This document shows positions 1 through 64,000 of a stretch of DNA of 64,000 bases, piece by piece. The notes beneath the pieces were generated by a model. The model was not told where the DNA came from and searched no databases. It worked only from the letters and a program-made list of their open reading frames with translations. The number at the start of each line of letters is the position of its first letter. Within the stretch, counting starts at the first letter, position 1. Source of the DNA: Natrinema sp. CBA1119 (GTDB lineage Archaea > Halobacteriota > Halobacteria > Halobacteriales > Natrialbaceae). The stretch spans positions 434,001 to 498,000 of the forward strand of contig NZ_PDBS01000001.1 of the NCBI RefSeq assembly GCF_002572525.1, written 5' to 3'. Position numbers and translations under genes: made by a program.

Positions 1-372
1 CTGCGCGTCGAGCGCGTGATCGGCCCCGACGGCGAGCCGGATCCGAACGTGCTCGAGCCCGGTTCGGAAGTCGCACTTTCACTGCGCCCGTTCGGGGCGG
101 GGCCGCGCCAGCACTGGACGTCTGTGATCACGGACCGCGAGCGAGACGAGGGTTCGGCGTACTTCCGCGACGAGATGGTCCACGGCCCGTTCGATCGGTG
201 GGAGCACACGCACAGCTTCTTCGCCGACGGGGATCGGACCGTCGTCCGGGACCGAGTCGACTACGAGTTGCCGTTCGGTCGCCTCGGCGATGCGGTCGGA
301 CCGGTCTCGAAGCCGGGATTCGAAGCCATGTTTCGGGCCCGCCACCGACTGGCGAAAGCGCAACTCGAGTGA
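1..372 (+). CDS. SRPBCC-fold protein, C-terminal part (cut by window edge)
   Basis: The reading frame is open to the first base, so only the last 123 residues are visible. The segment with Y-F-R-D-E-M followed by G-P-F-x-x-W-E-H-T-H resembles the ligand-cavity strands and C-terminal helix of SRPBCC (START/polyketide cyclase-like) proteins, a soluble fold that binds hydrophobic ligands. The frame ends with a helix (FEAMFRARHRLAKAQLE) typical of that fold. A GTG at 16 is an in-frame alternative start but would remove the first strands, so I treat the gene as partial. The ligand cannot be read from the sequence. Confidence 0.7.
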   Translation: MRVERVIGPDGEPDPNVLEPGSEVALSLRPFGAGPRQHWTSVITDRERDEGSAYFRDEMVHGPFDRWEHTHSFFADGDRTVVRDRVDYELPFGRLGDAVGPVSKPGFEAMFRARHRLAKAQLE

Positions 373-460
373 GGGCCACGCTCGCAGTCACCGGAGACGA
401 TGCGGTCGGATTCGACGCCCGAACCACGCCGGCTTTGATCGGCGGTCCCGTACTGGGGGT

Positions 461-1066
461 ATGACTCAACGGGACGGACTCGAGCGTCGTCGGCTGCTAG
501 GCGCGCTCGGGGTGGGCGTGGCCGCGTGCGCCGGGGGCTGTCTCGGCGACGACGGCTCCGAAGGCGACGGGAACGATGACTCCGAGGCGCAGGTGTACGA
601 GCCGTCGATGGAAATCGAGTTCGACGGTGACGGCCCGTTCGATTTCGACGACGGGGAGCGCTGTGCTGTCTGTGGCATGACGGCGAAGGAATACTTCGGA
701 ACCGGGCAACTCGTCCACGAAAACGGGCTGGCGGCCGTCTTCGACTCGCCGGGCTGTCTGTTCGCGTACACGGTGTCGTCGACGCCCAACTCGCCGATCG
801 CAGCTGCCTGGACGACCGATTACGAGACCCGGGATCTCATCGACGCGACCGCGGCGCACTTCGTGCTCATCACCGACAAGGAGGCCGCCGAGGATCCGAT
901 GGGGATCGATCCGCGTCCCTACGCCGAACGCGAGGACGCCGTCGCCTTCCTGGAGGAATGGGAGGCGGAGGACCTGACGCCCGAGGAGGACATCATCGTC
1001 GGACTCGAGGAGGTCGACATGGAAACCGCGGTGATCTATCGCGAGAGCCGACTTCCCGACGAGTAA
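461..1066 (+). CDS. nosL: NosL-like copper-binding Tat lipoprotein
   Basis: A 201-residue protein. It begins with a twin-arginine signal (ERRRLLGALG) that runs into the lipobox A-G-G-C, so it should be anchored on the outer face of the membrane. An acidic linker follows, then the NosL hallmark C-A-V-C-G-M. In the family this Cys/Met cluster binds Cu(I) for delivery to nitrous oxide reductase or other copper enzymes. I chose the ATG at 461 because it puts the Tat motif at the N-terminus; the frame is open upstream to 290 without a signal. No nosZ/nosD is visible, so the client may be another copper protein, and the window has several. The family call is firm; the client is unknown. Confidence 0.85.
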   Translation: MTQRDGLERRRLLGALGVGVAACAGGCLGDDGSEGDGNDDSEAQVYEPSMEIEFDGDGPFDFDDGERCAVCGMTAKEYFGTGQLVHENGLAAVFDSPGCLFAYTVSSTPNSPIAAAWTTDYETRDLIDATAAHFVLITDKEAAEDPMGIDPRPYAEREDAVAFLEEWEAEDLTPEEDIIVGLEEVDMETAVIYRESRLPDE

Positions 1067-1180
1067 CACGTTGTCCTCCCATCGCCGACCTGATCAGTGC
1101 AAAACAATCACACACTCGAGACTGTCGGCGCGAACCGCCCGGTTACTTAGTAGCGTTCCGCTCGTGATACACCCCATATC

Positions 1181-2296
1181 ATGACACGAAGTGGCACGAT
1201 TCCGGTCACCGTCGTCAGCGGCTATCTCGGCGCGGGAAAGACGACGCTGATCAATCACGTGCTGTCGAATCCGGGCGGCCGACGGGTGGCAGTGATCGTC
1301 AACGACATGGGTGAGGTGAACGTCGATGCGGAGCTGATCGCACGAGAGAACGACGACGAGGGAATCGTGGACCTCTCGAACGGCTGTATCTGCTGTCGGT
1401 TACAGGGTGATCTCCTCGAGGAAGCGGCGCAACTGGCAGAGAACCGAGCGTTCGACTACCTGCTGGTCGAGTCGTCGGGGATTAGCGAACCGATTCCCGT
1501 CGCGCAGGTGTTCACGGAGGGGACAGACGAAAGCGACGTGGACCCGACGGCCCTGTTTCGGCTGGATACGATGGTGGCCGTCCTCGACACGTACGGCTTC
1601 TGGAAGGAGTTCGACGCCGGGGCCCAGCTACCGGAGGACGCCCAACCCGAGGAGGACCGACCCCTGAGCGAGGTCCTCGTCGAGGGAGTCGAGTTCTGCG
1701 ACGTCCTGCTTCTCAACAAGGCCGATATGGTTCCCGACGGCGTCCTCGAGGAGATCGAAGCGGTCGTCGAGACCCTCCAGCCGCGGGCGAAACGGCTCCA
1801 AACGACCTACTGCGAGGTGGATCCGGACGTCATTCTCGACACCGGTCGGTTCGACTTCGAGACGGCGAAGCGCTCTCAGGGGTGGAAACGTCACCTGCGC
1901 GGGGAGGGCCACGACCACGAGGCGCACGATCACGACCCGGATCAAAGCGTCGCCGAACGACACGGCGTCTCCTCGTTCGTCTTCCGGTCCGACCGACCGT
2001 TCCACCCGGAGCGACTCGCGGCCTGGCTCGAGGACTGGGACGGATCGATCGTCCGCGCCAAGGGCGTCTGTCACGTCGCGAACCGCGAGGAGGTGATCGG
2101 CGTCAGTCAGGCCGGGCCGTCGGTCAGGGCCGGTCCGATCGGCGAGTGGCGACCGGACGACGACCGTCGGACGCAACTGGTGTTCATCGGTCGAGAAATG
2201 AACGCGGAGCGAATCCGCGAGGACCTCGAGGCGTCTCTGATCGAGGGTGACGACGCGGCGGAGACGGAAGCCGCGGCCGATCCGTTCCCGCTGTAG
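1181..2296 (+). CDS. COG0523 (CobW-like) metallochaperone GTPase
   Basis: A 371-residue cytoplasmic P-loop GTPase. It shows a Walker A motif G-Y-L-G-A-G-K-T-T at about residues 14-22, the family's metal-binding C-x-C-C at 69-72 (CICC), a Walker B-like ESSG-I-SEP segment, and N-K-A-D for guanine specificity. A His/Asp-rich stretch (GHDHEAHDHDPD, near residue 243) comes before the C-terminal CobW_C domain. COG0523 proteins use GTP hydrolysis to load metals, often zinc, cobalt or iron, into client enzymes or to maintain metal supply under limitation. The metal here is not determined. The gene follows nosL after 114 bases on the same strand. Co-transcription is possible, but the gap is large enough for its own promoter. 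Confidence 0.88.
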   Translation: MTRSGTIPVTVVSGYLGAGKTTLINHVLSNPGGRRVAVIVNDMGEVNVDAELIARENDDEGIVDLSNGCICCRLQGDLLEEAAQLAENRAFDYLLVESSGISEPIPVAQVFTEGTDESDVDPTALFRLDTMVAVLDTYGFWKEFDAGAQLPEDAQPEEDRPLSEVLVEGVEFCDVLLLNKADMVPDGVLEEIEAVVETLQPRAKRLQTTYCEVDPDVILDTGRFDFETAKRSQGWKRHLRGEGHDHEAHDHDPDQSVAERHGVSSFVFRSDRPFHPERLAAWLEDWDGSIVRAKGVCHVANREEVIGVSQAGPSVRAGPIGEWRPDDDRRTQLVFIGREMNAERIREDLEASLIEGDDAAETEAAADPFPL

Positions 2297-2310
2297 CTGT
2301 TACCCCGTCC

Positions 2311-2496
2311 CTACGACTCCAGTTGGTCACTGAGTTCCGCCCATGACTCGTGAAAGCCGTGCGTCGACTGATCCGTCGGCCGGTCGGGACGGGCGTCCTG
2401 ATAGATATCGTCGTACTCGAGCAGCCGCGTCCAGCCGTCGTGTAGGGAGTAGCTGCAGTACTGGCACATACGGTCGACTACGCCGGTCGTCGCCAT
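2311..2496 (-). CDS. Small conserved-type protein with CxxC motif
   Basis: A 61-residue protein read from the ATG at 2496, ending 14 bases from the end of the converging GTPase gene. It contains M-C-Q-Y-C-S-Y-S near its start (one CxxC pair) and an acidic, aromatic remainder (W-T-R-L-L-E-Y-D-D-I-Y). One CxxC pair could bind metal as a dimer or act in redox. The frame is open further upstream (to 2634), but that extension is basic and Ser/Arg-rich, unlike haloarchaeal protein, so I reject it. The function is not recognised. Confidence 0.55.
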   Translation of the reverse strand: MATTGVVDRMCQYCSYSLHDGWTRLLEYDDIYQDARPDRPTDQSTHGFHESWAELSDQLES

Positions 2497-2632
2497 ACCA
2501 GTTTTTCCGGTCGAGCGGCCGCTCTCACTCGAGTCGATCGCAGGCGCGGAGCGAACTCCCGGCGGTAGCGAACGCGGGTGATCGTCGGTCGGACCAGAAG
2601 GATTATGCCGACGTGAGAACGCGACGGTGAGC

Positions 2633-2794
2633 ATGAACCGACGGGGCGGTTACGTCAGTAGCGCGACCGACAGGGTCGAACGGGAGTGCGATCGCTGCGA
2701 GTGGCGCGGGGCTGCGGGATCCTATCCGGAGCTGATCAAACGGTATCAGGATCACCTTCGCGACGAACACCCGACAGCGTGGCTGCGGAGCTAA
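2633..2794 (+). CDS. Small C2H2 zinc-finger protein (53 aa)
   Basis: The ATG at 2633 opens a 53-codon frame ending in TAA at 2792-2794. It encodes one zinc-finger-like unit: Cys19 and Cys22 in E-C-D-R-C-E-W, then His41 and His46 in Q-D-H-L-R-D-E-H. Many haloarchaeal genomes encode such one-finger proteins; a few have been linked to regulation or biofilm phenotypes, but most are uncharacterised. It is divergent from the small CxxC gene on the other strand and converges on the dehydrogenase gene that ends at 2839. The Cys-His spacing and acidic composition support a real gene. Confidence 0.65.
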   Translation: MNRRGGYVSSATDRVERECDRCEWRGAAGSYPELIKRYQDHLRDEHPTAWLRS

Positions 2795-2838
2795 CGTCGG
2801 TTTCGCCGACGGATCGAAATCCTGCCCGGCCGGAACAG

Positions 2839-4005
2839 CTAGGGCTCGAGCAGGACCTTGGTGACGCCTTCCTCGCGTTCGTCGAACTTCTCGTACATCT
2901 CCTGCGCGCGCTCGAGGTCGACACGGTGGGAGACGACCCAGCTGGGATCGGCTCGTCCCTCAATGATCATGTCTCGAAGCTCCCGATTGTACTCCTTGAC
3001 GTTACACTGGCCGGTGCCCAGCTTCAGTCCCTTCTCGAAGAGCTTTCCGAAGTCGATGCCGAGACGGCCCTGCGCCGCCATCTCGTCGGGCGCACCTGGG
3101 TCCGACGGGACGTACAGTCCCGGGATACCGAGTTCCCCGGTCGGGCGCACGGTCTGGATGAGTTGATTGAGCACGACCGCAGGGTTTTCGCGGGCCGGAT
3201 CGTACGCGTCGTCGGTCGGATCCGTCTCGGGGTCGATCGCCTGATAGCCCACCGCGTCGACGCCGTTGTCGACGCCCCCGCCGTGCAAATCTTTGATCTG
3301 TTCGACGGGATCGCTCTCCTCGAAGTTGATCGCGCGGGCATCGCAGTGGTCCTCAGCTAGCTCGAGGCGGCTCTCGACGCGGTCGACGACGTAAATCTCG
3401 GAGGCTCCCTGAATCTTCGCGCTGTAGGCGGCCATCAGGCCGACGGGGCCGGCTCCGAAGATCGCGATCGACTCGCCGGGTTTGAGGTTCGCGAGCCGGG
3501 TGCCGTGCCACCCCGTCGGGAAGATGTCCGCGAGGAGTGCGAAGGAATCCTCGTGTTCGTCACCCGCCGGTAGCTTCAGCGCGTTGAAGTCGGCGTAGGG
3601 TACCCGGAGTTTCTCGGCCTGGCCGCCCTTGTACGGTCCCATCGCGACGTATCCGTACGCACCGCCGGCGAAGCCGGGATTGACGTTGGTACAGAATCCG
3701 GTATAGCCGTTCTCACAGTTCCGACAGAACCCGCAGGCCACGTTGAACGGCATCACGACCCGGTCGCCCTCCTCGAGCGACGTGACGGCGTCGCCGGTCT
3801 CGATCACGTTCCCCATGTTCTCGTGACCGAAGACGATCCCCGGGTCGGCCGCGGTTCGTCCCTCGTACATGTGGAGGTCCGAGCCACAGATACACGTGGT
3901 CGTGATGTCGACGATGATGTCGTTTTCGTGTTCGATCTCGGGTTCGTCAACCGCTTCGACGGCCACGTCGTGCGGTCCCTGGTAGACGACGGCGTCCATT
4001 GACAT
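2839..4005 (-). CDS. fdhA: Zinc alcohol dehydrogenase, glutathione-independent formaldehyde dehydrogenase type
   Basis: A 388-residue medium-chain dehydrogenase. Catalytic zinc ligands are visible as Cys40 (C-I-C-G-S-D) and His61 (F-G-H-E). The structural zinc lobe is Cys91, Cys94, Cys97 and Cys105. The NAD-binding Rossmann motif is G-A-G-P-V-G at 183-188. The stretches P-F-N-V-A-C-G, A-G-G-A-Y-G-Y-V, G-G-Q-A-E and P-Y-A-D-F-N closely resemble, from memory, Pseudomonas putida formaldehyde dehydrogenase, which oxidises or dismutates formaldehyde without glutathione. Other aldehydes or alcohols remain possible. An ATG two codons in is an alternative start. The gene is divergent from the GlcG-like gene, with an AT-rich shared promoter region that includes a small palindrome at 4050-4063. 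Confidence 0.82.
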   Translation of the reverse strand: MSMDAVVYQGPHDVAVEAVDEPEIEHENDIIVDITTTCICGSDLHMYEGRTAADPGIVFGHENMGNVIETGDAVTSLEEGDRVVMPFNVACGFCRNCENGYTGFCTNVNPGFAGGAYGYVAMGPYKGGQAEKLRVPYADFNALKLPAGDEHEDSFALLADIFPTGWHGTRLANLKPGESIAIFGAGPVGLMAAYSAKIQGASEIYVVDRVESRLELAEDHCDARAINFEESDPVEQIKDLHGGGVDNGVDAVGYQAIDPETDPTDDAYDPARENPAVVLNQLIQTVRPTGELGIPGLYVPSDPGAPDEMAAQGRLGIDFGKLFEKGLKLGTGQCNVKEYNRELRDMIIEGRADPSWVVSHRVDLERAQEMYEKFDEREEGVTKVLLEP

Positions 4006-4199
4006 TTGCTATCAAGCCCCGGTGAACGGACCACAAGCTCCGTTGTAAATGTTCGTGCGAACACTACCATTACACATAAATACAACATTATCAGAGTGTA
4101 AATGGCTACATTAAGTGGAAAGTACAGGTGAGTATACAAGATATATGAATTTTTTCATAGAGGGTGTTTATAGCGCTCTAGAGTGTGGGAGAAACCCGC
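4006..4199. promoter_or_regulatory. Divergent promoter region between fdhA-like and glcG-like genes
   Basis: This 194-base region is much richer in A+T than its flanks. For the rightward gene, TTTATA at 4167-4172 lies 28-33 bases before the ATG at 4200, a standard haloarchaeal TATA position. Two inverted repeats are visible. TGTTCG-TG-CGAACA at 4050-4063 is 45-58 bases upstream of the leftward gene. TATGAA-TTTT-TTCATA is at 4144-4159, just upstream of the rightward TATA box. CATTATCA at 4086-4093 also occurs in the palindrome upstream of the quinoprotein operon. Factor identities are unknown. Confidence 0.5.
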
Positions 4200-4619
4200 A
4201 TGGTAGAGACAATACACCTCGAGACAGCGACGGAGGTCATCGACGCGGCCGAACAGCGAGCCGACGAGATCGACAATCCCATGGTGATAACGGTCGCGAA
4301 CTCCGAGGGAAACCTCATCGCTCAACACCGGATGGACGGCGCGTGGCTCGCGTCGGTCGACATTTCGCGGAACAAGGCCTACACGGCGGCCGCCCTGGAT
4401 ATGCCGACGGACGAACTGGCCGATCCGACCCGTCCGGGCGAATCGCTGTACGGCCTGCAGAACACCAACCAGGGGCGGATGGTCATCTTCGGCGGCGGCT
4501 ACCCATTGCTGCGAGACGGTGACGTCGTCGGGTCGATCGGCGTGAGCGGGGGAGCGGTCGAGCAGGACATGGACGTCGCGGAATCCGGCGTCGACAGATT
4601 CGACGAACTCTCTTCGTAA
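4200..4619 (+). CDS. GlcG/HbpS-like (DUF336) protein
   Basis: A 139-residue small alpha/beta protein of the GlcG/HbpS (DUF336) family. It shows the usual pattern M-V-I-T-V-A-N-S-E-G-N-L-I-A, then D-G-A-W-L-A-S-V-D-I-S-R-N-K-A-Y-T-A, then G-R-M-V-I-F-G-G-G-Y-P-L and a final G-S-I-G-V-S-G-G. Characterised members bind haem or cobalamin, or sit in glycolate or alcohol oxidation operons; the ligand here is unknown. I start it at the ATG at 4200 because of the TATA box 28-33 bases upstream; a GTG at 4185 is the alternative. It lies between the formaldehyde dehydrogenase-like gene and the quinoprotein operon, so a role in that oxidation module is plausible but inferred. Confidence 0.8.
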   Translation: MVETIHLETATEVIDAAEQRADEIDNPMVITVANSEGNLIAQHRMDGAWLASVDISRNKAYTAAALDMPTDELADPTRPGESLYGLQNTNQGRMVIFGGGYPLLRDGDVVGSIGVSGGAVEQDMDVAESGVDRFDELSS

Positions 4620-4934
4620 CGTCCCGCCACGAGTTTTCGTCCATCCGTATCTGGCCGGACTATCGCGCCGAAATCGGACAGAGCTGGCTTCGCTGGTGAC
4701 GCTCCGGACCCCTAGACAGTCTCCGAGGCCACTCGATCGAGGATCCGGTACTCCCGTCAAACCGCCTCATCGCGGCCGGCGGACCACCGTTGGAGCATCG
4801 TGGCCGACTGATCACTGTTGGAGTGTTCATTCGCGGTCGCATGATGCGTTCCGAGCGGTGCGATCCGCGTCAGTTCCATCGATTTGAAACGGGACCACAC
4901 CGAAGAAAAATGATCGCCGAACGGCGGAAGGGTT
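4620..4934. other. Intergenic region between convergent genes, no gene seen
   Basis: This 315-base stretch lies between the stops of the GlcG-like gene and the cupredoxin gene. Short frames exist on both strands but encode basic, Arg/Ser/Pro-rich peptides unlike haloarchaeal protein. I see no RNA gene, repeat or strong hairpin. It probably holds the 3' ends and terminators of the two transcripts. Confidence 0.5.
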
Positions 4935-6098
4935 TCAGTCGCCGGTCGTTTCGCCGTTCCCTCCGCTGACGGTAATCTCACCGAGCGCATCGAGTTGCGA
5001 TTGGTCGAGATAGATGGCCATCTCTTCTTTGGCGACGAACTCGACGCTCTGGGTCGCACCTTCGTCGGCGGTGAAGTCCGACCGGACGTACGTGTCCCAC
5101 TGGTTCGTCTCACCGTTGCTTGCGATCGCGAAGTTGTGGCCGGGGAGGGGTTCGTAGTGTCTGTTTTCTCCCTCGGGCTGGTGGCGGCCGATCGCGTTCT
5201 CCCACTCGACCGCGTAGGTTTCACCCGCCTCGAGTTCGAGCGTCGGGTTCGTCTCATCGGCGATCGAGTCGGGCGATTGGCCGACCCACTGGCCCTCCTC
5301 GAGTCGCATCGAGTAGGTCTCGGTCGGCTCGCCGGGTTCGATGGGTGATAGCGTCGCGACGAACTCTCTGTCGCTGCCATCGATCGTCACCGTATCCGTG
5401 ATCCGTTCGTGGCCGTAGGTCCAGATTTCGATGTCGTACTCGCCGTCCTCGAGCAGGTCGAAGCGGGCCATCGCCTGCTCGTCCGACGCCTCCTCGGGCG
5501 GGGTCGGCCGAGCGGCGATGTTCGAGAACGAGTGTCGGTCGCCGACGAGCACCTCCGCGCCGAGCGGCTCGCCGCTCTCGTCCTCGACATGGATCACCAG
5601 TTCGTGAGTCTCGTCCGGGCTGATCAGTTCGACCGGACCGCGCATCTGGGCCGGATGCGGCGCACAGAAGTACTCCTCCATCTCCTCCTGCGGGGTGAAC
5701 TCGAGGGAGGTGGTCGCTCCCTGTTCGGAGACCGTCTCCGTCGACTCAAGTATCTCGCCGTCGTCGCCGACGGCGCTGCCGCTGGTGATGTTGAAGTTGT
5801 GGGTCGCGCCGTCGCCGTTCGTCCAGATGATTTCGTGCTGTTCGCCTTCGATCAATCGCAGCGTCGGGTTCGAGACGGCGTCGACGTCGTGGGGTGCGAC
5901 CCCCATCCAGCCGCCGACGATCCCGAGTAACTGAAAGGTGCGGCCCTCGCCGTCGTTCTGGGTAGCGGGCAACGTGACATCGAGGTCGCGATACGCACCT
6001 GCGCGACCCGCGGTCGCCACCGCTCCGGCGATCGTCGCCGTTCCCTTCAGCACGCCGCGACGGGAAACGTCCACGCGTGAGCGTTGTTCGTTCGTCAT
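4935..6098 (-). CDS. Tat-exported double-cupredoxin protein
   Basis: A 387-residue secreted protein with a Tat signal (S-R-R-G-V-L-K-G near residue 12). The first cupredoxin domain (about 50-160) has a full type 1 copper set: His100 (T-H-N-F), Cys145, His148 and Met152 (F-C-A-P-H-P-A-Q-M). A carboxypeptidase regulatory-like beta domain follows (about 165-240). The second cupredoxin-like domain (about 255-380) keeps one His (G-H-N-F) but reads Y-L-D-Q-S-Q where the Cys/His ligands should be, so it probably binds no copper. It is the last gene of a leftward operon, 39 bases after the quinoprotein dehydrogenase. The first domain is a plausible electron acceptor for that enzyme, by analogy with blue-copper or cytochrome partners of other quinoproteins. 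Confidence 0.8.
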   Translation of the reverse strand: MTNEQRSRVDVSRRGVLKGTATIAGAVATAGRAGAYRDLDVTLPATQNDGEGRTFQLLGIVGGWMGVAPHDVDAVSNPTLRLIEGEQHEIIWTNGDGATHNFNITSGSAVGDDGEILESTETVSEQGATTSLEFTPQEEMEEYFCAPHPAQMRGPVELISPDETHELVIHVEDESGEPLGAEVLVGDRHSFSNIAARPTPPEEASDEQAMARFDLLEDGEYDIEIWTYGHERITDTVTIDGSDREFVATLSPIEPGEPTETYSMRLEEGQWVGQSPDSIADETNPTLELEAGETYAVEWENAIGRHQPEGENRHYEPLPGHNFAIASNGETNQWDTYVRSDFTADEGATQSVEFVAKEEMAIYLDQSQLDALGEITVSGGNGETTGD

Positions 6099-6137
6099 GG
6101 TGTGTCGTGTATCAGTCGGATTCGATTGTCTGTCTGG

Positions 6138-7847
6138 TCAGCCGTCCATCGAGAACACGGCGAGGGTGTCGCCGCGCGGGCCCTGCCGGAGCCAGCCGCT
6201 GCCGCCGACCTGCACGGCGACGTACTGTTTCTCTTCGCCGGGGTCGTACCAGCTCATCGGCGAGGCACTGATCGGCACGTCGAACTCGTGTTCCCAGAGG
6301 CGCTCGCCGCTCTCGCCGTCGTAGGCGACGAAGGTGCCGTTCTGGGTCCCGTTGAAGACGAGTCCGGTCGCGGTCGACAGCGATCCGCCCCACATGTACC
6401 GTTCTTCCTCGCTCTCGATCCACTCGCGCCAGACGCGCTCGCCCGTCGCCGGATCGACCGCCGCGAAGGCGGTGATCGACTCGTTCCACTCGTCGGGGAA
6501 CTCGCTGGCCGGATCGTCGAGGTTGCCGCCCCAGTAGGGGTTGCCCTCGCTGAACTCCTCGTAGCGCCAGTAGAGGTCCTGCGGATAGTTCTGGTGGATG
6601 ACGTACACCAGCCCCGTTTCGGGGTTGTACGACGGTGGCTGCCAGTCGTTGCCGCCCGGCGCACCGGGGACGAACGGGATCCGTTCGTCCTCGCTAATGT
6701 GAGGGATCATCTCCCACATATTGATATGCTGGCAGATTTCCTCGCTACGCTCGTGGAGTTGGCCGGACTCGGCGTCCAGCATGTAAACCCAGCCGGTCTT
6801 GTCCGAGCCAGCGACGATGTCCATCGACTCGCCCTCGACGTCCACGTCGCGTACCAACACTCGCGGCGCGACCGCGTCGTAGTCCCAGACGTCGTGCGGA
6901 CTGCTCTGGAACCCCCACTCCCACTCTCCGCTCTCGAGGTCCAGCGAGATGGTTCCGCAGGTGGGGAAGTTCGGTCCCGGCCGCACCGTGCCGTCGAAGT
7001 CGGGACCGGGATTCGCGACTGCTGTGTAGAGAACGCCCCTCTCCTCGTCGATCGTCGGCGTCATCCAGGTCGTCCCACAGCCGTGCTCTCGACTCGCGCC
7101 GACCCACTCGTCTTCCGGGAGCGTCTCGGTCTGCCACTGCATTTCGCCGCTCTCCGCATCGAGTGCGGCGACGAACCCGAGCACGCCGTACTCGCCGCCG
7201 GCGCTACCCGTGTACAGCGTCCCGTCACGGATCACCGGTGCCCACGTCGCTGAGTACCCCTCCTCGTGGTCGGCCGTGCTCGTGTGCCAGACCTCCTCAC
7301 CGGTGTAGCGATCCAGCGCGACGACGCCCGAGTCGAGCGTCGTCATGTACACCTTGTCGCCGAGAACGGCCGCTCCGCGGTTGTTGTCGTCACAACAGAG
7401 TTCGACGCCGATCGGCGGCGCGTACGTGTAACTCCAGAGGACCTCCCCCTCGCGGGGATCGATCGCCTTCATGTGATTCGGTCCGTTGGTCTGGTACATC
7501 ACCGGCGGGTCCCCCGGAACGACGATTGGCGTTCCCTCCATGCTCGAGCCCGTCCCGACCGACAGCTCGTACTCGAGCTCGAGGTCGGAGACGTTCTCGG
7601 GGGTGATGACGTCGGCGGGCGTGGCCCGGTGCTGTTCGTAGTTCCCGCCGTACATGAGCCACGACTCCGGATCGTCCCCGGTGTTGCTCAGCATCTCCTG
7701 GTCGACGTCGACCTCGGGGATTCGGTCGGTGTCATGCTGTTCGGTGACCGCCTCCTCGGGGCCTCCGACCAAGGTATAGCCGTCTTCGATCTCTTGCAGT
7801 TCGATATCGCGTGCGGCCTGAACGGCCCTGTCGTTGCGTAGTGCCAT
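6138..7847 (-). CDS. PQQ-type quinoprotein alcohol dehydrogenase (methanol/ethanol dehydrogenase clade)
   Basis: A 569-residue beta-propeller protein with repeated tryptophan-docking motifs (for example L-D-A-E-S-G-E-M-Q-W-Q). Active-site features of methanol/ethanol dehydrogenases are present: vicinal Cys151-Cys152 followed by Arg157 (C-C-D-D-N-N-R), Glu219 (G-G-E-Y-G), Asn279 (A-N-P-G-P), catalytic Asp322 in P-H-D-V-W-D-Y-D, and Lys350 where methanol dehydrogenase has Arg. Asp324, two residues after the catalytic Asp, is the position that marks lanthanide-dependent XoxF/PedH-type enzymes. The enzyme should oxidise an alcohol to an aldehyde. Oddly, no Sec or Tat signal is seen, though relatives act outside the cytoplasm. 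No PQQ biosynthesis genes are in the window. The start is 6 bases after the stop of the upstream unknown gene, which indicates one operon. Confidence 0.82.
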   Translation of the reverse strand: MALRNDRAVQAARDIELQEIEDGYTLVGGPEEAVTEQHDTDRIPEVDVDQEMLSNTGDDPESWLMYGGNYEQHRATPADVITPENVSDLELEYELSVGTGSSMEGTPIVVPGDPPVMYQTNGPNHMKAIDPREGEVLWSYTYAPPIGVELCCDDNNRGAAVLGDKVYMTTLDSGVVALDRYTGEEVWHTSTADHEEGYSATWAPVIRDGTLYTGSAGGEYGVLGFVAALDAESGEMQWQTETLPEDEWVGASREHGCGTTWMTPTIDEERGVLYTAVANPGPDFDGTVRPGPNFPTCGTISLDLESGEWEWGFQSSPHDVWDYDAVAPRVLVRDVDVEGESMDIVAGSDKTGWVYMLDAESGQLHERSEEICQHINMWEMIPHISEDERIPFVPGAPGGNDWQPPSYNPETGLVYVIHQNYPQDLYWRYEEFSEGNPYWGGNLDDPASEFPDEWNESITAFAAVDPATGERVWREWIESEEERYMWGGSLSTATGLVFNGTQNGTFVAYDGESGERLWEHEFDVPISASPMSWYDPGEEKQYVAVQVGGSGWLRQGPRGDTLAVFSMDG

Positions 7848-7853
7848 GCGGAA

Positions 7854-8756
7854 TCACCTCAGTTCGCTCGGAGCGCGCATGTCGTCTCTGATGTAGAAGA
7901 CGCTGTGCAGCAGTTCCTCCTGGCTGACGATCTGGACGGCCGAACCCGCGGTGAGTGCGGCGGTCAGCTGCTCGTCCGTGAACTGCCCGTCCCCGGCGAG
8001 GTCGCACGCAGCGGTCGCCGTCACGAACAGTCCGCCCAGCATCGCCTTGACGTACCTGACCGCGTCGTCGAGGATCTCATCGGTGATCATCACCTCGTTC
8101 TGCCAGAGGTGTCTGTCGAGCCCGCGGATCCACAGCAGCGCCCCGCCCATCGCGCGCTGGTGGAGCGGCGGGACGGTTTCCGTCTCGAACTCGACGCCGT
8201 CCGGAATCTGGTTCGACGGGACCCAGTGGGCGAGGCGCTCGTCGTTGTTCGCTACGTCGAGCAACAGCGCCGTCTTCTCCGACTCGTCGAATCCGACGTC
8301 GTCGAGCGACGACGACAGAGGGTCCGCGAGGAGGAGTTCGCGCGCCGTGGTCTCGATGTGGTCCGCCGTGAACCGCGGCAGATTCTCGTCGAGACTCTCG
8401 AAGAAGTTCACCTCGAGGAGATGGTCGTACAGTCGCCAGCCGGGTGCTGCGACGTCCGTATACAGTCCGCTCGGTTCGTCCGGGACGCCGACATCGCGGA
8501 CGTCCGGTAAACGGCGGATTTCGTCCGCGATGTTCTCCCGTTCTCGCTCGAGCAGTTCGCGATCGAGTCGCCCGGCGAGATCGGCCCGGATTGCTTCGCC
8601 TCGAGAGGCGAACGCCGAGTCGGACCGCGGTTCGATCTGTCCGGCGAGTAGCTCCCACGTTACCGTCCCGTCCCCTGGGGTATCGACGCCGAGAGCCGTC
8701 GCCAGATCGCGTTGTTCCGCGACCGTCATATCTGACGCAGTGGATATTTGTGTCAT
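7854..8756 (-). CDS. Unknown soluble protein, first gene of the quinoprotein operon
   Basis: A 300-residue protein that I do not recognise. It is predicted mostly helical, has no signal peptide and no clear membrane segment, and is acidic. The N-terminal part contains a helix rich in charged residues (R-E-L-L-E-R-E-R-E-N). The C-terminal half has H-Q-R-A-M-G-G-A-L-L-W and a hydrophobic helix (K-A-M-L-G-G-L-F-V-T-A-T-A-A). The start is the ATG at 8756; an in-frame GTG at 8771 is an alternative. The stop is 6 bases before the dehydrogenase start, so the two are co-transcribed and perhaps work together. Maturation, export chaperone or redox-partner roles are all open. Confidence 0.7.
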   Translation of the reverse strand: MTQISTASDMTVAEQRDLATALGVDTPGDGTVTWELLAGQIEPRSDSAFASRGEAIRADLAGRLDRELLERERENIADEIRRLPDVRDVGVPDEPSGLYTDVAAPGWRLYDHLLEVNFFESLDENLPRFTADHIETTARELLLADPLSSSLDDVGFDESEKTALLLDVANNDERLAHWVPSNQIPDGVEFETETVPPLHQRAMGGALLWIRGLDRHLWQNEVMITDEILDDAVRYVKAMLGGLFVTATAACDLAGDGQFTDEQLTAALTAGSAVQIVSQEELLHSVFYIRDDMRAPSELR

Positions 8757-8788
8757 GATACCACGCCACAAAGAACTCCATTACGTAT

Positions 8789-8807
8789 TTTGATAATGCT
8801 TATCAAA
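8789..8807. promoter_or_regulatory. Inverted repeat upstream of the quinoprotein operon
   Basis: TTTGATAA-TGC-TTATCAAA is a perfect 8-base inverted repeat with a 3-base spacer, in an AT-rich patch 33-51 bases before the operon's first ATG. In a leaderless promoter this lies at or just upstream of the BRE/TATA position, a usual place for a dimeric regulator. Its half-site CATTATCA recurs at 4086-4093 in the promoter region of the formaldehyde dehydrogenase-like gene. No regulator gene is adjacent. Confidence 0.5.
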
Positions 8808-9050
8808 GAATTCCGGATCGCTACGGCCTGTCTAAATGAGAGTGAGGCTGCAATAGATAAAGTTGCGGACAGAGTCGATTTCGGTCCGTTCGACCCTCGT
8901 CGCAGGCGGCGACCAACCCGTAGAGCGGACGGAGTCCGGTACGGTGTCGATTACGGCCTGTAGCGGTCGCCTTCCCGAAAGTGACCGCCGCCCGTCACAT
9001 ACGATCGGGACAGCGAATCGGTATCGCCACCGAGCACGGTCCCCGACGCG

Positions 9051-9962
9051 ATGACGGCAGCAGTTTTTCACCGTCCGGCGCGTACCGAGCGACAGTGGAG
9101 ACCGGTGATCGACCTTCCCGATGTTCTCGCGCGACTCGAGCAGCCCGCGTACACCGGTGAAAACCGGTGTCTCCCGTGTACGGCGATCAACGTTGTCATC
9201 GCGATTACGCTCGCGGTCGGGATCGGTGTCGCGACCACCGCACCCGTCGGCGCGCTCGCGCTCACCGTCTTTCTGGGACTCATCCGCCTCCGTGGCTACC
9301 TCGTTCCGGGCACCCCGACGATCACCCGACGGTATTTTCCGGATCGCCTTCTCGCCGTGTTCGGCAAATCCCCGTCGGACGCCCTGACGGTCGAGACGGT
9401 CTCGCCCGACGCCCTCGAAACCGTTCTGACCGACACCACCGTCGCGACTGAACACGGGGACGAGATCCGACTGGAACCGTCCTTTCAGCGGCAGTGGAAC
9501 GAGCGACTACCGCGCGACGGCGCTCCCGAACCGCGTTCGGACGACGTGCGGTCGATGCTCGGCGCGGACGAAATCAGGCAACTCGGCGACGCGTCGTACG
9601 TTCTCGACGGTCGAACACAGGTCCGATGGGAGTCGACCGCGGCGCTCGCGGCGGACGTGGCCGCGGCGGCCGAACTCCGAACCCGACTCGAGGGATGGGA
9701 CGCGCTCGCGGTCGACGAGCGTCGCGACCTCCTGACGGGACTGCGAGTGCTTCGAGACCGCTGTCCGGCCTGTGACAGTGGGGTGACGACGACGGCCGAA
9801 CGCCTCGAGCACTGCTGTCGGCGGCCCCGCGTCGGGATTCGATCGGTCTGCGAGACGTGTGATCGGCCGCTGGTCGAGGTCGTCGTCACCGAGTCGAGCG
9901 CCGACCCGTGGCTCGAGTTGGCCGGGGTGACGGTCGCGGACGACTCGGCGTCCACCCTCTAG
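9051..9962 (+). CDS. Haloarchaeal membrane protein with C-terminal zinc-ribbon-like cysteines
   Basis: A 303-residue protein with two closely spaced hydrophobic segments (about residues 47-85: I-N-V-V-I-A-I-T-L-A-V-G and V-G-A-L-A-L-T-V-F-L-G-L). A long acidic soluble domain follows. Cysteine pairs sit near the C-terminus (C-P-A-C, C-C, C-E-T-C) with another pair C-L-P-C before the first membrane segment. The late cysteines resemble a zinc ribbon. I recognise no specific family. It is transcribed away from the quinoprotein operon, with 294 bases between their starts, and converges on the formate dehydrogenase gene. Confidence 0.7.
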   Translation: MTAAVFHRPARTERQWRPVIDLPDVLARLEQPAYTGENRCLPCTAINVVIAITLAVGIGVATTAPVGALALTVFLGLIRLRGYLVPGTPTITRRYFPDRLLAVFGKSPSDALTVETVSPDALETVLTDTTVATEHGDEIRLEPSFQRQWNERLPRDGAPEPRSDDVRSMLGADEIRQLGDASYVLDGRTQVRWESTAALAADVAAAAELRTRLEGWDALAVDERRDLLTGLRVLRDRCPACDSGVTTTAERLEHCCRRPRVGIRSVCETCDRPLVEVVVTESSADPWLELAGVTVADDSASTL

Positions 9963-9988
9963 GAACCGAACCGCGTAATACGGCCGTC

Positions 9989-12139
9989 TCAGTCGTCCCC
10001 GGCCGCCGGATCCGCGGTTTCGCCGAGAGGTTCGATATCGACGTCGATCTCCGCGGCGGCGGCTTTGTATTCGGGAATCTTCGAGCGCTCGTCGAGCACG
10101 TGGTTCGTGAGCTTGTTCGCCGAGGCGGCCGCGAAGTGCGGCGTCGTCCAGACGACCCCCTCTTTGGTGTCTTCTGTCACGTGGGCCTCGAGCGTGATCT
10201 CGCCCCGTCTCGAGTGCAGACGGACGTACTCGCCGTCCTCGATGCCGTAGCGCTCGGCGTCGGTCGGATGCACGTCGACGAAGTTCTCCGGAGTCTGCTT
10301 GTTGAGCGTCGGCGATCGCGTGCTCATCGTCCCGGTGTTGTAGTGTTCCTCGAGGCGCGCGGTCGTGAGGATCAGCGGGTACTCGTCGTCGGGCGTCTCG
10401 GCCGGCGGCTGGTGGGCGACACCCTCGATCCGGCCGAGGCCGCTCTCGGTGTCGAACTCGTGTTCGTAGAGGAACGGATCCCCCTCGTCACCGGGCTCGT
10501 AGCACGGCCAGTGCAGTCCCTCCTCGCCCAGCAGATCGTAGGTCATCCCGTGATAGCTCGGACAGACCTGCCGGAGCTCCTCGAAGACCGCCTCGGGGTC
10601 GTCGAAGCCGAACAGGTCGTCGCCATCATCGAACAGCCGCGTCCCGACCTCGCTTACGATCTCGAGGTCGTGTTTCGTGTTCTCGTGGACCTTCCCGACG
10701 CCGCGCATCCGCTGGACGCGCCGGTCAGTGTTGGTGACGGTGCCGCCGCGTTCGGCCCAGGTAGTGGCGGGGAGGATGACGTCGGCGTACTCCGCGGTTT
10801 CGGTCGGGAAGATGTCTTGGACGACCGTGAACTCGAGGTCTTCGAGCCGGTCGGCGACGTTGTTAGCGTCGGGTTCGCTCATCACGGGGTTCTCGCCCAT
10901 GACGTAGAGGCCCTTGATCGAGTCACCGGCCTCGTAGGAGATTTCGACGTTCGTCAGCCCGGGCTCGGCCGGAATCTCGAAGCCCCAGACCTCCTCGACG
11001 GACTCGCGGGCCTCGTCGTCGTCGACTAGCTGGTAGCCCGGCAGGACGTTCGGCATCGCACCGACGTCGCAGGTCCCCTGGACGTTGTTCTGGCCGCGAA
11101 GCGGGTTGACGCCCGTGCCGGGTCGCCCGAGGTTACCCGTGATCAGCGCGAGATTGATCTCGTTTTGCACGTTATCGACGCCGCAAGCGTGCTGGCTCAT
11201 CCCCATCCCGGTGAAAATGGCCGCGTTGTCGGCTTCGGCGTACTTCTCGGCCGCGAGTTCGATCGCCTCGAGGTCGACGCCACACTCCTCTGCCGCTGCT
11301 TGCTTGTCGAAATCCTCGAGGGTCTCTTTCAGGTGGTCGAACCCCTCGGTGCGCTCCTCGATGAACTCCTCGTCGATCCAACCGTCCTCGGGGTGGTCCT
11401 CGTGGTGCTCGAGGATCTTCGTGAGGACGATATTGAGAAGCGGGATGTCAGTGCCGGGATTCAACTGGAGGTGCTGGTGACGGTCGGTGTCGTCGATCTG
11501 GAACGATCGCGTCGTCTTGTTCGCGTGCGGGTCGACCTGAATGACGGTCGCCCCCTCGAGGACGGCCTGCCGGAAGTACTGGCTGTTGGCGATCGGATGT
11601 TGCTCGCCGGGGTTCGCCCCCTGAATCCAGAACACGTCGGCCTCCTCGCGGAGGTCGCGCATGCTGTTGGTCATCGCGCCCGCGCCCAGACTCGTCCGGA
11701 GCGCCCAGACCGTCGAGGCGTGACACATCCGCGTGCAGTTGTCGACGTTGTTGGTGCCATACCGGCGAGCCAGCTTCTGGAGGAGGTAGTTCTCCTCGTT
11801 CATCACCTTCGAGGAGCCGAAAAAGCCCATCGCGTCCGGGCCGTACTCGTCGCGAATCCGCTCGAGTTCGCCGACGATGTACTCGTAGGCCTCCTCCCAG
11901 GAGGCCTCGCGGAACTCCCCCTCTTCTTTGATCAGCGGGTCGGTGAGTCGGTCCTCGTGGTCGACCACCTCCGTCGCCGCGCCGCCTTTAATGCAGATGC
12001 GCCCCTCGTTAACCGGGGCGTCACCCCACGGCATGAACTGGACGTCGCCGGGCTCCTCGCCGGGCTGTACCATGATTCCACACCCGACGCCACAGTACGG
12101 ACAGATCGTCTTGACTGGCTCTTGCTGATCACTGGACAT
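9989..12139 (-). CDS. fdhF: Molybdenum formate dehydrogenase, catalytic subunit
   Basis: A 716-residue molybdopterin oxidoreductase. The N-terminal 4Fe-4S motif is C-P-Y-C-G-V-G-C followed by G-R-I-C-I-K-G-G. The molybdenum ligand region reads N-C-T-R-M-C-H-A-S-T, so the ligand is cysteine, not selenocysteine. The next segments (D-V-F-W-I-Q-G-A-N-P, V-D-P-H-A-N-K-T, G-M-G-M-S-Q-H, N-N-V-Q-G-T-C-D-V-G) are characteristic of the FdhF/FdhA family, and the MGD-binding C-terminal domain is complete. It should oxidise formate to CO2. No Tat signal is present, so it is probably cytoplasmic. No beta or diaphorase subunit gene is adjacent. I start at the ATG at 12139; a 12-codon upstream extension lacks support. 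Confidence 0.87.
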   Translation of the reverse strand: MSSDQQEPVKTICPYCGVGCGIMVQPGEEPGDVQFMPWGDAPVNEGRICIKGGAATEVVDHEDRLTDPLIKEEGEFREASWEEAYEYIVGELERIRDEYGPDAMGFFGSSKVMNEENYLLQKLARRYGTNNVDNCTRMCHASTVWALRTSLGAGAMTNSMRDLREEADVFWIQGANPGEQHPIANSQYFRQAVLEGATVIQVDPHANKTTRSFQIDDTDRHQHLQLNPGTDIPLLNIVLTKILEHHEDHPEDGWIDEEFIEERTEGFDHLKETLEDFDKQAAAEECGVDLEAIELAAEKYAEADNAAIFTGMGMSQHACGVDNVQNEINLALITGNLGRPGTGVNPLRGQNNVQGTCDVGAMPNVLPGYQLVDDDEARESVEEVWGFEIPAEPGLTNVEISYEAGDSIKGLYVMGENPVMSEPDANNVADRLEDLEFTVVQDIFPTETAEYADVILPATTWAERGGTVTNTDRRVQRMRGVGKVHENTKHDLEIVSEVGTRLFDDGDDLFGFDDPEAVFEELRQVCPSYHGMTYDLLGEEGLHWPCYEPGDEGDPFLYEHEFDTESGLGRIEGVAHQPPAETPDDEYPLILTTARLEEHYNTGTMSTRSPTLNKQTPENFVDVHPTDAERYGIEDGEYVRLHSRRGEITLEAHVTEDTKEGVVWTTPHFAAASANKLTNHVLDERSKIPEYKAAAAEIDVDIEPLGETADPAAGDD

Positions 12140-12298
12140 TGGATAGCCTCCAGGTGTCGCACCCGTTAGACGCATCTCACTATCCGAGTGTGCATGAGGC
12201 TTTCTACCATGCAGGCGGTAAGTTGGAGCGAGCGACGGATCAACCGGGAGTACTCGACGGGGAAACGCTAACGGTCACGCGTGCGAAACCGTCACGCG

Positions 12299-12871
12299 AT
12301 GGAGCTCACGCGGTCGCTCGTGGAATCCCAGGCGCGCGAGTATCGAGAGCGAGAGCCCCTGTACGCCGTCGAGGAAGAGAACCTCGAGACGCTCCCGGCA
12401 GCGTTCGAGTCGGGCGAGTACGGCCGGCGGGACGCGGCCTGGGTCGTCAGGTGGTACTACCGGCGATTTCTCGGCGGCTACCCCGACGCCGAGCGACGGG
12501 ACGCAGAAGATCGATTCTGGAGCAACGACTTCGAAACCGTCAGAGACGCCATCGCCGACGCCGTCGATGCTATCGACGCAGGCGGCTCGGACGATGCCGC
12601 CGCGGGGATCGACTCGCTGACCGCCCTCGAGGCCGTCGACGTCCCCGTCGCCTCGGCGTTTTGCATGTTTATCGACCCAGCGAAGTACGTCGTCGTCGGT
12701 CCTCGCGAGTGGTCAACGCTCCGGGACGCGGACGAACTCTCTCACTCGTATCCGGATCCGCCGTCGGTTCCGCAGTACGAGACCTACCTCGAGCGCTGTC
12801 GCTCGCTCGCCGACCGCTTCGACTGCGATCTGTGGACGCTGTATCGGGCGCTCTGGCGGCTCTCGGACTGA
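12299..12871 (+). CDS. Conserved-type protein, possible HhH-GPD-like fold
   Basis: A 190-residue soluble acidic protein. The pattern L-E-A-V-D-V-P-V-A-S-A-F, then M-F-I-D-P-A-K-Y-V-V-V and R-E-W-S-T-L, recalls the helix-hairpin-helix core and following helix of DNA-glycosylase-like folds. I do not see the catalytic Lys/Asp pair needed for a glycosylase, so I make no enzymatic call. The start is the ATG at 12299. The mobA-like gene begins 68 bases downstream on the same strand, so they may share a transcript. The fold suggestion is weak. Confidence 0.6.
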   Translation: MELTRSLVESQAREYREREPLYAVEEENLETLPAAFESGEYGRRDAAWVVRWYYRRFLGGYPDAERRDAEDRFWSNDFETVRDAIADAVDAIDAGGSDDAAAGIDSLTALEAVDVPVASAFCMFIDPAKYVVVGPREWSTLRDADELSHSYPDPPSVPQYETYLERCRSLADRFDCDLWTLYRALWRLSD

Positions 12872-12939
12872 TCGACACCGTTCGATTCGACCCGGACCGC
12901 GACCTGACCCTTTTGCCATCGCTGGACGAACGGTCGACT

Positions 12940-13584
12940 ATGTCCCTCGAGAGCGGACGAGACGAGCGCACGGCTATCATCCTCGCGGGCGGTCACTCGA
13001 CCCGCTTCGGCGAGGCGGACAAGGCCGTCGCCGACCTCGCCGGGACGCCGATGATCCGCCGCGTCGTCGATCGCCTCGACCCCGTGGTCGACGAAATCGT
13101 CGTCAACTGCCGGGACGAGCAGGTGACGGCGATCCGCTCGGTCCTCGAGGGGGGACCGGAGTTCTCGTTCGCGGTCGACCCGATCCCCGACCGCGGGCCA
13201 ATGGCGGGCATCATGACTGGGCTTCGCGACGCGAGCGGAGAGTACGCCGCCGTCGTCGCCTGTGACATGCCCTTCGTCGAGCCAGCCCTCGTCGACCACC
13301 TCTTCGACCGGGCGGCCGGCCACGAGGCCGCGGTGCCGCGGCTCGAGGACCAGTGGTTTCAGACCACCCAGGCCGTCTATCGCGCCGGGCCGATGGCCGA
13401 AGCCTGCGAGCGCGCCCTCGAGCGCGACGAGCGCAGAGTCGTCGAGCCCCTGCTGGACCTCGACTACATCGTCGTCGACGAGGACGAGGTACGCGAGTAC
13501 GCGCCGCTCGAGACGTTCGAGAACGTCAACACACGCGAGGAGTTCGAGGCGGCGCTCGAGCGACTCAAGGAGGACGGCGCGTGA
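12940..13584 (+). CDS. mobA: Molybdenum cofactor guanylyltransferase
   Basis: A 214-residue nucleotidyltransferase. It has the signature A-I-I-L-A-G-G-H-S-T-R-F-G with the conserved Lys shortly after (A-D-K-A-V), the metal-binding D-P-I-P-D-R-G-P-M-A-G-I region, and A-C-D-M-P-F with the catalytic Asp. The family attaches GMP to molybdopterin to make the MGD cofactor used by formate dehydrogenase and other DMSO-reductase-family enzymes. Its nearness to fdhF, starting 800 bases away on the opposite strand, fits that job. The upstream frame runs through the preceding gene in another phase, so I take the ATG at 12940. Confidence 0.85.
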   Translation: MSLESGRDERTAIILAGGHSTRFGEADKAVADLAGTPMIRRVVDRLDPVVDEIVVNCRDEQVTAIRSVLEGGPEFSFAVDPIPDRGPMAGIMTGLRDASGEYAAVVACDMPFVEPALVDHLFDRAAGHEAAVPRLEDQWFQTTQAVYRAGPMAEACERALERDERRVVEPLLDLDYIVVDEDEVREYAPLETFENVNTREEFEAALERLKEDGA

Positions 13585-13772
13585 CGCCAAGTACGTCTGA
13601 CTGCTCACTGCTCGAGGACAATCAGACCCCCGCGCGATCGGAATGCGCGGATCGGATCGGTTCGGTACACCGCGATTCCAACCGGGCCAACTGATGAGTC
13701 CACTGTGATGGAACACAGCGGTCGTTCTCGTGGATACTGAATCACCGTGTCAGCGAAGGATTACGTCCGGCC

Positions 13773-14195
13773 CTACTCGACCTGAACGGTCCCGAGCATC
13801 CCGGAACTCTCGTGGGGGATACAGTAGTAGTGGTACGTGCCGGGCACCTCGAACGTCCGTTCGTACTCGGAAGTCGGTTCGATGAGACCCGCTGTCAGGG
13901 TATTTCTCGCGGCGCGCTCGGACTCGAAGCCGCCGCTCGCGAAGTACGTGGCACCGTCCGGAAGCTCGGCTTCGGAAGCGGTGACCGTGTGATCGACGTC
14001 GCTCGTGTTCTTCCAGGTCACGGTCCGTCCGGGTGCTATCGTCGTCGCCTCCGGATCGAACCCGAACCCGCCGGTCATCGTGACGGTCCGATCGGTCGAC
14101 GACCGACTCTGCAGACACCCGGCGGTCCCGATCGTCGCGAGTGCGGTACCGCCGAGACGGAGGATCGCCCGCCGATCAGCGCGGTTGAATGGCAT
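13773..14195 (-). CDS. Halocyanin-type blue copper lipoprotein
   Basis: A 140-residue Tat lipoprotein. It has R-A-D-R-R-A-I-L-R then the lipobox T-A-G-C with the anchoring Cys at 27. A single cupredoxin domain follows with all type 1 copper ligands: His69 (V-D-H-T-V), Cys125 and His128 (Y-Y-C-I-P-H-E), and Met133. Halocyanins carry electrons at the outer membrane face. It is the last gene of the multicopper oxidase/ZIP operon, 27 bases after the ZIP stop, so it is probably an electron partner or copper-handling component of the oxidase. Confidence 0.88.
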   Translation of the reverse strand: MPFNRADRRAILRLGGTALATIGTAGCLQSRSSTDRTVTMTGGFGFDPEATTIAPGRTVTWKNTSDVDHTVTASEAELPDGATYFASGGFESERAARNTLTAGLIEPTSEYERTFEVPGTYHYYCIPHESSGMLGTVQVE

Positions 14196-14222
14196 GAATA
14201 CGAGTATTGAAGCGTGGCCGTC

Positions 14223-15470
14223 TCAGATCGCCACGAAGATATCGGTCGCGTACATCACGGCGAAGCCGATCAGGAAGGCCAGCAGATTCGTCGCACTGCC
14301 GACGCGTCCACCCGCGTCACGAACCATCCGTGTGATCTCCCAGACGACCTGCAGGATCGCACCAACACCGATCGCGAGGAAGAACGCACCGACCGTCGGC
14401 GAGTAGGCGAGGCTCCCGATCCATCCGCCGAGGATGACCGGTGCGCCGGCGAGGAGACCGAGCGCCACGAAGTGCCACCAGGCCGGGCGCTCGTCACGCG
14501 CGACCGGCGCAACGACCGCCGGACCTTCCGTCACGTTGTGGAGCATGAACCCGATGACGAGGAACGCGCCGAGCGAGACGCGACCGAGCGCGAACGAACT
14601 CCCGATGGCGAGTCCCTCCGCGAGGTTGTGGAGGCCGATGCCAAGCGCCACCAGATACGCGACCCAGAGACCGCCGCCCGCTCGACCGTCGCCGGCGGCG
14701 CGTCCCTCCCGCCACGAACTGATCGATTGCACGAGTAACAGTGCGCCGAGAACCCCGGAGACGACCAGGAGGTTGCCCTCGTAAGCCCCCGGGATTCGCT
14801 CGGCGAGTTCGAACGCCTCGAATCCGGCGTCGAACGCGAGGAACGCGAGCACACCGGTGGCAAACAGGAGAACGGCGTGCAAGGTCCGGTCGCTCATCGT
14901 CCGGATGTATGGGAACCAGAGCATGCCGAGCGCGACGGGAATCACCCCGACGAACAGTCCGATAAGCGCCAGCGTCCACAGGACGTCAGCGCCGAAGCCG
15001 GGACTCTGCTGGGGCGCTTCGATACCGTGACTGACCGTCGCGCCGTCCGAGAGCACGAGATCGACCTCGAGGTCCCAGCCCGGATTCCAGTGATACGGAA
15101 CGACGACGCGCGCGCTTTCTCGCGGCTCGAGCGTCCGATCACCGCCGGCGCCCTCGACGCGGAAGTTCCAGTAGGCCTCGTCGACGAGGACCTGCGAGAT
15201 CGTTACTTCCTCCGGGCCGTTGTTCGTGACGTGCAAGACGACGGTGTCATCGCTCGGCAGCGTGGAGTGAGTGACCGTCACGTCGGGGAGCGGTTCACCA
15301 CCCTGTATCCCTGCGAGGGGAGAGGTGAACACGAACGCGCCCAGGACGAGGACGAGCAATACGATCGGGAGCACCGCAGTGACCCATCGCGGGACGCCGA
15401 GCGGCTGCCCGACCTCGGTTTCGGCCGGTAGGCCTCCGTCCGTCGTGGTATCCCGCCGTTCGTCCGCCAT
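14223..15470 (-). CDS. ZIP-family divalent metal transporter with extra N-terminal extracellular domain
   Basis: A 415-residue membrane protein. The C-terminal half has the ZIP transport signatures H-N-L-A-E-G-L-A-I-G and H-N-V-T-E-G in the two metal-binding helices, among about eight membrane segments. Ahead of it is a first membrane helix (about residues 30-50) and a 100-residue beta-rich domain (L-H-V-T-N-N-G-P-E-E-V-T-I-S) that should lie outside the cell. That domain is unlike plain ZIP proteins and could interact with the co-encoded oxidase. ZIP proteins import zinc, iron or manganese. The start codon directly abuts the stop of the oxidase gene, so translation is probably coupled. Confidence 0.82.
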   Translation of the reverse strand: MADERRDTTTDGGLPAETEVGQPLGVPRWVTAVLPIVLLVLVLGAFVFTSPLAGIQGGEPLPDVTVTHSTLPSDDTVVLHVTNNGPEEVTISQVLVDEAYWNFRVEGAGGDRTLEPRESARVVVPYHWNPGWDLEVDLVLSDGATVSHGIEAPQQSPGFGADVLWTLALIGLFVGVIPVALGMLWFPYIRTMSDRTLHAVLLFATGVLAFLAFDAGFEAFELAERIPGAYEGNLLVVSGVLGALLLVQSISSWREGRAAGDGRAGGGLWVAYLVALGIGLHNLAEGLAIGSSFALGRVSLGAFLVIGFMLHNVTEGPAVVAPVARDERPAWWHFVALGLLAGAPVILGGWIGSLAYSPTVGAFFLAIGVGAILQVVWEITRMVRDAGGRVGSATNLLAFLIGFAVMYATDIFVAI

Positions 15471-16730
15471 TTAGACCACCTCGAAGAAGCTCATCCAGCC
15501 GAGTTCGGCGAACTCCGACTGATGAGCGTGGAACATGTACAGCCCCGGCTCGTGATCGGAGTAGTCGAGTTCGATGATACCTCGCTGGGCCTGCGTCTGC
15601 ATGACCGTGTCGACGGTCTGGCGCGTCGGTAGCAACGTCGTCCCGTGGTCGTAGTAATCGAAGAACTGCGAGTGGGTATGGAAAGAGTTGACAAGGTCGA
15701 ACTCCGTCGCGTTCACGAGATACACTCGCTGCCGTTCGTTCTTGTCGATCCGGATGGGGCGTTTCGTCTCGCCAGCCGTCCAGTCGCCGTTCCCGTCGGT
15801 CTCGCCGACGCCGTATGCGAAGGCCCGCGTATTCGCAGCGTAGACCTCGTTTCCGCCGTCGAAGTTGGTATCGAACGAGTTCATCACGATCACCAACTCG
15901 TTGACGGCGTCGTTCTCGGCGTACTCGTGGTTGCGCGTCTTGGCCTCGTCGACCAGATCGTCGACCATCGCGTCGGTGATCTGACTCGGATGGTCCGTCA
16001 CGTAATCGGCAGGGTTCTCCCTGACCCGTTCGGGATCCGGATCGACGATCATCGCGCCGTAAAGGCCACGGTGAATGTGCTCTTTCAACGGCAGCGAGTG
16101 GCAGTGATAGAAGTGCACGCCGGCGGGCTGTGCGATCCACTCGTAGGTGTACGACTCGCCGGTCTCGAGCACGCCGGGTCCGTTCTGGGGAATGCCGTCC
16201 ATTTCGGGGTCGAGATTCTTCAGGTGCGGGTGAATCGTGTGGGCGTGTCGCCCGAAGTTTTCGAACGTGACCCGAATGAGATCACCCTCGACGGCGCGGA
16301 TCGTCGGCCCCGGTACCTGCCCGTTGAACGCCCAGGCTTCGAACTCGATGCCCGGCGCGATCGTAATCGTCGTATCGACTGCGGTGAACTCGAACTCCCG
16401 AACGGTTCGGCCGTTCTCCTCGTAGATTCGTTGTGGGACGGCGTCCTGACCGCTCTCGCCCGTGTTGAACGTTCTCAGGAACTCGTGGGGATCGAAAGTC
16501 GAATCGCGGTACTCGTCGACGGCACCGAACGTCCCGTGTTCGTCCTCGTCGTGGCCGGAATCGGCACCCGCTCGCGTACTCCCGATCCCGACCGCAGCAC
16601 TCCCGGCGACCCCGAGCCCGCCGAGCACCGTTCGTCGGCTGACGTCCGGTTTCTCCCCGACCGCTTCGACGAGTCGTTCCTCAAGCTGTGCTGTAACTTC
16701 AGCTGCGCTGGTATAATCTAGTGATGGCAT
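15471..16730 (-). CDS. Two-domain multicopper oxidase, Tat-exported
   Basis: A 419-residue protein with a Tat motif S-R-R-T-V-L-G-G at residues 31-38. Copper motifs of a laccase-like trinuclear site are visible: H-A-H-T-I-H-P-H (162-169), H-C-H (209-211) with H-I-H-R (218-221), then H-T-H in the second domain and H-A-H (401-403) near the end. Two-domain oxidases of this kind work as trimers with the trinuclear site between domains. The H-C-H pattern and the absence of the type 1 Met after H-I-H-R-G-L-Y-G argue against a NirK nitrite reductase. The substrate is unknown; metal oxidation is suggested only by the linked metal transporter. It is the first gene of the oxidase/ZIP/halocyanin operon. 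Confidence 0.85.
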   Translation of the reverse strand: MPSLDYTSAAEVTAQLEERLVEAVGEKPDVSRRTVLGGLGVAGSAAVGIGSTRAGADSGHDEDEHGTFGAVDEYRDSTFDPHEFLRTFNTGESGQDAVPQRIYEENGRTVREFEFTAVDTTITIAPGIEFEAWAFNGQVPGPTIRAVEGDLIRVTFENFGRHAHTIHPHLKNLDPEMDGIPQNGPGVLETGESYTYEWIAQPAGVHFYHCHSLPLKEHIHRGLYGAMIVDPDPERVRENPADYVTDHPSQITDAMVDDLVDEAKTRNHEYAENDAVNELVIVMNSFDTNFDGGNEVYAANTRAFAYGVGETDGNGDWTAGETKRPIRIDKNERQRVYLVNATEFDLVNSFHTHSQFFDYYDHGTTLLPTRQTVDTVMQTQAQRGIIELDYSDHEPGLYMFHAHQSEFAELGWMSFFEVV

Positions 16731-17276
16731 GGTCTCGATTCCGATCTGGGTACTCGTCCGTTCACGTTCGGGTGTTAGTCGACCCCCTATATGAATTTGA
16801 CGCGTCTAAATTTAGATCATGTCTAATCAAAATATCTAACGAGTCAATCGGTAAACGGGAAGTCGCGGATGCCGTGCCTGACTGGACAGTTCGGTCAATA
16901 TACCGCCACTGGAAGTTTCTTGCGCATTCGTCCCGTGGTAACTGAAAATATTATTCGACCACGGATTCTTCTGGCGACAGTCGCTTCGATCGATGCAACC
17001 GTGGTATCAATCCCTCGTAATTAAATTAGATATGTCTAATTCTTTGGTTCGAACTGGGTTCTCGCTCGACGGCAGGTGGGAAATCAGTATCAATTCGTAC
17101 TCGAATCGGACCTGTCGAAAGACCGGCTCGTCCGTTCCTCGTGAGAGATTCCGTCGTACCCCATTTTCGACCAGAGAACGCGAGTACAGTCGCGAGGAGT
17201 TCGAGAGAGCGCCGAATCGACTCGAGGAAACGAACCGATCCCGTCCTGGGCCTCGGACTGTGACACGAGTCGGGAA
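16731..17276. promoter_or_regulatory. AT-rich upstream region of the multicopper oxidase operon with paired palindromes
   Basis: These 546 bases have no convincing gene; frames here encode Ser/Arg-rich peptides. On the minus strand a TATA-like element (forward coordinates 16789-16796) lies about 60 bases before the oxidase ATG, implying a short leader. Just beyond it are two overlapping palindromes: TCTAAATTTAGA at 16805-16816 and TTAGA-TCATG-TCTAA at 16812-16826. The same half-sites recur at 17024-17041 as AATTAGA-TATG-TCTAATT. The repeated TTAGA/TCTAA architecture suggests a dimeric regulator, possibly metal-responsive given the operon. Confidence 0.6.
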
Positions 17277-18026
17277 CTAGGTCCCGAGGACGTCGATCAC
17301 CGGTTCCTCACCGACCATCCGCGCCAAAACGACTTGCCTCACGGCCGGCGCTCGCTCGAGCAACTCCCGTCCGATGTCCGCTGCGACATCCCGCATCTTG
17401 GCGTCATCGACCTTGTTGAGGAGCGGGACGACCGTCGCTCCGTCCGGAACTCCCTTGTGCCCGCCGCGATCGCTCGCGAGCACTCGAGCGACGTCTTCGG
17501 GCCGGATCACATCGCCGCGATCGAGCCCGGTGATCGCCGCCACTCGCTCCGGCCGGTGGACGTGGTCGGCCGAGAGCGGTTTTCCGACGGCCTGCACGCT
17601 CGCGATCGGGACGACGGTGTCGACGTGTCGGGGAAGTTGCGGTTCGCGCTCGTTCGGTGCCTTGAACTCCCGCGTCCGCGCACCATCGGCCTTGACGAGA
17701 ACGAGATCGGCGACGTCGGCCGTCGCGATGTCGTCGACGACATCGGGATCGTACCCCACGTACCGGTCTTCGCCCTCCCGCTCCGGGACGACGCCGACGG
17801 GCCACGCGTCCGCTCGCTCGAGGGCCGCAACCGGGTCGTCAGTCACGGCGACTTCCTCGACGTGTCGATCGAAGATCGGGATCCGAACCGTCGCCGTCAC
17901 GACCGCTCGCAGGGAGCGATCGCTTGCGGCGCGTTCGGCAAGCGTATAGAGCGTCGTCTTCTTGCCGCCCGCACCGACGACGGCGACGACGCCGGACTCC
18001 GCTCGGAGCGCCTCGAGAACGTCCAT
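17277..18026 (-). CDS. yqeC: YqeC-family putative molybdenum hydroxylase accessory protein
   Basis: A 249-residue P-loop-like protein. It begins with A-V-V-G-A-G-G-K-K-T-T-L, the modified nucleotide-binding motif of YqeC, and continues with T-A-T-V-R-I-P, V-L-V-K-A-D-G-A-R and K-A-P-N-E-R-E-P, all typical of that family. YqeC proteins are found with selenium-dependent or other molybdenum hydroxylase genes and are thought to help maturation; the biochemistry is not settled. No xdhC or hydroxylase gene is next to it, so the client must lie elsewhere. Confidence 0.82.
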   Translation of the reverse strand: MDVLEALRAESGVVAVVGAGGKKTTLYTLAERAASDRSLRAVVTATVRIPIFDRHVEEVAVTDDPVAALERADAWPVGVVPEREGEDRYVGYDPDVVDDIATADVADLVLVKADGARTREFKAPNEREPQLPRHVDTVVPIASVQAVGKPLSADHVHRPERVAAITGLDRGDVIRPEDVARVLASDRGGHKGVPDGATVVPLLNKVDDAKMRDVAADIGRELLERAPAVRQVVLARMVGEEPVIDVLGT

Positions 18027-18162
18027 ATCGACGCTACGACCGGAGCCGGCTAATCATTTGGGTCCGTGGCCCCGCGGCCGTCGTTCGAGCCCGCCGCAGC
18101 GAGGGCGGGGTCCGCCCTGCTCTTTTATCGGCTCGTAGGCCGTACTGAAACGGAGAGCAACG

Positions 18163-18744
18163 ATGGGTTCGATTCTCGTCAGTTACGGGACCGGTGAGGG
18201 ACAGACGGCGACGGTCGCCGATCGAATCGGCGACGTGTTCGCTGACCGCGGGCACGATGCCACCGTGATGAACGTCGACGAGATTCCGGCGGACTTCGAC
18301 TGCGAGGCGTACGATGCCGTGCTCGTCGGCGCATCGATCCACATGGGGAAACACCAGCCGGCAGTTCGGGATTTCGTGCGAACTACCCGCGAGACGCTGG
18401 CCGCCCGTCCGACGGCGTTCTTCCAGCTGTCCATGTCCGACGCCGTGAGCGACGAAACCCGGCGTGCTGAAGCGGCGGGCTACGTCGATGCGTTCCTCGA
18501 GGAGACCGACTGGCAGCCCGACCGAATCGCCCGCTTCGGGGGCGCGCTCCGGTACTCGAAGTACGGCTTCCTCAAGCGGCTCATGATGAAACGGATCGCC
18601 ACGGATGCGACCGGCGATACGGACACCTCCCGCGACTACGAGTACACCGACTGGGACGAGGTCGAGGCCTTTGCCGCGGACTTCGCCGCGTTCGTCGAGG
18701 GTCGTCTCGGCCTGGGATCGCCCGAAGAAGGCAGCGCGAACTGA
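18163..18744 (+). CDS. HemG-like flavodoxin-domain protein
   Basis: A 193-residue flavodoxin-fold protein. The N-terminus I-L-V-S-Y-G-T-G-E-G-Q-T is the FMN phosphate-binding loop; G-A-S-I-H-M-G-K-H follows, as in HemG-type protoporphyrinogen IX oxidases, along with the R-F-G-G-A-L-R-Y-S-K-Y segment. HemG converts protoporphyrinogen to protoporphyrin in haem synthesis, but other flavodoxin-like electron carriers share the fold. The next gene starts 5 bases after its stop. Confidence 0.78.
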   Translation: MGSILVSYGTGEGQTATVADRIGDVFADRGHDATVMNVDEIPADFDCEAYDAVLVGASIHMGKHQPAVRDFVRTTRETLAARPTAFFQLSMSDAVSDETRRAEAAGYVDAFLEETDWQPDRIARFGGALRYSKYGFLKRLMMKRIATDATGDTDTSRDYEYTDWDEVEAFAADFAAFVEGRLGLGSPEEGSAN

Positions 18745-18749
18745 CTCGA

Positions 18750-19753
<1,004 letters not shown>

Positions 19754-19916
19754 TCATCGTTGTTTCCGTCGCCCGCCTCGAGGTTCGGTCCCGAACCGTC
19801 GTCTCGAGTCACGAGTGATCCGGTTTTGGGCGAGTCGGAATAAGCGGTAACCCGCGTGTCCCCCGGTGACGCGAACGCGAGCAAACGATTCAAACACTGG
19901 GTCCCTAACAGCGGTA

Positions 19917-20876
19917 ATGTCACCGAACACATCCGGACTCCACCACGTCACGGCGATCGCCGAGGACCCGCAGGCGAACGCCGACTTCTACGTCGGGACG
20001 CTCGGCCTGCGATTCGTGAAGAAGACCGTCAACCACGATGATACGGGCACCTACCACTTCTACTTCGGCGACGGCGAGGGCTCTCCCGGGACGAATATCA
20101 CCTTCTTCCCGTGGACCGATCAGGGACACGAGGGTCGGTTCGGCGCTGGACAGACACGGACGACTGCCTACGGAATCGCTTCGGATTCGGTCGACTACTG
20201 GCGCGACCGCCTCGAGTCTCGGGGCGTCGAGTTCACGGCGGAAGAACGGTTCGACGAGACCGTGCTCCGGTTTTCGGACCCGGACGGGATCGAACTCGAA
20301 CTCGTCGCGACCGATGACGAATTTGACGCGACGCCGTGGGAGGACGGCCCGGTTCCGACCGAGCACCAGCTCCGGGGCTTCTACAACGTCGCGCTCGCCG
20401 TCGACGACTACGGCCCGACCGAGACGATTCTGACCGACGTCCTCGGCTACGAACTCGAGGCCGAAGCGGGCGGCCGTCGGCGCTACCGAAGCGCAACGGG
20501 CGGTCCGGGCTCGGTGGTCGACCTCGTCGAGACCGATGCCGGACGCGGGCAGATGGGCATCGGAACCGTTCACCACGTCGCGTTCGTGGCGGAAAGCGTC
20601 GAGGAACAGGAGGAGTGGCGCGAGGCCTTCGCCGCGGCGGGGCTGTCGCCCTCCGAGGTTATCGACCGGAAGTACTTCCAGTCGATCTACACGCGCGAAC
20701 CGGGCGGCGTCCTCTTCGAGATGGCGACGACCGGGCCCGGCTTCACGGAAGACGAGGGCCTCGAGGCGTTGGGCGAACGGCTAGCGCTCCCGGGGTGGCT
20801 CGAGAACGAACGCGAGGAGATCGAGGCCCAGTTACCCGAGTTCGAGGGGCCGAACGTCGACTCGAGTAGGGACTGA
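19917..20876 (+). CDS. VOC-family ring-cleaving dioxygenase (MhqO-like)
   Basis: A 319-residue protein with two tandem vicinal-oxygen-chelate modules. Each starts with a metal His: G-L-H-H-V-T-A-I-A-E-D-P at the N-terminus and T-V-H-H-V-A-F in the second half. Glu ligands are likely in I-E-L-E-L-V and G-V-L-F-E-M-A-T. The phrase F-Y-V-G-T-L-G-L-R-F-V-K-K-T-V-N-H-D is typical of the MhqA/MhqO-type proteins that act on hydroquinones or catechols, or protect against quinones. The substrate is not determined. I take the ATG at 19917, since the frame upstream lacks conserved features. Confidence 0.8.
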   Translation: MSPNTSGLHHVTAIAEDPQANADFYVGTLGLRFVKKTVNHDDTGTYHFYFGDGEGSPGTNITFFPWTDQGHEGRFGAGQTRTTAYGIASDSVDYWRDRLESRGVEFTAEERFDETVLRFSDPDGIELELVATDDEFDATPWEDGPVPTEHQLRGFYNVALAVDDYGPTETILTDVLGYELEAEAGGRRRYRSATGGPGSVVDLVETDAGRGQMGIGTVHHVAFVAESVEEQEEWREAFAAAGLSPSEVIDRKYFQSIYTREPGGVLFEMATTGPGFTEDEGLEALGERLALPGWLENEREEIEAQLPEFEGPNVDSSRD

Positions 20877-20937
20877 CTCGAGCCGCTGAGGGCCGGAAAC
20901 CCACAATTCCTTTGACTGATCTCTCCGTACGAACGGT

Positions 20938-21861
20938 ATGAAAGTCGCTGTATTCGGTGCCGGCGGCGTCGGCGGCTATCTCGGGGCTCGCCTCGCGGAC
21001 GCGGGCCACGAGGTCCATCTCGTCGCGAGAGGCGACCACCTCGCTGCACTCCGATCCGACGGTTTGCGCGTCGAGAGCATCCGCGGCGATACGTCGGTCG
21101 AGCTGCCGGCGACCGACGACCCGGCGGACATCGGGCCGTGTGATGTCGTCCTGTTCTGCGTGAAGGCCCACGATACGCGAGACGCGACCGCGGGTCTCGC
21201 CCCGCTACTCGGTGAGAGGACGGCGGTCGTCTCCGTCCAGAACGGCGTCGACAACGAGCGATGGCTCGCCGACGAAATCGGTGAGGACCACGTCGTCGGT
21301 GGCGTCGCCTACATCTTCTCGACCATCGGGGAGCCCGGCGTCGTCGAACACACCGGCGGGCCGGCCCGGTTCGTCTACGGCGAACTCGACGGCGAGCGAA
21401 CCGACCGAATCGAACGACTCGACGACGCACTGTCGGCGAGCGATGGGATCGACGCGGTCCTTGCCACGGACATCCGCGTCGAACTCTGGCGGAAGTTCGC
21501 GTTCATCTGTGCGCAGGCGGGAATGACCGCCACGACTCGGCTCCCGATCGGCGAACTCCGCGAGACGGACGCCTCGTGGGCGATGTACCGCCGGATCATC
21601 GAGGAAGTCTGTGCCGTCGCTCGAGCGGAGGACGTCGATCTCCCCGACGAAACCGTCGATGAGTGGCTTGAGTTTGCGCGCGAGCTGGATTCGGAAATGT
21701 ATTCCTCGCTCCACTACGACCTGACACACGACAAGCGACTGGAACTCGACGCACTGCACGGCTCCGTCGTTCGACATGCGAGCGAGGTCGATGTCGACGT
21801 TCCGATGAACGAGGCCGTTCACGCAATTCTGCGGCCCTGGGCCGACCGAGCCGGTCGATAA
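20938..21861 (+). CDS. panE: Ketopantoate reductase family protein (2-dehydropantoate 2-reductase)
   Basis: A 307-residue protein. It opens with the NADP-binding motif V-F-G-A-G-G-V-G-G-Y-L-G and continues with V-L-F-C-V-K-A-H-D-T. It has the family's V-Q-N-G-V-D-N-E segment and a catalytic Lys in E-L-W-R-K-F-A-F. PanE/ApbA enzymes reduce ketopantoate to pantoate for coenzyme A. In many archaea a separate pantoate route exists, but haloarchaea commonly keep this enzyme. Paralogues with other 2-keto acid substrates are possible. Confidence 0.85.
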   Translation: MKVAVFGAGGVGGYLGARLADAGHEVHLVARGDHLAALRSDGLRVESIRGDTSVELPATDDPADIGPCDVVLFCVKAHDTRDATAGLAPLLGERTAVVSVQNGVDNERWLADEIGEDHVVGGVAYIFSTIGEPGVVEHTGGPARFVYGELDGERTDRIERLDDALSASDGIDAVLATDIRVELWRKFAFICAQAGMTATTRLPIGELRETDASWAMYRRIIEEVCAVARAEDVDLPDETVDEWLEFARELDSEMYSSLHYDLTHDKRLELDALHGSVVRHASEVDVDVPMNEAVHAILRPWADRAGR

Positions 21862-21951
21862 CGCGTCGATCTCGACGGGCGATTGCAAACCGGCTACGAG
21901 TCCGAGCGGATCGCCGCTGCTCGCGCCTTTAACACTGCCCGTCCCGTACGA

Positions 21952-23184
21952 ATGCCCATGACCGCATCCGACTCGAGCGACCGCGATCCGGCCTTCCGAT
22001 TCGAGTACGAACCCGCCACCGTCAGATTCGGAACCGGCTGCGTCGACGACCTCGAGGGCGAACTCGAGGCACAGGGTCTCGAGCGGGCGCTGATCGTCTG
22101 CGGCTCGACCGTCGGGAGCACGCCCGATGTGATCGAGCCGGTCAGGACGGGGCTGGGTGATCGGCTGGCCGGCGTCTTCGACGAGACGACGACGACAAAA
22201 CGGCTCGCGACGGCGATCGACGGCCGCGAGCGGCTGCGAATGGACGACGCCGACGTGCTCGTCAGCCTCGGCGGCGGCAGCAGCCTCGACGTCGCGAAAG
22301 TCATCAGCATCCTCGCGGCGAGCGACCGTGCAGCCCAGGAGGTAGCCACCGAGTTCGCCGAGACCGGAACGATCACGGTCCCCGACGAGGGGCTGATTCC
22401 GATCGTCGCGATTCCCACGACGCTCGCCGGAGCCGATCTCTCGATGGTCGCCGGGATCACCGCGTCCCCCGAGTCGGGGCTGGTCGACGAGGAGATCGGC
22501 GGCGGCATCTCCGATCCGGGACTGATGCCCGCGGCGGCGGTCTACGATCCGGAGCTGGTCGCGACCACGCCCGCCTCGATCCTCGCGGGCTCGGCCATGA
22601 ACGGCTTCGACAAGGGAATCGAGACGCTCTACGCGCGCAACGCGACGCCGATCACCGATGCGACCGCCCGCCACGGCCTCGAGACACTCCAGAACGGACT
22701 GCGAGCGTTCGGCGACGGCAAGCGGGATATCGGGACGTTCGAGACGATCCTCGAGGGGGTCGTCCTCGTCCAGTACGGCATCTCGAGACCCGGGAAGACG
22801 ACGGCGTCGATCGTCCACGCCTTCGGCCACGGCCTCACGCGGACGGACGACGTTCAGCAGGGGGCGGCCCACGCCATCGTCGTCCCGCACGTCCTCGAGT
22901 ATCTCTTCGAGAGCGACGGCGTGGACGCTCAAGCGGGGATGCTCGCGGACGCGCTCGGGGTCGGGGACGCCGCGAATCACGAGGCCGCGGTCGTCGAGGC
23001 GGTCACCGAAATCCGGGACGCACTCGGCCTTCCCTCGCGGCTGCGAGACGTCGACGGCCCCGAACCCGAGGCGTTCACCGCGGTGGCGGAGGCGATTCTG
23101 AACGACGCGTTCATGGCGAACGCGCCGCCGGGGCTGGAGCCGACCGTCGACGAAATCGAGGGCGTGCTCGAGCGGGCGTGGTGA
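21952..23184 (+). CDS. Iron-containing alcohol dehydrogenase family protein
   Basis: A 410-residue group III alcohol dehydrogenase. The nucleotide-binding phrase S-L-G-G-G-S-S-L-D-V-A-K is clear, I-P-T-T-L-A-G-A-D follows, and metal-binding His residues appear in I-V-H-A-F-G-H-G-L and G-A-A-H-A-I-V-V-P-H. The substrate may be a primary alcohol or maleylacetate-like acid; G-A-A-H-A-I-V-V-P-H with H-G-L-x-R is also seen in maleylacetate reductase relatives. Two ATGs (21952 and 21958) can start it. It follows panE on the same strand after 90 bases, so its own promoter is likely. Confidence 0.83.
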   Translation: MPMTASDSSDRDPAFRFEYEPATVRFGTGCVDDLEGELEAQGLERALIVCGSTVGSTPDVIEPVRTGLGDRLAGVFDETTTTKRLATAIDGRERLRMDDADVLVSLGGGSSLDVAKVISILAASDRAAQEVATEFAETGTITVPDEGLIPIVAIPTTLAGADLSMVAGITASPESGLVDEEIGGGISDPGLMPAAAVYDPELVATTPASILAGSAMNGFDKGIETLYARNATPITDATARHGLETLQNGLRAFGDGKRDIGTFETILEGVVLVQYGISRPGKTTASIVHAFGHGLTRTDDVQQGAAHAIVVPHVLEYLFESDGVDAQAGMLADALGVGDAANHEAAVVEAVTEIRDALGLPSRLRDVDGPEPEAFTAVAEAILNDAFMANAPPGLEPTVDEIEGVLERAW

Positions 23185-23326
23185 GGAGCCGAAAAACCGG
23201 CCAGCACCTCGTTTCACTGACGAGTATTTCCGCTGTCGCAACCGTTCTACCTCCCGCATTTCCGGGACGGAACGCTGTTATCGGACCGATAAATAACAGT
23301 GCTCGATACCGCCGTTCGGATAGATC

Positions 23327-24844
23327 ATGAGCGAGCACGAAAGACGGACCGTTCTCCGGTACGCCGGGCTCACGCTTGCTGCCGGAATGGGGGCGGCGAC
23401 GGGCACGGGAGCGGCCCAGGAAACCGACGCCGACGGATCCGCGGGCGACGAAACCACGGACGGGGAATCGACGACCGACGAATCGGTGACTGCGGACGGC
23501 TCGAGGGGCTGGTCGTCGATCCGCGGCGATGCGGGAAACACGGGTTTCGTTCCGGGTTCGACCGGACCGAAACCGCCGGTCGGCGTCGCCTGGGAGGACG
23601 ATCACGGGGGAACGTTCGCCGTCGTCGACGGGACGGTTTACCTCGTCGCCGACGACGGGCAGGTACGCGCGATCGACGCGATCGACGGCTCGCTCCAGTG
23701 GGAGACCGAGATCACGGCGGCGAGTCGAGAGGAGCCGATGGCTGCCACGGGGCCACCGGCGATCGCACACGACACGGTGTACGTCACCAGCAAAGGAGAC
23801 GAGCCGAATCTGACCGCACTCGACGTTGCGACCGGAGACATCCGCTGGCAGGAGAGCGGCCTCGGGTCCGAAACGAATCTATCACCCACAGTCGCGGGCG
23901 GACTGGTATTTCTCGTCGCCGACAAGGTCCTGTACGCGCTCGAGGCACGCGGCGGCGAGCGGCGCTGGCAGTTCGAACCGGGCACGGTGACGACCGACGA
24001 CGGGCGAGAACGAGGCGATTACCTGCAGCGAGACTCCGTCGCCGTCGCCGGCAGAACGGTGTTCGCCCTCAGCAACAAGCGGCTGATCGCCCTGGACGCC
24101 GAAACCGGGGACGAACGGTGGACGGACACCGTCGACGACTGGGCCTCGAGCACGTTCTCCGGTCGGCCGATCGTCGCCGACGGTGTCGCCGCCGCCGTCA
24201 AAGCCGGCGTTGTAACGATATACGACGCCGAAACCGGTACGGAGCGATCGACGGTACCCACCCACTCGCTGGACGTGCTCACCGACGATCGCGTGTACGC
24301 CGTGACCGACGCCGAAGACGGCGACCGGAAGACCGTCACCGGCTACGATTCGGAGACGGGGGATCGCGTCTGGCAGCCGTCGGACGGCGACGATTCGTTC
24401 GCGTCGGCGGTCGTCGATGACGACTCCGTCTACGTGGGGCTCGAGGAATCCGGCGTGGCCGCGTTCGCCCGAACGGACGGACGCGGCGAGTGGCGCATCG
24501 ACACCGGGACGGAGCCGCGACAGATGGCGGTCGTCGGCGACACCGTCTACGTCAGCGGTGATGCCCTGTTCGCGATCCGAACCGACGGCGAAGAGCACGG
24601 CGACGAAATCGATGACGGCGAAGACGAGACCGGCTCCGGCAACGGAAGCGACGACGGCGAAGACGAGACCGGCTCCGACGGCGGAAACGAATCGGTTGGT
24701 GCCGGCGACGAATCGACCGACGACACCGATACCGAATCGTCCGACGATGCCGACGAAACTCCCGGGTTCACCGCCGGGACGAGCATCGCCGGCGGGGCAC
24801 TCGCCCTCGAGTGGCTGCGCCGACGGACCGGCGACGACGAGTGA
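23327..24844 (+). CDS. Exported PQQ-like beta-propeller protein with PGF-CTERM-like tail
   Basis: A 505-residue protein. The N-terminus has a Tat-like pattern (H-E-R-R-T-V-L-R-Y-A-G) and a hydrophobic run ending G-A-A-Q-E. An eight-bladed propeller of W-motifs follows (for example I-D-A-I-D-G-S-L-Q-W-E and L-D-V-A-T-G-D-I-R-W-Q), of the BamB/PQQ-like type. It lacks the vicinal Cys pair and catalytic Asp segment of the quinoprotein dehydrogenase at 6138-7847, so an enzymatic role is doubtful. An acidic Ser/Gly/Asp linker with a repeated G-E-D-E-T-G-S unit leads to T-P-G-F, a weak hydrophobic stretch and R-R-R, as in PGF-CTERM substrates of archaeosortase A. It is probably surface anchored. Confidence 0.75.
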   Translation: MSEHERRTVLRYAGLTLAAGMGAATGTGAAQETDADGSAGDETTDGESTTDESVTADGSRGWSSIRGDAGNTGFVPGSTGPKPPVGVAWEDDHGGTFAVVDGTVYLVADDGQVRAIDAIDGSLQWETEITAASREEPMAATGPPAIAHDTVYVTSKGDEPNLTALDVATGDIRWQESGLGSETNLSPTVAGGLVFLVADKVLYALEARGGERRWQFEPGTVTTDDGRERGDYLQRDSVAVAGRTVFALSNKRLIALDAETGDERWTDTVDDWASSTFSGRPIVADGVAAAVKAGVVTIYDAETGTERSTVPTHSLDVLTDDRVYAVTDAEDGDRKTVTGYDSETGDRVWQPSDGDDSFASAVVDDDSVYVGLEESGVAAFARTDGRGEWRIDTGTEPRQMAVVGDTVYVSGDALFAIRTDGEEHGDEIDDGEDETGSGNGSDDGEDETGSDGGNESVGAGDESTDDTDTESSDDADETPGFTAGTSIAGGALALEWLRRRTGDDE

Positions 24845-24882
24845 AACGCAGACTCGAGGCGGCGCGGTAGCGACGGTCGGAG

Positions 24883-25380
24883 TCAGCGGTCACGGGTCGC
24901 GGTTGTCTCCGTCACAGTCCCCGACTCCGATTCGACCGCTGGTGGCGGTTCGACGCCGCGACGCGGCGGATCGAGACCGGGGTGGAACGGCGAGCACAAC
25001 CTGACGCCGTAGACCAGCGTGATCGTCCCGCCGGCGGCGAGGATGAACAGGACTGTGGGATCGGCGACGTGAATGAGCCGGAGGAGCGTGAGGCCGAACC
25101 CGCCGACCAAGAGGGAGAACACCTGCCCGACGGAGACCAAATCGGGAACGCGCTCGACGATAGGTTCTCGATAGGATGTCGCGTACAGGAACCCGGAACA
25201 GACGCCAAGGATCACGGCCGGCCAGTACTCGAGCGGCCGGGGAAGCCCTCCATCGATGTGGACGAACGTGGCCAGAGCCGGCAGAGAGAGTGCGAGCGTT
25301 ACGAACTCGCCGCGACGTCCCTCGGGGAACTGCCAGCTCCCGTCGTCGTCTCGGAACCATCGAAACACGGGATGCGTCAC
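24883..25380 (-). CDS. Small polytopic membrane protein, unknown
   Basis: A 165-residue protein with four likely membrane helices (V-T-L-A-L-S-L-P-A-L-A, W-P-A-V-I-L-G-V-C-S-G-F, S-V-G-Q-V-F-S-L-L-V-G-G-F and V-L-F-I-L-A-A-G-G-T). It has charged ends, starts at a GTG (25380), and its C-terminal tail is Ser/Thr/Glu-rich. No family is recognised. It converges on the beta-propeller gene. Confidence 0.6.
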   Translation of the reverse strand: MTHPVFRWFRDDDGSWQFPEGRRGEFVTLALSLPALATFVHIDGGLPRPLEYWPAVILGVCSGFLYATSYREPIVERVPDLVSVGQVFSLLVGGFGLTLLRLIHVADPTVLFILAAGGTITLVYGVRLCSPFHPGLDPPRRGVEPPPAVESESGTVTETTATRDR

Positions 25381-25543
25381 GAGCAGTCAGTTCGACGTGT
25401 CGGCTGTTGAAGGTTTTCATCGCGTGCCGGAACCCGGACAGTTTCTGACAGCTTCTGCTAAACTCTGGCGGATTCCGGCAGATCGCGGCTAATTTTCACG
25501 GTTTCCGACGGATCCCGATGGGGCCTGACGAATCGCGAGCGGG

Positions 25544-26287
25544 CTACTGACCGCCAGTTTCGTCCGCGTACGACGGTCGCTCGGCGTACTCGATCGGGTC
25601 GCGAACGCCGATGGTCTGGAAGGCCTGCAGCCGGAACGCACACGAATCGCAGGTCCCGCACGCGGGTTCGTTCTCGCGGTAGCAACTCCAGGTGTGCTCG
25701 TAAGGGACCTCGAGTTCGACGCCGCGCTCGGCGATGTCGGTCTTCGAGTCGTCGACGAAGGGTGCTTCGATCGAAATTCCGGTCTCGGGTTTCGTGCCGA
25801 CATCGACGACCGCCTCGAAGGCCTCGAAGAACTCGGGGCGGCAGTCGGGATACCCCGAGAAGTCCTCGCTGTGGGCGCCGATGAAGACGGCCTCGCAATC
25901 GTTCGCTTCGGCGTAGGAAACCGCCATCGAGAGCAGGTTCGCGTTCCGGAAGGGGACGTACGACGAGGGGATCTCGTCGCTCTCGAGATCGGCGTCGTCG
26001 ACGGCCATCTCGTCGTCGGTGAGGCTCGAGGCCCCGATCGCCGAGAGGTGGCCAGTCTCGATCTGCAGGAAGTCGGCCGCGTCGAACTCGTCGGCGAGTC
26101 GGCGCGCACACTCGAGTTCGCGGTCCTCCGTTCGCTGGCCGTAGGAGGTGTGCAGCGCGTAGATCTCGTAGCCCCGTTCGCGGGCTTCGGCGGCGGCGGT
26201 GGCGCTGTCCATGCCGCCCGAGAGAAGGACGACGGCGCGTTCGGCGGTCGATTCGTCGGTCGCGGTGTCGGTGGTCGTTTCGGTCAT
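25544..26287 (-). CDS. queC: 7-cyano-7-deazaguanine synthase
   Basis: A 247-residue PP-loop ATPase with the signature L-L-S-G-G-M-D-S-A-T. Its zinc-binding cysteines lie in C-Y-R-E-N-E-P-A-C-G-T-C-D-S-C. It contains V-P-F-R-N-A-N-L-L and G-A-H-S-E-D as in other QueC proteins. It converts 7-carboxy-7-deazaguanine to preQ0 using ATP and ammonia. In archaea preQ0 is inserted into tRNA position 15 and turned into archaeosine. It is the last gene of the queD-queE-queC operon, 20 bases after queE. Confidence 0.93.
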   Translation of the reverse strand: MTETTTDTATDESTAERAVVLLSGGMDSATAAAEARERGYEIYALHTSYGQRTEDRELECARRLADEFDAADFLQIETGHLSAIGASSLTDDEMAVDDADLESDEIPSSYVPFRNANLLSMAVSYAEANDCEAVFIGAHSEDFSGYPDCRPEFFEAFEAVVDVGTKPETGISIEAPFVDDSKTDIAERGVELEVPYEHTWSCYRENEPACGTCDSCAFRLQAFQTIGVRDPIEYAERPSYADETGGQ

Positions 26288-26307
26288 AGTGATCTCGAAC
26301 GCTGTGA

Positions 26308-27108
26308 TTACGTCTCGGGGGCGTCGTTCCAGAGGTCGACGTGCAGTCGCGGCGTGTACCGGAAGCCGTACTCCATCGCGAGGTCGGCGACCTGGGTGCG
26401 GGTCTCCGCGAGGCGCTCTCGAGTCGCTCCTTCGGGCATCAAGAGCACGTCGTCATCGCCGATCGGAACGTCGGCGGCGGTGCGGAGCTCCGCGAGCAAG
26501 TCGAGGATCTCCGGCATGTCTTCGGCGTCGGTCACGACGAACTTCAGCTGAACGTCGTAGCTCTCGACCAGTCGAACGAGCGAGTCCGTATCGATTCGAT
26601 CGCTCTCGTGGCGCGCTTCCCACTCGCCCTCCCCGTTGGGATCGCGCTCGGGCGTCGGCGTACTGCTCTCGAGTTTCGGGCTCACGGAGGCGAGGTCGAT
26701 CGGCGCGTCCCGGTAGATCGTCCCGTTGGTCTCGACGGTGGTGTGATAGCCGCGGTCCGCGAGCGCCTCGAGCAGGGCGACGCTCTCCTCGTGAATCAGC
26801 GGTTCGCCGCCGGTGAGGACGACGTGATCGGCGTCGTGGGACTCGATTTCCGCCAGAATTTCCTCGAGTCCCAGCCACGCGTGGGTCGGCTCCCACGAGG
26901 TGTGATAGGAGTCGCAGAACCAACACCGGAGGTTACAGCCGCTCGTCCGAACGAACACCGAGGGGACGCCCGCGAGCGTTCCCTCTCCCTGGACCGAGTA
27001 GAACAGTTCGTTGATCGGGAGCCCCTCGGTGGAACGACCGTCCTCGGCGTCGACTTCGGCCGCGCCCTCGGCCGCGTTCTCGAGGTCGACTGAATCGGAA
27101 ACCGGCAT
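26308..27108 (-). CDS. queE: 7-carboxy-7-deazaguanine synthase (radical SAM)
   Basis: A 266-residue protein. The radical SAM cluster motif is Cys58, Cys62 and Cys65 in S-G-C-N-L-R-C-W-F-C, preceded by Y-S-V-Q-G-E-G-T. T-G-G-E-P-L binds the SAM carboxylate. It rearranges 6-carboxytetrahydropterin to 7-carboxy-7-deazaguanine, the second step of preQ0 synthesis. The start lies one base after the queD stop, so translation is probably coupled. The first 30 residues are an acidic extension. Confidence 0.92.
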   Translation of the reverse strand: MPVSDSVDLENAAEGAAEVDAEDGRSTEGLPINELFYSVQGEGTLAGVPSVFVRTSGCNLRCWFCDSYHTSWEPTHAWLGLEEILAEIESHDADHVVLTGGEPLIHEESVALLEALADRGYHTTVETNGTIYRDAPIDLASVSPKLESSTPTPERDPNGEGEWEARHESDRIDTDSLVRLVESYDVQLKFVVTDAEDMPEILDLLAELRTAADVPIGDDDVLLMPEGATRERLAETRTQVADLAMEYGFRYTPRLHVDLWNDAPET

Positions 27109-27109
27109 C

Positions 27110-27589
27110 TCAGAACCCGCTTCCGCCGCAGAGTTCGTGCGTCTCGCTGACCTGCACCGAAATGTCGGTGACCGTCTCGGGCAGGGCCGCCTCGAGTTTT
27201 CGCTCCAGGATCACGCTCATCACCTCGGCCGTCGGCGGGTGCTCGAGGACGACGACGGCATCGTCGTCGCCGGCAGTCTCGAAGGCCTCGACGAGGGGAT
27301 CACCGGCCTCGAGGAGGAACATGTGGTCCCACTCGGATATTACGTCAGTAATATCCCCTTTGTCAGCGATCCATCCCTCTTCGGTCAGGTGGCCTGCGAC
27401 GGTGACTGCGACCTCGTAGTTGTGTCCGTGGGGCTGAGAACACTTGCCGTCGTGGTGTCTAATCCGGTGACCGGCGCTGATTCTGATCGGCCGGTCGCGG
27501 CCGACGTGAAGGACGCGACGGCTCCCGACGACGCCGTCGTCCGCCGTGGCGGCCGGTCCGGACTCGCAGTTTTCGACTGATTCAGTCAT
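27110..27589 (-). CDS. queD: 6-carboxy-5,6,7,8-tetrahydropterin synthase
   Basis: A 159-residue member of the 6-pyruvoyl-tetrahydropterin synthase family. Zinc-binding histidines are in I-S-A-G-H-R-I and P-H-G-H-N-Y, the catalytic Cys in G-K-C-S-Q-P, and the pterin-binding Glu in the last strand (V-S-E-T-H-E-L). It makes the tetrahydropterin used by QueE. About 20 N-terminal residues precede the conserved core. It is the first gene of the archaeosine precursor operon and carries a promoter with a clear inverted repeat. Confidence 0.92.
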   Translation of the reverse strand: MTESVENCESGPAATADDGVVGSRRVLHVGRDRPIRISAGHRIRHHDGKCSQPHGHNYEVAVTVAGHLTEEGWIADKGDITDVISEWDHMFLLEAGDPLVEAFETAGDDDAVVVLEHPPTAEVMSVILERKLEAALPETVTDISVQVSETHELCGGSGF

Positions 27590-27620
27590 ATTCAGGTATT
27601 CTCGAGAGAATACTTAAAGA
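27590..27620 (-). promoter_or_regulatory. queDEC promoter with operator-like inverted repeat
   Basis: On the minus strand TTTAAGTA (forward 27611-27618) fits a TATA box 22-29 bases before the queD ATG at 27589, as in leaderless transcripts. Directly downstream and slightly overlapping it is an inverted repeat with 8-base arms GTATTCTC and GAGAATAC around a 2-base spacer (27596-27613). An operator between TATA box and start suggests repression. No regulator is identified; the HTH gene at 27813 is one candidate by position only. Confidence 0.55.
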
Positions 27621-27812
27621 TGGCCGATTACGGACGGCCAATGGGGTCGGCGCCGACGAGGATGCGGTTCCCGGTAGCGAGGGACGGCGTCAATCGGTGG
27701 CGAAGCAGCGAGGACCCGGTATCGAAGCCGTCGTCATACGATCTGCTGTACCGGTGCACTGGAGCAATCGCAGAACGGTTCGCAGTTGCTTCGGCACTGA
27801 CAACAGTTCGTG

Positions 27813-28169
27813 TCAGTCCTGGAGTTGATCCTGGAGCCGATTTTTCGCCTCGGTGCGACGCTTGCGCGAAAACTCGGGCGCGTCGTCCGAGAAGTCGATC
27901 TCGATCTCGTCGAGCGTGCGTCGGTAGATATTCGTTCGTCGTCCTTCCTCGGAGAGCTGTCGGCCCTCGCAGGTCAACAGCCCGGCGTCGACGAGCTCTT
28001 CGATTCGGCGATAGCAGGTCGCGATCGGAATCTCGATCGCTTCGCTCAGTGATTGGGCTGATTTCGGCGTTCCCGCTGCGCAGAGGATTTCTGCGCTGTA
28101 TTTGTTGCCTAGCGCGGAGAGCACCGAGGTCGAATCCGCGTCCGTTCGTTCCGTCCGACTGCGAGACAT
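27813..28169 (-). CDS. ArsR-like winged-helix transcriptional regulator
   Basis: A 118-residue DNA-binding protein. Its winged-helix core reads V-L-S-A-L-G-N-K-Y-S-A-E-I-L, S-A-Q-S-L-S-E-A-I-E-I-P-I-A-T-C-Y-R-R-I-E-E-L and D-A-G-L-L-T-C-E-G-R. The recognition helix is near I-A-T-C-Y-R-R. The C-terminal region is acidic then basic. An ATG at 28193 would add eight residues. Haloarchaeal regulators of this type act at nearby promoters; the queDEC promoter lies about 200 bases from its stop. The target is inferred, not shown. Confidence 0.78.
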   Translation of the reverse strand: MSRSRTERTDADSTSVLSALGNKYSAEILCAAGTPKSAQSLSEAIEIPIATCYRRIEELVDAGLLTCEGRQLSEEGRRTNIYRRTLDEIEIDFSDDAPEFSRKRRTEAKNRLQDQLQD

Positions 28170-28405
28170 ACTCCGCTCGTTATCAATTACCATAATTGAA
28201 TCTTTTGGTTATTACGAGTTACCTGTTATACTGAATTACCTGATCTATTAACACTCTCCTTCGCAGAGTATTATTTCGGATACAACTAATGTGATATCTA
28301 CTCGCAGAGTAAACGGTCGAGGTGTCGATCCCATTGGAAGCGTGGTGTATCCGTGCGTCGGCGAGGGGCGAGACGCATTTGAGGACCCGGCTCGAACGAG
28401 GCGGT

Positions 28406-29089
28406 ATGAACGTCGCGGTCGTGACGATCGGAGACGAACTGCTCGCCGGACGAACGGCGGACACCAACGCAACGTGGCTCTGCGAGCAGCTCGACGATCG
28501 CGGCGTCGACGTCGAGCGCGTGACGACGCTCCCCGACCGGGTCGACGACATCGCCCGCGTCGTCAACGAGTACCGCGCCGAGTACGACGCCGTGATCGTC
28601 ACCGGGGGGCTCGGTCCGACGCACGACGACCTCACGATGGAGGGCGTTGCAGCCGCGCTCGGGCGCTCGCTCGAGGAACACGACGACGCCCTCGCCTGGC
28701 TCGAGACGGACGGCTACACCCGTGACGACCTCGCGGCGGGGACAGCCGACCTGCCGGCGGGTGCGCGGGCGCTGCACAACGAAACCGGTGTCGCTCCCGG
28801 CGCGGTCCTCGAGGACGTGTACGTGCTTCCCGGCGTCCCCTCGGAGATGAAGGCGATGTTCGAGACGATCGCCGACGAGTTCACGGGGACGCCGACCTAC
28901 CGGAAGACGATCGTCGCCGACGAACCCGAGAGCGCGCTCCTCGATCGGATTGCTGCCCTCCGCGAGCGCTACGACGTCTCCGTCGGGAGCTATCCGGGCG
29001 AGTCGGTCCGGGTCGAACTCAAAGGGACCGACGAAGCGACCGTCGCGGAAGCGGCCGCGTGGCTCCGCGAGCAGATCGAGTCTCCGTAA
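28406..29089 (+). CDS. CinA/MoaB-like molybdopterin-binding domain protein
   Basis: A 227-residue protein with the MoaB/MogA-like fold: V-A-V-V-T-I-G-D-E-L-L-A-G-R-T-A-D-T-N at the start, V-I-V-T-G-G-L-G-P-T-H-D-D-L-T as the nucleotide or pterin loop, and Y-V-L-P-G-V-P-S-E-M-K-A-M-F. This is the N-terminal domain of CinA-type proteins, without the nicotinamide deamidase domain. CinA N-domains act as ADP-ribose/NAD pyrophosphatases, while related proteins bind molybdopterin. The exact reaction here is open. The start is the ATG at 28406. Confidence 0.82.
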   Translation: MNVAVVTIGDELLAGRTADTNATWLCEQLDDRGVDVERVTTLPDRVDDIARVVNEYRAEYDAVIVTGGLGPTHDDLTMEGVAAALGRSLEEHDDALAWLETDGYTRDDLAAGTADLPAGARALHNETGVAPGAVLEDVYVLPGVPSEMKAMFETIADEFTGTPTYRKTIVADEPESALLDRIAALRERYDVSVGSYPGESVRVELKGTDEATVAEAAAWLREQIESP

Positions 29090-29102
29090 CCAGATTGGAT
29101 CG

Positions 29103-29231
29103 TCAGCGGTAGAAGTAGGCCATCCAGGCGACCGTTACGAGCAGACCCAGGGCGAGCGCGCTCCAGCCGACGATGTCCATGGGCAGTTCCGTTTCCGTCG
29201 CGAGAACGGCGGCGTCGATCAGTGCAGGCAT
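29103..29231 (-). CDS. Single-pass small membrane protein (42 aa)
   Basis: A 42-codon frame from the ATG at 29231 to a TGA at 29103-29105. The second half is one membrane helix (W-S-A-L-A-L-G-L-L-V-T-V-A-W-M-A) ending Y-F-Y-R; the first part is short and acidic. Codon use and the clean helix with Trp/Tyr at the edges support expression. It converges on the CinA-like gene, whose stop is 13 bases away. Function unknown. Confidence 0.55.
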   Translation of the reverse strand: MPALIDAAVLATETELPMDIVGWSALALGLLVTVAWMAYFYR

Positions 29232-29480
29232 GGTCGGCGATCGGTTCCCATCCCTCTTAATCCTTCAGAAAACGAGCGGATAGGTCGTCGCTCGTCGGTC
29301 TCGAGGCGTGGATGAGTCGCAGGTGAGTTGCAGGACGGTTGCGGATGGGGCGTGGGACAGTCGTGGATGAATCGTAGAGCAGTCGCGAGTGAGTCACAGG
29401 GCAGTTGCAGTACCGCTCGCGGCGCGAGACCGACGGACTGCTGCGATACCGCTTTCCCACTGGCGTTCGGATAGCCAGCC

Positions 29481-30674
29481 ATGGAGTCAATCGGCGTCAT
29501 CGTCAACCCGATCGCGGGGATGGGCGGTCGGGTCGGATTGAAGGGGACCGACGGGAACGTCGAGGAGGCGCGCCGACGGGGTGCCGAGCCGCGAGCGCCG
29601 GACCGGGCGCGCGAGGCGTTGCGCTCGCTCCACCGACGTGCACCGGATCTCACCGTCTACACCGCCGCCGGCGTGCTGGGCGAACGGGCGGCCCAGGACG
29701 CGGGCTTCGAGCCCACGGTCGTCTACGATCCGGCGGCGGCTGGCGACGGCGACTCGAGCGACCCGGCGAGACCCGGCGATCCCGGAGCCGCCGAGACGAC
29801 GGCGGACGATACCCGCGCTGCCGTCCGCGCGCTGCTCGAGCGGGGCGTCGACCTGGTTCTGTTCGTCGGGGGCGACGGCACCGCGGTCGACGTCGCCGCG
29901 GTGCTCGAGGAAGCGGCGGGAGAGACGCCGATGCTCGGCGTGCCGGCCGGAGTCAAGATCTACTCGTCGGTCTTCGGCGTCACCCCGACCGACGCCGGCC
30001 GGATCGCCGCCGAGTTCGAGCGCGTCGAGCCCCGCGAGGTAAACGACATCGACGAGGCGGCCTACCGCGAGGGGGAGGTCCGGTCGGAACTGCGAGCGAT
30101 CGTTCCGGTCCCCGTCGCGCCAGCGCTGCAGTCGGGCAAGCAGGTCTCGAGTGGCAGCGTCGACTCGCTGGCCGCGGGATTCGCCCGCGAAGTCGAACCG
30201 GGACGGACCTACGTCTTCGGTCCCGGCAGCACCGTCGGAGCCATCGAGCGGGAACTGGGAATCGACCCCTCGCCGCTGGGCGTCGATGTCTGGCGCGCTG
30301 GGGCCGAAACGAACGGAACGGACGGAACGGACGGAACGGGGGGAGACGATGCGGAGTCGGACGGCCAACGCGGTGAGATTCTCGCTCGCGACGCCGCGGA
30401 GTCGGACATCCTCGCGGTGCTCGCGGATCCGGTCACCATCGTCGTCTCGCCGATCGGCGGGCAAGGGTTCATCTTCGGTCGGGGGAACCACCAGATTTCC
30501 CCGGCAGTAATTCGCCGAGCCGACGACATCGAGGTCGTCGCAGCAGACGAGAAACTGGACGGAATCGATACGTTGCACGTCGATACCGACGACGATGAGA
30601 TCGACGACCGACTCGAGGGGTGGCTGCAGGTTCGGACCGGTCGGTTTACCACGCGGATGGTTCCCGTCGCCTGA
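29481..30674 (+). CDS. ATP-NAD kinase-like protein (COG3199 type)
   Basis: A 397-residue protein. It starts with I-G-V-I-V-N-P-I-A-G-M-G-G-R-V-G-L-K-G and has the kinase signature F-V-G-G-D-G-T-A with G-V-P-A-G-V-K-I-Y-S after it. It ends with P-I-G-G-Q-G-F-I-F-G-R-G-N-H-Q-I-S, all seen in the COG3199 branch of NAD/diacylglycerol-type kinases. The substrate in this branch is not settled. A low-complexity insert with repeated N-G-T-D-G-T-D-G-T units near residue 275 and another Asp/Pro-rich insert near residue 95 look like halophilic linkers. Confidence 0.8.
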   Translation: MESIGVIVNPIAGMGGRVGLKGTDGNVEEARRRGAEPRAPDRAREALRSLHRRAPDLTVYTAAGVLGERAAQDAGFEPTVVYDPAAAGDGDSSDPARPGDPGAAETTADDTRAAVRALLERGVDLVLFVGGDGTAVDVAAVLEEAAGETPMLGVPAGVKIYSSVFGVTPTDAGRIAAEFERVEPREVNDIDEAAYREGEVRSELRAIVPVPVAPALQSGKQVSSGSVDSLAAGFAREVEPGRTYVFGPGSTVGAIERELGIDPSPLGVDVWRAGAETNGTDGTDGTGGDDAESDGQRGEILARDAAESDILAVLADPVTIVVSPIGGQGFIFGRGNHQISPAVIRRADDIEVVAADEKLDGIDTLHVDTDDDEIDDRLEGWLQVRTGRFTTRMVPVA

Positions 30675-30822
30675 CCCCTCTGGTCCGCTCGAGTGTCGCC
30701 GTCTCAGTTACCGTCTCGTCGTGGTTCGGTCACAGGTCGAACCCCGCCGTCCGCACCCCGGAAAACCGCTCAACGGACGGCCACGAAGCAAATTATATAA
30801 GGGTGATGTTGAAACGGCCGCT

Positions 30823-30902
30823 GACTGCAACCATATAACGATTGGACTCACGATAATGACCATATAGTCAAGATTAAGGTCAAGTCGCTACTATGGTGTC
30901 AC
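30823..30902 (+). promoter_or_regulatory. AT-rich upstream region of the PhoU-like gene with direct repeats
   Basis: CCATATA occurs twice, at 30831-30837 and 30860-30866, 29 bases apart, in a patch clearly richer in A+T than its surroundings. GTCAAG also occurs twice (30867-30872 and 30879-30884). The downstream gene is a phosphate-uptake-type regulator, so a phosphate-responsive site is possible, but I cannot match a known haloarchaeal phosphate box. CATATAG near 30861 could also be the TATA box. Confidence 0.35.
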
Positions 30903-31934
30903 ATGGAAACGCGGAAAGTGCAACGACTCGGTCCATCGACCCTCGCCATGACGCTCCCGGCGGAGTGGGCGTCCGAACACGCCGTCGAAAAGGGCGACGA
31001 AGTATCGCTACGGACCAGCGGCAAGGGCACGCTGACCGTGATGCCCGAGTCGGCCAACACGGAGGAGACCGAAGCGATCATCCACACCGACGAACTCGAC
31101 GCCGACGCCGTCGAGCGCGCGATCGTCGCCCAGTACGTCCTCGGGCGGCGCATCATCCGCATCGAGCGCGAGGACGGCGCCCTCGAGTCCGATCATATCA
31201 ACGCCGTCTATCAGGCCGAGACCCAGTTGATGGGACTGGGCGTCATCGAGGAGACCCCCGAGAGCATCTCGATCCGCTGCTCGGTCGATCCCGAGGACTT
31301 CACGCTCGACAACCTCCTCGAGCGCCTCGAGCGAACCGGGCAGACGATGCGCGGCGAGGGAATCAAGGCGCTGGCTCATGGCAACCCCGATCTGGCCCAG
31401 CGCGCCCTGAATCGGGAGCGACAGGCGAACAAGATCTTCGTCCTCCTGCTTCGCCTGATCTTTACGGCCTACCAGAACCCGAACCTCGCGCGAGCGGTCG
31501 GTCTCAACACGGGCTTCCCGCTGATCGGCTACCGCTCGATCGCGAAGAACCTCGAACTGACCGCCGATAACGGCGAGGACATCGCCGAGATCGTCATCGA
31601 GACCGAAGGCCACTCGCTCAACGTCGACAGCTCCGTGATGCGCGACATTCGGGAACTGAACGAACTAGTCGACGATATCACGTCCAGAGCCGTCGAAGCG
31701 GCCGTCGAACGCGATTACAACAAGTCCAACGAGGTTCGCGCGCTGTTTCACGAGATCTCCGACCTCGAGCAGGAGATCCTCGCGGAGTTACCGGAGATGG
31801 ATAACGAAGACCTGCTACGGGTCCGGGAAGTGCTCGTCAGCCTCCAGCAGACCGCCCAGTACGCGATGCGAAACGCCGAAATCGCGGCGAACCTTTCGCT
31901 CAACGAGGAGTCCGAGCACACCACGATCAAGTGA
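30903..31934 (+). CDS. AbrB-PhoU fusion regulator of phosphate uptake
   Basis: A 343-residue cytoplasmic protein. The first 45 residues form a SpoVT/AbrB-type DNA-binding swap hairpin (R-K-V-Q-R-L-G-P-S-T-L-A-M-T-L-P and W-A-S-E-H-A-V-E-K-G-D-E-V). Two helical PhoU-type repeats follow: R-T-G-Q-T-M-R-G-E-G-I-K-A-L-A in the first, and R-D-I-R-E-L-N-E-L-V-D-D-I plus Q-Q-T-A-Q-Y-A-M-R-N-A-E in the second. This architecture is common in haloarchaea next to or apart from pst genes. It probably senses transporter state and binds DNA. No phosphate transporter is in the window. Confidence 0.87.
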   Translation: METRKVQRLGPSTLAMTLPAEWASEHAVEKGDEVSLRTSGKGTLTVMPESANTEETEAIIHTDELDADAVERAIVAQYVLGRRIIRIEREDGALESDHINAVYQAETQLMGLGVIEETPESISIRCSVDPEDFTLDNLLERLERTGQTMRGEGIKALAHGNPDLAQRALNRERQANKIFVLLLRLIFTAYQNPNLARAVGLNTGFPLIGYRSIAKNLELTADNGEDIAEIVIETEGHSLNVDSSVMRDIRELNELVDDITSRAVEAAVERDYNKSNEVRALFHEISDLEQEILAELPEMDNEDLLRVREVLVSLQQTAQYAMRNAEIAANLSLNEESEHTTIK

Positions 31935-32020
31935 CTGCGACACCGGTTTGACCGGCGTCGTCGGCCGTCATTCGGTCACAAAAGAGAGAAGTTAAGAGAC
32001 CCCACACACAACGCCCGAGC

Positions 32021-32203
32021 ATGGCTACGGAAACCGAGACGACGGACAAGGGCGTCGGACTGGCGCTCGCACTGAGCGCACTCGCAGTGATCGGCGCACT
32101 CGTCATGTTCGTCGGCGCACCGGACGTGACGGCGGCGTGGGGCTTCGCTGGGGCCGTTCTCTTTAGCTCACTCGCGGTCGTCGGCATCCACCTCTTCGAC
32201 TGA
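32021..32203 (+). CDS. Two-helix small membrane protein (60 aa)
   Basis: A 60-residue protein with an acidic N-terminus and two membrane helices (L-A-L-A-L-S-A-L-A-V-I-G-A-L-V-M-F and A-W-G-F-A-G-A-V-L-F-S-S-L-A-V-V-G). It matches in size and layout a family of small haloarchaeal membrane proteins of unknown function. The start is the ATG at 32021, 86 bases after the PhoU-like gene on the same strand. Confidence 0.72.
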   Translation: MATETETTDKGVGLALALSALAVIGALVMFVGAPDVTAAWGFAGAVLFSSLAVVGIHLFD

Positions 32204-32358
32204 CGAGGCACAGCGACGGACCGACAGTAGAATCGGATCGACAGCTCGAACCGAATCGGCGCTCGAGACGGCCGATCGACCGGCGCTCGGTACCGAACCC
32301 GGCACGTTCCGGCCGTTAACAGTTAAGACCAACGGCCACCTAGGGTAACGTACGGACG

Positions 32359-32583
32359 ATGACCGACTACTCCGACGAAGAGCGGCGAATTGTCTCGTAC
32401 CTCCGCGAGAGCGCTGCCCGCGGCGAACAGTACTTCCGAGCGAAGAACATCGCGGACGCGATCGGACTCTCGTCGAAACAGGTCGGCGCTCGACTGCCAC
32501 ACCTCGCGGAGAAAACGGACGATGTCGATATCGAGAAATGGGGCCGCGCCCGGTCGACGACCTGGCGAGTCACGATCAGTTAA
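32359..32583 (+). CDS. Small winged-helix protein (DUF7123-like)
   Basis: A 74-residue protein: Y-S-D-E-E-R-R-I-V-S-Y-L-R-E-S, then Y-F-R-A-K-N-I-A-D-A-I-G-L-S-S-K-Q-V-G-A-R-L as the helix-turn-helix, then an acidic wing and T-T-W-R-V-T-I-S. This is a common small haloarchaeal regulator-like family. DNA binding is inferred from the fold. It stands alone between other short genes. Confidence 0.75.
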   Translation: MTDYSDEERRIVSYLRESAARGEQYFRAKNIADAIGLSSKQVGARLPHLAEKTDDVDIEKWGRARSTTWRVTIS

Positions 32584-32712
32584 TCGGCGTCGACGTCCCA
32601 TCGCTCGACTCTCTCACCCTCGCCCGATTTTGCTGTGGCTCGCCACGATCGCAGCGACGGGTTTCCCTGCCGGTCCACGGTCTTTTTATCCGACAATCGC
32701 ACAGGTACGGGC

Positions 32713-33147
32713 ATGACTGTACGGATCGACCGATCATTTGAGGTGGATGCGTCGCCGGAACGAGTCTGGGAGTTTATCGTCGATCCGGCGAACCGTGCCC
32801 AGGCGATCAGCGTCGTCGAATCCTACGCGATCGACGATCCGGAAGGACGGCGCGCGACCTGGCAGGTTTCGCTCCCGATCCCGCTCGTTCGAAAAACCGT
32901 CACCGTCAACACCGAAGACGTCACGCGACGACCGCCGGAGTACGTCAAGTTCGTCGGCGAATCGAAAGTGATGGACGTCACCGGCGAACACGAGATCGTC
33001 GAGACCGACGACGGTGCTCGCCTCGAGAACGCCTTCGTCGTCGACGGCAAGCTCCCGGGCGTCGAACGGTTCTTCAAGCGTAATCTCGATTCGGAACTCG
33101 AGAACCTCCAGCGCGCGCTCGAGCGGGACCTGCAGACGACGCAGTAA
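32713..33147 (+). CDS. SRPBCC-family protein (CoxG-like)
   Basis: A 144-residue START-like fold. It opens R-I-D-R-S-F-E-V-D-A-S-P-E-R-V-W-E-F-I-V-D-P-A-N, the family's typical first strand and helix, and ends with a long amphipathic helix (L-E-N-L-Q-R-A-L-E-R-D-L). Such proteins bind hydrophobic ligands or act as carriers. I take the ATG at 32713, since the upstream frame is not conserved in character. The 3' flank carries a tandem repeat. Confidence 0.8.
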   Translation: MTVRIDRSFEVDASPERVWEFIVDPANRAQAISVVESYAIDDPEGRRATWQVSLPIPLVRKTVTVNTEDVTRRPPEYVKFVGESKVMDVTGEHEIVETDDGARLENAFVVDGKLPGVERFFKRNLDSELENLQRALERDLQTTQ

Positions 33148-33231
33148 CGCAGCTGTCACAGTGATGCGGTCGACACGGTACCGCAGCTGTCACAGTCATG
33201 CGGTCGACACGGTACCGCAGCCGACACAGTA
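33148..33231. repeat. 34-bp tandem repeat after the SRPBCC gene
   Basis: Two units of 34 bases (33148-33181 and 33182-33215) differ at one position (GTGATG versus GTCATG). A third copy is partial (33216-33231). Each unit contains GCAGCTGTCACAGT and GCGGTCGACACGGTAC. The repeat fills most of the gap before the nitrilase gene. No open frame runs through it and no spacers separate units, so it is not CRISPR. Slippage or duplication is the likely origin. Confidence 0.85.
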
Positions 33232-33259
33232 ACGGTGGTGGGGCGGCCACAGGTGAACA

Positions 33260-34114
33260 ATGACTGCTGACGCGAACGCCGCCGCTGCGGACGCCGAGAC
33301 CGGCGACTCGCTCAGGCTCGCACTCGCACAGATCCACGTCGAGGCCGGCGAGGTCGACGCGAACGTCGACCGGGCGCTCGAGGCAGTGTCGCGGGCCGCT
33401 GATCGCGGCGCGGACTTGGTCGCCTTGCCGGAACTGTTCACCGTGGGCTACTTCGCGTTCGACCTCTACGCGCGCACCGCCGAACCGTTCGGCGGCGAGA
33501 CGTTTACTCGGCTTCGGGAGGCGGCCGACGATCACGACATTGCCGTCCTCGCGGGGAGCATCGTCGAGGATCTGGCGGCGACCGATAGCGTCGAGACGCC
33601 GGCCGACGAGGGACTGGCGAACACCGCCGCGCTGTTCGACGCCGACGGCGACCTGCAACTCGTCTACCGAAAGCACCACCTCTTCGGCTACGAATCCGCG
33701 GAGTCCGAACTGCTCGTCCCCGGCGACCGCCTCGAGACGGCCACGATCGGCGACTTCACCGTCGGCGTGACGACCTGTTACGACCTGCGATTTCCGGAAC
33801 TCTACCGGCGACTGGTCGACGACGGCGTCGACCTCGTCCTCGTCCCGAGCGCGTGGCCCTACCCGCGCATCGAACACTGGGAGACCCTCTCGCGGGCCCG
33901 CGCGATCGAGAACCAGGCCTACGTCGCGACGATCAACGGCGCGGGCGAGTTCGACGACGCCACGCTGCTCGGCCGCTCGAGCGTTTACGATCCCTGGGGC
34001 GTCTCGCTGGCCTCGAGCGGCGACGAGCCGGCGCTGGTCACGACGGAGATCGACCCCGGAACGGTTGACAGGGTCCGCGCGGAGTTCCCGGCGCTGCGGG
34101 ATCGACGGCTGTGA
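33260..34114 (+). CDS. Carbon-nitrogen hydrolase (nitrilase superfamily)
   Basis: A 284-residue protein with the complete Glu-Lys-Cys triad: Glu58 in L-P-E-L-F, Lys138 in Y-R-K-H-H-L-F, and Cys173 in T-T-C-Y-D-L-R-F-P-E. The family hydrolyses amides or nitriles. The D-L-R-F-P-E motif is shared with omega-amidase and N-carbamoyl hydrolase groups, so the substrate is uncertain. The first 15 residues are an acidic, Ala-rich extension. Confidence 0.87.
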   Translation: MTADANAAAADAETGDSLRLALAQIHVEAGEVDANVDRALEAVSRAADRGADLVALPELFTVGYFAFDLYARTAEPFGGETFTRLREAADDHDIAVLAGSIVEDLAATDSVETPADEGLANTAALFDADGDLQLVYRKHHLFGYESAESELLVPGDRLETATIGDFTVGVTTCYDLRFPELYRRLVDDGVDLVLVPSAWPYPRIEHWETLSRARAIENQAYVATINGAGEFDDATLLGRSSVYDPWGVSLASSGDEPALVTTEIDPGTVDRVRAEFPALRDRRL

Positions 34115-34681
34115 CCGCTCGGAACCGGCCGGCCGTGACCGCCTTTGCACCGCGGCCGTCACCGGCTGCCGACCGCTGACTTTTTACTTCACCAGATCCT
34201 TGGTTCGGATGCCGGCACAGGCGCTTTTCACGTCTATCCGGCATAGCGCGTCGCTCCGGCCCGTCGCACGCTCGGTTTCCCGCGGGAACCGAGCGACCAC
34301 GTCCGCACCCGCCTCGTCCCACCTTTCGCCTCCCACCTTTCAGCTTAGTTTCGTGCTCGTTCGCTCGAGTGAGAGTCAGTTCGATCGACGTGAAACCTCC
34401 AGCAGAACCTGAATCCAGTGTACAGTTTACCGAGAGGGACTGTTGTCCGCCTATTCGAAGTGACTGCCCATCCCATCTGTATACGTACCTTTTCGCTGCG
34501 GGTCCTCGTTCGCTTCGCTCACTCGAACCGCTTGCAAAAATCTACGCTAAAAAGGCCGCTCGCTCCCGGTGGTCACTCGCGGGTGCACTCCTTGCGGACC
34601 CGACCGCAGCGGTAACTCCACCGGCTGTACTGAGCAGACGGCTATCGAGACTGTGGTGGACGGCCGTCTAGTGCCGTCGAG
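34115..34681. other. Long intergenic region with structured, repeat-like sequence
   Basis: These 567 bases hold no frame with haloarchaeal protein character; the longest (34369-34671, plus) encodes a Ser/Arg/Leu-rich peptide. Around 34497-34610 the sequence alternates A-rich (GCAAAAATCTACGCTAAAAA) and symmetrical segments such as GTTCG...CGAAC and CCCG...CGGG. This composition looks like a dispersed non-coding element or small RNA, but one copy cannot show that. Both neighbouring genes end here. Confidence 0.4.
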
Positions 34682-35440
34682 TCAGAACGGGAACCCGCCG
34701 TAGCGGAGATAGACCATATCGAGGATCAAGAGGAGTTGGAAGAACCCCTGAACGCCGCCGAGCATCGCGTTCTGTTGGCCGATCGCGGCGATGACCGACG
34801 GATCGGGGGTGGCCGAGCGCATCTCTCTGTACATCCGCAACTCGCCGGGGAGCAGGAATCCGAACCCCTGTACCGAGAGGATCGTCACGATGCCGAGCGC
34901 GACGGCGATCGCGGGCTCGGTCATCGCGAACTGGTCGATCGTGAGCGCGACCCAGGACAGCGAGCCGATCGTCGCGACGGCGAAGGGAATCTGCCAGCGG
35001 CGGTCGGTCCACGCGTTCAGTCGCCACCCGAGCAAGAGCAAGATTGGAATCAGGTTCACCGCGGTGAACAGCGCCAGCCACGACTCGGCGTGGGGAAACA
35101 TGCCGATCCGCTGGGCCAATGTGATACCGCCGGCGATCGTGACGAACGCCAGTGACGGAAGGAGAAACGACGTCTTCGGCGTGAGTCGCTGGAACACGGC
35201 CGAACTCTGATCGTCGTCGAGGCCGCCGATGACCGGCCCGAGCACGGCTCCGATGAAGAGATCGAACCCGGTCCAGAGTATCCCCGCCATCACGTGCACG
35301 TAGGTGTGTTGTTGGAGCGTCCCGACCGTCACCGCGTAACCCAGCGCGGCCAGCGGCACGGCCACGACAGCCACCGCGAAGGCCGGATTCGCTCGTTCCC
35401 CCATCCCCCTGATCGTTCCGCGAACCGTCGCCGTCGACAT
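34682..35440 (-). CDS. Polytopic membrane protein, CopD/DUF2269-like topology
   Basis: A 252-residue protein with about seven membrane helices. H-T-Y-V-H-V-M-A-G-I-L-W-T-G-F-D-L-F-I in the second helix region resembles the His-containing helix of CopD/DUF2269-type proteins, and more conserved-looking text lies in R-L-T-P-K-T-S-F-L-L-P-S. The substrate or cofactor (haem or copper) cannot be read. The promoter carries a clear inverted repeat, which suggests regulated expression. Confidence 0.68.
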   Translation of the reverse strand: MSTATVRGTIRGMGERANPAFAVAVVAVPLAALGYAVTVGTLQQHTYVHVMAGILWTGFDLFIGAVLGPVIGGLDDDQSSAVFQRLTPKTSFLLPSLAFVTIAGGITLAQRIGMFPHAESWLALFTAVNLIPILLLLGWRLNAWTDRRWQIPFAVATIGSLSWVALTIDQFAMTEPAIAVALGIVTILSVQGFGFLLPGELRMYREMRSATPDPSVIAAIGQQNAMLGGVQGFFQLLLILDMVYLRYGGFPF

Positions 35441-35462
35441 GGATGGTAACTGATACCAATGC

Positions 35463-35490
35463 TACATAAATAGTTGCCCTCGAGCAACTA
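35463..35490 (-). promoter_or_regulatory. Promoter with inverted repeat upstream of the membrane protein gene
   Basis: The inverted repeat has 7-base arms TAGTTGC (35471-35477) and GCAACTA (35484-35490) around a 6-base spacer. On the minus strand it runs directly into TATTTATG (forward 35465-35472), a TATA-like box 25-32 bases before the ATG at 35440. A regulator bound here would sit on the BRE, where haloarchaeal activators often bind. Confidence 0.55.
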
Positions 35491-35655
35491 CTTCCGGAAG
35501 GGGCGGCGTCTCGGCGCTGAACGGCCTGAATCGCTGGTTTCGATATCGAATATCCGGGGATGATTACCGTCCGTCGGCTATGGGAGCGCAATTGAGACAG
35601 TACAGTAGCCGACGATACCGCCGAGGACGATTCGACGGAGCCGGCAACCGATCCG

Positions 35656-36843
35656 TTACCGATCTCGCTCGACGGTTTCGCCGGGCCTCGAGGTCGCTCC
35701 GGTCTCGAGTCTCAGTCCGGGTGTGAGACTCGTGTTGATCCCAGTTTTGACCTCGTCGCCGGCGACGACGCCGAACTTTCGTCGGCCCGTCGAGACGCGC
35801 TCACCCTTGACCGTGAATCGGATATCGGCGTCGTCGTGGCGGAGGTTCGCCACGTTCGTCCCCGCGCCGAAATTGACGTCGCGGCCGAGGACGCTGTCGC
35901 CGACGTAGGAGAGGTGACTGACCGACGTTCCGCGGGAGACGACGCTGTTTTTGATCTCGACCGAGTGGCCGATTTCGGCGTCCGGGCCGACCAGCGTCGC
36001 GCCGCGAACGTACGCGTTCGGCCCGATCTCAGCGCCCTCGCGGATCAGCGCCGGTCCCTCGATCACGACGCCGGGTTCGACCGTCGCGCCGTCTTCGACG
36101 ACGACCGCTCCCTCGAGCCGCGCGTCCTCGCTCACGTCGCCGTCGATCCGGCGCTCCATCTCCGCGAGTTTCCACTCGTTGGCTTCGAGCAGTTCCCAGG
36201 GCCGACCGACGTCGAGCCACCGCTCGAGGGTGATCGGCGTCACGTCGTACTCGTCGATCACCCGCGCGACGACGTCGGTGATCTCGTGTTCGCCGCGTTC
36301 GCTCGCGGGGACCTCGAGCCACTCGCGGGCTTCGGGGGGGAAGGCGTAGGCCCCAGCATTGGCGAGGTTCGTCGGCGGATCGGCGGGCTTTTCGACGATT
36401 TCTGTTATCAGGCCGTCCTCGCCGTCGGTACTGAGGACGCCGTAGTTGCTCGGCTCGTCGACCTCGATCGCGCACACGGCCGGACAGGCATCGAACAACC
36501 GGTCGATCGCGGCTTGATCGTAGAGATTGTCGCCGTTGAGCACGGCGAAGGGACCCTCGATGTGGTCTCGAGCGGCGTTGACCGCGTCGGCGGTCCCGGC
36601 CTGTTCTTCCTGAACGGCGTAGGAAACGGGGACGCCGCGGTGCTCGGCACCGAAGTAGTTCCGGACCGTTTCGCCCTCGTATCCGATTACGAGGACGATT
36701 TCGTCGGCTCCAGCGTCGACCGCCGCGTCGACGGTGTGGGCCGCGAGCGGTCGATCGGCGACCGGTAGCATGGGCTTCGGAACCGATTCTGACAACGGTC
36801 GCATCCGCGTCCCTTGACCCGCCGCGAGAACGACTGCCTTCAT
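35656..36843 (-). CDS. glmU: Bifunctional sugar-phosphate nucleotidylyltransferase/acetyltransferase (GlmU-like)
   Basis: A 395-residue protein. The N-terminal nucleotidyltransferase half has V-V-L-A-A-G-Q-G-T-R-M-R-P-L, K-P-M-L-P-V, V-L-N-G-D-N and V-E-K-P. The C-terminal half is a left-handed beta-helix of hexapeptide repeats (for example V-V-V-E-D-G-A-T-V-E-P-G-V-V-I-E-G) ending with the G-A-G-T-N-V-A-N-L-R-H-D-D region. The archaeal enzyme makes UDP-N-acetylglucosamine from glucosamine-1-phosphate, for glycosylation and sugar synthesis. Closely related paralogues make dTDP- or UDP-glucose-type products, so the precise sugar is inferred. Confidence 0.85.
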   Translation of the reverse strand: MKAVVLAAGQGTRMRPLSESVPKPMLPVADRPLAAHTVDAAVDAGADEIVLVIGYEGETVRNYFGAEHRGVPVSYAVQEEQAGTADAVNAARDHIEGPFAVLNGDNLYDQAAIDRLFDACPAVCAIEVDEPSNYGVLSTDGEDGLITEIVEKPADPPTNLANAGAYAFPPEAREWLEVPASERGEHEITDVVARVIDEYDVTPITLERWLDVGRPWELLEANEWKLAEMERRIDGDVSEDARLEGAVVVEDGATVEPGVVIEGPALIREGAEIGPNAYVRGATLVGPDAEIGHSVEIKNSVVSRGTSVSHLSYVGDSVLGRDVNFGAGTNVANLRHDDADIRFTVKGERVSTGRRKFGVVAGDEVKTGINTSLTPGLRLETGATSRPGETVERDR

Positions 36844-36976
36844 GTACTCCTCCCTTCCACGAATCCCCGGATAAGCGATTCGTTCGGAGGTAGAAAATGA
36901 AAGTCGAGTGGCTCGTTGATACTGGCGAGCGAGTCAGCGTCGTATCGGCACGGAACCGATAGCTCGCCGACTATCG

Positions 36977-38662
36977 TCAGTCCTCGGTCGTCTTGATATC
37001 GGCCGACAGCCCCTGTGCCATCTCGATCTCCCTGGAGTTGTTCATCGTCCACGCCGTCCGCTCGGTGACGGCTTCGATGGCCTCGCGGGCGCTCGGATAC
37101 CCGTTTCCGGACTTTTTGACGCCGCCGAAGGGAAGCTGGACCTCCGCGCCGATACACGGCAGATTCGCGTACGCGAGCCCGATTTCGGCGCGGTCTCGGA
37201 AGTAGTTGAGTTGGCGGTAGTCCTCCGAGATGATCGCGCCTGCCAGTCCGTAGGGGGTGTCGTTATGGATCTCGACCGCGTCCTCGATCGTTCCCGAGTA
37301 CTCGAGCAGGGCGACGTGCGGGCCGAAACACTCCTCGTTCAGACAGCGCAGGTCGGACTCGTAGTCGATCTCGTAGACGAACGGCCCGACCCAGTAGCCG
37401 TTCGCGTAGCTGCCGCTACGCTCACCATCGGCGTCCTCAGAAGCACGTTGTGCTTCTGATGTGCCCACAGAATCGCGTTGCGATTCTGGGACGGCAGTAG
37501 CCGCCCCCTCCTCGTGGCCGTCCGGAATCTCGCCGTCCTCGAGTTCGAACCGATCGACCAGCACCTCAGCTCCCTCCTCGCGGGCGAGGTCGTTGTGCCG
37601 GCGGATCTTCTCGACGTGATCGGCCTCGATCGCCGGGCCCATGAACGTCGACTCCTCGAGCGGATCGCCGACCGCGATGTCCTCGGCGATGTCGACGAAT
37701 CGGGCCTTGAACTCGTCGTAGACGTCCTCGTGAACGATCAGGCGCTCGCTCGAGACGCAGCGCTGGCCCGTGGTCTTGAAACTCGACATGATCGCGGCGT
37801 GGACGGCGATATCGAGGTCGGCTTCCTCGGTGATGACGATCCCGTTCTTGCCGCCCATCTCGCAGGCCGCGAGTTTGCCGGGTTCGCCGCCGACCTTGCC
37901 AGCGATCTCGTGGCCGACCTCGGCGGACCCGGTGAAGAGGACGGTGTCGACGCGCTCGTCGTCCGCGATCGCCGCGCCGGCGTCGCCAAAGCCCTGAACC
38001 ATGTTGAAGACGCCGTCAGGGATCCCGCTCTCCTCGAACATCTCGGCGATGATCTGGCCACACCACGGGGTCTGCTCGGCGGGCTTCCAGACGACGGTGT
38101 TACCCTCGACCAGGGCGATGGCCATGTGCCAGAACGGAATCGCGACCGGGAAGTTCCACGGCGTGATGCAGCCGACGACACCTCGTGGCTTCCGGCGCAT
38201 GTAGGCGTCCTTGCTGCCGATCTCGCTCGGGACGACGTCCCCGTGCGGGTGGCGTGCGTTGCCAGCCGCCCACTCGACCATGTGCCAGGCCTCGGTCACG
38301 TCGGCTTTTCCCTCCGAAATCTCCTTGCCACACTCCTTCGAGACGATTTTCCCTAACTCATCGTGGCGGTTCCGCAGTTCGTGGTAGATGTCCCAGAGGT
38401 ACTCCGCGCGATCGATGTAGGACAGGGAGCGCCACTCCTCGGCGGCCGATTCGGCGGCCGCGAGGGCGGCATCGACGTCGGCCACCGTCCCGCGCTGGAA
38501 GGTCGCCAGCGGCTCCCCGGTCGCGGGGTTCTCGCTCTCGAACGCCCGTCCGGCGTCGGGCTGCGTCCGATCGCCGGCGGGACCGCGTTCCGCGCCGTTC
38601 CCGTCGGTCCACTCGCCACCGATGTAGTGGCCGCGTCCCCGTTCGGTGCGTTGCTGGCTCAT
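36977..38662 (-). CDS. Aldehyde dehydrogenase with palindrome-encoded loop insertion
   Basis: A 561-residue NAD(P)-dependent aldehyde dehydrogenase. Visible are T-P-W-N-F-P-V-A, the general base in C-E-M-G-G-K-N-G, the catalytic Cys in G-Q-R-C-V-S-S-E, and P-F-G-G-V-K-K-S-G at the end. It is longer than the usual 480-500 residues because of an acidic N-terminal extension and an insertion at about residues 390-415 reading E-S-Q-R-D-S-V-G-T-S-E-A-Q-R-A-S-E-D. The DNA of that insertion forms two perfect hairpins. The substrate is unclear; K-P-A-E-Q-T-P and V-K-K-S-G recall the aliphatic or semialdehyde groups. I start at the ATG at 38662; an ATG at 38683 is the alternative. Confidence 0.85.
   Translation of the reverse strand: MSQQRTERGRGHYIGGEWTDGNGAERGPAGDRTQPDAGRAFESENPATGEPLATFQRGTVADVDAALAAAESAAEEWRSLSYIDRAEYLWDIYHELRNRHDELGKIVSKECGKEISEGKADVTEAWHMVEWAAGNARHPHGDVVPSEIGSKDAYMRRKPRGVVGCITPWNFPVAIPFWHMAIALVEGNTVVWKPAEQTPWCGQIIAEMFEESGIPDGVFNMVQGFGDAGAAIADDERVDTVLFTGSAEVGHEIAGKVGGEPGKLAACEMGGKNGIVITEEADLDIAVHAAIMSSFKTTGQRCVSSERLIVHEDVYDEFKARFVDIAEDIAVGDPLEESTFMGPAIEADHVEKIRRHNDLAREEGAEVLVDRFELEDGEIPDGHEEGAATAVPESQRDSVGTSEAQRASEDADGERSGSYANGYWVGPFVYEIDYESDLRCLNEECFGPHVALLEYSGTIEDAVEIHNDTPYGLAGAIISEDYRQLNYFRDRAEIGLAYANLPCIGAEVQLPFGGVKKSGNGYPSAREAIEAVTERTAWTMNNSREIEMAQGLSADIKTTED
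37438..37488. repeat. Two in-frame palindromes inside the aldehyde dehydrogenase gene
   Basis: CAGAAGCAC-GTT-GTGCTTCTG (37438-37458) and CAGAATCGC-GTT-GCGATTCTG (37468-37488) are perfect 9-base hairpins with identical loops, 9 bases apart. The outer bases CAGAA/TTCTG and the loop region are the same in both. The inner part of each arm differs, but its partner differs to match, so pairing is kept. On the coding strand they encode E-S-Q-R-D-S and E-A-Q-R-A-S. Confidence 0.85.
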
Positions 38663-38972
38663 ACGAGATGAAACGGCGGGCACGGTGAAAATCCTGCTGG
38701 TGGTTCACATCACACGAACGGACTGCAGGGTTGGATACTCGAAACCCCACCGTTCGTTCGCTCGAGGTCGCTCGTGAGAAACGCGCGAACACGGACGATT
38801 CCTCGGGATTCGAGCGCGTCGTGGATCGACCGATAGCTGACTCGGAGAGCCGACCGAGCAACGAACAGTCCCGAACTGGCCAACAACGCAGAAATTCCAG
38901 CCGGCGAATTTCCCGACAGTTGCAGGCACGCACGTTTTGCTCGAATGGCCGCTACCTCAGTGTGAGTAACAA

Positions 38973-39407
38973 ATGAGTGACACACCGAACACCGAAACCG
39001 GCCGCGATACCCGAACCGACTACAATTCCCTGAACACGGACGCGATGCAGTGGCTGAGCGCCCTCGTCGCGCTGCTCGGGCTCTACCTCGTCGCCTCGCC
39101 GTTCCTCTTCGAGGCCACGGACGCGGCGATCTGGAACGATACGCTCGTCGGAACGGCGATCTTCCTCGCCGCGGGCTACAACTTCGTCCGCCTCTCGAGG
39201 GACCGATTGGCGAGCGTCGGCGTCGCATCGCTCGCGGTCCTGCTCGGGCTGTGGGCGCTCATCTCGCCCTCGTTCATCGAGATGGGGAGCAGTACGCTCG
39301 CGACCGGCACCGCGATCACCGGTCTGCTCGTCGCCGCCCTCTCGGCCTACAACGCCTACGCCAACAACAAGGCCGACACGCCGGAACAAACGCGAGCCCG
39401 CGCCTGA
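38973..39407 (+). CDS. SPW-repeat membrane protein
   Basis: A 144-residue protein with four membrane helices in two similar halves. Each half carries the SPW-type phrase: L-Y-L-V-A-S-P-F-L-F then W-N-D in the first, and L-W-A-L-I-S-P-S-F-I-E in the second, followed by small-residue-rich helices. SPW repeats are known in bacterial and archaeal membrane proteins of unknown function. The tails are acidic. Confidence 0.78.
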   Translation: MSDTPNTETGRDTRTDYNSLNTDAMQWLSALVALLGLYLVASPFLFEATDAAIWNDTLVGTAIFLAAGYNFVRLSRDRLASVGVASLAVLLGLWALISPSFIEMGSSTLATGTAITGLLVAALSAYNAYANNKADTPEQTRARA

Positions 39408-39890
39408 ATCGACCGGCCCGTTTTTCGATCGGTAAACCGCTCGAGCAGTGATAGCCGACAACTCTCGCTTTTCGAGCCAGCCGAATGCAAGAAGGAGAGA
39501 GGCTCGAGAGTACTTAGATCGATCAACCGGCGTGCGGTGGCGCGCGCTGGGCCGCGGTGAATGCGAATGAACCGCGACGCAACGTCGTGCGAGGTCTTCG
39601 TGAACGGAGTGAACGAAGGCTTGGAAGACGCTTCGCGTCTTCATGTGGATGAGCGAACGCTAGTGAGCGTTAGCGCGGAACCGGAGGTTCCGCGAACCAT
39701 GCGAATAGTGCGAGACCGGAGGTCTCGCATACCATGCGAACGGCGGCGGAGCCGCCGTGAGCAGACGGGCGCGCAGCGCCCGTGAGCAGAATTCGGTTGG
39801 GGAGGGCGTGGCGATTCCCTGGTGCCACGATAGCAGGACGGTTGTCTCACGAGATTCCATCAAAACGTACCGACCCGTCTACACGCCCGA
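39408..39890. other. Non-coding region with hairpin cluster
   Basis: These 483 bases separate the convergent SPW and PRC-barrel genes. The first part (to about 39570) shows nothing clear beyond a T-run after the SPW stop (39420-39425) that may help terminate transcription. The middle is the hairpin cluster described separately. No frame here has protein-like composition, and both genes point into it. Confidence 0.6.
39575..39783. repeat. Cluster of short perfect hairpins with fixed 3-base loops
   Basis: Five perfect hairpins with 8-9 base arms and 3-base loops stand in a row: GAAGACGC-TTC (39624-39642), CGCGGAACC-GGA (39674-39694), TGCGAGACC-GGA (39709-39729), ACGGCGGC-GGA (39740-39758) and ACGGGCGC-GCA (39765-39783), each followed by its exact complement. 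Three weaker ones accompany them: CGACG-CAA-CGTCG (39575-39587), CTTCGT...ACGAAG (39596-39618) and AACGCT-AGTG-AGCGTT (39656-39671). Arm sequences differ while the pairing is perfect. Short linkers such as CCATGCGAA and TGAGCAGA recur between them. Confidence 0.85.
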
Positions 39891-40412
39891 TTATCGATCC
39901 TCGTCCTCGCCGCGGTCTTTCGTAACCGTCCGGTCCCCCTCCGGCGGGGCCTCCTCGGTATCCGGATGCCGCTCCGCGCCGGACTCCGTCATCCCCTCGG
40001 TCGACGGCTCGAGGCCCTGCCCGGTCCGCCCCTCCTCGCTCGATGCCGGCTCGTCGGGCGCACCCGGCTGCGGACCCAGCGTCCGCTGCTCGTCGCTATC
40101 GCCGCGCGCGTCGGTACTCTCGTCGCGCTCGATGACGGGATCGGTGCCCTCCTCGGCCGGTTCCGCCGGCAACGAGCGCTCGTCCTCGAGCCGAATCGCG
40201 GTCTCGGTGATCTCGCTAACGGCGCTCTCGTCCATCGGGACGATTTCCTCGTCGGTCTCCCACTCGAGGATCGCCCGGATCGTCCCCGTCGCCCCCTCAT
40301 TCGCGTCGACGTAGGCCGTTTCGGCCTCGGTCATCCGAACGGTTCCCAGCGGGTCGCCGCCGGCGGTTTCGACACGCTTGCCGACATCGTCGTCGGTGAA
40401 CGTCGCGCACAT
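39891..40412 (-). CDS. PRC-barrel-like protein with long acidic tail
   Basis: A 173-residue protein. The first 75 residues resemble a PRC-barrel: F-T-D-D-D-V-G-K-R-V-E-T-A-G-G-D-P-L-G-T-V, A-Y-V-D and I-V-P-M-D-E-S-A-V-S-E-I. The remaining 100 residues are an acidic, Pro/Glu/Ser/Thr-rich disordered tail. PRC-barrels occur in photosynthetic reaction centres and RNA-processing proteins; in haloarchaea most are unassigned. The ATG at 40412 is chosen, since the upstream extension lacks the domain. Confidence 0.72.
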   Translation of the reverse strand: MCATFTDDDVGKRVETAGGDPLGTVRMTEAETAYVDANEGATGTIRAILEWETDEEIVPMDESAVSEITETAIRLEDERSLPAEPAEEGTDPVIERDESTDARGDSDEQRTLGPQPGAPDEPASSEEGRTGQGLEPSTEGMTESGAERHPDTEEAPPEGDRTVTKDRGEDEDR

Positions 40413-40549
40413 ACGTCGGCGTAGCGCCAGATCGCGAAAACTCGTGGTGCCTGCACTGGCCGGTCCGTCGGCGATGGGAGTCCAGTCCTCGGCGAGCAAG
40501 GGACAATCGTCGTCGATCGTCGACGGTCTCGAAACGGACCCAACGCGGG

Positions 40550-41359
40550 TCACTGCTCGCCGAGATCGGCCGCCTTCTCGAGTTCGCTGCGGAGCGTCGT
40601 CGAGTCGAACTCGTGGTCGGGGCGGAGGCGGACGAAATCGAGGAACTCCCGCGCCGAGAGCAGTTTCGTGGGGTCGTACACCGTCGCGGCCGCGTCGACG
40701 GCGTCTCGGGAACCGATTCGGGGCTCGAGGACGGCCAGCGCACAGGCCAGATCGTACGCGGTCGTCTCGTCTGCGCGGTCCTCGTGGACGCTGGTCGCGT
40801 CGATGAAGTAGAACTCGCCGTCACAGAGCAGAATGTTTTCGGCCCGCAGATCACCGTGGGCGAGCCCGTGCTCGTGGAGAGTGGCGAGCATCGCGAACAG
40901 TTCGGGGGCTCGCTCGGCGACGATGTCGTCTGAGACGTCGTCGAGGGACTCGAACTCGGGGAGATACTCGAGGACGAGTACGCCGAGCCCGTTGACCTCG
41001 AAGGCGTCGATCGGCCGGGGCGCGTTGACGCCGATCTCCTGCATGCGCTCGGTCGCGTCGTACTCGTGTTCGACCATCTCTCGAGGAGTGTCGAACCGGT
41101 CGAAAAACCCCTCCGTCCCGGAGGAGAACGCGCCGACGTTCCGACCGGTCGTCAACACCGCGTGAACCAGGGCGTTCTGCCGGGAGACGATCTTGACGAA
41201 CCACTCGTCGTCGATAACGCACGGGGTTGAGAGCCAGTTGTCGGCCTCGAGGAACTCCACGCGGACGCACTCGCGGTCGTAGCGGTCCGCCAGCGTCCGG
41301 ACGACGCGCTCGATGCGGCTCCACTCGACGGTCCCTCGCGCGAGCCGGCGGATGTCCAT
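40550..41359 (-). CDS. RIO-like serine/threonine protein kinase
   Basis: A 269-residue kinase-fold protein. The catalytic loop is H-G-D-L-R-A-E-N-I-L, followed by Y-F-I-D-A-T-S-V where a DFG-like metal-binding Asp sits. A Lys in W-F-V-K-I-V-S is the likely ATP-binding residue. The small size and loop sequence match archaeal RIO/Bud32-like kinases more than bacterial Hanks kinases. Targets are unknown. It has no membrane helix. Confidence 0.75.
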   Translation of the reverse strand: MDIRRLARGTVEWSRIERVVRTLADRYDRECVRVEFLEADNWLSTPCVIDDEWFVKIVSRQNALVHAVLTTGRNVGAFSSGTEGFFDRFDTPREMVEHEYDATERMQEIGVNAPRPIDAFEVNGLGVLVLEYLPEFESLDDVSDDIVAERAPELFAMLATLHEHGLAHGDLRAENILLCDGEFYFIDATSVHEDRADETTAYDLACALAVLEPRIGSRDAVDAAATVYDPTKLLSAREFLDFVRLRPDHEFDSTTLRSELEKAADLGEQ

Positions 41360-41584
41360 ACGTTTCAGTCAGGAGCGTCGGCGTTAAATGCGTCCCGAAC
41401 TGTTACCGGCCGGACGTGTCCCGCGTTCGGCGGTCGGCGTTCCGTGACCGGGTTCCGGGCCCGTATGGGAGGTCCGGGCTGGAGCACCGGATCCGGACTC
41501 GGAGCGCGATTCGCTGCCGATCGTACGACTACGACTATTGACAGAACAACAAGGTTAACACTCGAGACATCCTATTTGAAGGAA

Positions 41585-42784
41585 ATGTTTGCGATCGACG
41601 ATTTGAGTGACGCTATCGACGTGACTCGGGAGTTTCTGACGCCGGTCCGTCCCTGGATGTGGCTCAAACTGGCGCTCATCGTCTTCTTCGTCGGCGGTAC
41701 CGGATTCGGCGGCTCGTCGTTCTCCGGTGGCGGCGGCGGGATCGGCGGTGAGACGCCACCCGACACCGGAACTGATCCGATGACGAGCGTCGATTTCGCC
41801 GAGTGGCTGCCGATACTGATCGCGATCGGGGCGATCCTTCTCGTCCTCGGCCTCGGATTCCTCTTCGTGAGTTCGCTGTTGGAGTTCACGCTGCTCGAGT
41901 CGCTGCGTTCCGAAGAGGTTCACGTTCGCCGCTACACGTCGCGCAACGTCGGCCGCGGTACCCGGCTCTTCGGATTCCGCGTCGCGCTCGGGCTGATCGC
42001 GTTGCTTCTCCTCGGCGGTCCCCTCGTCGCGATCGTCCTCTCAACCTCGGACGGTATCGCGTGGGGATTGATCGGCCTGTTCATCCTGTTTGCGATCCCG
42101 GTCGGCATCGGGTTCGCCATCGCCGACCGGTTCACCACCGTTTTCGTCGCACCGACGATGCTCGAGCGGGAGCTCGGCGTCCTCGCCGCCTGGAAACGGT
42201 TCTGGCCGACACTGACCGGAAACTGGAAAGAGTACGTCGTCTACCTCCTACTCGTCTGGGTGCTCCAGTTAGTGATCGGCTTCGCGACGACGATCCTCCT
42301 CATCGTGCTGTTGATTCCGTTCGTGATCCTCCTCGTCATCCTCCTGCTCATCCCGTTCGTGAACCTGCTCGCCCTGCTGTTCATCCCGCTGTTCATCCTG
42401 TTGTTCGTCCTTCTCAGCGCGCTGATTCAGGTGCCGGTCGTCACGTATCTGCGATACTACGCGCTGTTGGTCCTCGGCGACACGGACTCGGAACTCGATC
42501 TGATCCCAGAGCAGCGAGCGGCGGTCCGCGACGGCGGTTCGGACCGCACCGGCGGAGCGGGCGCTGGCTGGGACTCCGGTGGCGACGGTCCCGATGACGA
42601 TGGTCCCGACGGGGACGGGCGCGGTCGGGACGACGAGTCCGATCCGTGGGGCCGCGACGAGTCTCGAGACGACGGGTGGAACGATACGGACGACACCGAC
42701 TCGCGGGACGACACCGGTTGGGACGACACCGACTCGCAGAACGGCACCGACTCGAGCGAGTCGGACGACGACCGCGGCTGGTAG
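41585..42784 (+). CDS. Polytopic membrane protein (DUF7544-like) with acidic C-terminal tail
   Basis: A 399-residue protein. About six or seven very hydrophobic helices occupy residues 25-300, with a Gly/Ser-rich loop near residue 45 (F-G-G-S-S-F-S-G-G-G-G-G) and an unusually pure Leu/Ile/Val run near residues 235-285. The last 90 residues are an Asp/Gly-rich tail with repeated D-D-T and D-S motifs. This matches a haloarchaeal membrane family of unknown function. I start at the ATG at 41585. Confidence 0.72.
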   Translation: MFAIDDLSDAIDVTREFLTPVRPWMWLKLALIVFFVGGTGFGGSSFSGGGGGIGGETPPDTGTDPMTSVDFAEWLPILIAIGAILLVLGLGFLFVSSLLEFTLLESLRSEEVHVRRYTSRNVGRGTRLFGFRVALGLIALLLLGGPLVAIVLSTSDGIAWGLIGLFILFAIPVGIGFAIADRFTTVFVAPTMLERELGVLAAWKRFWPTLTGNWKEYVVYLLLVWVLQLVIGFATTILLIVLLIPFVILLVILLLIPFVNLLALLFIPLFILLFVLLSALIQVPVVTYLRYYALLVLGDTDSELDLIPEQRAAVRDGGSDRTGGAGAGWDSGGDGPDDDGPDGDGRGRDDESDPWGRDESRDDGWNDTDDTDSRDDTGWDDTDSQNGTDSSESDDDRGW

Positions 42785-42842
42785 CGGTCGGCCCGTTCAC
42801 GGTCGGCGGTGCGTTTATTCCTCGCCCCGGCAAGTATCGCAT

Positions 42843-43985
42843 ATGCCCGTCGAGCTACCCGACGAACACCGGATGATCCGGGAGACCGTCAGGGACTTCT
42901 GTGAGACCGAGATCGAACCGATCGCCCAGGAGATCGAGGACGAGCATCGGTTCCCCGCGGAAATCTTCGAGCAACTCGCCGACCTCGACATGATGGGCGT
43001 TCCGATCGACGAATCGTACGGCGGTCTCGGCGGCGATACGCTCATGTACGCGCTCGTCGCCGAGGAACTCGGTCGCGTCTCCGGCGCGATCGGGCTCTCC
43101 TACGTCGCCCACACCTCCCTCGCCTCGAAACCCATCGAACTGTTCGGCACGAGCGCACAGAAGGAGCGCTGGCTGCGCCCGCTCGCGGAGGGCGAGTACG
43201 TCGGCGGCTGGGCGCTGACGGAACCCGATAGCGGCTCCGACGCGTCCGACATGGACACCCGGGCGAGGAAAGAGGGCGACGAGTGGGTGCTCGACGGGAC
43301 CAAACAGTTCATCACGAACGCCTCCGAGGCCGGCTCGATCCTCGTCAAGGCGGTCACGGACCCCGACGCGGGCTACGACGGCATCTCGACGTTCATCGTC
43401 GATCCCCGCGAGGACGACGGCTTCGAGGTGACGACGACCTGGGAGAAGATGGGACTCAACGCCTCGCCGACCTGCGAAATTTCGCTCGAGGCCGTTCGGC
43501 TCCCCGACGACCGCCTGCTCGGTGCGGAAGGCGACGGCTGGGAGCAGACCAAGAAGACGTTAGACGGCGGCCGCATCTCGATCGCCGCGCTCTCGACGGG
43601 GCTCGCCCAGGGTGCCTACGAACACGCGACGGCCTACAGCAAGGAGCGCGAGCAGTTCGGCCAGCCGATCTGCGAGTTCGACGCGATTCGGGACACGATC
43701 GTCGATATGTACCGCAAGACCGAACGAGCGCGACTGCTCACCCGCCAGGCCGCCCGGAAATACGACCAGGGCGATCCGGTAACCAAGGAATCGGCCCTCG
43801 CGAAACTCGACGCCAGCGAGGCCGCCCGCGAGGTCGCCGAGGACGCCGTCCAGGTGCTGGGCGGCTACGGCTACACCACCGATTTCGCCCCGCAGCGATT
43901 TTACCGCGACGCGAAGCTCATGGAAATCGGCGAGGGAACCAGCGAAATTCAGCACCTGGTGATCGGTCGAGAACTCGGGCTCTGA
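42843..43985 (+). CDS. Acyl-CoA dehydrogenase
   Basis: A 380-residue flavoprotein of normal length. It has W-A-L-T-E-P-D-S-G-S-D for FAD/substrate binding, K-Q-F-I-T-N-A, and Y-G-Y-T-T-D-F-A-P-Q-R-F-Y-R-D-A-K-L. I-G-E-G-T-S-E-I-Q follows, containing the catalytic-base Glu region. It introduces a trans-2 double bond into an acyl-CoA during beta-oxidation or branched amino-acid breakdown, passing electrons to ETF. The chain-length preference cannot be read. It starts 58 bases after the preceding membrane protein stop. Confidence 0.9.
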   Translation: MPVELPDEHRMIRETVRDFCETEIEPIAQEIEDEHRFPAEIFEQLADLDMMGVPIDESYGGLGGDTLMYALVAEELGRVSGAIGLSYVAHTSLASKPIELFGTSAQKERWLRPLAEGEYVGGWALTEPDSGSDASDMDTRARKEGDEWVLDGTKQFITNASEAGSILVKAVTDPDAGYDGISTFIVDPREDDGFEVTTTWEKMGLNASPTCEISLEAVRLPDDRLLGAEGDGWEQTKKTLDGGRISIAALSTGLAQGAYEHATAYSKEREQFGQPICEFDAIRDTIVDMYRKTERARLLTRQAARKYDQGDPVTKESALAKLDASEAAREVAEDAVQVLGGYGYTTDFAPQRFYRDAKLMEIGEGTSEIQHLVIGRELGL

Positions 43986-44074
43986 CGGGCACGCGGTCAG
44001 ATCGACGACCGCGTCGTGGGTACCGGCCGATCGACCGTCTCGAGGCCGAACGGGAACACTCCGTCGAGACGGCG

Positions 44075-44854
44075 TTAGCCGAGGACGCCGTCGTCGCTTT
44101 CGTTGTCGCCGCTGCCGTCGTCACTTTTGTTGTCACCGCTGCCGTCGTCGCTTTCGTTCGAGTCGCTGTTCCCGCCGTCCTCGGAACCGCCGGTCGAGTC
44201 GTCTGGATCGACGTCGGTGGTCACCGATTCGGTGAGCGTCGCGATGTTCGGCCGCTCCTGGCTCTGTAGGCGCTGGGGGTAGACGCCGATGGTCACGAGC
44301 AGGTCGTCGTCGGCCTCGACGGCCTCGGTGATGTGAATGTCGACCGCGAGTTCCTGCCCGTCGAACGTCGCGTCGGCGCTGAACCGCGACTGGGTCGTCG
44401 ACTGGTCGAGGATCGTGACGTCGCTGTCTCCCTCGTGGGAGATGTCGTTGATCCCGTCGTAGTTGCTCCTGACGAGGTCGATGAGTTCCTGGGTCGACAT
44501 CTCCCCGACGGGGTTGAGTTCTCGGCCGAAGATGTTGACCTGCGGGGTCGTCAACACGTTGTAGATGGCAGCGCGCCGCTCGCCGAGCCCCATGATCCCG
44601 ACCTGTTTTTCGTGTTTGGTCATGTAATTGATGACCGTGACGGTCTCGTTCGTGGGACCGACGTCACGCTCGATGGAGAGCTCCTCGATCTCGGTTTGCT
44701 CGTAGCCGGTTTCCTCGCGGGCGGCGGCCTCGACGCCCGCAGGTGAGGACTCGTGTTCGGCCATTCCAATCAATCCCAGACAGCCCGACAGGCTCGCGAG
44801 GCCGGCGACCCCGAGGCCCGCGATGACGCTTCGTCGATTCAGTTGTCGATCCAT
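44075..44854 (-). CDS. Haloarchaeal Tat lipoprotein (DUF6517-like)
   Basis: A 259-residue lipoprotein: L-N-R-R-S-V-I-A-G then the lipobox L-S-G-C. The globular part contains Y-M-T-K-H-E-K-Q-V and F-G-R-E-L-N-P-V-G-E-M-S-T-Q-E-L, as in the DUF6517 family. The C-terminus is an Asp/Ser/Gly tail with the repeat D-D-G-S-G-D-N-(K/E)-S, encoded by near-identical 27-base DNA units. It faces the outside; function unknown. Confidence 0.75.
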   Translation of the reverse strand: MDRQLNRRSVIAGLGVAGLASLSGCLGLIGMAEHESSPAGVEAAAREETGYEQTEIEELSIERDVGPTNETVTVINYMTKHEKQVGIMGLGERRAAIYNVLTTPQVNIFGRELNPVGEMSTQELIDLVRSNYDGINDISHEGDSDVTILDQSTTQSRFSADATFDGQELAVDIHITEAVEADDDLLVTIGVYPQRLQSQERPNIATLTESVTTDVDPDDSTGGSEDGGNSDSNESDDGSGDNKSDDGSGDNESDDGVLG

Positions 44855-45088
44855 TTCCCACCATGTGGTGTTTCAGGTGGTAAGTGTTTATTGGAACGAC
44901 GACTGTCTGTCAATATGAAATCGTTTTTCCAGTAGCATTCAGAGCGAATAGGGGCGGCTGGCAGTCACTGCATCGAACACGCCGGACAATTTCGGCAAGC
45001 CCCCACGAACAAAAGAGTCGACGGAACGGACGGCAAAGCGCTCCCCGAAACTACTGCTCGAGTCGCGAAAACGGCCGTCGGCTCGCTA

Positions 45089-46342
45089 TCAGGGCCAGCT
45101 CCCGGCTTCCGCGAAGGCGTCGGCGACGCGCTGGATCGCGACGACGTACGCCGCGGTCCGGGGGTTCTCGAGGTCGTGTTCCTCGTAGGTGTCGACCAGC
45201 GCGTCGAAGGCGTCGACGATGACCGTCTCGAGTTCCTCGTTGACGCGCTCTTCCGACCAGTAGAAGCGCTGGCGGTTCTGGACCCACTCGAAGTAGGAGA
45301 CGGTGACGCCGCCGGCGTTCGCGAGGATGTCCGGGATGACGAAGACGTCCTTCCCCTCGAGGACCTCGTCGGCCTTCGGAGTCAGCGGCCCGTTCGCGGC
45401 CTCCGAAATGACGTCCGCCTCGACGTCCTCGGCGAGGTCGGCGTCGATGGCGTTCTCGAGTGCGGCCGGAATCAGCAGGTCGACGTCGAGCGTGAGCACG
45501 TCCTCGTTCGTGATCTCCTTGCGTCCCTCGAAGCCGACGACGCTGCCCGTCTCGTTCTTGTGATCCTTCGCCGCGACCGGATCGAAACCGTCGGGGTCGT
45601 AGATACCGCCCGACGAGTCGCTGGCGGCGACGACGGTCGCGCCCATCTCGTCGATCAGTTTGGCGGCGATCCAGCCCGCGTTGCCGTAGCCCTGGACGGC
45701 GACGGTCGCGCCCTCGAGATCCTTGTCGAGGTAGTCGAACGCCTCGCGCGCGGCGATAACCGTCGAGCGGCCGGTCGCCTCGACGCGGCCCTCGCTGCCC
45801 CCGGAGTCGAGCGCCTTGCCCGTGATGACCCCCGGCTCGGTCGTGTTCTCGAGGCTCTCGTAGGTGTCCTTGATCCAGTTCATCTCCCGCTGGCCCGTGT
45901 TCACGTCGGGCGCGGGGATATCGCGGTCTTCGCCGATCAGGGGGCGCAGTTCCCTCGCGAACGAGCGGGTGAGCCGCTCGAGTTCCGCTTCGGAGTAGTC
46001 GTCGGGATCGAGAACGATGCCCCCCTTGCCGCCACCGAGTGGAATGTCGACGATCGCGGTCTTGTAGGTCATCCAGCCCGACAGCGCCTTGACCTCGTCG
46101 CGGGAGACTCCCGGGTGGTAGCGGATGCCGCCCTTGTAGGGGCCGCGGTCGCCGTTGAACTGCGAGCGGAAGGCCGTGAACCGCTCGAGCGTTCCGTCGT
46201 CGCGTTCGATCGTGAGGTTGGTCTCGAGGACCCGTTCGGGATGTTTGAGCCGCTCGATCACGTCGTCGCCCACGTCGAGAACGGCTGCAGCATCGTCTAT
46301 CTGCGATTGCAGGCTCTCGAATGGGTTGACATCCTCGCTCAT
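45089..46342 (-). CDS. gdhB: NAD(P)-dependent glutamate dehydrogenase
   Basis: A 417-residue protein of usual length. Substrate-binding lysines are in R-G-P-Y-K-G-G-I-R and P-L-G-G-G-K-G-G-I, the catalytic Asp in I-P-A-P-D-V-N-T, and the Rossmann motif is Q-G-Y-G-N-A-G-W. It interconverts glutamate and 2-oxoglutarate plus ammonia. I start at the ATG at 46342. An upstream in-frame start adds residues with no homologous character. The CitE/HpcH-like gene lies upstream on the same strand, 123 bases away. Confidence 0.92.
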
Positions 46343-46465
46343 GCACCGATGGTTTTGGCGACCGGGGGATAAGCGTAGCGAATATCTATCACGGAATACG
46401 TCGTTCATCCAACCGTCTCGGCGTAATTACCTTTTATATTGGCCATTCGGTCGCCGTTCCGCCGG

Positions 46466-47332
46466 TCACCGTTCCTCGGCCGCCTCGCCCCGGTCTCGGA
46501 TTCGCTCGGCGCGTGCGATCAGCGGCGCGTCGATCATCTCGCCGTCGACCACGAAGACGCCCCGCCCCTCGGCGTCGGCCTCGCGTTTGGCCTCGAACAC
46601 GCGGTCGGCCCACTCCCGTTCCTTGGCCGACGGCGTGAACGCCTCGTTGATCGGCCCGATCTGTGCGGGGTGAATCGCCAGCTTGCCATCGTAGCCGAAT
46701 CGAACGGAGCGGTCGGCGTCTTCGCGGAGTCGCTCCTCGTTCTCGAAGTCGGTGACGAGGGTGTCGATCGCCGCGCAATCGTTCGCGGCCGCCGCGAGGA
46801 CGACCCGCTCGCGCGCGTAGCACACCTCGAGACCCTCCGCGGACCGCGTCGCGCCGATATCCGCCGCGAGGTCCTCCGCGCCGAACGCGAGTGCGTCGGT
46901 CGCGGGAACGGCCGCGATTTCCGCTGCAGCGAGGATCCCAGCCGCGCTCTCGAGCAGTGCGAAGACGGGCAGGGACGCGTCGTGGTCGTCGAGTTCGTCG
47001 ACGAGCGCACGGACGTCGTCGGGCGAGTCGACTTTCGGGAGCATGAGGCTCTCGAGGGCGTCTTCGCTGTCATCGAGCAACTCATCGAGATCGTCCGCTG
47101 CGGCTGTCCCCGCGGCCGCGTCGATCGCGTTGACCCGAACGCAGACCTCGCAGTCGGGATCGAAATCGGGATCCGACAGCACGTCTCGAACCGCCTCGCG
47201 GGCCTCGGCCTTGCGTTGCGGGGCGACGGCGTCCTCGAGATCGAAGATGATGACGTCCGCGCCGGACTCGGGCGCTTTGCGACACATTTCGGGGCGATCG
47301 CCGGGGGTGAACAGAATGCTTCTGCGGGCCAT
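46466..47332 (-). CDS. CitE/HpcH-family CoA-ester lyase
   Basis: A 288-residue TIM-barrel protein. S-I-L-F-T-P-G-D-R-P-E-M opens the family signature; F-D-L-E-D-A-V-A-P holds the metal-binding Asp/Glu, V-R-V-N the substrate Arg, and F-G-A-E-D the later acidic residues. It ends with G-K-L-A-I-H-P-A-Q-I. Members cleave citryl-, malyl- or beta-methylmalyl-CoA. In haloarchaea the last is part of the methylaspartate cycle, but the sequence alone does not decide the substrate. Confidence 0.85.
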   Translation of the reverse strand: MARRSILFTPGDRPEMCRKAPESGADVIIFDLEDAVAPQRKAEAREAVRDVLSDPDFDPDCEVCVRVNAIDAAAGTAAADDLDELLDDSEDALESLMLPKVDSPDDVRALVDELDDHDASLPVFALLESAAGILAAAEIAAVPATDALAFGAEDLAADIGATRSAEGLEVCYARERVVLAAAANDCAAIDTLVTDFENEERLREDADRSVRFGYDGKLAIHPAQIGPINEAFTPSAKEREWADRVFEAKREADAEGRGVFVVDGEMIDAPLIARAERIRDRGEAAEER

Positions 47333-47465
47333 ACCGTTCGGTTGATCGTCCACGGACAAAGTCGTTGAGTCGTCGGCTCGAGGCGAGCGACGAGAGAAAA
47401 CTGACGAGTGAGACGAAACAATCGAAGCGGGACGACCGGGACGGGGCGAGTGGGGTTGGCTCGAG

Positions 47466-47678
47466 CTACGTCGCCTCGAGGAGATCAGAGCGGGGCCGCG
47501 ACCGCCGGTCGATGGTCGTTCCGCAGTCGGGGCAGACGAGCAGTCGATCACTCCCGGTCGTCGCGATATCCCAGTCGTCGGGGAGGGGGCCTTCGTGACT
47601 GCACTCGGGGCAGAAGAGGACCATCTTCGGGCGCTCGGGCGGCGGGTGTGAATCGTCGCGGTACGTGTAGGTCGACAT
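47466..47678 (-). CDS. Small zinc-ribbon protein (70 aa)
   Basis: A 70-residue protein with two CxxC knuckles: F-C-P-E-C-S-H-E and V-C-P-D-C-G-T, 27 residues apart, a zinc-ribbon layout. The rest is short and charged. It starts at the ATG at 47678 (another ATG at 47684). Haloarchaea have many such ribbons of unknown role. Confidence 0.72.
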   Translation of the reverse strand: MSTYTYRDDSHPPPERPKMVLFCPECSHEGPLPDDWDIATTGSDRLLVCPDCGTTIDRRSRPRSDLLEAT

Positions 47679-47797
47679 TATCATTGCTAGGGACTCGACG
47701 TGAATAGGAGTTGTGTGAGACGAACGACCGTGACGAACAGTGACTCCCGTAGTGGGCAGCCCTGCGTACTAAGCCGGTGGTCGTGGTCGGTCGCTAC

Positions 47798-49198
47798 GTG
47801 TCCATCGAGAGTACCAATCCGGCGACGGGAGACGTGATCGATCGCTTTGAGGAGACGTCGGACGAGGAGCGAGACGAACGCCTTCGGCGGGCGAGCGAGA
47901 CCTTCGAGGAGTGGAGCGAGACGCCGATCGAGACGCGCCAGCGACTCCTGGCGAACGCGGCCGACGTCTTGCGGGAGAACGAGGACGACTACGCCGAACT
48001 GATGACCGAAGAGATGGGGAAACCCATCGGCCAGGCCCGCGACGAGGTCGCAAAGTGTGCGTGGGTCTGTGACTACTACGCCGAGACCGCCGCCGAACAC
48101 CTGCAGGACGAGGTGATCGCGAGCGACGAGCGCGCGCGGACGGTCGTCGCCTACCAGCCGCTGGGGCCGGTACTGGCGATCATGCCCTGGAACTTCCCCT
48201 TCTGGCAGGTGTTCCGCTTCGCCGCCCCAAATCTCGCCGCGGGCAACGTCGGTCTGCTGAAACACGCCTCGAATGTCCCCGGCTGCGCGCAGGCCATTCA
48301 GGATGTCTTCGAGCAGGCGGGATTCCCCGAGGGCGCGTTCACGTCGCTGCTGATCAGTTCCGACGAGATCGACGCGGTGATCGAGGACGACCGCATCGCG
48401 GGCGTCACCCTCACGGGCAGTGACGGCGCGGGTCGGGCCGTCGCCGAGACCGCCGGCAGCCAACTCAAGAAAAACGTCCTCGAGCTGGGCGGCAGCGACC
48501 CGTTCGTCGTCCTCGAGGACGCGCCGATGGACGAAACCGTCGAGACGGCGGTGCAGGCCCGACTCATCAACAACGGCCAGTCCTGTATCGCGGCCAAGCG
48601 CTTCATCGTGGTCGACGACGTCTACGACGAGTTCCTCGACCGGTTCGTCGACGAGATGGCGGCCCAGACCGTCGGTGATCCGATGAACGAGGACACCGAC
48701 ATCGGCCCGCAGGCCCGCGAGGATCTCATGGAAGACCTCCACGAACAGGTCGAGGAGACGCTCGAGCAGGGCGGCGAACTCGAACTCGGCGGCGAACCGA
48801 TGGATCGCGACGGCGCGTTCTACCCGCCGACGGTGCTCACCGACGTTCCCGAAAACGCGCCCGCGGATCAGGAGGAACTGTTCGGCCCCGTGGCCACGGT
48901 CTTCCGGGTCCCTGACGAGGAAGCCGCCATCGAGAAGGCCAATGACACCCGGTTCGGGCTCGGCGCGAGCGTCTGGACGGACGACCTCGAGCGCGGCGAG
49001 CGTGTCGCCCGCCGGTTCGAGTCGGGGCTGGCGTTCGTCAACGAACTCGTGAAGTCCGATCCCCGACTCCCCTTCGGCGGCGTGAAGGACTCGGGCTACG
49101 GGCGAGAACTCTCCCGACACGGGATTCGGGAGTTCGTCAACACGAAGACGATCTGGGTCCAGCAGGACGCCGGCGAGGAGACCGGGATGGTCGAGTAA
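47798..49198 (+). CDS. NAD(P)-dependent succinate-semialdehyde dehydrogenase-like enzyme
   Basis: A 466-residue aldehyde dehydrogenase. M-P-W-N-F-P-F-W, the general base in L-E-L-G-G-S-D-P-F, and the catalytic Cys in N-N-G-Q-S-C-I-A-A-K match the YneI/GabD-type semialdehyde group. The most likely start is the GTG at 47798, which gives the usual N-terminus S-I-E-S-T-N-P-A-T-G; a GTG at 47777 would add seven residues. Unlike the aldehyde dehydrogenase at 36977-38662 it has no insertion. Succinate semialdehyde is the best substrate guess. Confidence 0.85.
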   Translation: MSIESTNPATGDVIDRFEETSDEERDERLRRASETFEEWSETPIETRQRLLANAADVLRENEDDYAELMTEEMGKPIGQARDEVAKCAWVCDYYAETAAEHLQDEVIASDERARTVVAYQPLGPVLAIMPWNFPFWQVFRFAAPNLAAGNVGLLKHASNVPGCAQAIQDVFEQAGFPEGAFTSLLISSDEIDAVIEDDRIAGVTLTGSDGAGRAVAETAGSQLKKNVLELGGSDPFVVLEDAPMDETVETAVQARLINNGQSCIAAKRFIVVDDVYDEFLDRFVDEMAAQTVGDPMNEDTDIGPQAREDLMEDLHEQVEETLEQGGELELGGEPMDRDGAFYPPTVLTDVPENAPADQEELFGPVATVFRVPDEEAAIEKANDTRFGLGASVWTDDLERGERVARRFESGLAFVNELVKSDPRLPFGGVKDSGYGRELSRHGIREFVNTKTIWVQQDAGEETGMVE

Positions 49199-49302
49199 CG
49201 CCGATCGATCGCGAGGCGACGGCGGGGCGCTCGAGCGAGACGCCGGGTTTTCGCCTCGAGCGCGACACCACGTTTTTGTAGGTACTGCGAGACACCGGAC
49301 CT

Positions 49303-49788
49303 ATGACGGGACTGTACTACGAGGAGTTCGCCGTGGGCGAGACCATCACCCACGAGCGCCGGCGGACGATCTCCGAGAGCGACAACCAGCGCTTTTGCGA
49401 CATGACGATGAACCAGCAGCCCCTCCACCTTGACGGGGAGTTCACGGCCGACACCGAGTTCGGCGAGCGGCTGGTCAACGGCCTCTACACGATGAGCCTG
49501 GCCGTGGGCGTTTCGATCCCGGAGACGACCGACGGAACGATCGTCGCGAATCTCTCCTACAACGACGTCGAACACCCGAACCCGGTCTTTCACGGAGATA
49601 CGATCCGCGCCCAGTCGACGGTTACCGACAAGCGCGAGACCAGCGACGGCGAGCGCGGGATCGTCACCATGCACGTCGAGGCGTTCAAAGCGAACGATCC
49701 GGACGAACCCCTCGTCTGCGAGTTCGACCGGACCGTGCTCTCGCTGAAACGCGAGCGCGCGGCCGACGACGGAGAGGACGCGCGATGA
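49303..49788 (+). CDS. MaoC-type hot-dog hydratase
   Basis: A 161-residue single hot-dog domain. E-F-A-V-G-E-T-I-T-H-E-R-R opens it. The hydratase motif region reads D-M-T-M-N-Q-Q-P-L-H-L-D, with N-G-L-Y-T-M-S-L-A after it. MaoC proteins hydrate enoyl-CoA or mesaconyl-CoA type substrates; the Asp/His dyad is partly replaced here (Q-Q-P-L-H), so activity may differ. The stop overlaps the start of the next gene by four bases, indicating an operon. Confidence 0.82.
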   Translation: MTGLYYEEFAVGETITHERRRTISESDNQRFCDMTMNQQPLHLDGEFTADTEFGERLVNGLYTMSLAVGVSIPETTDGTIVANLSYNDVEHPNPVFHGDTIRAQSTVTDKRETSDGERGIVTMHVEAFKANDPDEPLVCEFDRTVLSLKRERAADDGEDAR

Positions 49789-50567
49789 GTTCCGAAATCG
49801 AAACCGACGGCGTCGACCCCGCCGACCTCGAGTGGCTCTCGCTGGACGACGACGAAGAAATCGTCTGGGCCGGCGGTCCGGACCGGCGAACGCTCATTCC
49901 GGCGTTCGCGATCGGAATTCCGCTCGCGATCGTCCTGATCGGGATCATCATCATCGCCAGCGAGTACCTCCGCGTGACTAACACCCACTACGTGGTGACG
50001 AATCGCGCGCTGTACGCGAAGACCGGCGTGCTCTCGCGGGACGTCAAGCGGATCGAACACGAGAAGGTACAGGACATCTCCTACAGCCAGAGCGCCCTTG
50101 GGGCCCACTTTGGCTACGGGAACGTCGAGGTCAGCACCGCCGGCGGTTCCGGCGTCGAAATGGCCTTCAAATCCGTACCGGACCCGAAAGCCGTCCAGCA
50201 ACGGATCAGCGAACGGGTCGACCGCAACCGCGGCGAGCCCGCGGACGGCCACTCGAGCGAGGACACGCTCGCGGCAATCCTCACCGAACTACGGGCGATT
50301 CGGGAGGCCGTCGAGGACGACCGATCCGTTCGAGCGAACGGTGGCGACGCCGACGGAACCACGGATCGAACGGCCGACCGAAGCGACGATCGAACGGCCG
50401 ACCGAAGCGACGATCGAACGGCCACCCGGAGCGACGATCGAACGGCCACCCGGAGCGACGATCGAACGGCCACCCGGAGCGACGATCGAACGGCCACCCG
50501 GAGCGACGATCGAACGGCCACCCGGAGCGACGATCGAACGGTCGATCGGAAAGATGATCGACGGTGA
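49785..50567 (+). CDS. PH-domain (YdbT/DUF304-like) membrane protein with octapeptide repeats
   Basis: A 260-residue protein. A charged N-terminus and one membrane helix pair (F-A-I-G-I-P-L-A-I-V-L-I-G-I-I-I-I-A) precede a bacterial PH domain: Y-V-V-T-N-R-A-L-Y-A-K-T-G, V-K-R-I-E-H-E-K-V-Q-D-I and G-Y-G-N-V-E-V-S-T-A. The C-terminal 70 residues are eight copies of an octapeptide based on D-R-T-A-T-R-S-D, encoded by a 24-base DNA repeat. The start overlaps the MaoC gene. PH-domain pairs like this with the next gene are common; role unknown. Confidence 0.82.
   Translation: MSSEIETDGVDPADLEWLSLDDDEEIVWAGGPDRRTLIPAFAIGIPLAIVLIGIIIIASEYLRVTNTHYVVTNRALYAKTGVLSRDVKRIEHEKVQDISYSQSALGAHFGYGNVEVSTAGGSGVEMAFKSVPDPKAVQQRISERVDRNRGEPADGHSSEDTLAAILTELRAIREAVEDDRSVRANGGDADGTTDRTADRSDDRTADRSDDRTATRSDDRTATRSDDRTATRSDDRTATRSDDRTATRSDDRTVDRKDDRR
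50364..50555 (+). repeat. 24-bp in-frame tandem repeat, eight units
   Basis: Units start at 50364 and continue every 24 bases to 50555. Units 1-2 are identical to each other, units 3-7 are identical to each other, and unit 8 is degenerate. Each begins GATCGAACGG and encodes D-R-T-A-(D/T)-R-S-D. Identity at third positions means recent expansion, probably by slippage. Changes of whole units keep the frame. Confidence 0.92.
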
Positions 50568-50574
50568 AACGAGC

Positions 50575-51210
50575 ATGACACGGACGAATCCATCTGATTC
50601 GGTGGCGGAGTCAGGAGGGTCGTCCGACGCAACGGCCGCTCCCGGCGATCCGACGGCGGTCCCGGACTGGCTCCCGCTCGAGTCCGAGGGCGGCGAGCGG
50701 ATCCGCTGGCGGGGTAGCCCGCGAATACAGACCGTGCTCCCGTGGGCGGCGTTCGCACTCGTCGGAACGGTGGCGGTGCTGGCCGCGGTCGCTACCGAGA
50801 TGCTTCCGGCCCTCGCGGTCGTCGGGATTCCGATCGTCGTCGCGCCGGCGCTGTGGCAGTACGCCCGCGTCTCGCGGACGGCGTTCGTCGTCACGAATTC
50901 GGTGGCCGCGACCCGCCACGGCGTTCTCGGGATCCGAGTCCGAACCGTCTCCCTCGAGCGGATCCAGAACACGACCGTCGAACAGGACCCGATCGGTCGC
51001 CTCGTCGGCTACGGTACCGTCACGATCGAGACGGCCAGCGGCTCGGAGCTCGCCTTCTGGAACGTCGAGGAGCCGGCGCGAATCCGCGAGCGACTCGAGG
51101 CCGAACGAGAGCGCCTAACGGGTGGCGAGATTCCGGGCCGACCCGAGCAGTGGGGCGCGATCCTCGAGGAGGTTCGGGAGTGGCGACGCGTCGCAGAGCG
51201 GCGTTCGTGA
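50575..51210 (+). CDS. Second PH-domain (YdbS-like) membrane protein
   Basis: A 211-residue protein. An acidic start, then R-I-R-W-R-G-S-P-R, two membrane helices (V-L-P-W-A-A-F-A-L-V-G-T-V-A-V-L and A-L-A-V-V-G-I-P-I-V-V-A-P) and a PH-like domain with F-V-V-T-N-S-V-A-A-T-R-H-G, L-E-R-I-Q-N-T-T-V-E and G-Y-G-T-V-T-I-E-T-A. It follows the first PH gene by 7 bases; an ATG at 50554 would overlap it. The two probably work as a pair in the membrane. Confidence 0.8.
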   Translation: MTRTNPSDSVAESGGSSDATAAPGDPTAVPDWLPLESEGGERIRWRGSPRIQTVLPWAAFALVGTVAVLAAVATEMLPALAVVGIPIVVAPALWQYARVSRTAFVVTNSVAATRHGVLGIRVRTVSLERIQNTTVEQDPIGRLVGYGTVTIETASGSELAFWNVEEPARIRERLEAERERLTGGEIPGRPEQWGAILEEVREWRRVAERRS

Positions 51211-51295
51211 GCAGGAGAGGGCCGTCAACCGGCCGGCCGTCAACAGCCACGAACGCGCGACAGTGTACCGACGGTACCGATCCGACCGATTCGAG

Positions 51296-52399
51296 TTAGT
51301 GAACTGCGATCGTTCCCACCGCACTCGACTCGTCCGACCCACATCTGTATGCAGCCATCTCCTCGGTCGCGGTAAATTCGAACCACCGTTCGCCGTCTTC
51401 CCCGTGGATCTGCTCGGTCGCGAGATCGCCGACGACGGTCCCGTCTGCATCCACGATCTCGAGATTGTGCGTTCCACCGTCTCCCGCAGTCCACCCGATC
51501 TCGTAGGATTCGCCCTCCTCGAGTGCGAACGGCGGGTTCTCGAACCCCTCGATCTTCGACGGCGCAACGGCGACCCAGTCGGTCTGTGCCTCGAGTTCGA
51601 TCCGCGTTCCCGGCTCGATCACCTGATGGCCGTCCGGCCCGACCGCATCGACCCCTGCGGGTTCTTCGACGGTCGTCTCTCCGAACCGACCGAATTCGAA
51701 TTCGACCTCGAGCTCCATCGTGATCTCATCGTTTTGCCCGCTCTGTGTCGTTCGATACCGATGAATTCGGCCCCTCTCGTCGACGAGAACGAGTCCGTCA
51801 CCGTCGGTCTCTCCGTCCGGAAACCCTCGCGGGATCAGCTCGGAATCGATCCCCGACAGACGGTACTCGTGAAGGGGACCCGTCTCGTTCGATCGCGTTC
51901 CACGGTATTCGGCGACGGCCTCGAGCAGCCAGTCACCGATCGGCTCGAGCGAGTCCTCGATGAGGTCCGCTGCCGATTCCTGTTCGAGGGGACCCGGATA
52001 ATCGGTCGCTCGATGGTCGCCGTCGATGTAGACCACCCGCTCCAGCGAGGGGGTGGGACTCCCTCCGCGCCGCGATCGCACGACGCGTTCCGCGCTCGGT
52101 TCGGCCCGGATCTCGAACGCGTCCATCGTCACCGGTGACTCCCTGGAGTCATCGATCTCCGGAACATCGACGGAGAGCTGACGGTCGTATTCGCCGGTGA
52201 AAGACGTCGCCGTCACGGCCGCTTCGTGCGCCTCGAGGAGCGCGTCGGAATCGTCGACGCCGTCGGCGCTCAGCCCGGGTGGAAATTCGATGCCCGTCGA
52301 GTCGGCGAACGGATTCAGACACCCTGCCAGACCGACGAGGCCGAGTGAGGTCCCGCGGCGGAGCCACTGTCGTCGAGTCGACGTTCGAGAGCGAGCCAT
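51296..52399 (-). CDS. Tat lipoprotein with C-terminal cupredoxin-like domain lacking copper ligands
   Basis: A 367-residue lipoprotein: T-R-R-Q-W-L-R-R-G then the lipobox L-A-G-C. The middle (about 30-240) resembles haloarchaeal lipoproteins with a lipid-carrier-like beta fold. The C-terminal 100 residues look like a halocyanin domain: G-W-T-A-G-D-G-G-T-H-N-L-E-I and E-M-A-A-Y-R-C-G. Only the first His and the Cys are kept; the second His and the Met positions read S-D-E-S-S-A-V-G. It may be structural or bind another metal. Confidence 0.72.
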   Translation of the reverse strand: MARSRTSTRRQWLRRGTSLGLVGLAGCLNPFADSTGIEFPPGLSADGVDDSDALLEAHEAAVTATSFTGEYDRQLSVDVPEIDDSRESPVTMDAFEIRAEPSAERVVRSRRGGSPTPSLERVVYIDGDHRATDYPGPLEQESAADLIEDSLEPIGDWLLEAVAEYRGTRSNETGPLHEYRLSGIDSELIPRGFPDGETDGDGLVLVDERGRIHRYRTTQSGQNDEITMELEVEFEFGRFGETTVEEPAGVDAVGPDGHQVIEPGTRIELEAQTDWVAVAPSKIEGFENPPFALEEGESYEIGWTAGDGGTHNLEIVDADGTVVGDLATEQIHGEDGERWFEFTATEEMAAYRCGSDESSAVGTIAVH

Positions 52400-52508
52400 A
52401 GCGACACTTCTGCCGGTATCCCGTATAAACTCGGAGACGCGCGGAACGGACGACCGCGGTTCGTCCGCGTCGCGGCCGCCGACCGCTCCGTATCAGACCG
52501 TCGAGCGA

Positions 52509-52859
52509 TCAGAGAACGAGCGAAATCATGTACAGGTTCACCATCGCGGCGACCAGCCAGGGTACTGCGAGTCCCGCCGGAACGATCGGACGGTACGCCT
52601 GCTCGAGGAGCGGGCGACAGACGAGGCCGACGCCGATCGCGAACGCCTTCAGCGCGAGCATCCCGGCCAGGCCGTACCCCTCGATCGCGCCGCGGGCGGC
52701 CGGGTTCGACTCGGACAGTCCGAGGTGGAGGCCGACGAACGTCGTCGCGACGTCCGCGATGAGGGCGAGCGCGACGAACGCCCAGCACAGTCGCTCGAGA
52801 GAGACCGGCGTGACGTCGCCGGGCAGGCGGCGGCGCAAGAACGCGCCCTCGGAGCTCAT
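52509..52859 (-). CDS. DUF5658-like membrane protein
   Basis: A 116-residue protein with three membrane helices. W-A-F-V-A-L-A-L-I-A-D-V-A-T-T-F is the first, with an intramembrane Asp; L-S-E-S-N-P-A-A-R follows, a typical phrase of DUF5658, then two more helices. Function unknown. I start at the ATG at 52859. Confidence 0.75.
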   Translation of the reverse strand: MSSEGAFLRRRLPGDVTPVSLERLCWAFVALALIADVATTFVGLHLGLSESNPAARGAIEGYGLAGMLALKAFAIGVGLVCRPLLEQAYRPIVPAGLAVPWLVAAMVNLYMISLVL

Positions 52860-53158
52860 AGCCTCCCTCCCGGAGTCGAACCGGAGCCGTCCCACTGGGA
52901 GCACGCTCCAGTTCCAGCGTTCGATGTATTGTTATGTCAGTCATAGGCCGGCAGCCGCCATCGGTAAGTCGTCGTAACTATCGGCCGACTCGAGCGAGAG
53001 CGGATCCGCGAGCGAGTATACACTGATGGACGAGCGGTTCACTGGACGGTATCCGTGTCAATCACGGCTTACCCGACAACGGGACTTGCAGTGCGACGCG
53101 AGAAGCGAACGGATACCGTTTAGAACGGTTCGTCAACGGAAGCGTTTCGAGCGGTTCG

Positions 53159-53551
53159 TCAGTTCTCGCGTGCGCGCTTGAGGAAGGCGACCGCAGCGCC
53201 GATTAGCGCGAGGTTCTGTAGGAAGGACGTGAGTTCTTCACCGCGTGACTCGGCGTCGACGTTCCAGAAATCGTGCATGACGGGCGTGACTCCCGCGAAG
53301 AACGCGATCACGCTTCCGGCGGACAGCTTCGGAAGCCGCCAGAGACCGATTCCGACGCTTCCGCCGAGGAGCAGTCCGGTCGCCGCTGGCACGAGATTGT
53401 TTGCCGAAGGGACGCCTTTCGCGTCCGCGTAGGCGATACGCCCCTCGAGGTTCATGAGATTTCGAACCGCGAGAACGGCGAGCCCGGTCGCGAAGAGGAG
53501 ACGACCGAACCGAGACGGTGTACTATCGATGGGAGAATCGTGTTCCGACAT
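53159..53551 (-). CDS. DoxX-like membrane protein
   Basis: A 130-residue protein with four membrane helices. The phrase G-V-T-P-V-M-H-D-F-W-N-V in the third helix region and the closing L-Q-N-L-A-L-I-G-A-A-V-A-F match DoxX/SURF4-like proteins. These are linked in other organisms to terminal oxidase or thiol stress functions; the role here is unassigned. Confidence 0.8.
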   Translation of the reverse strand: MSEHDSPIDSTPSRFGRLLFATGLAVLAVRNLMNLEGRIAYADAKGVPSANNLVPAATGLLLGGSVGIGLWRLPKLSAGSVIAFFAGVTPVMHDFWNVDAESRGEELTSFLQNLALIGAAVAFLKRAREN

Positions 53552-53673
53552 CGTTCGGTGACAGGGGCCTGCCTGTGATAACCCCTGCCTTCGTCGAAGC
53601 GTCTGCCGCGACCTCGGTCGCGGGTCGGGAGTTCGGGATTCGGGCCCCGATTCCGGCTATCGCTCGCCCGCCG

Positions 53674-55548
53674 TCAGAGGATCGTCCCGTGTTTCTTGTC
53701 GGGCAGGGACTTCTCGACATCGGCGTAGAAGTCGAATCGGGCGGCGAGTTCCTCGCGCAACGTGCTCGGCGGGACGAGTTCGTCGATGACGACCTCGCTG
53801 GCCATCCGATGGACGTCGATGTCTTCGCGGTACTCCTCGCGGAGCCGTTCCTCCATCCGCTCGCGCTCCTCGGGGTCGTCGATTTCGGCGAGCTTGCGGG
53901 CGTAGACTGCGTTGACCGCCGCTTCGGGGCCCATGATGGCGATCTCGCCCGACGGGAGACCGATGACGCTCTCGGGATCGTAGGCCGGGCCACCCATCGC
54001 GTAGATCCCCGCGCCGTAGGCCTTGCGGACGACGACGGTCTGTTTGGGGACCGTCGCCGAGGACGTCGCGTAGATCAGCTTCTTTCCCTGCTCGAGAATG
54101 CCCTCTTTCTCGACCTGTGAGCCGGCCATGAAGCCGGGGGTGTCACAGAGGTAGAGTAAGGGAATATTGAACGCGTCCGACTTCCAGACGAATTCCGCTG
54201 CCTTCTCGGCCGCGTCGGGGAAGATTGCGCCGGCGCGGTGGGCGGGCTGATTGGCGACGATACCGACCGGGCGGCCGTCGATCCGGGCGTAGGCCGTGAT
54301 AATTTCCGGGCCGTAATCGGGTCGTAACTCGAAGTACGACCCCTCATCGACGAGCCGGTCGATCACGTCGGTCATGTCGTACCCCTTGTTCGGCTCCTGT
54401 GGGACGACGGCGTCGATTCCGTCTGGAGACTTCGCGGGTGCCGTCGGCTCCCGTTTCGGCGGCTTCTCGTCGGCGTTGTCCGGTAAATAGGTGATCAGTT
54501 GGGCCACTAGCTCGCGCGCGTGTTCCTCGTCCCTCGCGATCAGGTCCGCCGAGCCCGACTCCCGCATGTGGACCTGCGGACCGCCGAGTTCCTGCAGGTC
54601 GATCTCCTCGCCAGTGACCATCCGTACCATTCGCGGGGACGCGATCGCCATCGCGGACATCCCCTCGACCATAATCGTGAAGTCCGCGAAGACCGGCGTG
54701 TAGGCCGCACCGGCGATCGAGGGACCGTAGAGCACGCAGATCTGTGGCACCCGCCCGGAGAGCATCGAGTGATTGTAGTAGTACTTCCCGATCCCCTCCC
54801 TGTTCGCGAAGAAGCCGGTCTGCTGATCGATCCGGCCGCCAGAGGAGTCCATCAGGTAGCACACCGGATTGCCCGTCTTGAGCGCTCTCTGTTGCATCCG
54901 GAGAAACTTCTCGACACCCTTGGCAGCCATGCTGCCCCGTTTGACGGTGTAATCGTTGGCCATGACGTGGACGTCCCGCCCCTCGAACGTCGCCGCGGCC
55001 GTGATGAGCCCGTCCGCCGGCAATCGGTCGGCGTCAGCAGCGGCTCCGTCCTCGTCAACGTCGTCCTCGCTACCGCTCTCTCCGTCCACCTCGTCCCTGA
55101 CGTCGTCGGTCCCCGCACCGCTGGGATGCCAGTCGTCGAACGCCGCGAACGTGCCGTCCTCGAAGCGCAACTCGCTGTCCTCGCCGGCGAACCACAGCTC
55201 GAGCCGGTCGCGGACGAACAGCTTCCCCTGCTCGGGAAGTTGCTCTTTGTACTTCTCGGGGCCACCCTCGAGGATGTCGTCGATCTCGTCCCACAGGCGT
55301 TCCTCGCGTTCGGTCGGTCCGAGATCGGCGTCACCACGATCGGCGTCGGGTCGATCGCGCTCATCGTTCCGCGCGGTCGGACCGCCGTCGGTCGGTGCGA
55401 CCGCGTCTTCCTCGAGGTCGTGGACCGCCGTGGGCTCCGTCTCGTCGCCGACGTACACCGAGACCGATTCGTCGAGGTGTTCGGCGAGAGCGGTGGCGAT
55501 CGCCACCGCTTCGTCGTCGGCGGCACCAGCCGCGATACGAACTCGCAT
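53674..55548 (-). CDS. Acyl-CoA carboxylase carboxyltransferase subunit with fused epsilon/PccX-like domain
   Basis: A 624-residue protein, about 100 longer than usual PccB/AccD-type subunits. Residues 1-45 (M-R-V-R-I-A-A-G, then E-A-V-A-I-A-T-A-L-A-E-H-L) resemble the small epsilon/PccX subunit of acyl-CoA carboxylases; an acidic linker follows to about 85. The carboxyltransferase part has R-G-S-M-A-A-K-G, M-D-S-S-G-G-R, G-P-S-I-A-G-A-A-Y in the first half and D-T-P-G-F, G-A-G-I-Y-A-M in the second. A second acidic insert is at about 150-190. It transfers CO2 from biotin to propionyl- or acetyl-CoA. No biotin carboxylase gene is next to it. Confidence 0.88.
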   Translation of the reverse strand: MRVRIAAGAADDEAVAIATALAEHLDESVSVYVGDETEPTAVHDLEEDAVAPTDGGPTARNDERDRPDADRGDADLGPTEREERLWDEIDDILEGGPEKYKEQLPEQGKLFVRDRLELWFAGEDSELRFEDGTFAAFDDWHPSGAGTDDVRDEVDGESGSEDDVDEDGAAADADRLPADGLITAAATFEGRDVHVMANDYTVKRGSMAAKGVEKFLRMQQRALKTGNPVCYLMDSSGGRIDQQTGFFANREGIGKYYYNHSMLSGRVPQICVLYGPSIAGAAYTPVFADFTIMVEGMSAMAIASPRMVRMVTGEEIDLQELGGPQVHMRESGSADLIARDEEHARELVAQLITYLPDNADEKPPKREPTAPAKSPDGIDAVVPQEPNKGYDMTDVIDRLVDEGSYFELRPDYGPEIITAYARIDGRPVGIVANQPAHRAGAIFPDAAEKAAEFVWKSDAFNIPLLYLCDTPGFMAGSQVEKEGILEQGKKLIYATSSATVPKQTVVVRKAYGAGIYAMGGPAYDPESVIGLPSGEIAIMGPEAAVNAVYARKLAEIDDPEERERMEERLREEYREDIDVHRMASEVVIDELVPPSTLREELAARFDFYADVEKSLPDKKHGTIL

Positions 55549-56018
55549 GCTCCCACCTGTGTCGGGCGGCGGGATACCGTTTTCGCCGCGGCGGGCTCGA
55601 GTTGCGGGCCGATCGGCTCGGGAACGCTGACGGCACAGTCGGAGGAGAGGGCGGTTCGCGCCGGGTCGATTGCCAACCGATCCGGAGGTCGCCGCGAGCG
55701 GATGAGGAGGATGCGTCGCGGTCGCGGCGCGAACCGGTCGAGAGTGCGTCGTGCCTCCGCGGTCACCAACACGGAGACGGGCGATACTGATCGGCCGCGT
55801 GTCACGAACGCTCGCGTTCAGTCGTGCAGTCATTATATCCGGCTGCCGTCGCCGACGGTGACTGCAGTTCCGTCGGCGGCACCTGCAGGCAAAATCCCTT
55901 TGCTCGATTTCGGCGTTTACTTCGACGGTTACCGATCCCGTTCCGCGACGCTTGCGATCGGTCCGTTCGACGGGTTGCAGTGGCGGAACGGGACAGTAGC
56001 GAGGATCAGTATCGCGAC
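55549..56018. other. Divergent intergenic region, no gene seen
   Basis: These 470 bases separate the starts of the carboxylase and the protease genes and so must hold both promoters. Frames on either strand are Arg/Ser-rich and not protein-like. CATTATATCC near 55832 could be a TATA element but is far from both starts. I see no strong palindrome. Confidence 0.45.
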
Positions 56019-57191
56019 ATGTCCGAGGCGCACACCGAGCAGTCAACCCAGCGACTCGCAACGGTTCGAGACCGAATCGATCGCGGAATGGACAGACGTT
56101 CGTTCCTTCGGACCCTCGTCAGCGGCGGGTACGCCCTCGGGATGGCCGCGTGGCTCGGCGTCGACGACTTCCTCGCGGCCGACGACGGCGAGGTGCCCGT
56201 GGTCACGGCCCTCGTCAGAGAGGACCCCGACGATCCCTGGTCGATACGGGAACGAACCCGGACGGTCCCCGCGGAGTGGTACGCCGCCGTCGAGTCCGCC
56301 TTCGAACTGAATCAACGGCTGGCGCGTATCGCCTTTACCGGCTATCTCGGCAGCGCAGTCGTTCCCGGCGACCACGAGAGTGGGACCGCCACCGTCTCCG
56401 TCGGCGTCTCGGGAGACGGCCACTCCGTCTCCGAAATGGTCGGCGAACTCGCCGAGGGAATCGATATCAAGGCCGAAACGATCATCGATGTCGGCGATAT
56501 TCAGAACGGTCCGGAGCACCGCGAACCGCGACTCGCCGATGCCATCCCGGACGGCGGAGTCCCGAGCGGCGTCGCCTGCGAAACCCCCTCAAGCATGGCG
56601 ACGCTCGGGCCGGCGCTGTATCACCCCGACGGGCAGCGCCAGTTTTTCGTGACGGCCGAACACGCGTTCATGGACGACCACGACGCAACCGACGGCACAC
56701 TCCACCTTCCTCGCGAGGAGCGAGACGCCATCGAACTGGGGACCGTCGCACACTATCATCCCGCCGAGGACGTCGCCGCCGTCGAGCCGACCGGCCGAGT
56801 CGAGCCCACCAGCCGGATCGAGACACCGAGACAACCCCGCGTTCGCGGTCAGTTTACCAAGTTCGGCCTCGCCGATCTCGTCGCCCGGGACGCGGAACTC
56901 GAGAAAGTCGGCGCGCTGTCCGGCCACACGACGGGGAAGATCCAGGGGATCGACGCGGTGACCTGTTTCACCGACGAGTTCTGTCGCCGCGGACAGATCC
57001 GCTGGGGCGGCGAGATGGACCTGACCGACGGCGACAGCGGCTCCGTGAGCTATCACCGCGATCCGGAGGGCGAGGACGAGGACGTCCTCGTTGCGGGCTT
57101 CAACAACGCTCGCACCTGGTGGCCCGGACAGAGCTACGTCTGGGGTGTCGGGGCCTATCGACTGACCGAACAACATGGCTACCACTTCTGA
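56019..57191 (+). CDS. Tat-exported trypsin-like serine protease
   Basis: A 390-residue protein with a Tat motif at residues 26-31 (D-R-R-S-F-L-R). A possible chymotrypsin-type triad is visible: His215 in V-T-A-E-H-A-F, Asp251 in P-A-E-D-V-A-A-V, and Ser340 in T-D-G-D-S-G-S-V-S. Their order and spacing fit family S1/S1-like proteases. A 150-residue N-terminal region of unknown fold precedes the catalytic domain. Cleavage specificity cannot be read. The next gene starts 44 bases downstream and may be co-transcribed. Confidence 0.75.
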   Translation: MSEAHTEQSTQRLATVRDRIDRGMDRRSFLRTLVSGGYALGMAAWLGVDDFLAADDGEVPVVTALVREDPDDPWSIRERTRTVPAEWYAAVESAFELNQRLARIAFTGYLGSAVVPGDHESGTATVSVGVSGDGHSVSEMVGELAEGIDIKAETIIDVGDIQNGPEHREPRLADAIPDGGVPSGVACETPSSMATLGPALYHPDGQRQFFVTAEHAFMDDHDATDGTLHLPREERDAIELGTVAHYHPAEDVAAVEPTGRVEPTSRIETPRQPRVRGQFTKFGLADLVARDAELEKVGALSGHTTGKIQGIDAVTCFTDEFCRRGQIRWGGEMDLTDGDSGSVSYHRDPEGEDEDVLVAGFNNARTWWPGQSYVWGVGAYRLTEQHGYHF

Positions 57192-57235
57192 TCGACGACG
57201 AACCGAACCGCGCCGATACGACCGACCGACGCAGC

Positions 57236-57496
57236 ATGAGTAACGATACCCCTCGCACCTCGAGAAACGGACGCGCTCGACGGGCCCTCACCGCCGTCAC
57301 GAGCGGCGGCCTGCGCATTCTCGTCGACCTGCTCGTCGTCTCGCTGTGGGTCCTGTTCCTGACGCTCGTGTTCCTCGAGAACGGGTGGCCCCGCTGGGCG
57401 TTCTACGCCCTGCTGCTCGGCGGAGTTGGGCTCTACGTCGCCCTCACGGCGGCCTGGATCGGCGCGGAGCACGAAAATCGAAACGAATCGAAATGA
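57236..57496 (+). CDS. Small two-helix membrane protein (86 aa)
   Basis: An 86-residue protein with a basic N-terminus and two membrane helices (L-V-D-L-L-V-V-S-L-W-V-L-F-L-T-L and F-Y-A-L-L-L-G-G-V-G-L-Y-V-A-L). It starts at the ATG at 57236 on the same strand as the protease. Unknown function; the layout matches small haloarchaeal membrane proteins. Confidence 0.7.
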   Translation: MSNDTPRTSRNGRARRALTAVTSGGLRILVDLLVVSLWVLFLTLVFLENGWPRWAFYALLLGGVGLYVALTAAWIGAEHENRNESK

Positions 57497-57534
57497 GTCG
57501 AAGTGAGCCGTGACGCCCCCGCTCCGCTCGCCGG

Positions 57535-58404
57535 CTACGCGAGCGCGTCCTCGAGCCGGTCGATCAACTCGTCGTTGCCGACGTGGACCGGCGTCCGGTC
57601 GTGGAGATCGTCGGGCTCGACGGACAGCAGCGACTGCACACCGTTCGAGGAGCGCCCGCCGGCCTGCTCGACGACGTAGCCGATGGGGTTCCCCTCGAAC
57701 TGCAGCCGAAGCTTGCCTTCTGGCCGGGACTCGAGGCCCGGATAGCCGAAGGTGCCGCCGTAGGTGAGCACCTGATTGACGTCGCCGATCAGCGCGCCGC
57801 CGTAGCGGAGTTTGAGCTCCGATTCGATCTCGCGGGCGTGTTCGCGGAAGTCGTCGGGCCAATTGGGGACCCGGCCACCGAAGCCGTAGACGACCGGCTC
57901 GTCTGGCAGGGCGAGATCGCGGTCGACGACCGTCCGCTCGCCGCCGGAGAGTTCGTACTCGGTGACGATGTCGTCGGTCGCGATCACCATCGTCGTGATC
58001 GGCCCGTAGAGGACGAAGCCGGCGGCGACGAGGGTCTCACCGCGAGCGGGAAGCGCGGCGTCGTAGACGCCGAAGATCGTTCCCATCGTGTTGTTCGATT
58101 TGAGATTCGAGGAGCCGTCGAGCGGATCCACTGCGACGGCGTACGCGTCGCTCGCAGCCGGATCCGCACCGCAGTCGACGGCTTCGGCGCGTTCCTCGCT
58201 GGCGTACTGGCCGACACCGTCTATCTCGGCGAGCCGATCGCCCAGCAACTCGTCGGCCCAGATATCGGCCTCGGCCTGGGTCTCGCCGCTGGGGTTTTCC
58301 TCGTCGACCGTCCCGCGGCGGCCGATCAGTCCCTGCCGGATCTCGGTCGCCGAGCGACTGATCGTCGCCACGACGCTCTCGACGACTGGGTCGGAGACCG
58401 TCAT
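57535..58404 (-). CDS. fbp: Class I-type fructose-1,6-bisphosphatase
   Basis: A 289-residue sugar phosphatase. The metal-binding motif is V-D-P-L-D-G-S-S-N, with Glu residues in S-E-E-R and a later G-G-A-L-I-G-D-V segment. It removes the 1-phosphate in gluconeogenesis. Its start is one base after the stop of the aldolase gene, so the two are translated together. It runs on the minus strand. Confidence 0.9.
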   Translation of the reverse strand: MTVSDPVVESVVATISRSATEIRQGLIGRRGTVDEENPSGETQAEADIWADELLGDRLAEIDGVGQYASEERAEAVDCGADPAASDAYAVAVDPLDGSSNLKSNNTMGTIFGVYDAALPARGETLVAAGFVLYGPITTMVIATDDIVTEYELSGGERTVVDRDLALPDEPVVYGFGGRVPNWPDDFREHAREIESELKLRYGGALIGDVNQVLTYGGTFGYPGLESRPEGKLRLQFEGNPIGYVVEQAGGRSSNGVQSLLSVEPDDLHDRTPVHVGNDELIDRLEDALA

Positions 58405-58405
58405 C

Positions 58406-59200
58406 CTATTCGGTGGCCTCGAGTGCGGCGTCGGCGGTCGCCTCCTCGTAGATGACCTCCTCGAGCGCGTCGAGGATCCGCGTCGGATTCTCCCGCTGCC
58501 AGACGTTGCGGCCGACGGCGAGTCCGCTCGCGCCGGCGGTGACGGCGGACTCGACGGTCGAGCAGAAGTCGTAGTCGGAGGTCTTCGAGCCGCCGCTCAT
58601 GACGACCTTCATGTCGCCCGCGGCCTTGCAGGCGTGTTCCATCGCGTCGGCGCTGCCGGGGTACTTGACCTTCGCGATGTCGGCACCGACCTCGAGGGCG
58701 ATGCGCGTGGCGTAGGAGATCGTGCTCGGCTTGGTGTCGTTCTTGAGTCCCTGGCCGCGTGGATAGGACCACATGACGACGGGGAGGTCGTACTCGCGAG
58801 CCTTCTCCTGAACCCGGCGGAACTCCTCGTACATCTCGACTTCGTGGTTCGACCCGCTGTAGACGGTGAAGCCGACCGCGTCGGCACCGATCTCGGCCGC
58901 GTAGTCGACCGAGCAGTTGATCGCCGAGTCGGGCTCGCCCATCCACATGTTCGAGGTCCCGTTGAGCTTCACGAGGAGATTGACGTCGTCCTCGTAGCTC
59001 GGATAGTAACCCTCCGCGATCCCCTTCTGGACGGCGATCGACGTGACGGCGTCGTGCGTCGCCGTCTCGAAGACCGTCGACGGATCGAGTTTCTCCGGGA
59101 CCGCCTCGAAGTCGACGGGGCCGTGCTCGAGCCCGTGGTCCATCGCCAGAATCAGTGACTTGCCGTCGCGAACGATCGGAGAGTCGTCGATCGGAATCAT
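58406..59200 (-). CDS. fba: Class I fructose-bisphosphate aldolase (DhnA type)
   Basis: A 264-residue TIM-barrel. I-L-A-M-D-H-G-L-E-H-G-P opens it, and the Schiff-base Lys lies in D-I-A-K-V-K-Y-P-G. The family includes the archaeal class I aldolase and 2-amino-3,7-dideoxy-D-threo-hept-6-ulosonate synthase of aromatic synthesis. Linkage to fbp favours the aldolase. A TATA box (TTTATA, minus strand, forward 59225-59230) lies 25-30 bases before the ATG, a leaderless layout. Confidence 0.88.
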   Translation of the reverse strand: MIPIDDSPIVRDGKSLILAMDHGLEHGPVDFEAVPEKLDPSTVFETATHDAVTSIAVQKGIAEGYYPSYEDDVNLLVKLNGTSNMWMGEPDSAINCSVDYAAEIGADAVGFTVYSGSNHEVEMYEEFRRVQEKAREYDLPVVMWSYPRGQGLKNDTKPSTISYATRIALEVGADIAKVKYPGSADAMEHACKAAGDMKVVMSGGSKTSDYDFCSTVESAVTAGASGLAVGRNVWQRENPTRILDALEEVIYEEATADAALEATE

Positions 59201-59224
59201 CTGTTAGACGGTCCAACAGGCCGC

Positions 59225-59230
59225 TATAAA
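59225..59230 (-). promoter_or_regulatory. TATA box of the fba-fbp operon
   Basis: TTTATA on the minus strand, 25-30 bases before the aldolase ATG. Position and sequence match haloarchaeal leaderless promoters. Confidence 0.6.
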
Positions 59231-59344
59231 TCTCTGATGATCCGGGTTATAGAAATTCCATACAAAAGTAGTAATTTCGGTTTGCATCGTCTGCCAGTCG
59301 TGTCAAAAACGGACAATTCGTTTCGACTCCCCCGTCGAAAGTAA

Positions 59345-60088
59345 CTACTTGAGTAGTTCGCGCGCGTTGTGACGCCACGTTCGGACGTGCAACACGTTCA
59401 GATCCAGGAGGCGTGCGACCGTCATCGCGTCCACCGTCGCCAGTCGTTCTGCCGAGCGGACGCCGGCCTCAGCCAGTGCGTCGGCGTCGTCGGGACCGAC
59501 ACCCGCCACCGCCGTGACGGGCGTCGGCTCCGGATACGGACGCTCCGTCGGTCGCTCCCGTCCGACCGAGATCGGCTCCGTGTGGTCGTATTCGAAGGCC
59601 TGCCAGTCCTCGTCGCCGCTGACGGCGATCCACTCGCGCTCGGCGTCGCCGAGCCCGCGGACTTCGCTCGAGCGGCGCTCGAGGTCGCCGTCGGATTCGA
59701 ACGACCACGACAGCGAGAACCGCCGTCGGAGGGCATCGGCGACCGACTCGTCGACCCCTTCATCCAGTAACAGGCGATAGGAGTACTCCTTTTCCGCGAC
59801 CGCGTCGGTGTCGATATCGACGGTTTCGAGGGCCTCACGCTCGGCGGGCTCGAGCGCGGAATCGGGTGCCGTCTCGAGCTCGTGGGCCGCTTCGGCCGCC
59901 TCGGCCGACTCGTCTTCCGCTCCCTCGTCGAACTCGAGTTCGATGGCGTCGTCGGCGTCGCCGTCGATACTCGAGTCGTCGCCGCTGACGTCGACGGTGA
60001 TTCCGATATCGACGACACCGGTCTCGTCGGTCGTGTCCTCACTCGTTGTCCCCGTTCCCGCGTCGCTGGCGACGTTTTTCTTGCTCAC
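59345..60088 (-). CDS. Helix-hairpin-helix protein (DUF7409-like)
   Basis: A 247-residue protein. The first 100 residues are very acidic and probably disordered. A middle HhH-like unit (L-L-D-E-G-V-D-E-S-V-A-D-A-L-R-R-R-F-S-L) is followed by a C-terminal one (V-A-G-V-G-P-D-D-A-D-A-L-A-E-A-G-V-R-S-A-E-R-L-A). HhH domains bind DNA without sequence specificity. Start choice: GTG at 60088 (S-K-K-N-V-A-S) or GTG at 60115. Function unassigned. Confidence 0.7.
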   Translation of the reverse strand: MSKKNVASDAGTGTTSEDTTDETGVVDIGITVDVSGDDSSIDGDADDAIELEFDEGAEDESAEAAEAAHELETAPDSALEPAEREALETVDIDTDAVAEKEYSYRLLLDEGVDESVADALRRRFSLSWSFESDGDLERRSSEVRGLGDAEREWIAVSGDEDWQAFEYDHTEPISVGRERPTERPYPEPTPVTAVAGVGPDDADALAEAGVRSAERLATVDAMTVARLLDLNVLHVRTWRHNARELLK

Positions 60089-60245
60089 GCGATCCACCGG
60101 ATATCCGTAGCTCACACTCTCGCATCTTGAAACTTATCCTCGGCCCGTCGACCCGATACCCGTTCGTTCTGTCCCGACCGAGTGTTCCACGGTGCGACGG
60201 ACCGTTCACCGGCACGCTTACGGCTCCAACGGGGGAAGCGTCCGT

Positions 60246-61226
60246 ATGGTTCGCGAACGAATCGACCGGATCGGCGTCGTCGGCGCGGGCACGATGGGCA
60301 GCGGTATCGCACAGGTCGCCGCCACGCACGGCTATAACGTGGTGATGCGCGACATCGAATCGGAGTTCGTCGCGAACGGCTTCGACACCATCGACGACAG
60401 CCTCGAGCGACTCGCAAATCGAGAAAGCCTCGAATCGGACCCCGAGACGATCCGCGACCGGATCGAGGGAACGACGCTCCTCGAGGACCTCGCGGACTGC
60501 GACCTCGTGGTCGAGGCCGCACTCGAGGAGTTAGACATCAAGCGGGAGATCTTCGCCGACCTCGAGCGGATCTGTGACGAAGACATCCTGCTGGCGACGA
60601 ACACGAGCACGATCTCGATCACCTCGATCGCGGCCGACCTCGAGCACCCCGAGCGCGTGATCGGCCTGCACTTCATGAACCCCGTCCCGATCATAGAGGG
60701 CGTCGAGATCGTGGTCGGCGAGAAGACGACCGAGACGGCGACCGCGCTGGCCCACGACCTCGCGGAGGACCTCGAGAAGACGACCTGGGAGGCCGACGAC
60801 AAGCCGGGCTTCGTCACCAACCGTATCCTGATGCCCTGGATCAACGAGGGGATTCGGGCCTACGACGAGGGCGTCGCCACGAAAGCCGATATCGACGCGG
60901 GGATGGAACTCGGAACGAACGTGCCGATGGGGCCGCTCACTCTCGCGGATCACATCGGACTGGACGTCTGCCTCCACGCCACCGAAACGCTCCACGATGA
61001 GTTGGGCGACCGCTACAAACCCGCCTACCTCCTCAAACGAAAGGTCGAGGCCGGCGACCTCGGGAAGAAGACGGGACGGGGTTCTACGAGTACGACTGAC
61101 CGAACCGCAGTCGTCCGGCGGTGTCGTCGATCCGGTATCGTGTCGTCCGGAAGAGTCGTCGATCCCGCACCGTATCGTCCGACAGAGAGCCCGAAAGTAT
61201 CGCCAGTTCCTTTCAGACCGTCGTAA
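60246..61226 (+). CDS. 3-hydroxyacyl-CoA dehydrogenase with 3' frameshift
   Basis: The protein opens with the NAD motif I-G-V-V-G-A-G-T-M-G-S-G-I-A-Q and contains T-N-T-S-T-I-S-I-T, I-G-L-H-F-M-N-P-V, and D-K-P-G-F-V-T-N-R. These fit 3-hydroxybutyryl-CoA dehydrogenase, which oxidises (S)-3-hydroxyacyl-CoA. The usual end is G-R-G-F-Y-E-Y-D then stop. Here, after K-K-T-G-R-G at about 61080, the bases read one short, giving S-T-S-T-T-D and 42 extra residues to 61226. Adding one G in the G-run would restore F-Y-E-Y-D and a stop at 61097-61099. The true gene length is about 284 residues. Confidence 0.85.
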   Translation: MVRERIDRIGVVGAGTMGSGIAQVAATHGYNVVMRDIESEFVANGFDTIDDSLERLANRESLESDPETIRDRIEGTTLLEDLADCDLVVEAALEELDIKREIFADLERICDEDILLATNTSTISITSIAADLEHPERVIGLHFMNPVPIIEGVEIVVGEKTTETATALAHDLAEDLEKTTWEADDKPGFVTNRILMPWINEGIRAYDEGVATKADIDAGMELGTNVPMGPLTLADHIGLDVCLHATETLHDELGDRYKPAYLLKRKVEAGDLGKKTGRGSTSTTDRTAVVRRCRRSGIVSSGRVVDPAPYRPTESPKVSPVPFRPS

Positions 61227-61259
61227 CGTATTTGCAGTTGACACGCGTCTGTCGACTCG

Positions 61260-62567
61260 ATGCGCCTCGTTCGTCTCGCCGTCATCGCCCTCTGTTGTAG
61301 CCTTATCGGCGTCGCCGGCGTCACCGCCGTCGCCGGCGCACCCCCACCGTCGCAGCTCTGTGGCGTCTGCGGGCCCGGCGTCGCGAACGATGCCGAAATC
61401 GCGGGTGCGACGGGGCACGGAACGCTCGACGTGTACGTCGACGAGGCCGGCGATTCCCGGTGGGTGGCCCGAGTCCCCGTCAACGAATCGGCCGCCGAGC
61501 GCTACCGGAGCAACGCGAGCGCCCTCGAGGCTGCGGTCGGCGACGCTTGGGCACGATACCACGTCGCCGACGGCGACGTCCGGGCCGTGGAGTCGAGGCT
61601 CGACGGCGAGACCGTCGTCGTGACCTACGCGGTCGATGACGTGGCCAGACGCGGCGTCGGCGAGCAATGGATCGTCGACTACTTCGCGACCGGCACGTCG
61701 CCGACGCGCTACCAGCTGGTGGCCGAGCGGATGACGATTCACGCGCCCGACGGGACGGAGATCACGAACCGGATCCCCGGCGCCGAGATCGACGGCAACG
61801 CCGCGACGTGGACAAACGGAACCGAGCGCGGCGCGGACGGCGACTTCGGCGAGCAGACGCGCGCCACGTACGGCAGCGGCGGCGTCCTCGGAACGGCGAG
61901 TGGCTACGCGACGATCGGCCTCGATGTCGGCCCGACGGCGCTCTCTCACGGCGTCAGCGGCGGGCTCGTTCCCGGACTACTGATCGGAATCGTGGGAATC
62001 GCGATCACTCGCATCGACTGGGGAGTTACCGACTTCGATGCGACGACGCTCGAGCGGCTGATCGTCGCCGTCGGGTCGATCGGAGCGGTCGGCTTCCTCG
62101 TCGTCGGCGCGGTGTCGACCGGTGACGGACTCGCGCCGGGACCCGTCGCGCTGGCCTCGCTCGGAATCGGGTACGCCCTGCTGGGGAGCGCGGCGCGTCG
62201 GGTCGGCGGACGACTCGAGACTCGCGGGTTCGTCGGTCTGTCGGTGCTCGCGACGGTCGCCGCCGCAGGGGTCACCCTCCTGCTCGCCGGGCCGCCGGTG
62301 TACGCGTTTCCCGCGCTGTTCGGCCTGGCGACCGCGCTCTGTCTCCCGATCGGGCACGCCGCCGAACGCGGGCGGACGGCGGTTGCGCTTATCGCAGTCG
62401 CCGCACTCACGCCGATCGCCGCCATCGCGGCCGTCGCACCCGTTTCCGTCTTCGGATACGGGCCGGCCATCTACGGCCTCCTGTTGCTCCCGTGGGTCGC
62501 CAGCGTCGCCGCGTTCGGCTACCCGCTCGCGCTGCTCGGTCGGCGGCTGGCTATCGATACCGATTGA
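61260..62567 (+). CDS. Signal-peptide-bearing polytopic membrane protein, unknown
   Basis: A 435-residue protein. A hydrophobic N-terminal segment (L-A-V-I-A-L-C-C-S-L-I-G-V-A-G-V) is followed by a 190-residue extracellular domain with C-G-V-C and paired beta-strands. About seven membrane helices follow from residue 235, in pairs with short loops. I recognise no family. It starts 33 bases after the frameshifted dehydrogenase, or 160 bases after the predicted original stop, so a separate promoter is possible. Confidence 0.68.
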   Translation: MRLVRLAVIALCCSLIGVAGVTAVAGAPPPSQLCGVCGPGVANDAEIAGATGHGTLDVYVDEAGDSRWVARVPVNESAAERYRSNASALEAAVGDAWARYHVADGDVRAVESRLDGETVVVTYAVDDVARRGVGEQWIVDYFATGTSPTRYQLVAERMTIHAPDGTEITNRIPGAEIDGNAATWTNGTERGADGDFGEQTRATYGSGGVLGTASGYATIGLDVGPTALSHGVSGGLVPGLLIGIVGIAITRIDWGVTDFDATTLERLIVAVGSIGAVGFLVVGAVSTGDGLAPGPVALASLGIGYALLGSAARRVGGRLETRGFVGLSVLATVAAAGVTLLLAGPPVYAFPALFGLATALCLPIGHAAERGRTAVALIAVAALTPIAAIAAVAPVSVFGYGPAIYGLLLLPWVASVAAFGYPLALLGRRLAIDTD

Positions 62568-62600
62568 ACCGCAAACCGTGACTCGTCTCTCATCCCCGTC

Positions 62601-63020
62601 TCACTCGAGGAACCGAGCGTTCACGTCCACGTCCGCTGGCGGCATGGCACACTGCTCTTTCTTGCCGAACCAACGGTAGCGGCGGGCGGCGACGAAATCG
62701 TACGCTCGGTCCCGGAGCCAGCGCGGCAGGAATCGAGTCGGGCCGAGCAGCGCGTAGACGCCGCCGAGGAGCCGCGCGATGCGAATGACTGCGGACGACT
62801 TCACGTAACAGTCGTCGCCCTCGATCAGCACGATCGACTCGAGTTCGTCGGTCGGCAGCCCGTGCTCGGCGAGCAGCTCCGTGCCGATATCGGACTGGAG
62901 CGAAGCGAAGTGAAACGTTCCGTCGGTATCCCGGGGCAGGATGAACTGGACGAACCCGTTACAGAGGTTGCAGACGCCGTCGAAAAGAACGATCGGCCCG
63001 TCCGGGATATCCGAACTCAT
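62601..63020 (-). CDS. DCC-family thiol-disulfide oxidoreductase
   Basis: A 139-residue protein. The hallmark is F-D-G-V-C-N-L-C-N near the start; F-H-F-A-S-L-Q-S follows, and R-W-L-R-D-R-A-Y-D-F-V-A-A-R-R-Y near the end, as in DUF393/DCC proteins. These are thought to be thioredoxin-like oxidoreductases. It converges on the membrane protein gene and follows the squalene/phytoene synthase gene on its strand. Confidence 0.83.
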   Translation of the reverse strand: MSSDIPDGPIVLFDGVCNLCNGFVQFILPRDTDGTFHFASLQSDIGTELLAEHGLPTDELESIVLIEGDDCYVKSSAVIRIARLLGGVYALLGPTRFLPRWLRDRAYDFVAARRYRWFGKKEQCAMPPADVDVNARFLE

Positions 63021-63093
63021 TGGTACTCGATCGTTAGAACTGGTCCGAAGTCAACATGTCGATCCCTGGCTGCTCGCGTCTCATCGGTCGCTG

Positions 63094-64000
63094 CTACTGG
63101 TGGAGCGGCTGCTCGGCCATCTTGGTGCGAAGTTCGTCCAGTCGCGAGGGGGAGACGCCGTCCTCGAACTGCTGGAGGAGCGCGTACACCTCCGCTCGAG
63201 ACACTTTGACGTCGCCCTCGCGAACGACGTCTTCGGGGCGTTCGCGCAGTTCGCGGAGGGTCCCAACCGCCAGCAGGTAGGGGATCGCCCACGCCGAGAG
63301 CCGGTTGCCGTGGTGTTCGGGCACGACCTCGAGGTAGCGGTGGGCGTCGTCGAGGTAGCGCTCGGCGCGGCCCGTCACCCGCTTGATGACGTTCGTGACG
63401 CCGCCGTGGTGGTCCTCGTCGGTCACCGATTCGATTTCGACGTCCTCCGCCGCGAGCCACTCGGCGGGGAGGTAGACGTTGTTTTCGTCGTGGTAATCGG
63501 ACTCGACGTCCTTCGCGATGTTGACCAGTTGGAGGAGGAGCGCGAACGAGCGCGCGTTCCCCCGCATCTCGTCGGCCCGTTCCTGCGACGTGCCGCGGGC
63601 GACCAGTCCGGTGATCAGGGTCCCGACGGTGCCGGCGGCGTACCAGCAGTACTCCTCGAGTTCCTCGATCGTCTGGAGGCGTAACCCACCCTCACTCGCG
63701 TAGCGATCGGTGAACATCGCCATTCCGTCGACGAGTTCGCGGACCGGTTCGCGCATGATTTCGCGGGGCTCCTCTTCGAGCGATTCGAACGTTTGCAGGA
63801 CCCGGGGCGTCTCGGCGACGACGTCCCAGTCGTCGGTTCGCTCCTCGGGAATCCACGGCTCGACGTCGTCCATGAACGCCGAGACGGAGCCATCCGCGTT
63901 CGGATCGAGCAGTCGATCGTACGTCGCGAGCAGTTCGGTCTGTGCGTCCGGCGGGATATGGCCCGCATCCTCGATCGTATCGGCAATTCGACAAAGAAGG
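63094..64000 (-). CDS. Squalene/phytoene synthase, 5' end beyond the window
   Basis: The visible part is about 302 residues and the frame stays open to the last base. Near that edge it reads L-L-C-R-I-A-D-T-I-E-D-A-G, the first substrate-Mg motif (D-x-x-x-D type) of squalene and phytoene synthases. The second motif is N-I-A-K-D-V-E-S-D-Y, preceded by L-L-L-Q-L-V. They join two isoprenoid diphosphates head to head, to phytoene (carotenoids) or squalene. The partner genes that would tell which are outside the window. An internal ATG at 63873 is not the true start. Confidence 0.88.
   Translation of the reverse strand, partial: LLCRIADTIEDAGHIPPDAQTELLATYDRLLDPNADGSVSAFMDDVEPWIPEERTDDWDVVAETPRVLQTFESLEEEPREIMREPVRELVDGMAMFTDRYASEGGLRLQTIEELEEYCWYAAGTVGTLITGLVARGTSQERADEMRGNARSFALLLQLVNIAKDVESDYHDENNVYLPAEWLAAEDVEIESVTDEDHHGGVTNVIKRVTGRAERYLDDAHRYLEVVPEHHGNRLSAWAIPYLLAVGTLRELRERPEDVVREGDVKVSRAEVYALLQQFEDGVSPSRLDELRTKMAEQPLHQ

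Follow-up and report, generated by a model that had tools for sequence, protein, structure and literature searches.

The stretch of DNA analysed here (the window, 64,000 nucleotides from Natrinema sp. CBA1119) carries three consecutive genes for a multicopper oxidase (MCO), a ZIP transporter and a halocyanin, with two palindromes upstream of the first gene (Table 1). The MCO and ZIP open reading frames are separated by 0 bases and those of ZIP and halocyanin by 27 (14196-14222), and the tight three-gene layout described in a sequence-only reading of this DNA proved exact to the base.

Table 1. Genes, protein features and upstream sites of the operon (nucleotide positions refer to the window, residue positions to the translated proteins)
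Feature	Position	Strand	Description	Basis
MCO gene	15471-16730	minus	419 aa, ATG start	ORF
ZIP gene	14223-15470	minus	415 aa, ATG directly after MCO stop	ORF
Halocyanin gene	13773-14195	minus	140 aa	ORF
MCO T1 copper ligands	H164, C210, H218, axial L223		putative, domain 1	alignment and analogy
MCO trinuclear cluster	H167, H169, H209, H211, H351, H353, H401, H403		putative ligands	alignment and analogy
ZIP metal motifs	281-286 and 311-316		HNxxEG, twice	translation
ZIP extra N-terminal membrane helix	28-49		predicted	predicted structure
ZIP Ig-like beta domain	~64-150		between helix 28-49 and the 8-helix ZIP bundle	predicted
Halocyanin Cu ligands	H69, C125, H128, M133		putative; invariant in 12/12 aligned	family analogy
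Palindrome TTAGATATGTCTAA	17026-17039		starts 309 bp upstream of MCO start codon	operator-like
Second palindrome TTAGATCATGTCTAA	16812-16826		15 bp, 96 bp upstream of MCO start codon

The MCO comprises the Pfam families Cu-oxidase_3 and Cu-oxidase_2, and its translation includes a twin-arginine signal (SRRTVLGG). The residues that we take, by analogy with NirK and known MCOs, to be the T1, T2 and T3 copper ligands lie in the motifs HxH (167/169), HCH (209-211), HxH (351/353) and HAH (401-403), all invariant together with every named His and Cys in 20 of 20 aligned archaeal and bacterial sequences, among which the axial T1 position is either Leu or Met. In the window protein, the motif in the second domain lacks Cys, and the T1 Cys is confined to domain 1. 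Judged from these alignments, the enzyme is a two-domain MCO with T1 in domain 1 ('type C') and with its copper ligands all intact. Its nearest solved relatives by sequence, PDB 7rab/7rac and 3gdc (E 1.6e-104 for 7rab and 2.5e-67 for 3gdc), match it in the copper-ligand motifs, and are named just 'multicopper oxidase', which gives no function.

The second protein scores 33.5 bits against the Pfam Zip model (PF02535), under the cut-off of 35.1, and is also under the NCBIfam ZupT cut-off. The only PDB sequence matches at E <= 1 are BbZIP entries, and BbZIP (8j1m) is likewise the best fold match of the predicted model (mean pLDDT 77), with Z 21.2 over 238 residues. The eight-helix bundle and the HNxxEG of helix 4 are common to BbZIP/ZupT and the window protein, which has HN in helix 5 where BbZIP has QD. 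Fold and motif decide the assignment, and the modelled protein is a member of the ZIP family despite its sub-threshold Pfam score. Six residues of the two motifs (H281, N282, E285, H311, N312 and E315) are invariant in 48/48 aligned ZIPs of such pairs, and therefore transport is probably needed.

Relative to BbZIP/ZupT, the window ZIP has an additional Ig-like beta domain, predicted at fair confidence (pLDDT about 70-87) and placed on the outer face by the usual ZIP topology. The extra domain that the earlier reading had described as extracellular was recovered in the predicted structure. All 48 aligned pair ZIPs have at least 94% of its positions. The 17 short ZIP matches of our survey lack it, and 0/17 adjoin an MCO ortholog (E <= 1e-100); it is also missing from a ZIP-MCO fusion protein encoded on a Deinococcus plasmid. 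A copper-binding PCuAC/cupredoxin identity for the domain was considered and rejected as a metal site. Foldseek returned PCuAC structures at E about 0.01-0.1, and VIA-align ranked the Ig-like domains of the archaellum stator FlaF/FlaG at the top (Z about 9-10.6), with PCuAC near Z 7 amid many unrelated structures. The window domain contains 0 Met and 0 Cys; H80 and H127 are found in 81% and 77% of the 48 sequences and in 0/9 bacterial beta domains compared. Our guess is that this is an Ig-like docking domain.

The third protein belongs to the plastocyanin/azurin family (PF00127, 58.5 bits against a cut-off of 21.2) and reaches neither the NCBIfam halocyanin cut-off (score 45.7, 93.8 required) nor the one for plastocyanin (score 61.7, 87.85 required). 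Its Tat-like signal with a lipobox (AGC) predicts a lipoprotein on the outer face, and its family and position suggest an electron carrier.

The MCO adjoins the ZIP in 37/37 fetched haloarchaeal loci, and because the same abutment recurs in all of them the adjacency is not a matter of chance. Culturable haloarchaea that have the operon include Haloarcula mannanilytica and Salarchaeum japonicum. The pair is likewise adjacent in all 21 oxidase-bearing genomes among 145 surveyed (the ZIP of G082, split into overlapping halves of which one contains a stop, was counted once, and a G042 fragment was excluded) and in 14/14 bacterial plasmid loci opened, which represent four phyla and were hand-picked from 150 plasmid records rather than drawn at random. 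One bacterial locus (L162) carries no annotation and its pair was confirmed by tblastn; the Deinococcus fusion locus (L052) was counted apart from the 14. Distance matrices for MCO and ZIP correlate at r 0.98 over 48 loci, a value not corrected for shared ancestry. The linkage, the fusion and the occurrence of the beta domain with the MCO bear out the earlier proposal of an oxidase-transporter unit, and a functional unit of these two proteins is well supported. The proposed triad held in part: its MCO-ZIP core was always kept, but a halocyanin follows the pair in only 24 of 36 assessable haloarchaeal loci, a count that includes a gene that looks broken (82 aa, L028) and omits L032, whose contig ends 74 bp past ZIP, and a Rieske protein occupies this slot in two bacterial loci. 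The operon is patchily spread and probably moves horizontally; one alignment-based scan of viral contigs gave six pattern matches and no relative.

The 5.06-Mb genome has three perfect sites, of which the upstream palindrome TTAGATATGTCTAA is one, and a perfect site arose in 0 of 100 shuffles of the window. Several relatives have a 15-bp site at the position matching TTAGATCATGTCTAA. Upstream of the pair, TTAGAN4TCTAA occurs in strict form at 31/40 loci and in relaxed form at 38/40, against chance expectations from resampled sequence of 0.015 and 0.13 loci; these counts omit L026, whose contig starts inside the MCO. The strict site is found in the genome of this strain only at a DtxR/MntR-type regulator, at ArsP_2 and at the present operon. 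A set of 40 genomes contains 61 strict sites, and 41 of these fall at five gene families (DtxR 15, ZnuA-type 11, ArsP_2 8, short ZIP 4, MCO 4), compared with 0/36 for a reversed-pattern control. The five families were named after inspection of the same 61 sites; clustering of the genes at the sites, which is free of that choice, gave largest clusters of 15, 11, 8, 5, 4 and 4 loci, whereas genes at control sites do not cluster (largest 2). The raw number of sites, 61 strict versus 36 reversed, differs by less than twofold. Twenty of the 61 lie outside the five families, including that of the window, where the MCO starts 309 bp away and beyond the 300-bp limit; among the other 19, 11 are in genomes less than 90% complete.

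In most haloarchaeal relatives the operon has a DtxR/MntR-type gene as neighbour, with 26 upstream DtxR matches, two of them partial (L011 and L044). No DtxR gene adjoins the operon of the window, and the DtxR/MntR-type regulator of this genome lies away from it (C1:3236473-3237159). An MntR gene adjoins the pair in 3/4 annotated alphaproteobacterial loci opened. Regulators encoded beside the pair or beside the site were compared at what we take to be the equivalent ligand positions: the MntR Asp8 position is Asp in 16/17 and the DtxR Cys102 position is Cys in 0/17, and the haloarchaeal proteins have Lys in place of the MntR ligand Glu11. Of six regulators tested, only the two from alphaproteobacteria pass the NCBIfam MntR cut-off; MntR is also the top model for the haloarchaeal and actinobacterial regulators, but at 110.7 to 216.6 of the 350 bits needed. 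ZnuA-family binding proteins serve zinc too, and for two ZnuA-type proteins tested the top NCBIfam match is the zinc protein AztC, far under its cut-off. Loss of SirR in Halobacterium is described in PMC1779511 and PMC3600143 as raising zurA/zurM/ycdH in the presence of Mn, a response that concerns SirR and not the present regulator. Overall, these comparisons of sites and regulators point to manganese (SirR/MntR-like) rather than copper in the control of the operon, and zinc or iron would also be possible.

We tentatively read the locus as an oxidase-coupled metal importer operon within a SirR/MntR-type manganese regulon, and hold this with a little less than even confidence. From the genes and their linkage, the active-site residues, the co-occurrence of beta domain and MCO, the fusion and the operator-like site with its gene set, we infer the following course of events. 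At low Mn(II), a DtxR/MntR-type repressor would leave TTAGAN4TCTAA and the operon would be switched on. The MCO would be exported folded via the Tat pathway and might dock at the channel mouth of the ZIP, on its Ig-like beta domain, docking being a guess from co-occurrence. The ion taken in by the ZIP would be divalent, with Mn(II) the likeliest. The MCO would use a reduced metal at this entrance, in all likelihood Fe(II) or Cu(I), as electron donor for the reduction of O2 to water. Oxidised iron or copper would thereby be kept from entering with Mn(II), which would amount to a redox selectivity filter, and electrons may pass between the MCO and the lipid-anchored halocyanin, whose place a Rieske protein takes in some bacteria. 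ZIPs carry divalent ions, and therefore oxidation of Mn(II) or Fe(II) would take away the substrate of the transporter. An oxidised metal that is also the imported metal would literally fit only Cu(I) to Cu(II), and the regulatory evidence favours manganese instead. The wider claim of a redox-gated Mn(II) ZIP, spread horizontally through archaea and bacteria with an MCO filter, a halocyanin or Rieske partner and SirR/MntR-type control, is at present doubtful.

One alternative has the MCO turning Cu(I) into Cu(II) and the ZIP importing the Cu(II), with the halocyanin as client or carrier for copper. Being divalent, the Cu(II) formed by oxidation would suit a ZIP as substrate; MCO and halocyanin are both copper proteins, and two alphaproteobacterial plasmids have a gene for a PCu(A)C copper chaperone close to the pair. 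Copper acquisition is also the hypothesis put forward for ammonia-oxidising archaea in PMC7785015 and PMC7819960, the former reporting that linked MCO1 and ZIP genes of Nitrososphaera rise about 2-fold under Cu limitation (log2 0.81 and 1.33). We nevertheless consider copper acquisition unlikely here, given an operator-like site in common with DtxR/MntR-type regulators and ZnuA-type genes, the MntR neighbours in alphaproteobacteria and, at three annotated haloarchaeal pair loci, no gene named as a copper regulator (the other loci were tested for DtxR only).

The bacterial neighbourhoods bring up resistance, in which the MCO would detoxify extracellular Cu(I), Fe(II) or Mn(II) by oxidising it and the ZIP-like protein would serve mainly as an anchor or exporter. 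Bacterial copies are carried by plasmids, some conjugative, and often lie beside genes for ArsR regulators, P-type ATPases, CDF exporters, CopD or copper chaperones; in Shinella a gene for a 'metal-sensing transcriptional repressor' comes after the ZIP. From these neighbours, resistance to Zn, Cd or Cu is possible in such bacteria, rather than Mn supply. Known ZIPs are mostly importers, the invariant metal motif implies that transport is probably needed, and the haloarchaeal sites group the operon with uptake-type genes, although ArsP_2, a putative exporter, is in the set too. Plasmid pSinB, with one copy of the pair, has modules that PMC6115938 describes as metal resistance. We consider resistance unlikely as well. 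Iron uptake in the style of yeast Fet3-Ftr1, with the MCO as a ferroxidase handing Fe(III) directly to the ZIP channel, is very unlikely: oxidase-permease adjacency (PMC7785015 makes this analogy) and DtxR-family control would suit it, but ZIPs carry divalent ions, the regulators are without the DtxR/IdeR-type Cys ligand, and 0/5 families identified at the sites are of siderophore or ferric type (smaller clusters left out).

Manganese import coupled to an oxidase would bear on a puzzle that came from ammonia-oxidiser genomes, in which a two-domain oxidase lies beside a ZIP; the roles suggested there are copper supply and hydroxylamine oxidation. The pairing extends to haloarchaea and to bacteria of at least four phyla, its ZIP has a predicted extracellular domain missing in unpaired haloarchaeal cousins, and in both haloarchaea and alphaproteobacteria manganese is the metal that its control points to. 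In haloarchaea, a group with some genetically tractable members, the reason for pairing oxidase and ZIP can be tested directly. The open-licence literature, in the parts accessible, yielded no description of the haloarchaeal or bacterial operon.

The pairing itself is already known from ammonia-oxidising archaea: according to PMC7785015 and PMC5767755, their MCO1 is a two-domain enzyme with T1-T3 copper and an axial Leu at T1, encoded beside a ZIP, and the sequence-only reading was correct about such thaumarchaeal pairs. PMC7785015 states the MCO1 lineage to be exclusive to thaumarchaeal genomes. Compared with that system, the haloarchaeal operon adds a halocyanin downstream and is preceded by a DtxR/MntR-type operator-like site; the beta domain is predicted on the haloarchaeal ZIP. 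Plasmid 1 of Arthrobacter sp. FB24 (ARTH_RS21365-21370) has the same order of MCO and ZIP with a 4-base overlap, the same beta domain, an MCO 44% identical to that of the window and a divergent metal-dependent regulator. This actinomycete plasmid has no halocyanin, and a second MCO with a VIT1/CCC1 gene lies nearby on the other strand. Yeast Fet3-Ftr1 also couples an extracellular MCO to a permease, an analogy of working only, since the window permease is a ZIP by fold and not a member of the Ftr1 family.

The sequence-only reading had placed the MCO, the ZIP transporter and the halocyanin of the window (C1:434001-498000 of the 5.06-Mb assembly of Natrinema sp. CBA1119) in one operon that may serve to oxidise a metal outside the cell and import it. 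The positions and tight order of the genes are as it described, and a linkage survey upheld the grouping for the first two genes but only in part for the third: among the 37 haloarchaeal loci matched in a scan with the window ZIP as query, the MCO lies directly upstream of the ZIP in all 37 (gap -4 to +2), but a halocyanin follows directly in just 24 of the 36 assessable. We separately surveyed 145 genomes from the order (completeness 90% or higher, our own included); 21 hold an MCO ortholog (E <= 1e-100), and in all 21 a ZIP bearing a predicted extracellular beta domain adjoins it on the same strand. ZIPs lacking this domain (short ZIPs; 17 matches in 16 genomes, aligning only from residue ~160) did not adjoin such an ortholog in this survey (0/17). 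The operon is flanked by molybdenum-cofactor-type genes, and an ORF of 196 aa adjoining the MobA-like gene matched nothing in Pfam at E 0.01. At the survey thresholds, eight other species of the genus yielded neither MCO nor ZIP, and the ZIP was found on at least 16 haloarchaeal plasmids, which suggests that the operon moves horizontally.

Coordinates of features at the operon, at the operator-like site and at related loci (L, fetched loci with their own coordinates; G000, the Natrinema sp. CBA1119 genome)
Feature	Position	Strand	Remark
Formate-dehydrogenase-like protein	window 9989-12175		flank gene
ORF, 196 aa	window 12281-12871		adjoins MobA-like gene
MobA-like protein	window 12937-13584		flank gene
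Halocyanin	window 14195-13773	minus	begins 27 bases past ZIP stop
MCO	window 15471-16730	minus	directly before ZIP start codon (15470)
Strict site 1	window 17026-17039		own genome
YqeC	window 17277-18026		flank gene
Strict site 2			own genome; upstream of ArsP_2-family permease
ArsP_2 permease with strict site	G000 C1:1684559-1685782 (L062:4560-5783)	minus	10TM 'heavy-metal exporter'
Strict site 3			own genome; 12 bases ahead of DtxR/MntR-family gene L063:5974-6660
Arginase-like gene	L063:4896-5974		own genome
Pair-linked regulator	L036:4033-4725		Halomarina halobia
ZIP-MCO fusion, 603 aa	L052:5668-7479		Deinococcus sp. KNUC1210 plasmid; ZIP is the N-terminal part
Short ZIP	L161:4029-5795		Natronorubrum bangense; annotated 'hypothetical protein'

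The window MCO, as read from its sequence, has two cupredoxin domains and a predicted twin-arginine signal; by sequence, the solved structures nearest to it are 7rab and 3gdc. Using NirK and known MCOs as analogues, we assign eight histidines to the trinuclear cluster and H164, C210 and H218 to T1; all are invariant in 20 aligned archaeal and bacterial sequences, where the axial T1 position is Leu or Met. The ZIP is predicted (mean pLDDT 77) to comprise a membrane helix at residues 28-49, the beta domain at 64-150 and then eight more membrane helices. Its bundle resembles BbZIP by fold (Z 21.2), and the motif residues H281, N282, E285, H311, N312 and E315 are kept in 48 of 48 aligned ZIPs. The beta domain is Ig-like, with archaellum stator FlaF/FlaG domains nearest by fold (Z ~9-10.6), and its H80 and H127 are not conserved in bacterial ZIPs. 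In the halocyanin, a Tat-like signal and a lipobox are predicted, and all 12 aligned sequences keep its copper ligands.

The pair, with the same beta domain, is also present on bacterial plasmids. The MCO lies directly upstream of the ZIP in all 13 annotated bacterial loci opened, namely those of Arthrobacter (two loci), Rubrobacter, Rhodococcus, Pseudosulfitobacter, Sinorhizobium, Shinella, Pelagibacterium, Cytobacillus, Peribacillus, Pseudanabaena, Chroococcidiopsis and Leptolyngbya, and the same order holds on a Sinorhizobium fredii plasmid that has no annotation. Six of the 13 have an MntR or metal-dependent regulator next to the pair; genes for ArsR, P-type ATPase, CDF, CopD or copper chaperones lie close by in other loci, and a Rieske protein (Pfam) directly follows the ZIP in Rhodococcus and Chroococcidiopsis. 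A Deinococcus plasmid encodes a ZIP-MCO fusion, whose gene clusters with those for ArsR, CDF and P-type ATPases. The fusion looks like an independent coupling because its T1 Cys falls, on our reading of the alignment, in the second cupredoxin domain and the beta domain is missing. Conservation, co-occurrence, this fusion and the congruent divergence of MCO and ZIP (r 0.98 over 48 loci, kinship ignored) make it very likely that the two proteins form a functional unit.

Upstream of the haloarchaeal operon, the palindrome TTAGAN4TCTAA is found in this strict form in 31, and in the relaxed form TTAGN6CTAA in 38, of 40 loci with enough sequence, for which first-order resampling predicts 0.015 and 0.13, respectively; the loci are mutually related, so the 40 cannot be taken as independent. 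In 26 of the 40 the MCO has a DtxR-family gene upstream; in the window it has none. The strict site has three copies in our genome. Across 40 genomes of the order, 61 strict sites are spread over 34 genomes, and 41 of them have one of five families within 300 bp (DtxR-family regulator 15, ZnuA-family binding protein 11, ArsP_2 8, short ZIP 4 and MCO 4, one site being counted under two families); the reversed pattern gave 36 sites in the same genomes, none with any of these families. Family-blind clustering of genes at strict sites returned clusters of 15, 11, 8, 5, 4 and 4 loci, and the largest at reversed-pattern sites held 2. Five similar ORFs near a strict site (fetched loci L069, L081, L084, L092 and L093) form a further cluster and may be overlapping frames. 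Because 8 of the 61 sites lie at ArsP_2 and six genomes have the identical ArsP_2 site TTAGACATCTCTAA, this permease probably belongs to the same metal regulon.

Of 17 regulators lying at the MCO-ZIP pair or at the site, Asp occupies what we take to be the MntR Asp8 position in 16, and Cys the presumed DtxR Cys102 position in none; the haloarchaeal regulators have Lys at the presumed Glu11 position and score under the NCBIfam MntR cut-off. The usual metal ligands are gone from the pair-linked regulator of Halomarina halobia, which may be degenerate or altered in metal sensing. In our genome, a gene that looks arginase-like by eye and the DtxR/MntR-type regulator gene point away from each other across a strict site; arginases are a Mn enzyme family. 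The short ZIP of Natronorubrum bangense directly follows a regulator gene whose neighbourhood resembles, again by eye, the arginase-gyrA one of our genome. According to published work on Halobacterium, deletion of SirR, a DtxR homolog, raises expression of the zurA-zurM-ycdH ABC transporter genes with Mn present (PMC1779511, PMC3600143), and VNG0535C is an uncharacterised membrane protein in a SirR-linked bicluster (PMC1779511). VNG0535C may be the same kind of short ZIP.

The operator-like site makes Mn(II) our best guess for the ZIP cargo, with Zn, Fe and Cu as alternatives. ZIPs carry divalent ions, so an oxidase acting on the cargo itself would be plausible for Cu(I) alone. With Mn(II) as cargo, the MCO would more likely rid the channel mouth of competing Fe(II) or Cu(I), or else draw electrons from halocyanin.

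A limited literature search, in the text it retrieved, yielded no description of the pair with its beta domain across haloarchaea and bacteria, of a halocyanin or Rieske third gene, or of MntR-type control. An archaeal MCO-ZIP pairing, which the sequence-only reading had mentioned, is indeed in print: three papers describe MCO1-ZIP in ammonia-oxidising archaea, with copper uptake or hydroxylamine oxidation as its proposed role (PMC7785015, PMC5767755, PMC7819960).

Follow-up and report, generated by a model that had tools for sequence, protein, structure and literature searches.

A dispersed repeat of haloarchaea with a covarying core and variable perfect hairpins

The cluster of perfect hairpins at positions 39624-39783 of the window (the whole stretch of 64,000 nt of Natrinema sp. 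CBA1119 DNA that was analysed here) makes up the variable portion of a single copy of a dispersed repeat family, and the conserved core of this family lies on both sides of the hairpins. Within the literature and Rfam searched, no previous description of the dispersed repeat was found. Searched against Rfam, neither the window nor short copies gave a match for the element above the gathering threshold; ordinary tRNAs and one sub-threshold match were all that was returned, and the literature searches by sequence and by topic, with most subscription journals outside their scope, gave no description. The hairpins belong to one family, which these searches did not link to a known repeat and whose sequence is not fixed.

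Hairpin cluster and its surroundings

The cluster contains five perfect hairpins with arms of 8-9 bases and loops of 3 bases. With perfect arms of at least 8 bases and a 3-base loop as the criterion, 0.005 such hairpins were expected on average under a first-order Markov model of the same 209 bases, and the maximum in any of 2000 trials was 1. The five hairpins announced in the preliminary description therefore exist, and their number is far above chance. In the surrounding 400 kb, 69 such hairpins were counted, 8 of them within the approximately 2.2-2.4 kb covered by element copies. The recurring linkers reported earlier proved to be direct repeats of 35 nt and 25 nt at 80%, and the site does lie between predicted convergent genes, with a gene on the + strand ending at 39407 and a gene on the - strand at 39891-40553.

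A 74-aa ORF (39561-39785) crosses the element, and ORFs of this kind that overlap copies probably represent spurious gene calls. A pair of perfect hairpins with GTT loops, TCAGAAGCACGTTGTGCTTCTGA and CAGAATCGCGTTGCGATTCTG, sits in tandem at 37437-37488 inside the long - strand ORF 36977-38683, which is aldehyde-dehydrogenase-like by eye and in which these hairpins encode SQRDSVGTSEAQRASED. This pair is possibly an in-frame palindromic insertion. The 400-kb stretch holds two further GTT-loop hairpins.

Anatomy of the copy in the window

The boundaries of the copy were derived from own-genome blastn matches (69 with 39500-39850 as query), oriented copies and the flank consensus. Accordingly, the copy is composed of core, inserts and tail and extends from approximately 39516 to 39868; it and all of its parts described below are given for the + strand. 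The leader has diverged in this copy, and in better-preserved copies a conserved leader begins approximately 60 nt upstream of GTGGC. The 5′ strand of P1 (GTGGCG, 39537-39542) pairs with TGCCAC at 39823-39828 and represents consensus helix 1, which is mostly invariant and paired in 97% of cells. P2 (39543-39591, covarying helices 2-4) is formed by CGCGC at 39543-39547 and GTGCG at 39587-39591 and encloses the variable stem P2b, in which tandem G.A and a GNNA-type loop are found.

The two inserts were delimited by orthologue alignment. Insert 1 (39595-39647, 53 nt) starts with a weaker hairpin, which is followed by the perfect hairpin GAAGACGC-TTC-GCGTCTTC (class H_E, 39624-39642); its best own-genome match is 47/54. 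Between the inserts lies the core P3 region GATGAGCGAACGCTAGTGAGCG (39648-39669, consensus helix 5), composed of GAU, tandem G.A, GC and again tandem G.A, and identical in 22/22 positions to the related genome G008. Insert 2 (39670-39789, approximately 120 nt) carries four perfect hairpins with the linkers GCGAA and TGAGCAG, namely CGCGGAACC-GGA-GGTTCCGCG (class H_A, 39674-39694), TGCGAGACC-GGA-GGTCTCGCA (class H_B, 39709-39729), ACGGCGGC-GGA-GCCGCCGT (class H_C, 39740-39758) and ACGGGCGC-GCA-GCGCCCGT (class H_D, 39765-39783). The 3′ core AATTCGGTTGGGGAGGGCGTGGCGATTCCCTGGTGCCACGATAGCAGGAC (39790-39839) comprises nearly invariant alignment columns and has one T more than the consensus AATCGG. 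The tail (39840-39868) reaches at best 25/33 to other own-genome copies versus 12-13/33 to orthologues and is likely part of a conversion tract.

Copies, consensus and distribution of the family

A covariance model gave 104 matches in the own genome, which correspond to about 90 copies. Every one of them lies on the 4.09-Mb contig of the 5.06-Mb assembly, and these copy counts rest on model and pattern searches. The strict 16-base core pattern GARTCGGYTGGGGAGG occurs 70 times in the genome and its reversed control 0 times. From the aligned copies, the leader consensus was read as ...GTTCAGTA..ACGTMTCACTCC..CAACCGGCGT and the core consensus as GCGGTGGCGCGCGCTG - variable stem - GYGCGAGGGATGAGYGA - variable stem - GARYGAATCGGYTGGGGAGGGYGTGG...TGTTGCCACGATAGCAGGAC, and according to the flank consensus the tail ends near CCATTCAC. 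Copies measure roughly 150-450 nt, the short ones approximately 150 nt. In the long copy of the window, insert 1 follows GCGAGG and insert 2 follows the second variable stem.

A model of 147 positions matched 124 of the 292 genomes and 42 of the 77 genera of the class, among them Natrinema, Natronococcus, Haloterrigena, Natronorubrum, Halosimplex, Halococcus and Halorussus. The number of copies per genome ranges from one to dozens across the class, and the core is recognisable across several families. The few bacterial matches to a short scan pattern are probably due to chance. A viral origin was rejected, as exact core matches numbered 0 in viral contigs and none was found among phages. A single founder locus was discarded as well, since low-copy genomes share one site within a genus and not between genera. 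Strict absence from plasmids was also dropped, because six haloarchaeal plasmid records contain a match. In CP031304.1, a 987-kb replicon of Natrinema thermotolerans filed as a plasmid, the core is found at six places, while the own genome has none outside the main contig. In other genera, the 3′ flank of four loci (L346, L348, L354 and L363) contains the motif GGACTGAAAGGGGCCG, present in 0-6 exact copies per genome tested; this motif may represent another type of tail or a repeat of its own.

Fold of the core

The conserved core of approximately 150 nt has a covarying, strand-specific fold. With the proposed structure, 95.2% of cells are paired in an alignment of 35 copies drawn from many species, versus 24-50% for slid versions of it; 123 cells are changed on both sides versus 40.5±5.5 after shuffling, and changes on both sides are seen in 16 pairs. 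In the alignment, tandem G.A steps are seen to recur within the stems (GAU-GA-GY-GA...GA-RC-GA-AUC), together with loops of the GNNA type. The core helices comprise 151 G.T versus 18 A.C, and in the variable core helices, with a near-fixed U.G excluded, 37 G.T versus 6 A.C were counted. Since G.T is far commoner than A.C, selection appears to see the + strand as a single strand, so that the + strand of the core probably acts as a single-stranded nucleic acid, with RNA more likely than ssDNA.

Variation of the insert hairpins

Insert hairpins from the own genome, G008, G021, G004, G005 and other genomes were grouped into classes by linker patterns. The 70 distinct hairpins obtained, mainly from five related genomes and with related copies counted as cells that are not independent, include 58 perfect ones and comprise 500 Watson-Crick pairs, 6 G.T, 5 A.C and 3 others. 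G.T is rarer here than in the variable core helices (p=7e-6 with the near-fixed wobble excluded, which is the figure used; p=6e-11 with the near-fixed U.G pair included; p=3e-5 for the own genome only). Variants of the arms include GCGGGACC, GCGGAACC, GCGAAACC and GTGGGACC as well as CGGCGGC, CGGGCC, CGGGTGC and CGGACGC. Changes in one arm are nearly always matched in the partner arm, and with shuffled right arms just 13-40% of hairpins are perfect. The arms in the cluster had been considered unrelated and not copied from one palindrome, which agrees with this variation through matched changes.

Among 59 distinct triloops, 19 are GNA and 18 its reverse complement TNC, mostly closed by C-G. GNA triloops form very stable DNA mini-hairpins, and GCGAAGC mini-hairpins are found in the literature. 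Identical arms with a loop and with its reverse complement were found in 11 pairs versus 4.6 expected, a number reached in 0/2000 simulations. Paired arm changes and loop inversions, the predicted footprints of template switching, are both present in excess as overall counts across hairpins. The strand symmetry together with the lack of wobble intermediates argues for making and repair of the arms at the DNA level, and points to a strand-symmetric DNA process, e.g. template switching or hairpin inversion, as the force that shaped them. Template switching could be mimicked if a palindrome-reading DNA-binding protein imposed strong selection for perfect palindromes. For the origin of the cluster, the earlier proposal of a template-switching-like process thus fits the insert hairpins with their almost complete lack of wobbles and mismatches and their inverted loops. 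The other proposal, separate elements inserted side by side, had to be given up, as the hairpins are modules at two fixed positions within one repeat copy, exchanged between copies.

Locus history and exchange of modules

Gain and loss at the locus, for which the preliminary description recommended a comparison of sibling strains, were read here from sister species, with one genome sampled per species. The orthologous site holds a bare core without insert 1 and insert 2 in G008, and other inserts, including a different insert 2, in G021. The flanks are orthologous, and the 5′ part of the window copy agrees with the G008 orthologue in 73/79 positions. Insert 2, in contrast, matches in 118/122 positions another own-genome copy located at 1.71 Mb (L005), which suggests an exchange of modules between copies, with gene conversion as the probable route. 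For the resulting mosaic of an orthologous 5′ part, an insert 2 close to an own-genome copy and a tail of own-genome type, a gene-conversion tract is the best reading. Over a syntenic stretch of 400 kb, some sites occur in two or three species, and many sites are empty in one or two. Orthologous sites therefore occur in occupied and unoccupied form, and at one orthologous locus the modules are present, absent or different. No clear target duplication was seen at the unoccupied sites, which have diverged.

Genomic placement and pairing of copies

None of the 88 copies with gene context overlaps a gene according to our own gene calls. In total, 37 of them lie between convergent genes, 21 in tandem pairs in sense, 17 in tandem pairs in antisense and 13 between divergent genes; the background of 157 gaps of at least 150 nt comprises 27 convergent, 80 tandem (both kinds) and 50 divergent ones. 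Avoidance of promoters explains this enrichment between convergent and depletion between divergent genes.

Close copies are arranged almost only tail-to-tail. This orientation was found in 10/10 pairs within 1.5 kb and was not favoured beyond 5 kb; over all loci it was found in 26/27 close pairs, some of which are orthologous. Paired copies account for about 20 of 91, leaving approximately 71 singles. Examples of tail-to-tail close copies are L156, L164, L173, L181 and L205 in the own genome and L051, L058, L076 and L223 in other species, and the spacers mostly measure 75-166 nt. A composite transposon was considered and rejected, because the genes enclosed by distant tail-to-tail copies proved to be unrelated host genes. 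No transposase or other gene family recurs beside the copies.

Interpretation

The best explanation, which we regard as fairly probable, is that the family is a non-autonomous, intergenic and mostly chromosomal mobile repeat of haloarchaea, akin to REP and bcr1 elements but novel in its architecture. It would spread through a candidate enzyme acting in trans, and its core would be kept either by the needs of mobility or by an RNA role. Template switching between arms, or else hairpin inversion, may produce the hairpin arms and maintain their perfect pairing, while ectopic gene conversion would move the modules between copies. Copies would persist where they do the least harm, away from divergent promoters, with selection against promoter damage as the putative filter. 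Against this explanation stand the lack of a recurring partner gene beside the copies, the location of the Y1 transposases elsewhere in the genome, the missing clear target duplication and the tail-to-tail bias, for which it does not account.

The leading rival is a non-coding RNA, structured and functional, that stands alone or lies in 3′ UTRs, that was amplified to many loci and whose inserts are ordinary peripheral helices under selection for the RNA fold. The covarying one-strand fold, the invariant single-stranded motifs, the recognition of the core in several families and the low-copy loci at the same site within a genus are all in agreement with it, as is the window fold with z=-6.0 on the + strand; however, the fold of the - strand is nearly as unusual (z=-5.5). 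Moreover, tandem gene pairs have no clear sense bias (21 sense versus 17 antisense), different genera have no locus in common and the terminator signal is absent, and selection on an RNA fails to explain the near-absence of wobbles and the strand-symmetric loops in the inserts. We therefore consider this explanation rather unlikely, yet the most serious competitor of the mobile repeat.

An ssDNA hairpin element like REP/REPIN, moved by a transposase of the IS200/IS605 type (Y1) with the tail-to-tail doublet as the mobile unit, appears improbable. GNA or TNC hairpin loops, strand symmetry and the excess of inverted doublets would suit such an element, and the own genome has five Y1_Tnp matches. 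Three of these are located on the contig C1 at 2.92-2.97 Mb, with the nearest copies at 2.84 and 3.11 Mb, so that no Y1 gene is near any copy. In addition, singles far exceed doublets, the opposite of REPINs, a GTAG or CGTC foot was not seen, and the length of 150-450 nt with a conserved core is foreign to REPs. Termination depends in archaea on U-rich sequence, and the suggested role as a transcription terminator or RNA-decay element, which the enrichment between convergent genes would favour, is highly improbable given that 51/88 copies lie elsewhere, that tandem pairs have no sense bias and that, instead of a hairpin followed by a T run in sense to the upstream gene as in intrinsic terminators, T5 was found in 2/87 tails and T4 in 14/87.

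As an extension of the mobile repeat, we tentatively put forward a class-wide mobile RNA element, in which the core would be a functional folded RNA and the outer arms would grow, invert and swap by DNA template switching and gene conversion; this is conceivable, and clearly less probable than the mobile repeat as such. If the mechanism is true, a single genome shows dozens of hairpins caught in the course of being formed and perfected, which addresses the question of how perfect pairing of RNA stems is kept while both arms change. One family in culturable archaea would provide dozens of hairpins with perfect stems, paired changes of the arms and inversions of the loop, together with an internal control in the same element, the core helices, which evolve with ordinary one-strand wobbles. 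Furthermore, an undescribed dispersed repeat, perhaps a new structured RNA, would be added to a whole archaeal class, which bears on the annotation of its intergenic regions.

Comparison with known systems

The omega RNAs associated with IscB/HEARO-type proteins and TnpB are dispersed structured RNA-like elements, often without a protein gene. The present element is likewise structured, RNA-like and dispersed, but it has no Rfam match and no recurrent nuclease gene beside its copies. With regard to MITE features, no terminal inverted repeat was seen in the flank consensus, and unoccupied sites are too diverged for a clean reading of target duplications.

The bcr repeats of the Bacillus cereus group are short dispersed repeats of 100-400 bp with up to about 130 copies, mostly chromosomal and with features of mobile elements (PMC6542083 and references therein). 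The present element resembles them in being high-copy, mainly intergenic and chromosomal, and gained or lost between related genomes. It differs from bcr1, which has a TTTAT motif and is restricted to the B. cereus group, by its occurrence in Halobacteria, by a flank consensus without TTTAT and by the lack of clear target repeats. Hairpin-insert modules and tail-to-tail pairs are not known to be features of bcr1, from which the element is thereby set apart by description.

REP, BIME and REPIN elements go with RAYT transposases (PMC3116915, PMC3733652), and REPINs are inverted doublets (PMC3116915). Like these, the present element is palindromic and intergenic, occurs in inverted doublets and would form hairpins in ssDNA or RNA. 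Unlike REP/REPIN with their palindrome of 20-40 bp, it is mostly single and has a large conserved core; its consensus, read by eye, has no GTAG or CGTC foot, and no Y1 transposase is its neighbour.

Footprints of template switching have been predicted in RNA hairpins, where perfect stems carry multiple compensatory changes and inverted loops, and combined cases of paired change and loop inversion are extremely rare in rRNA (PMC8794818). In the archaeal family described here, in contrast, which is a single multicopy one, dozens of hairpins repeatedly show paired changes of the arms and inversion of the loop.
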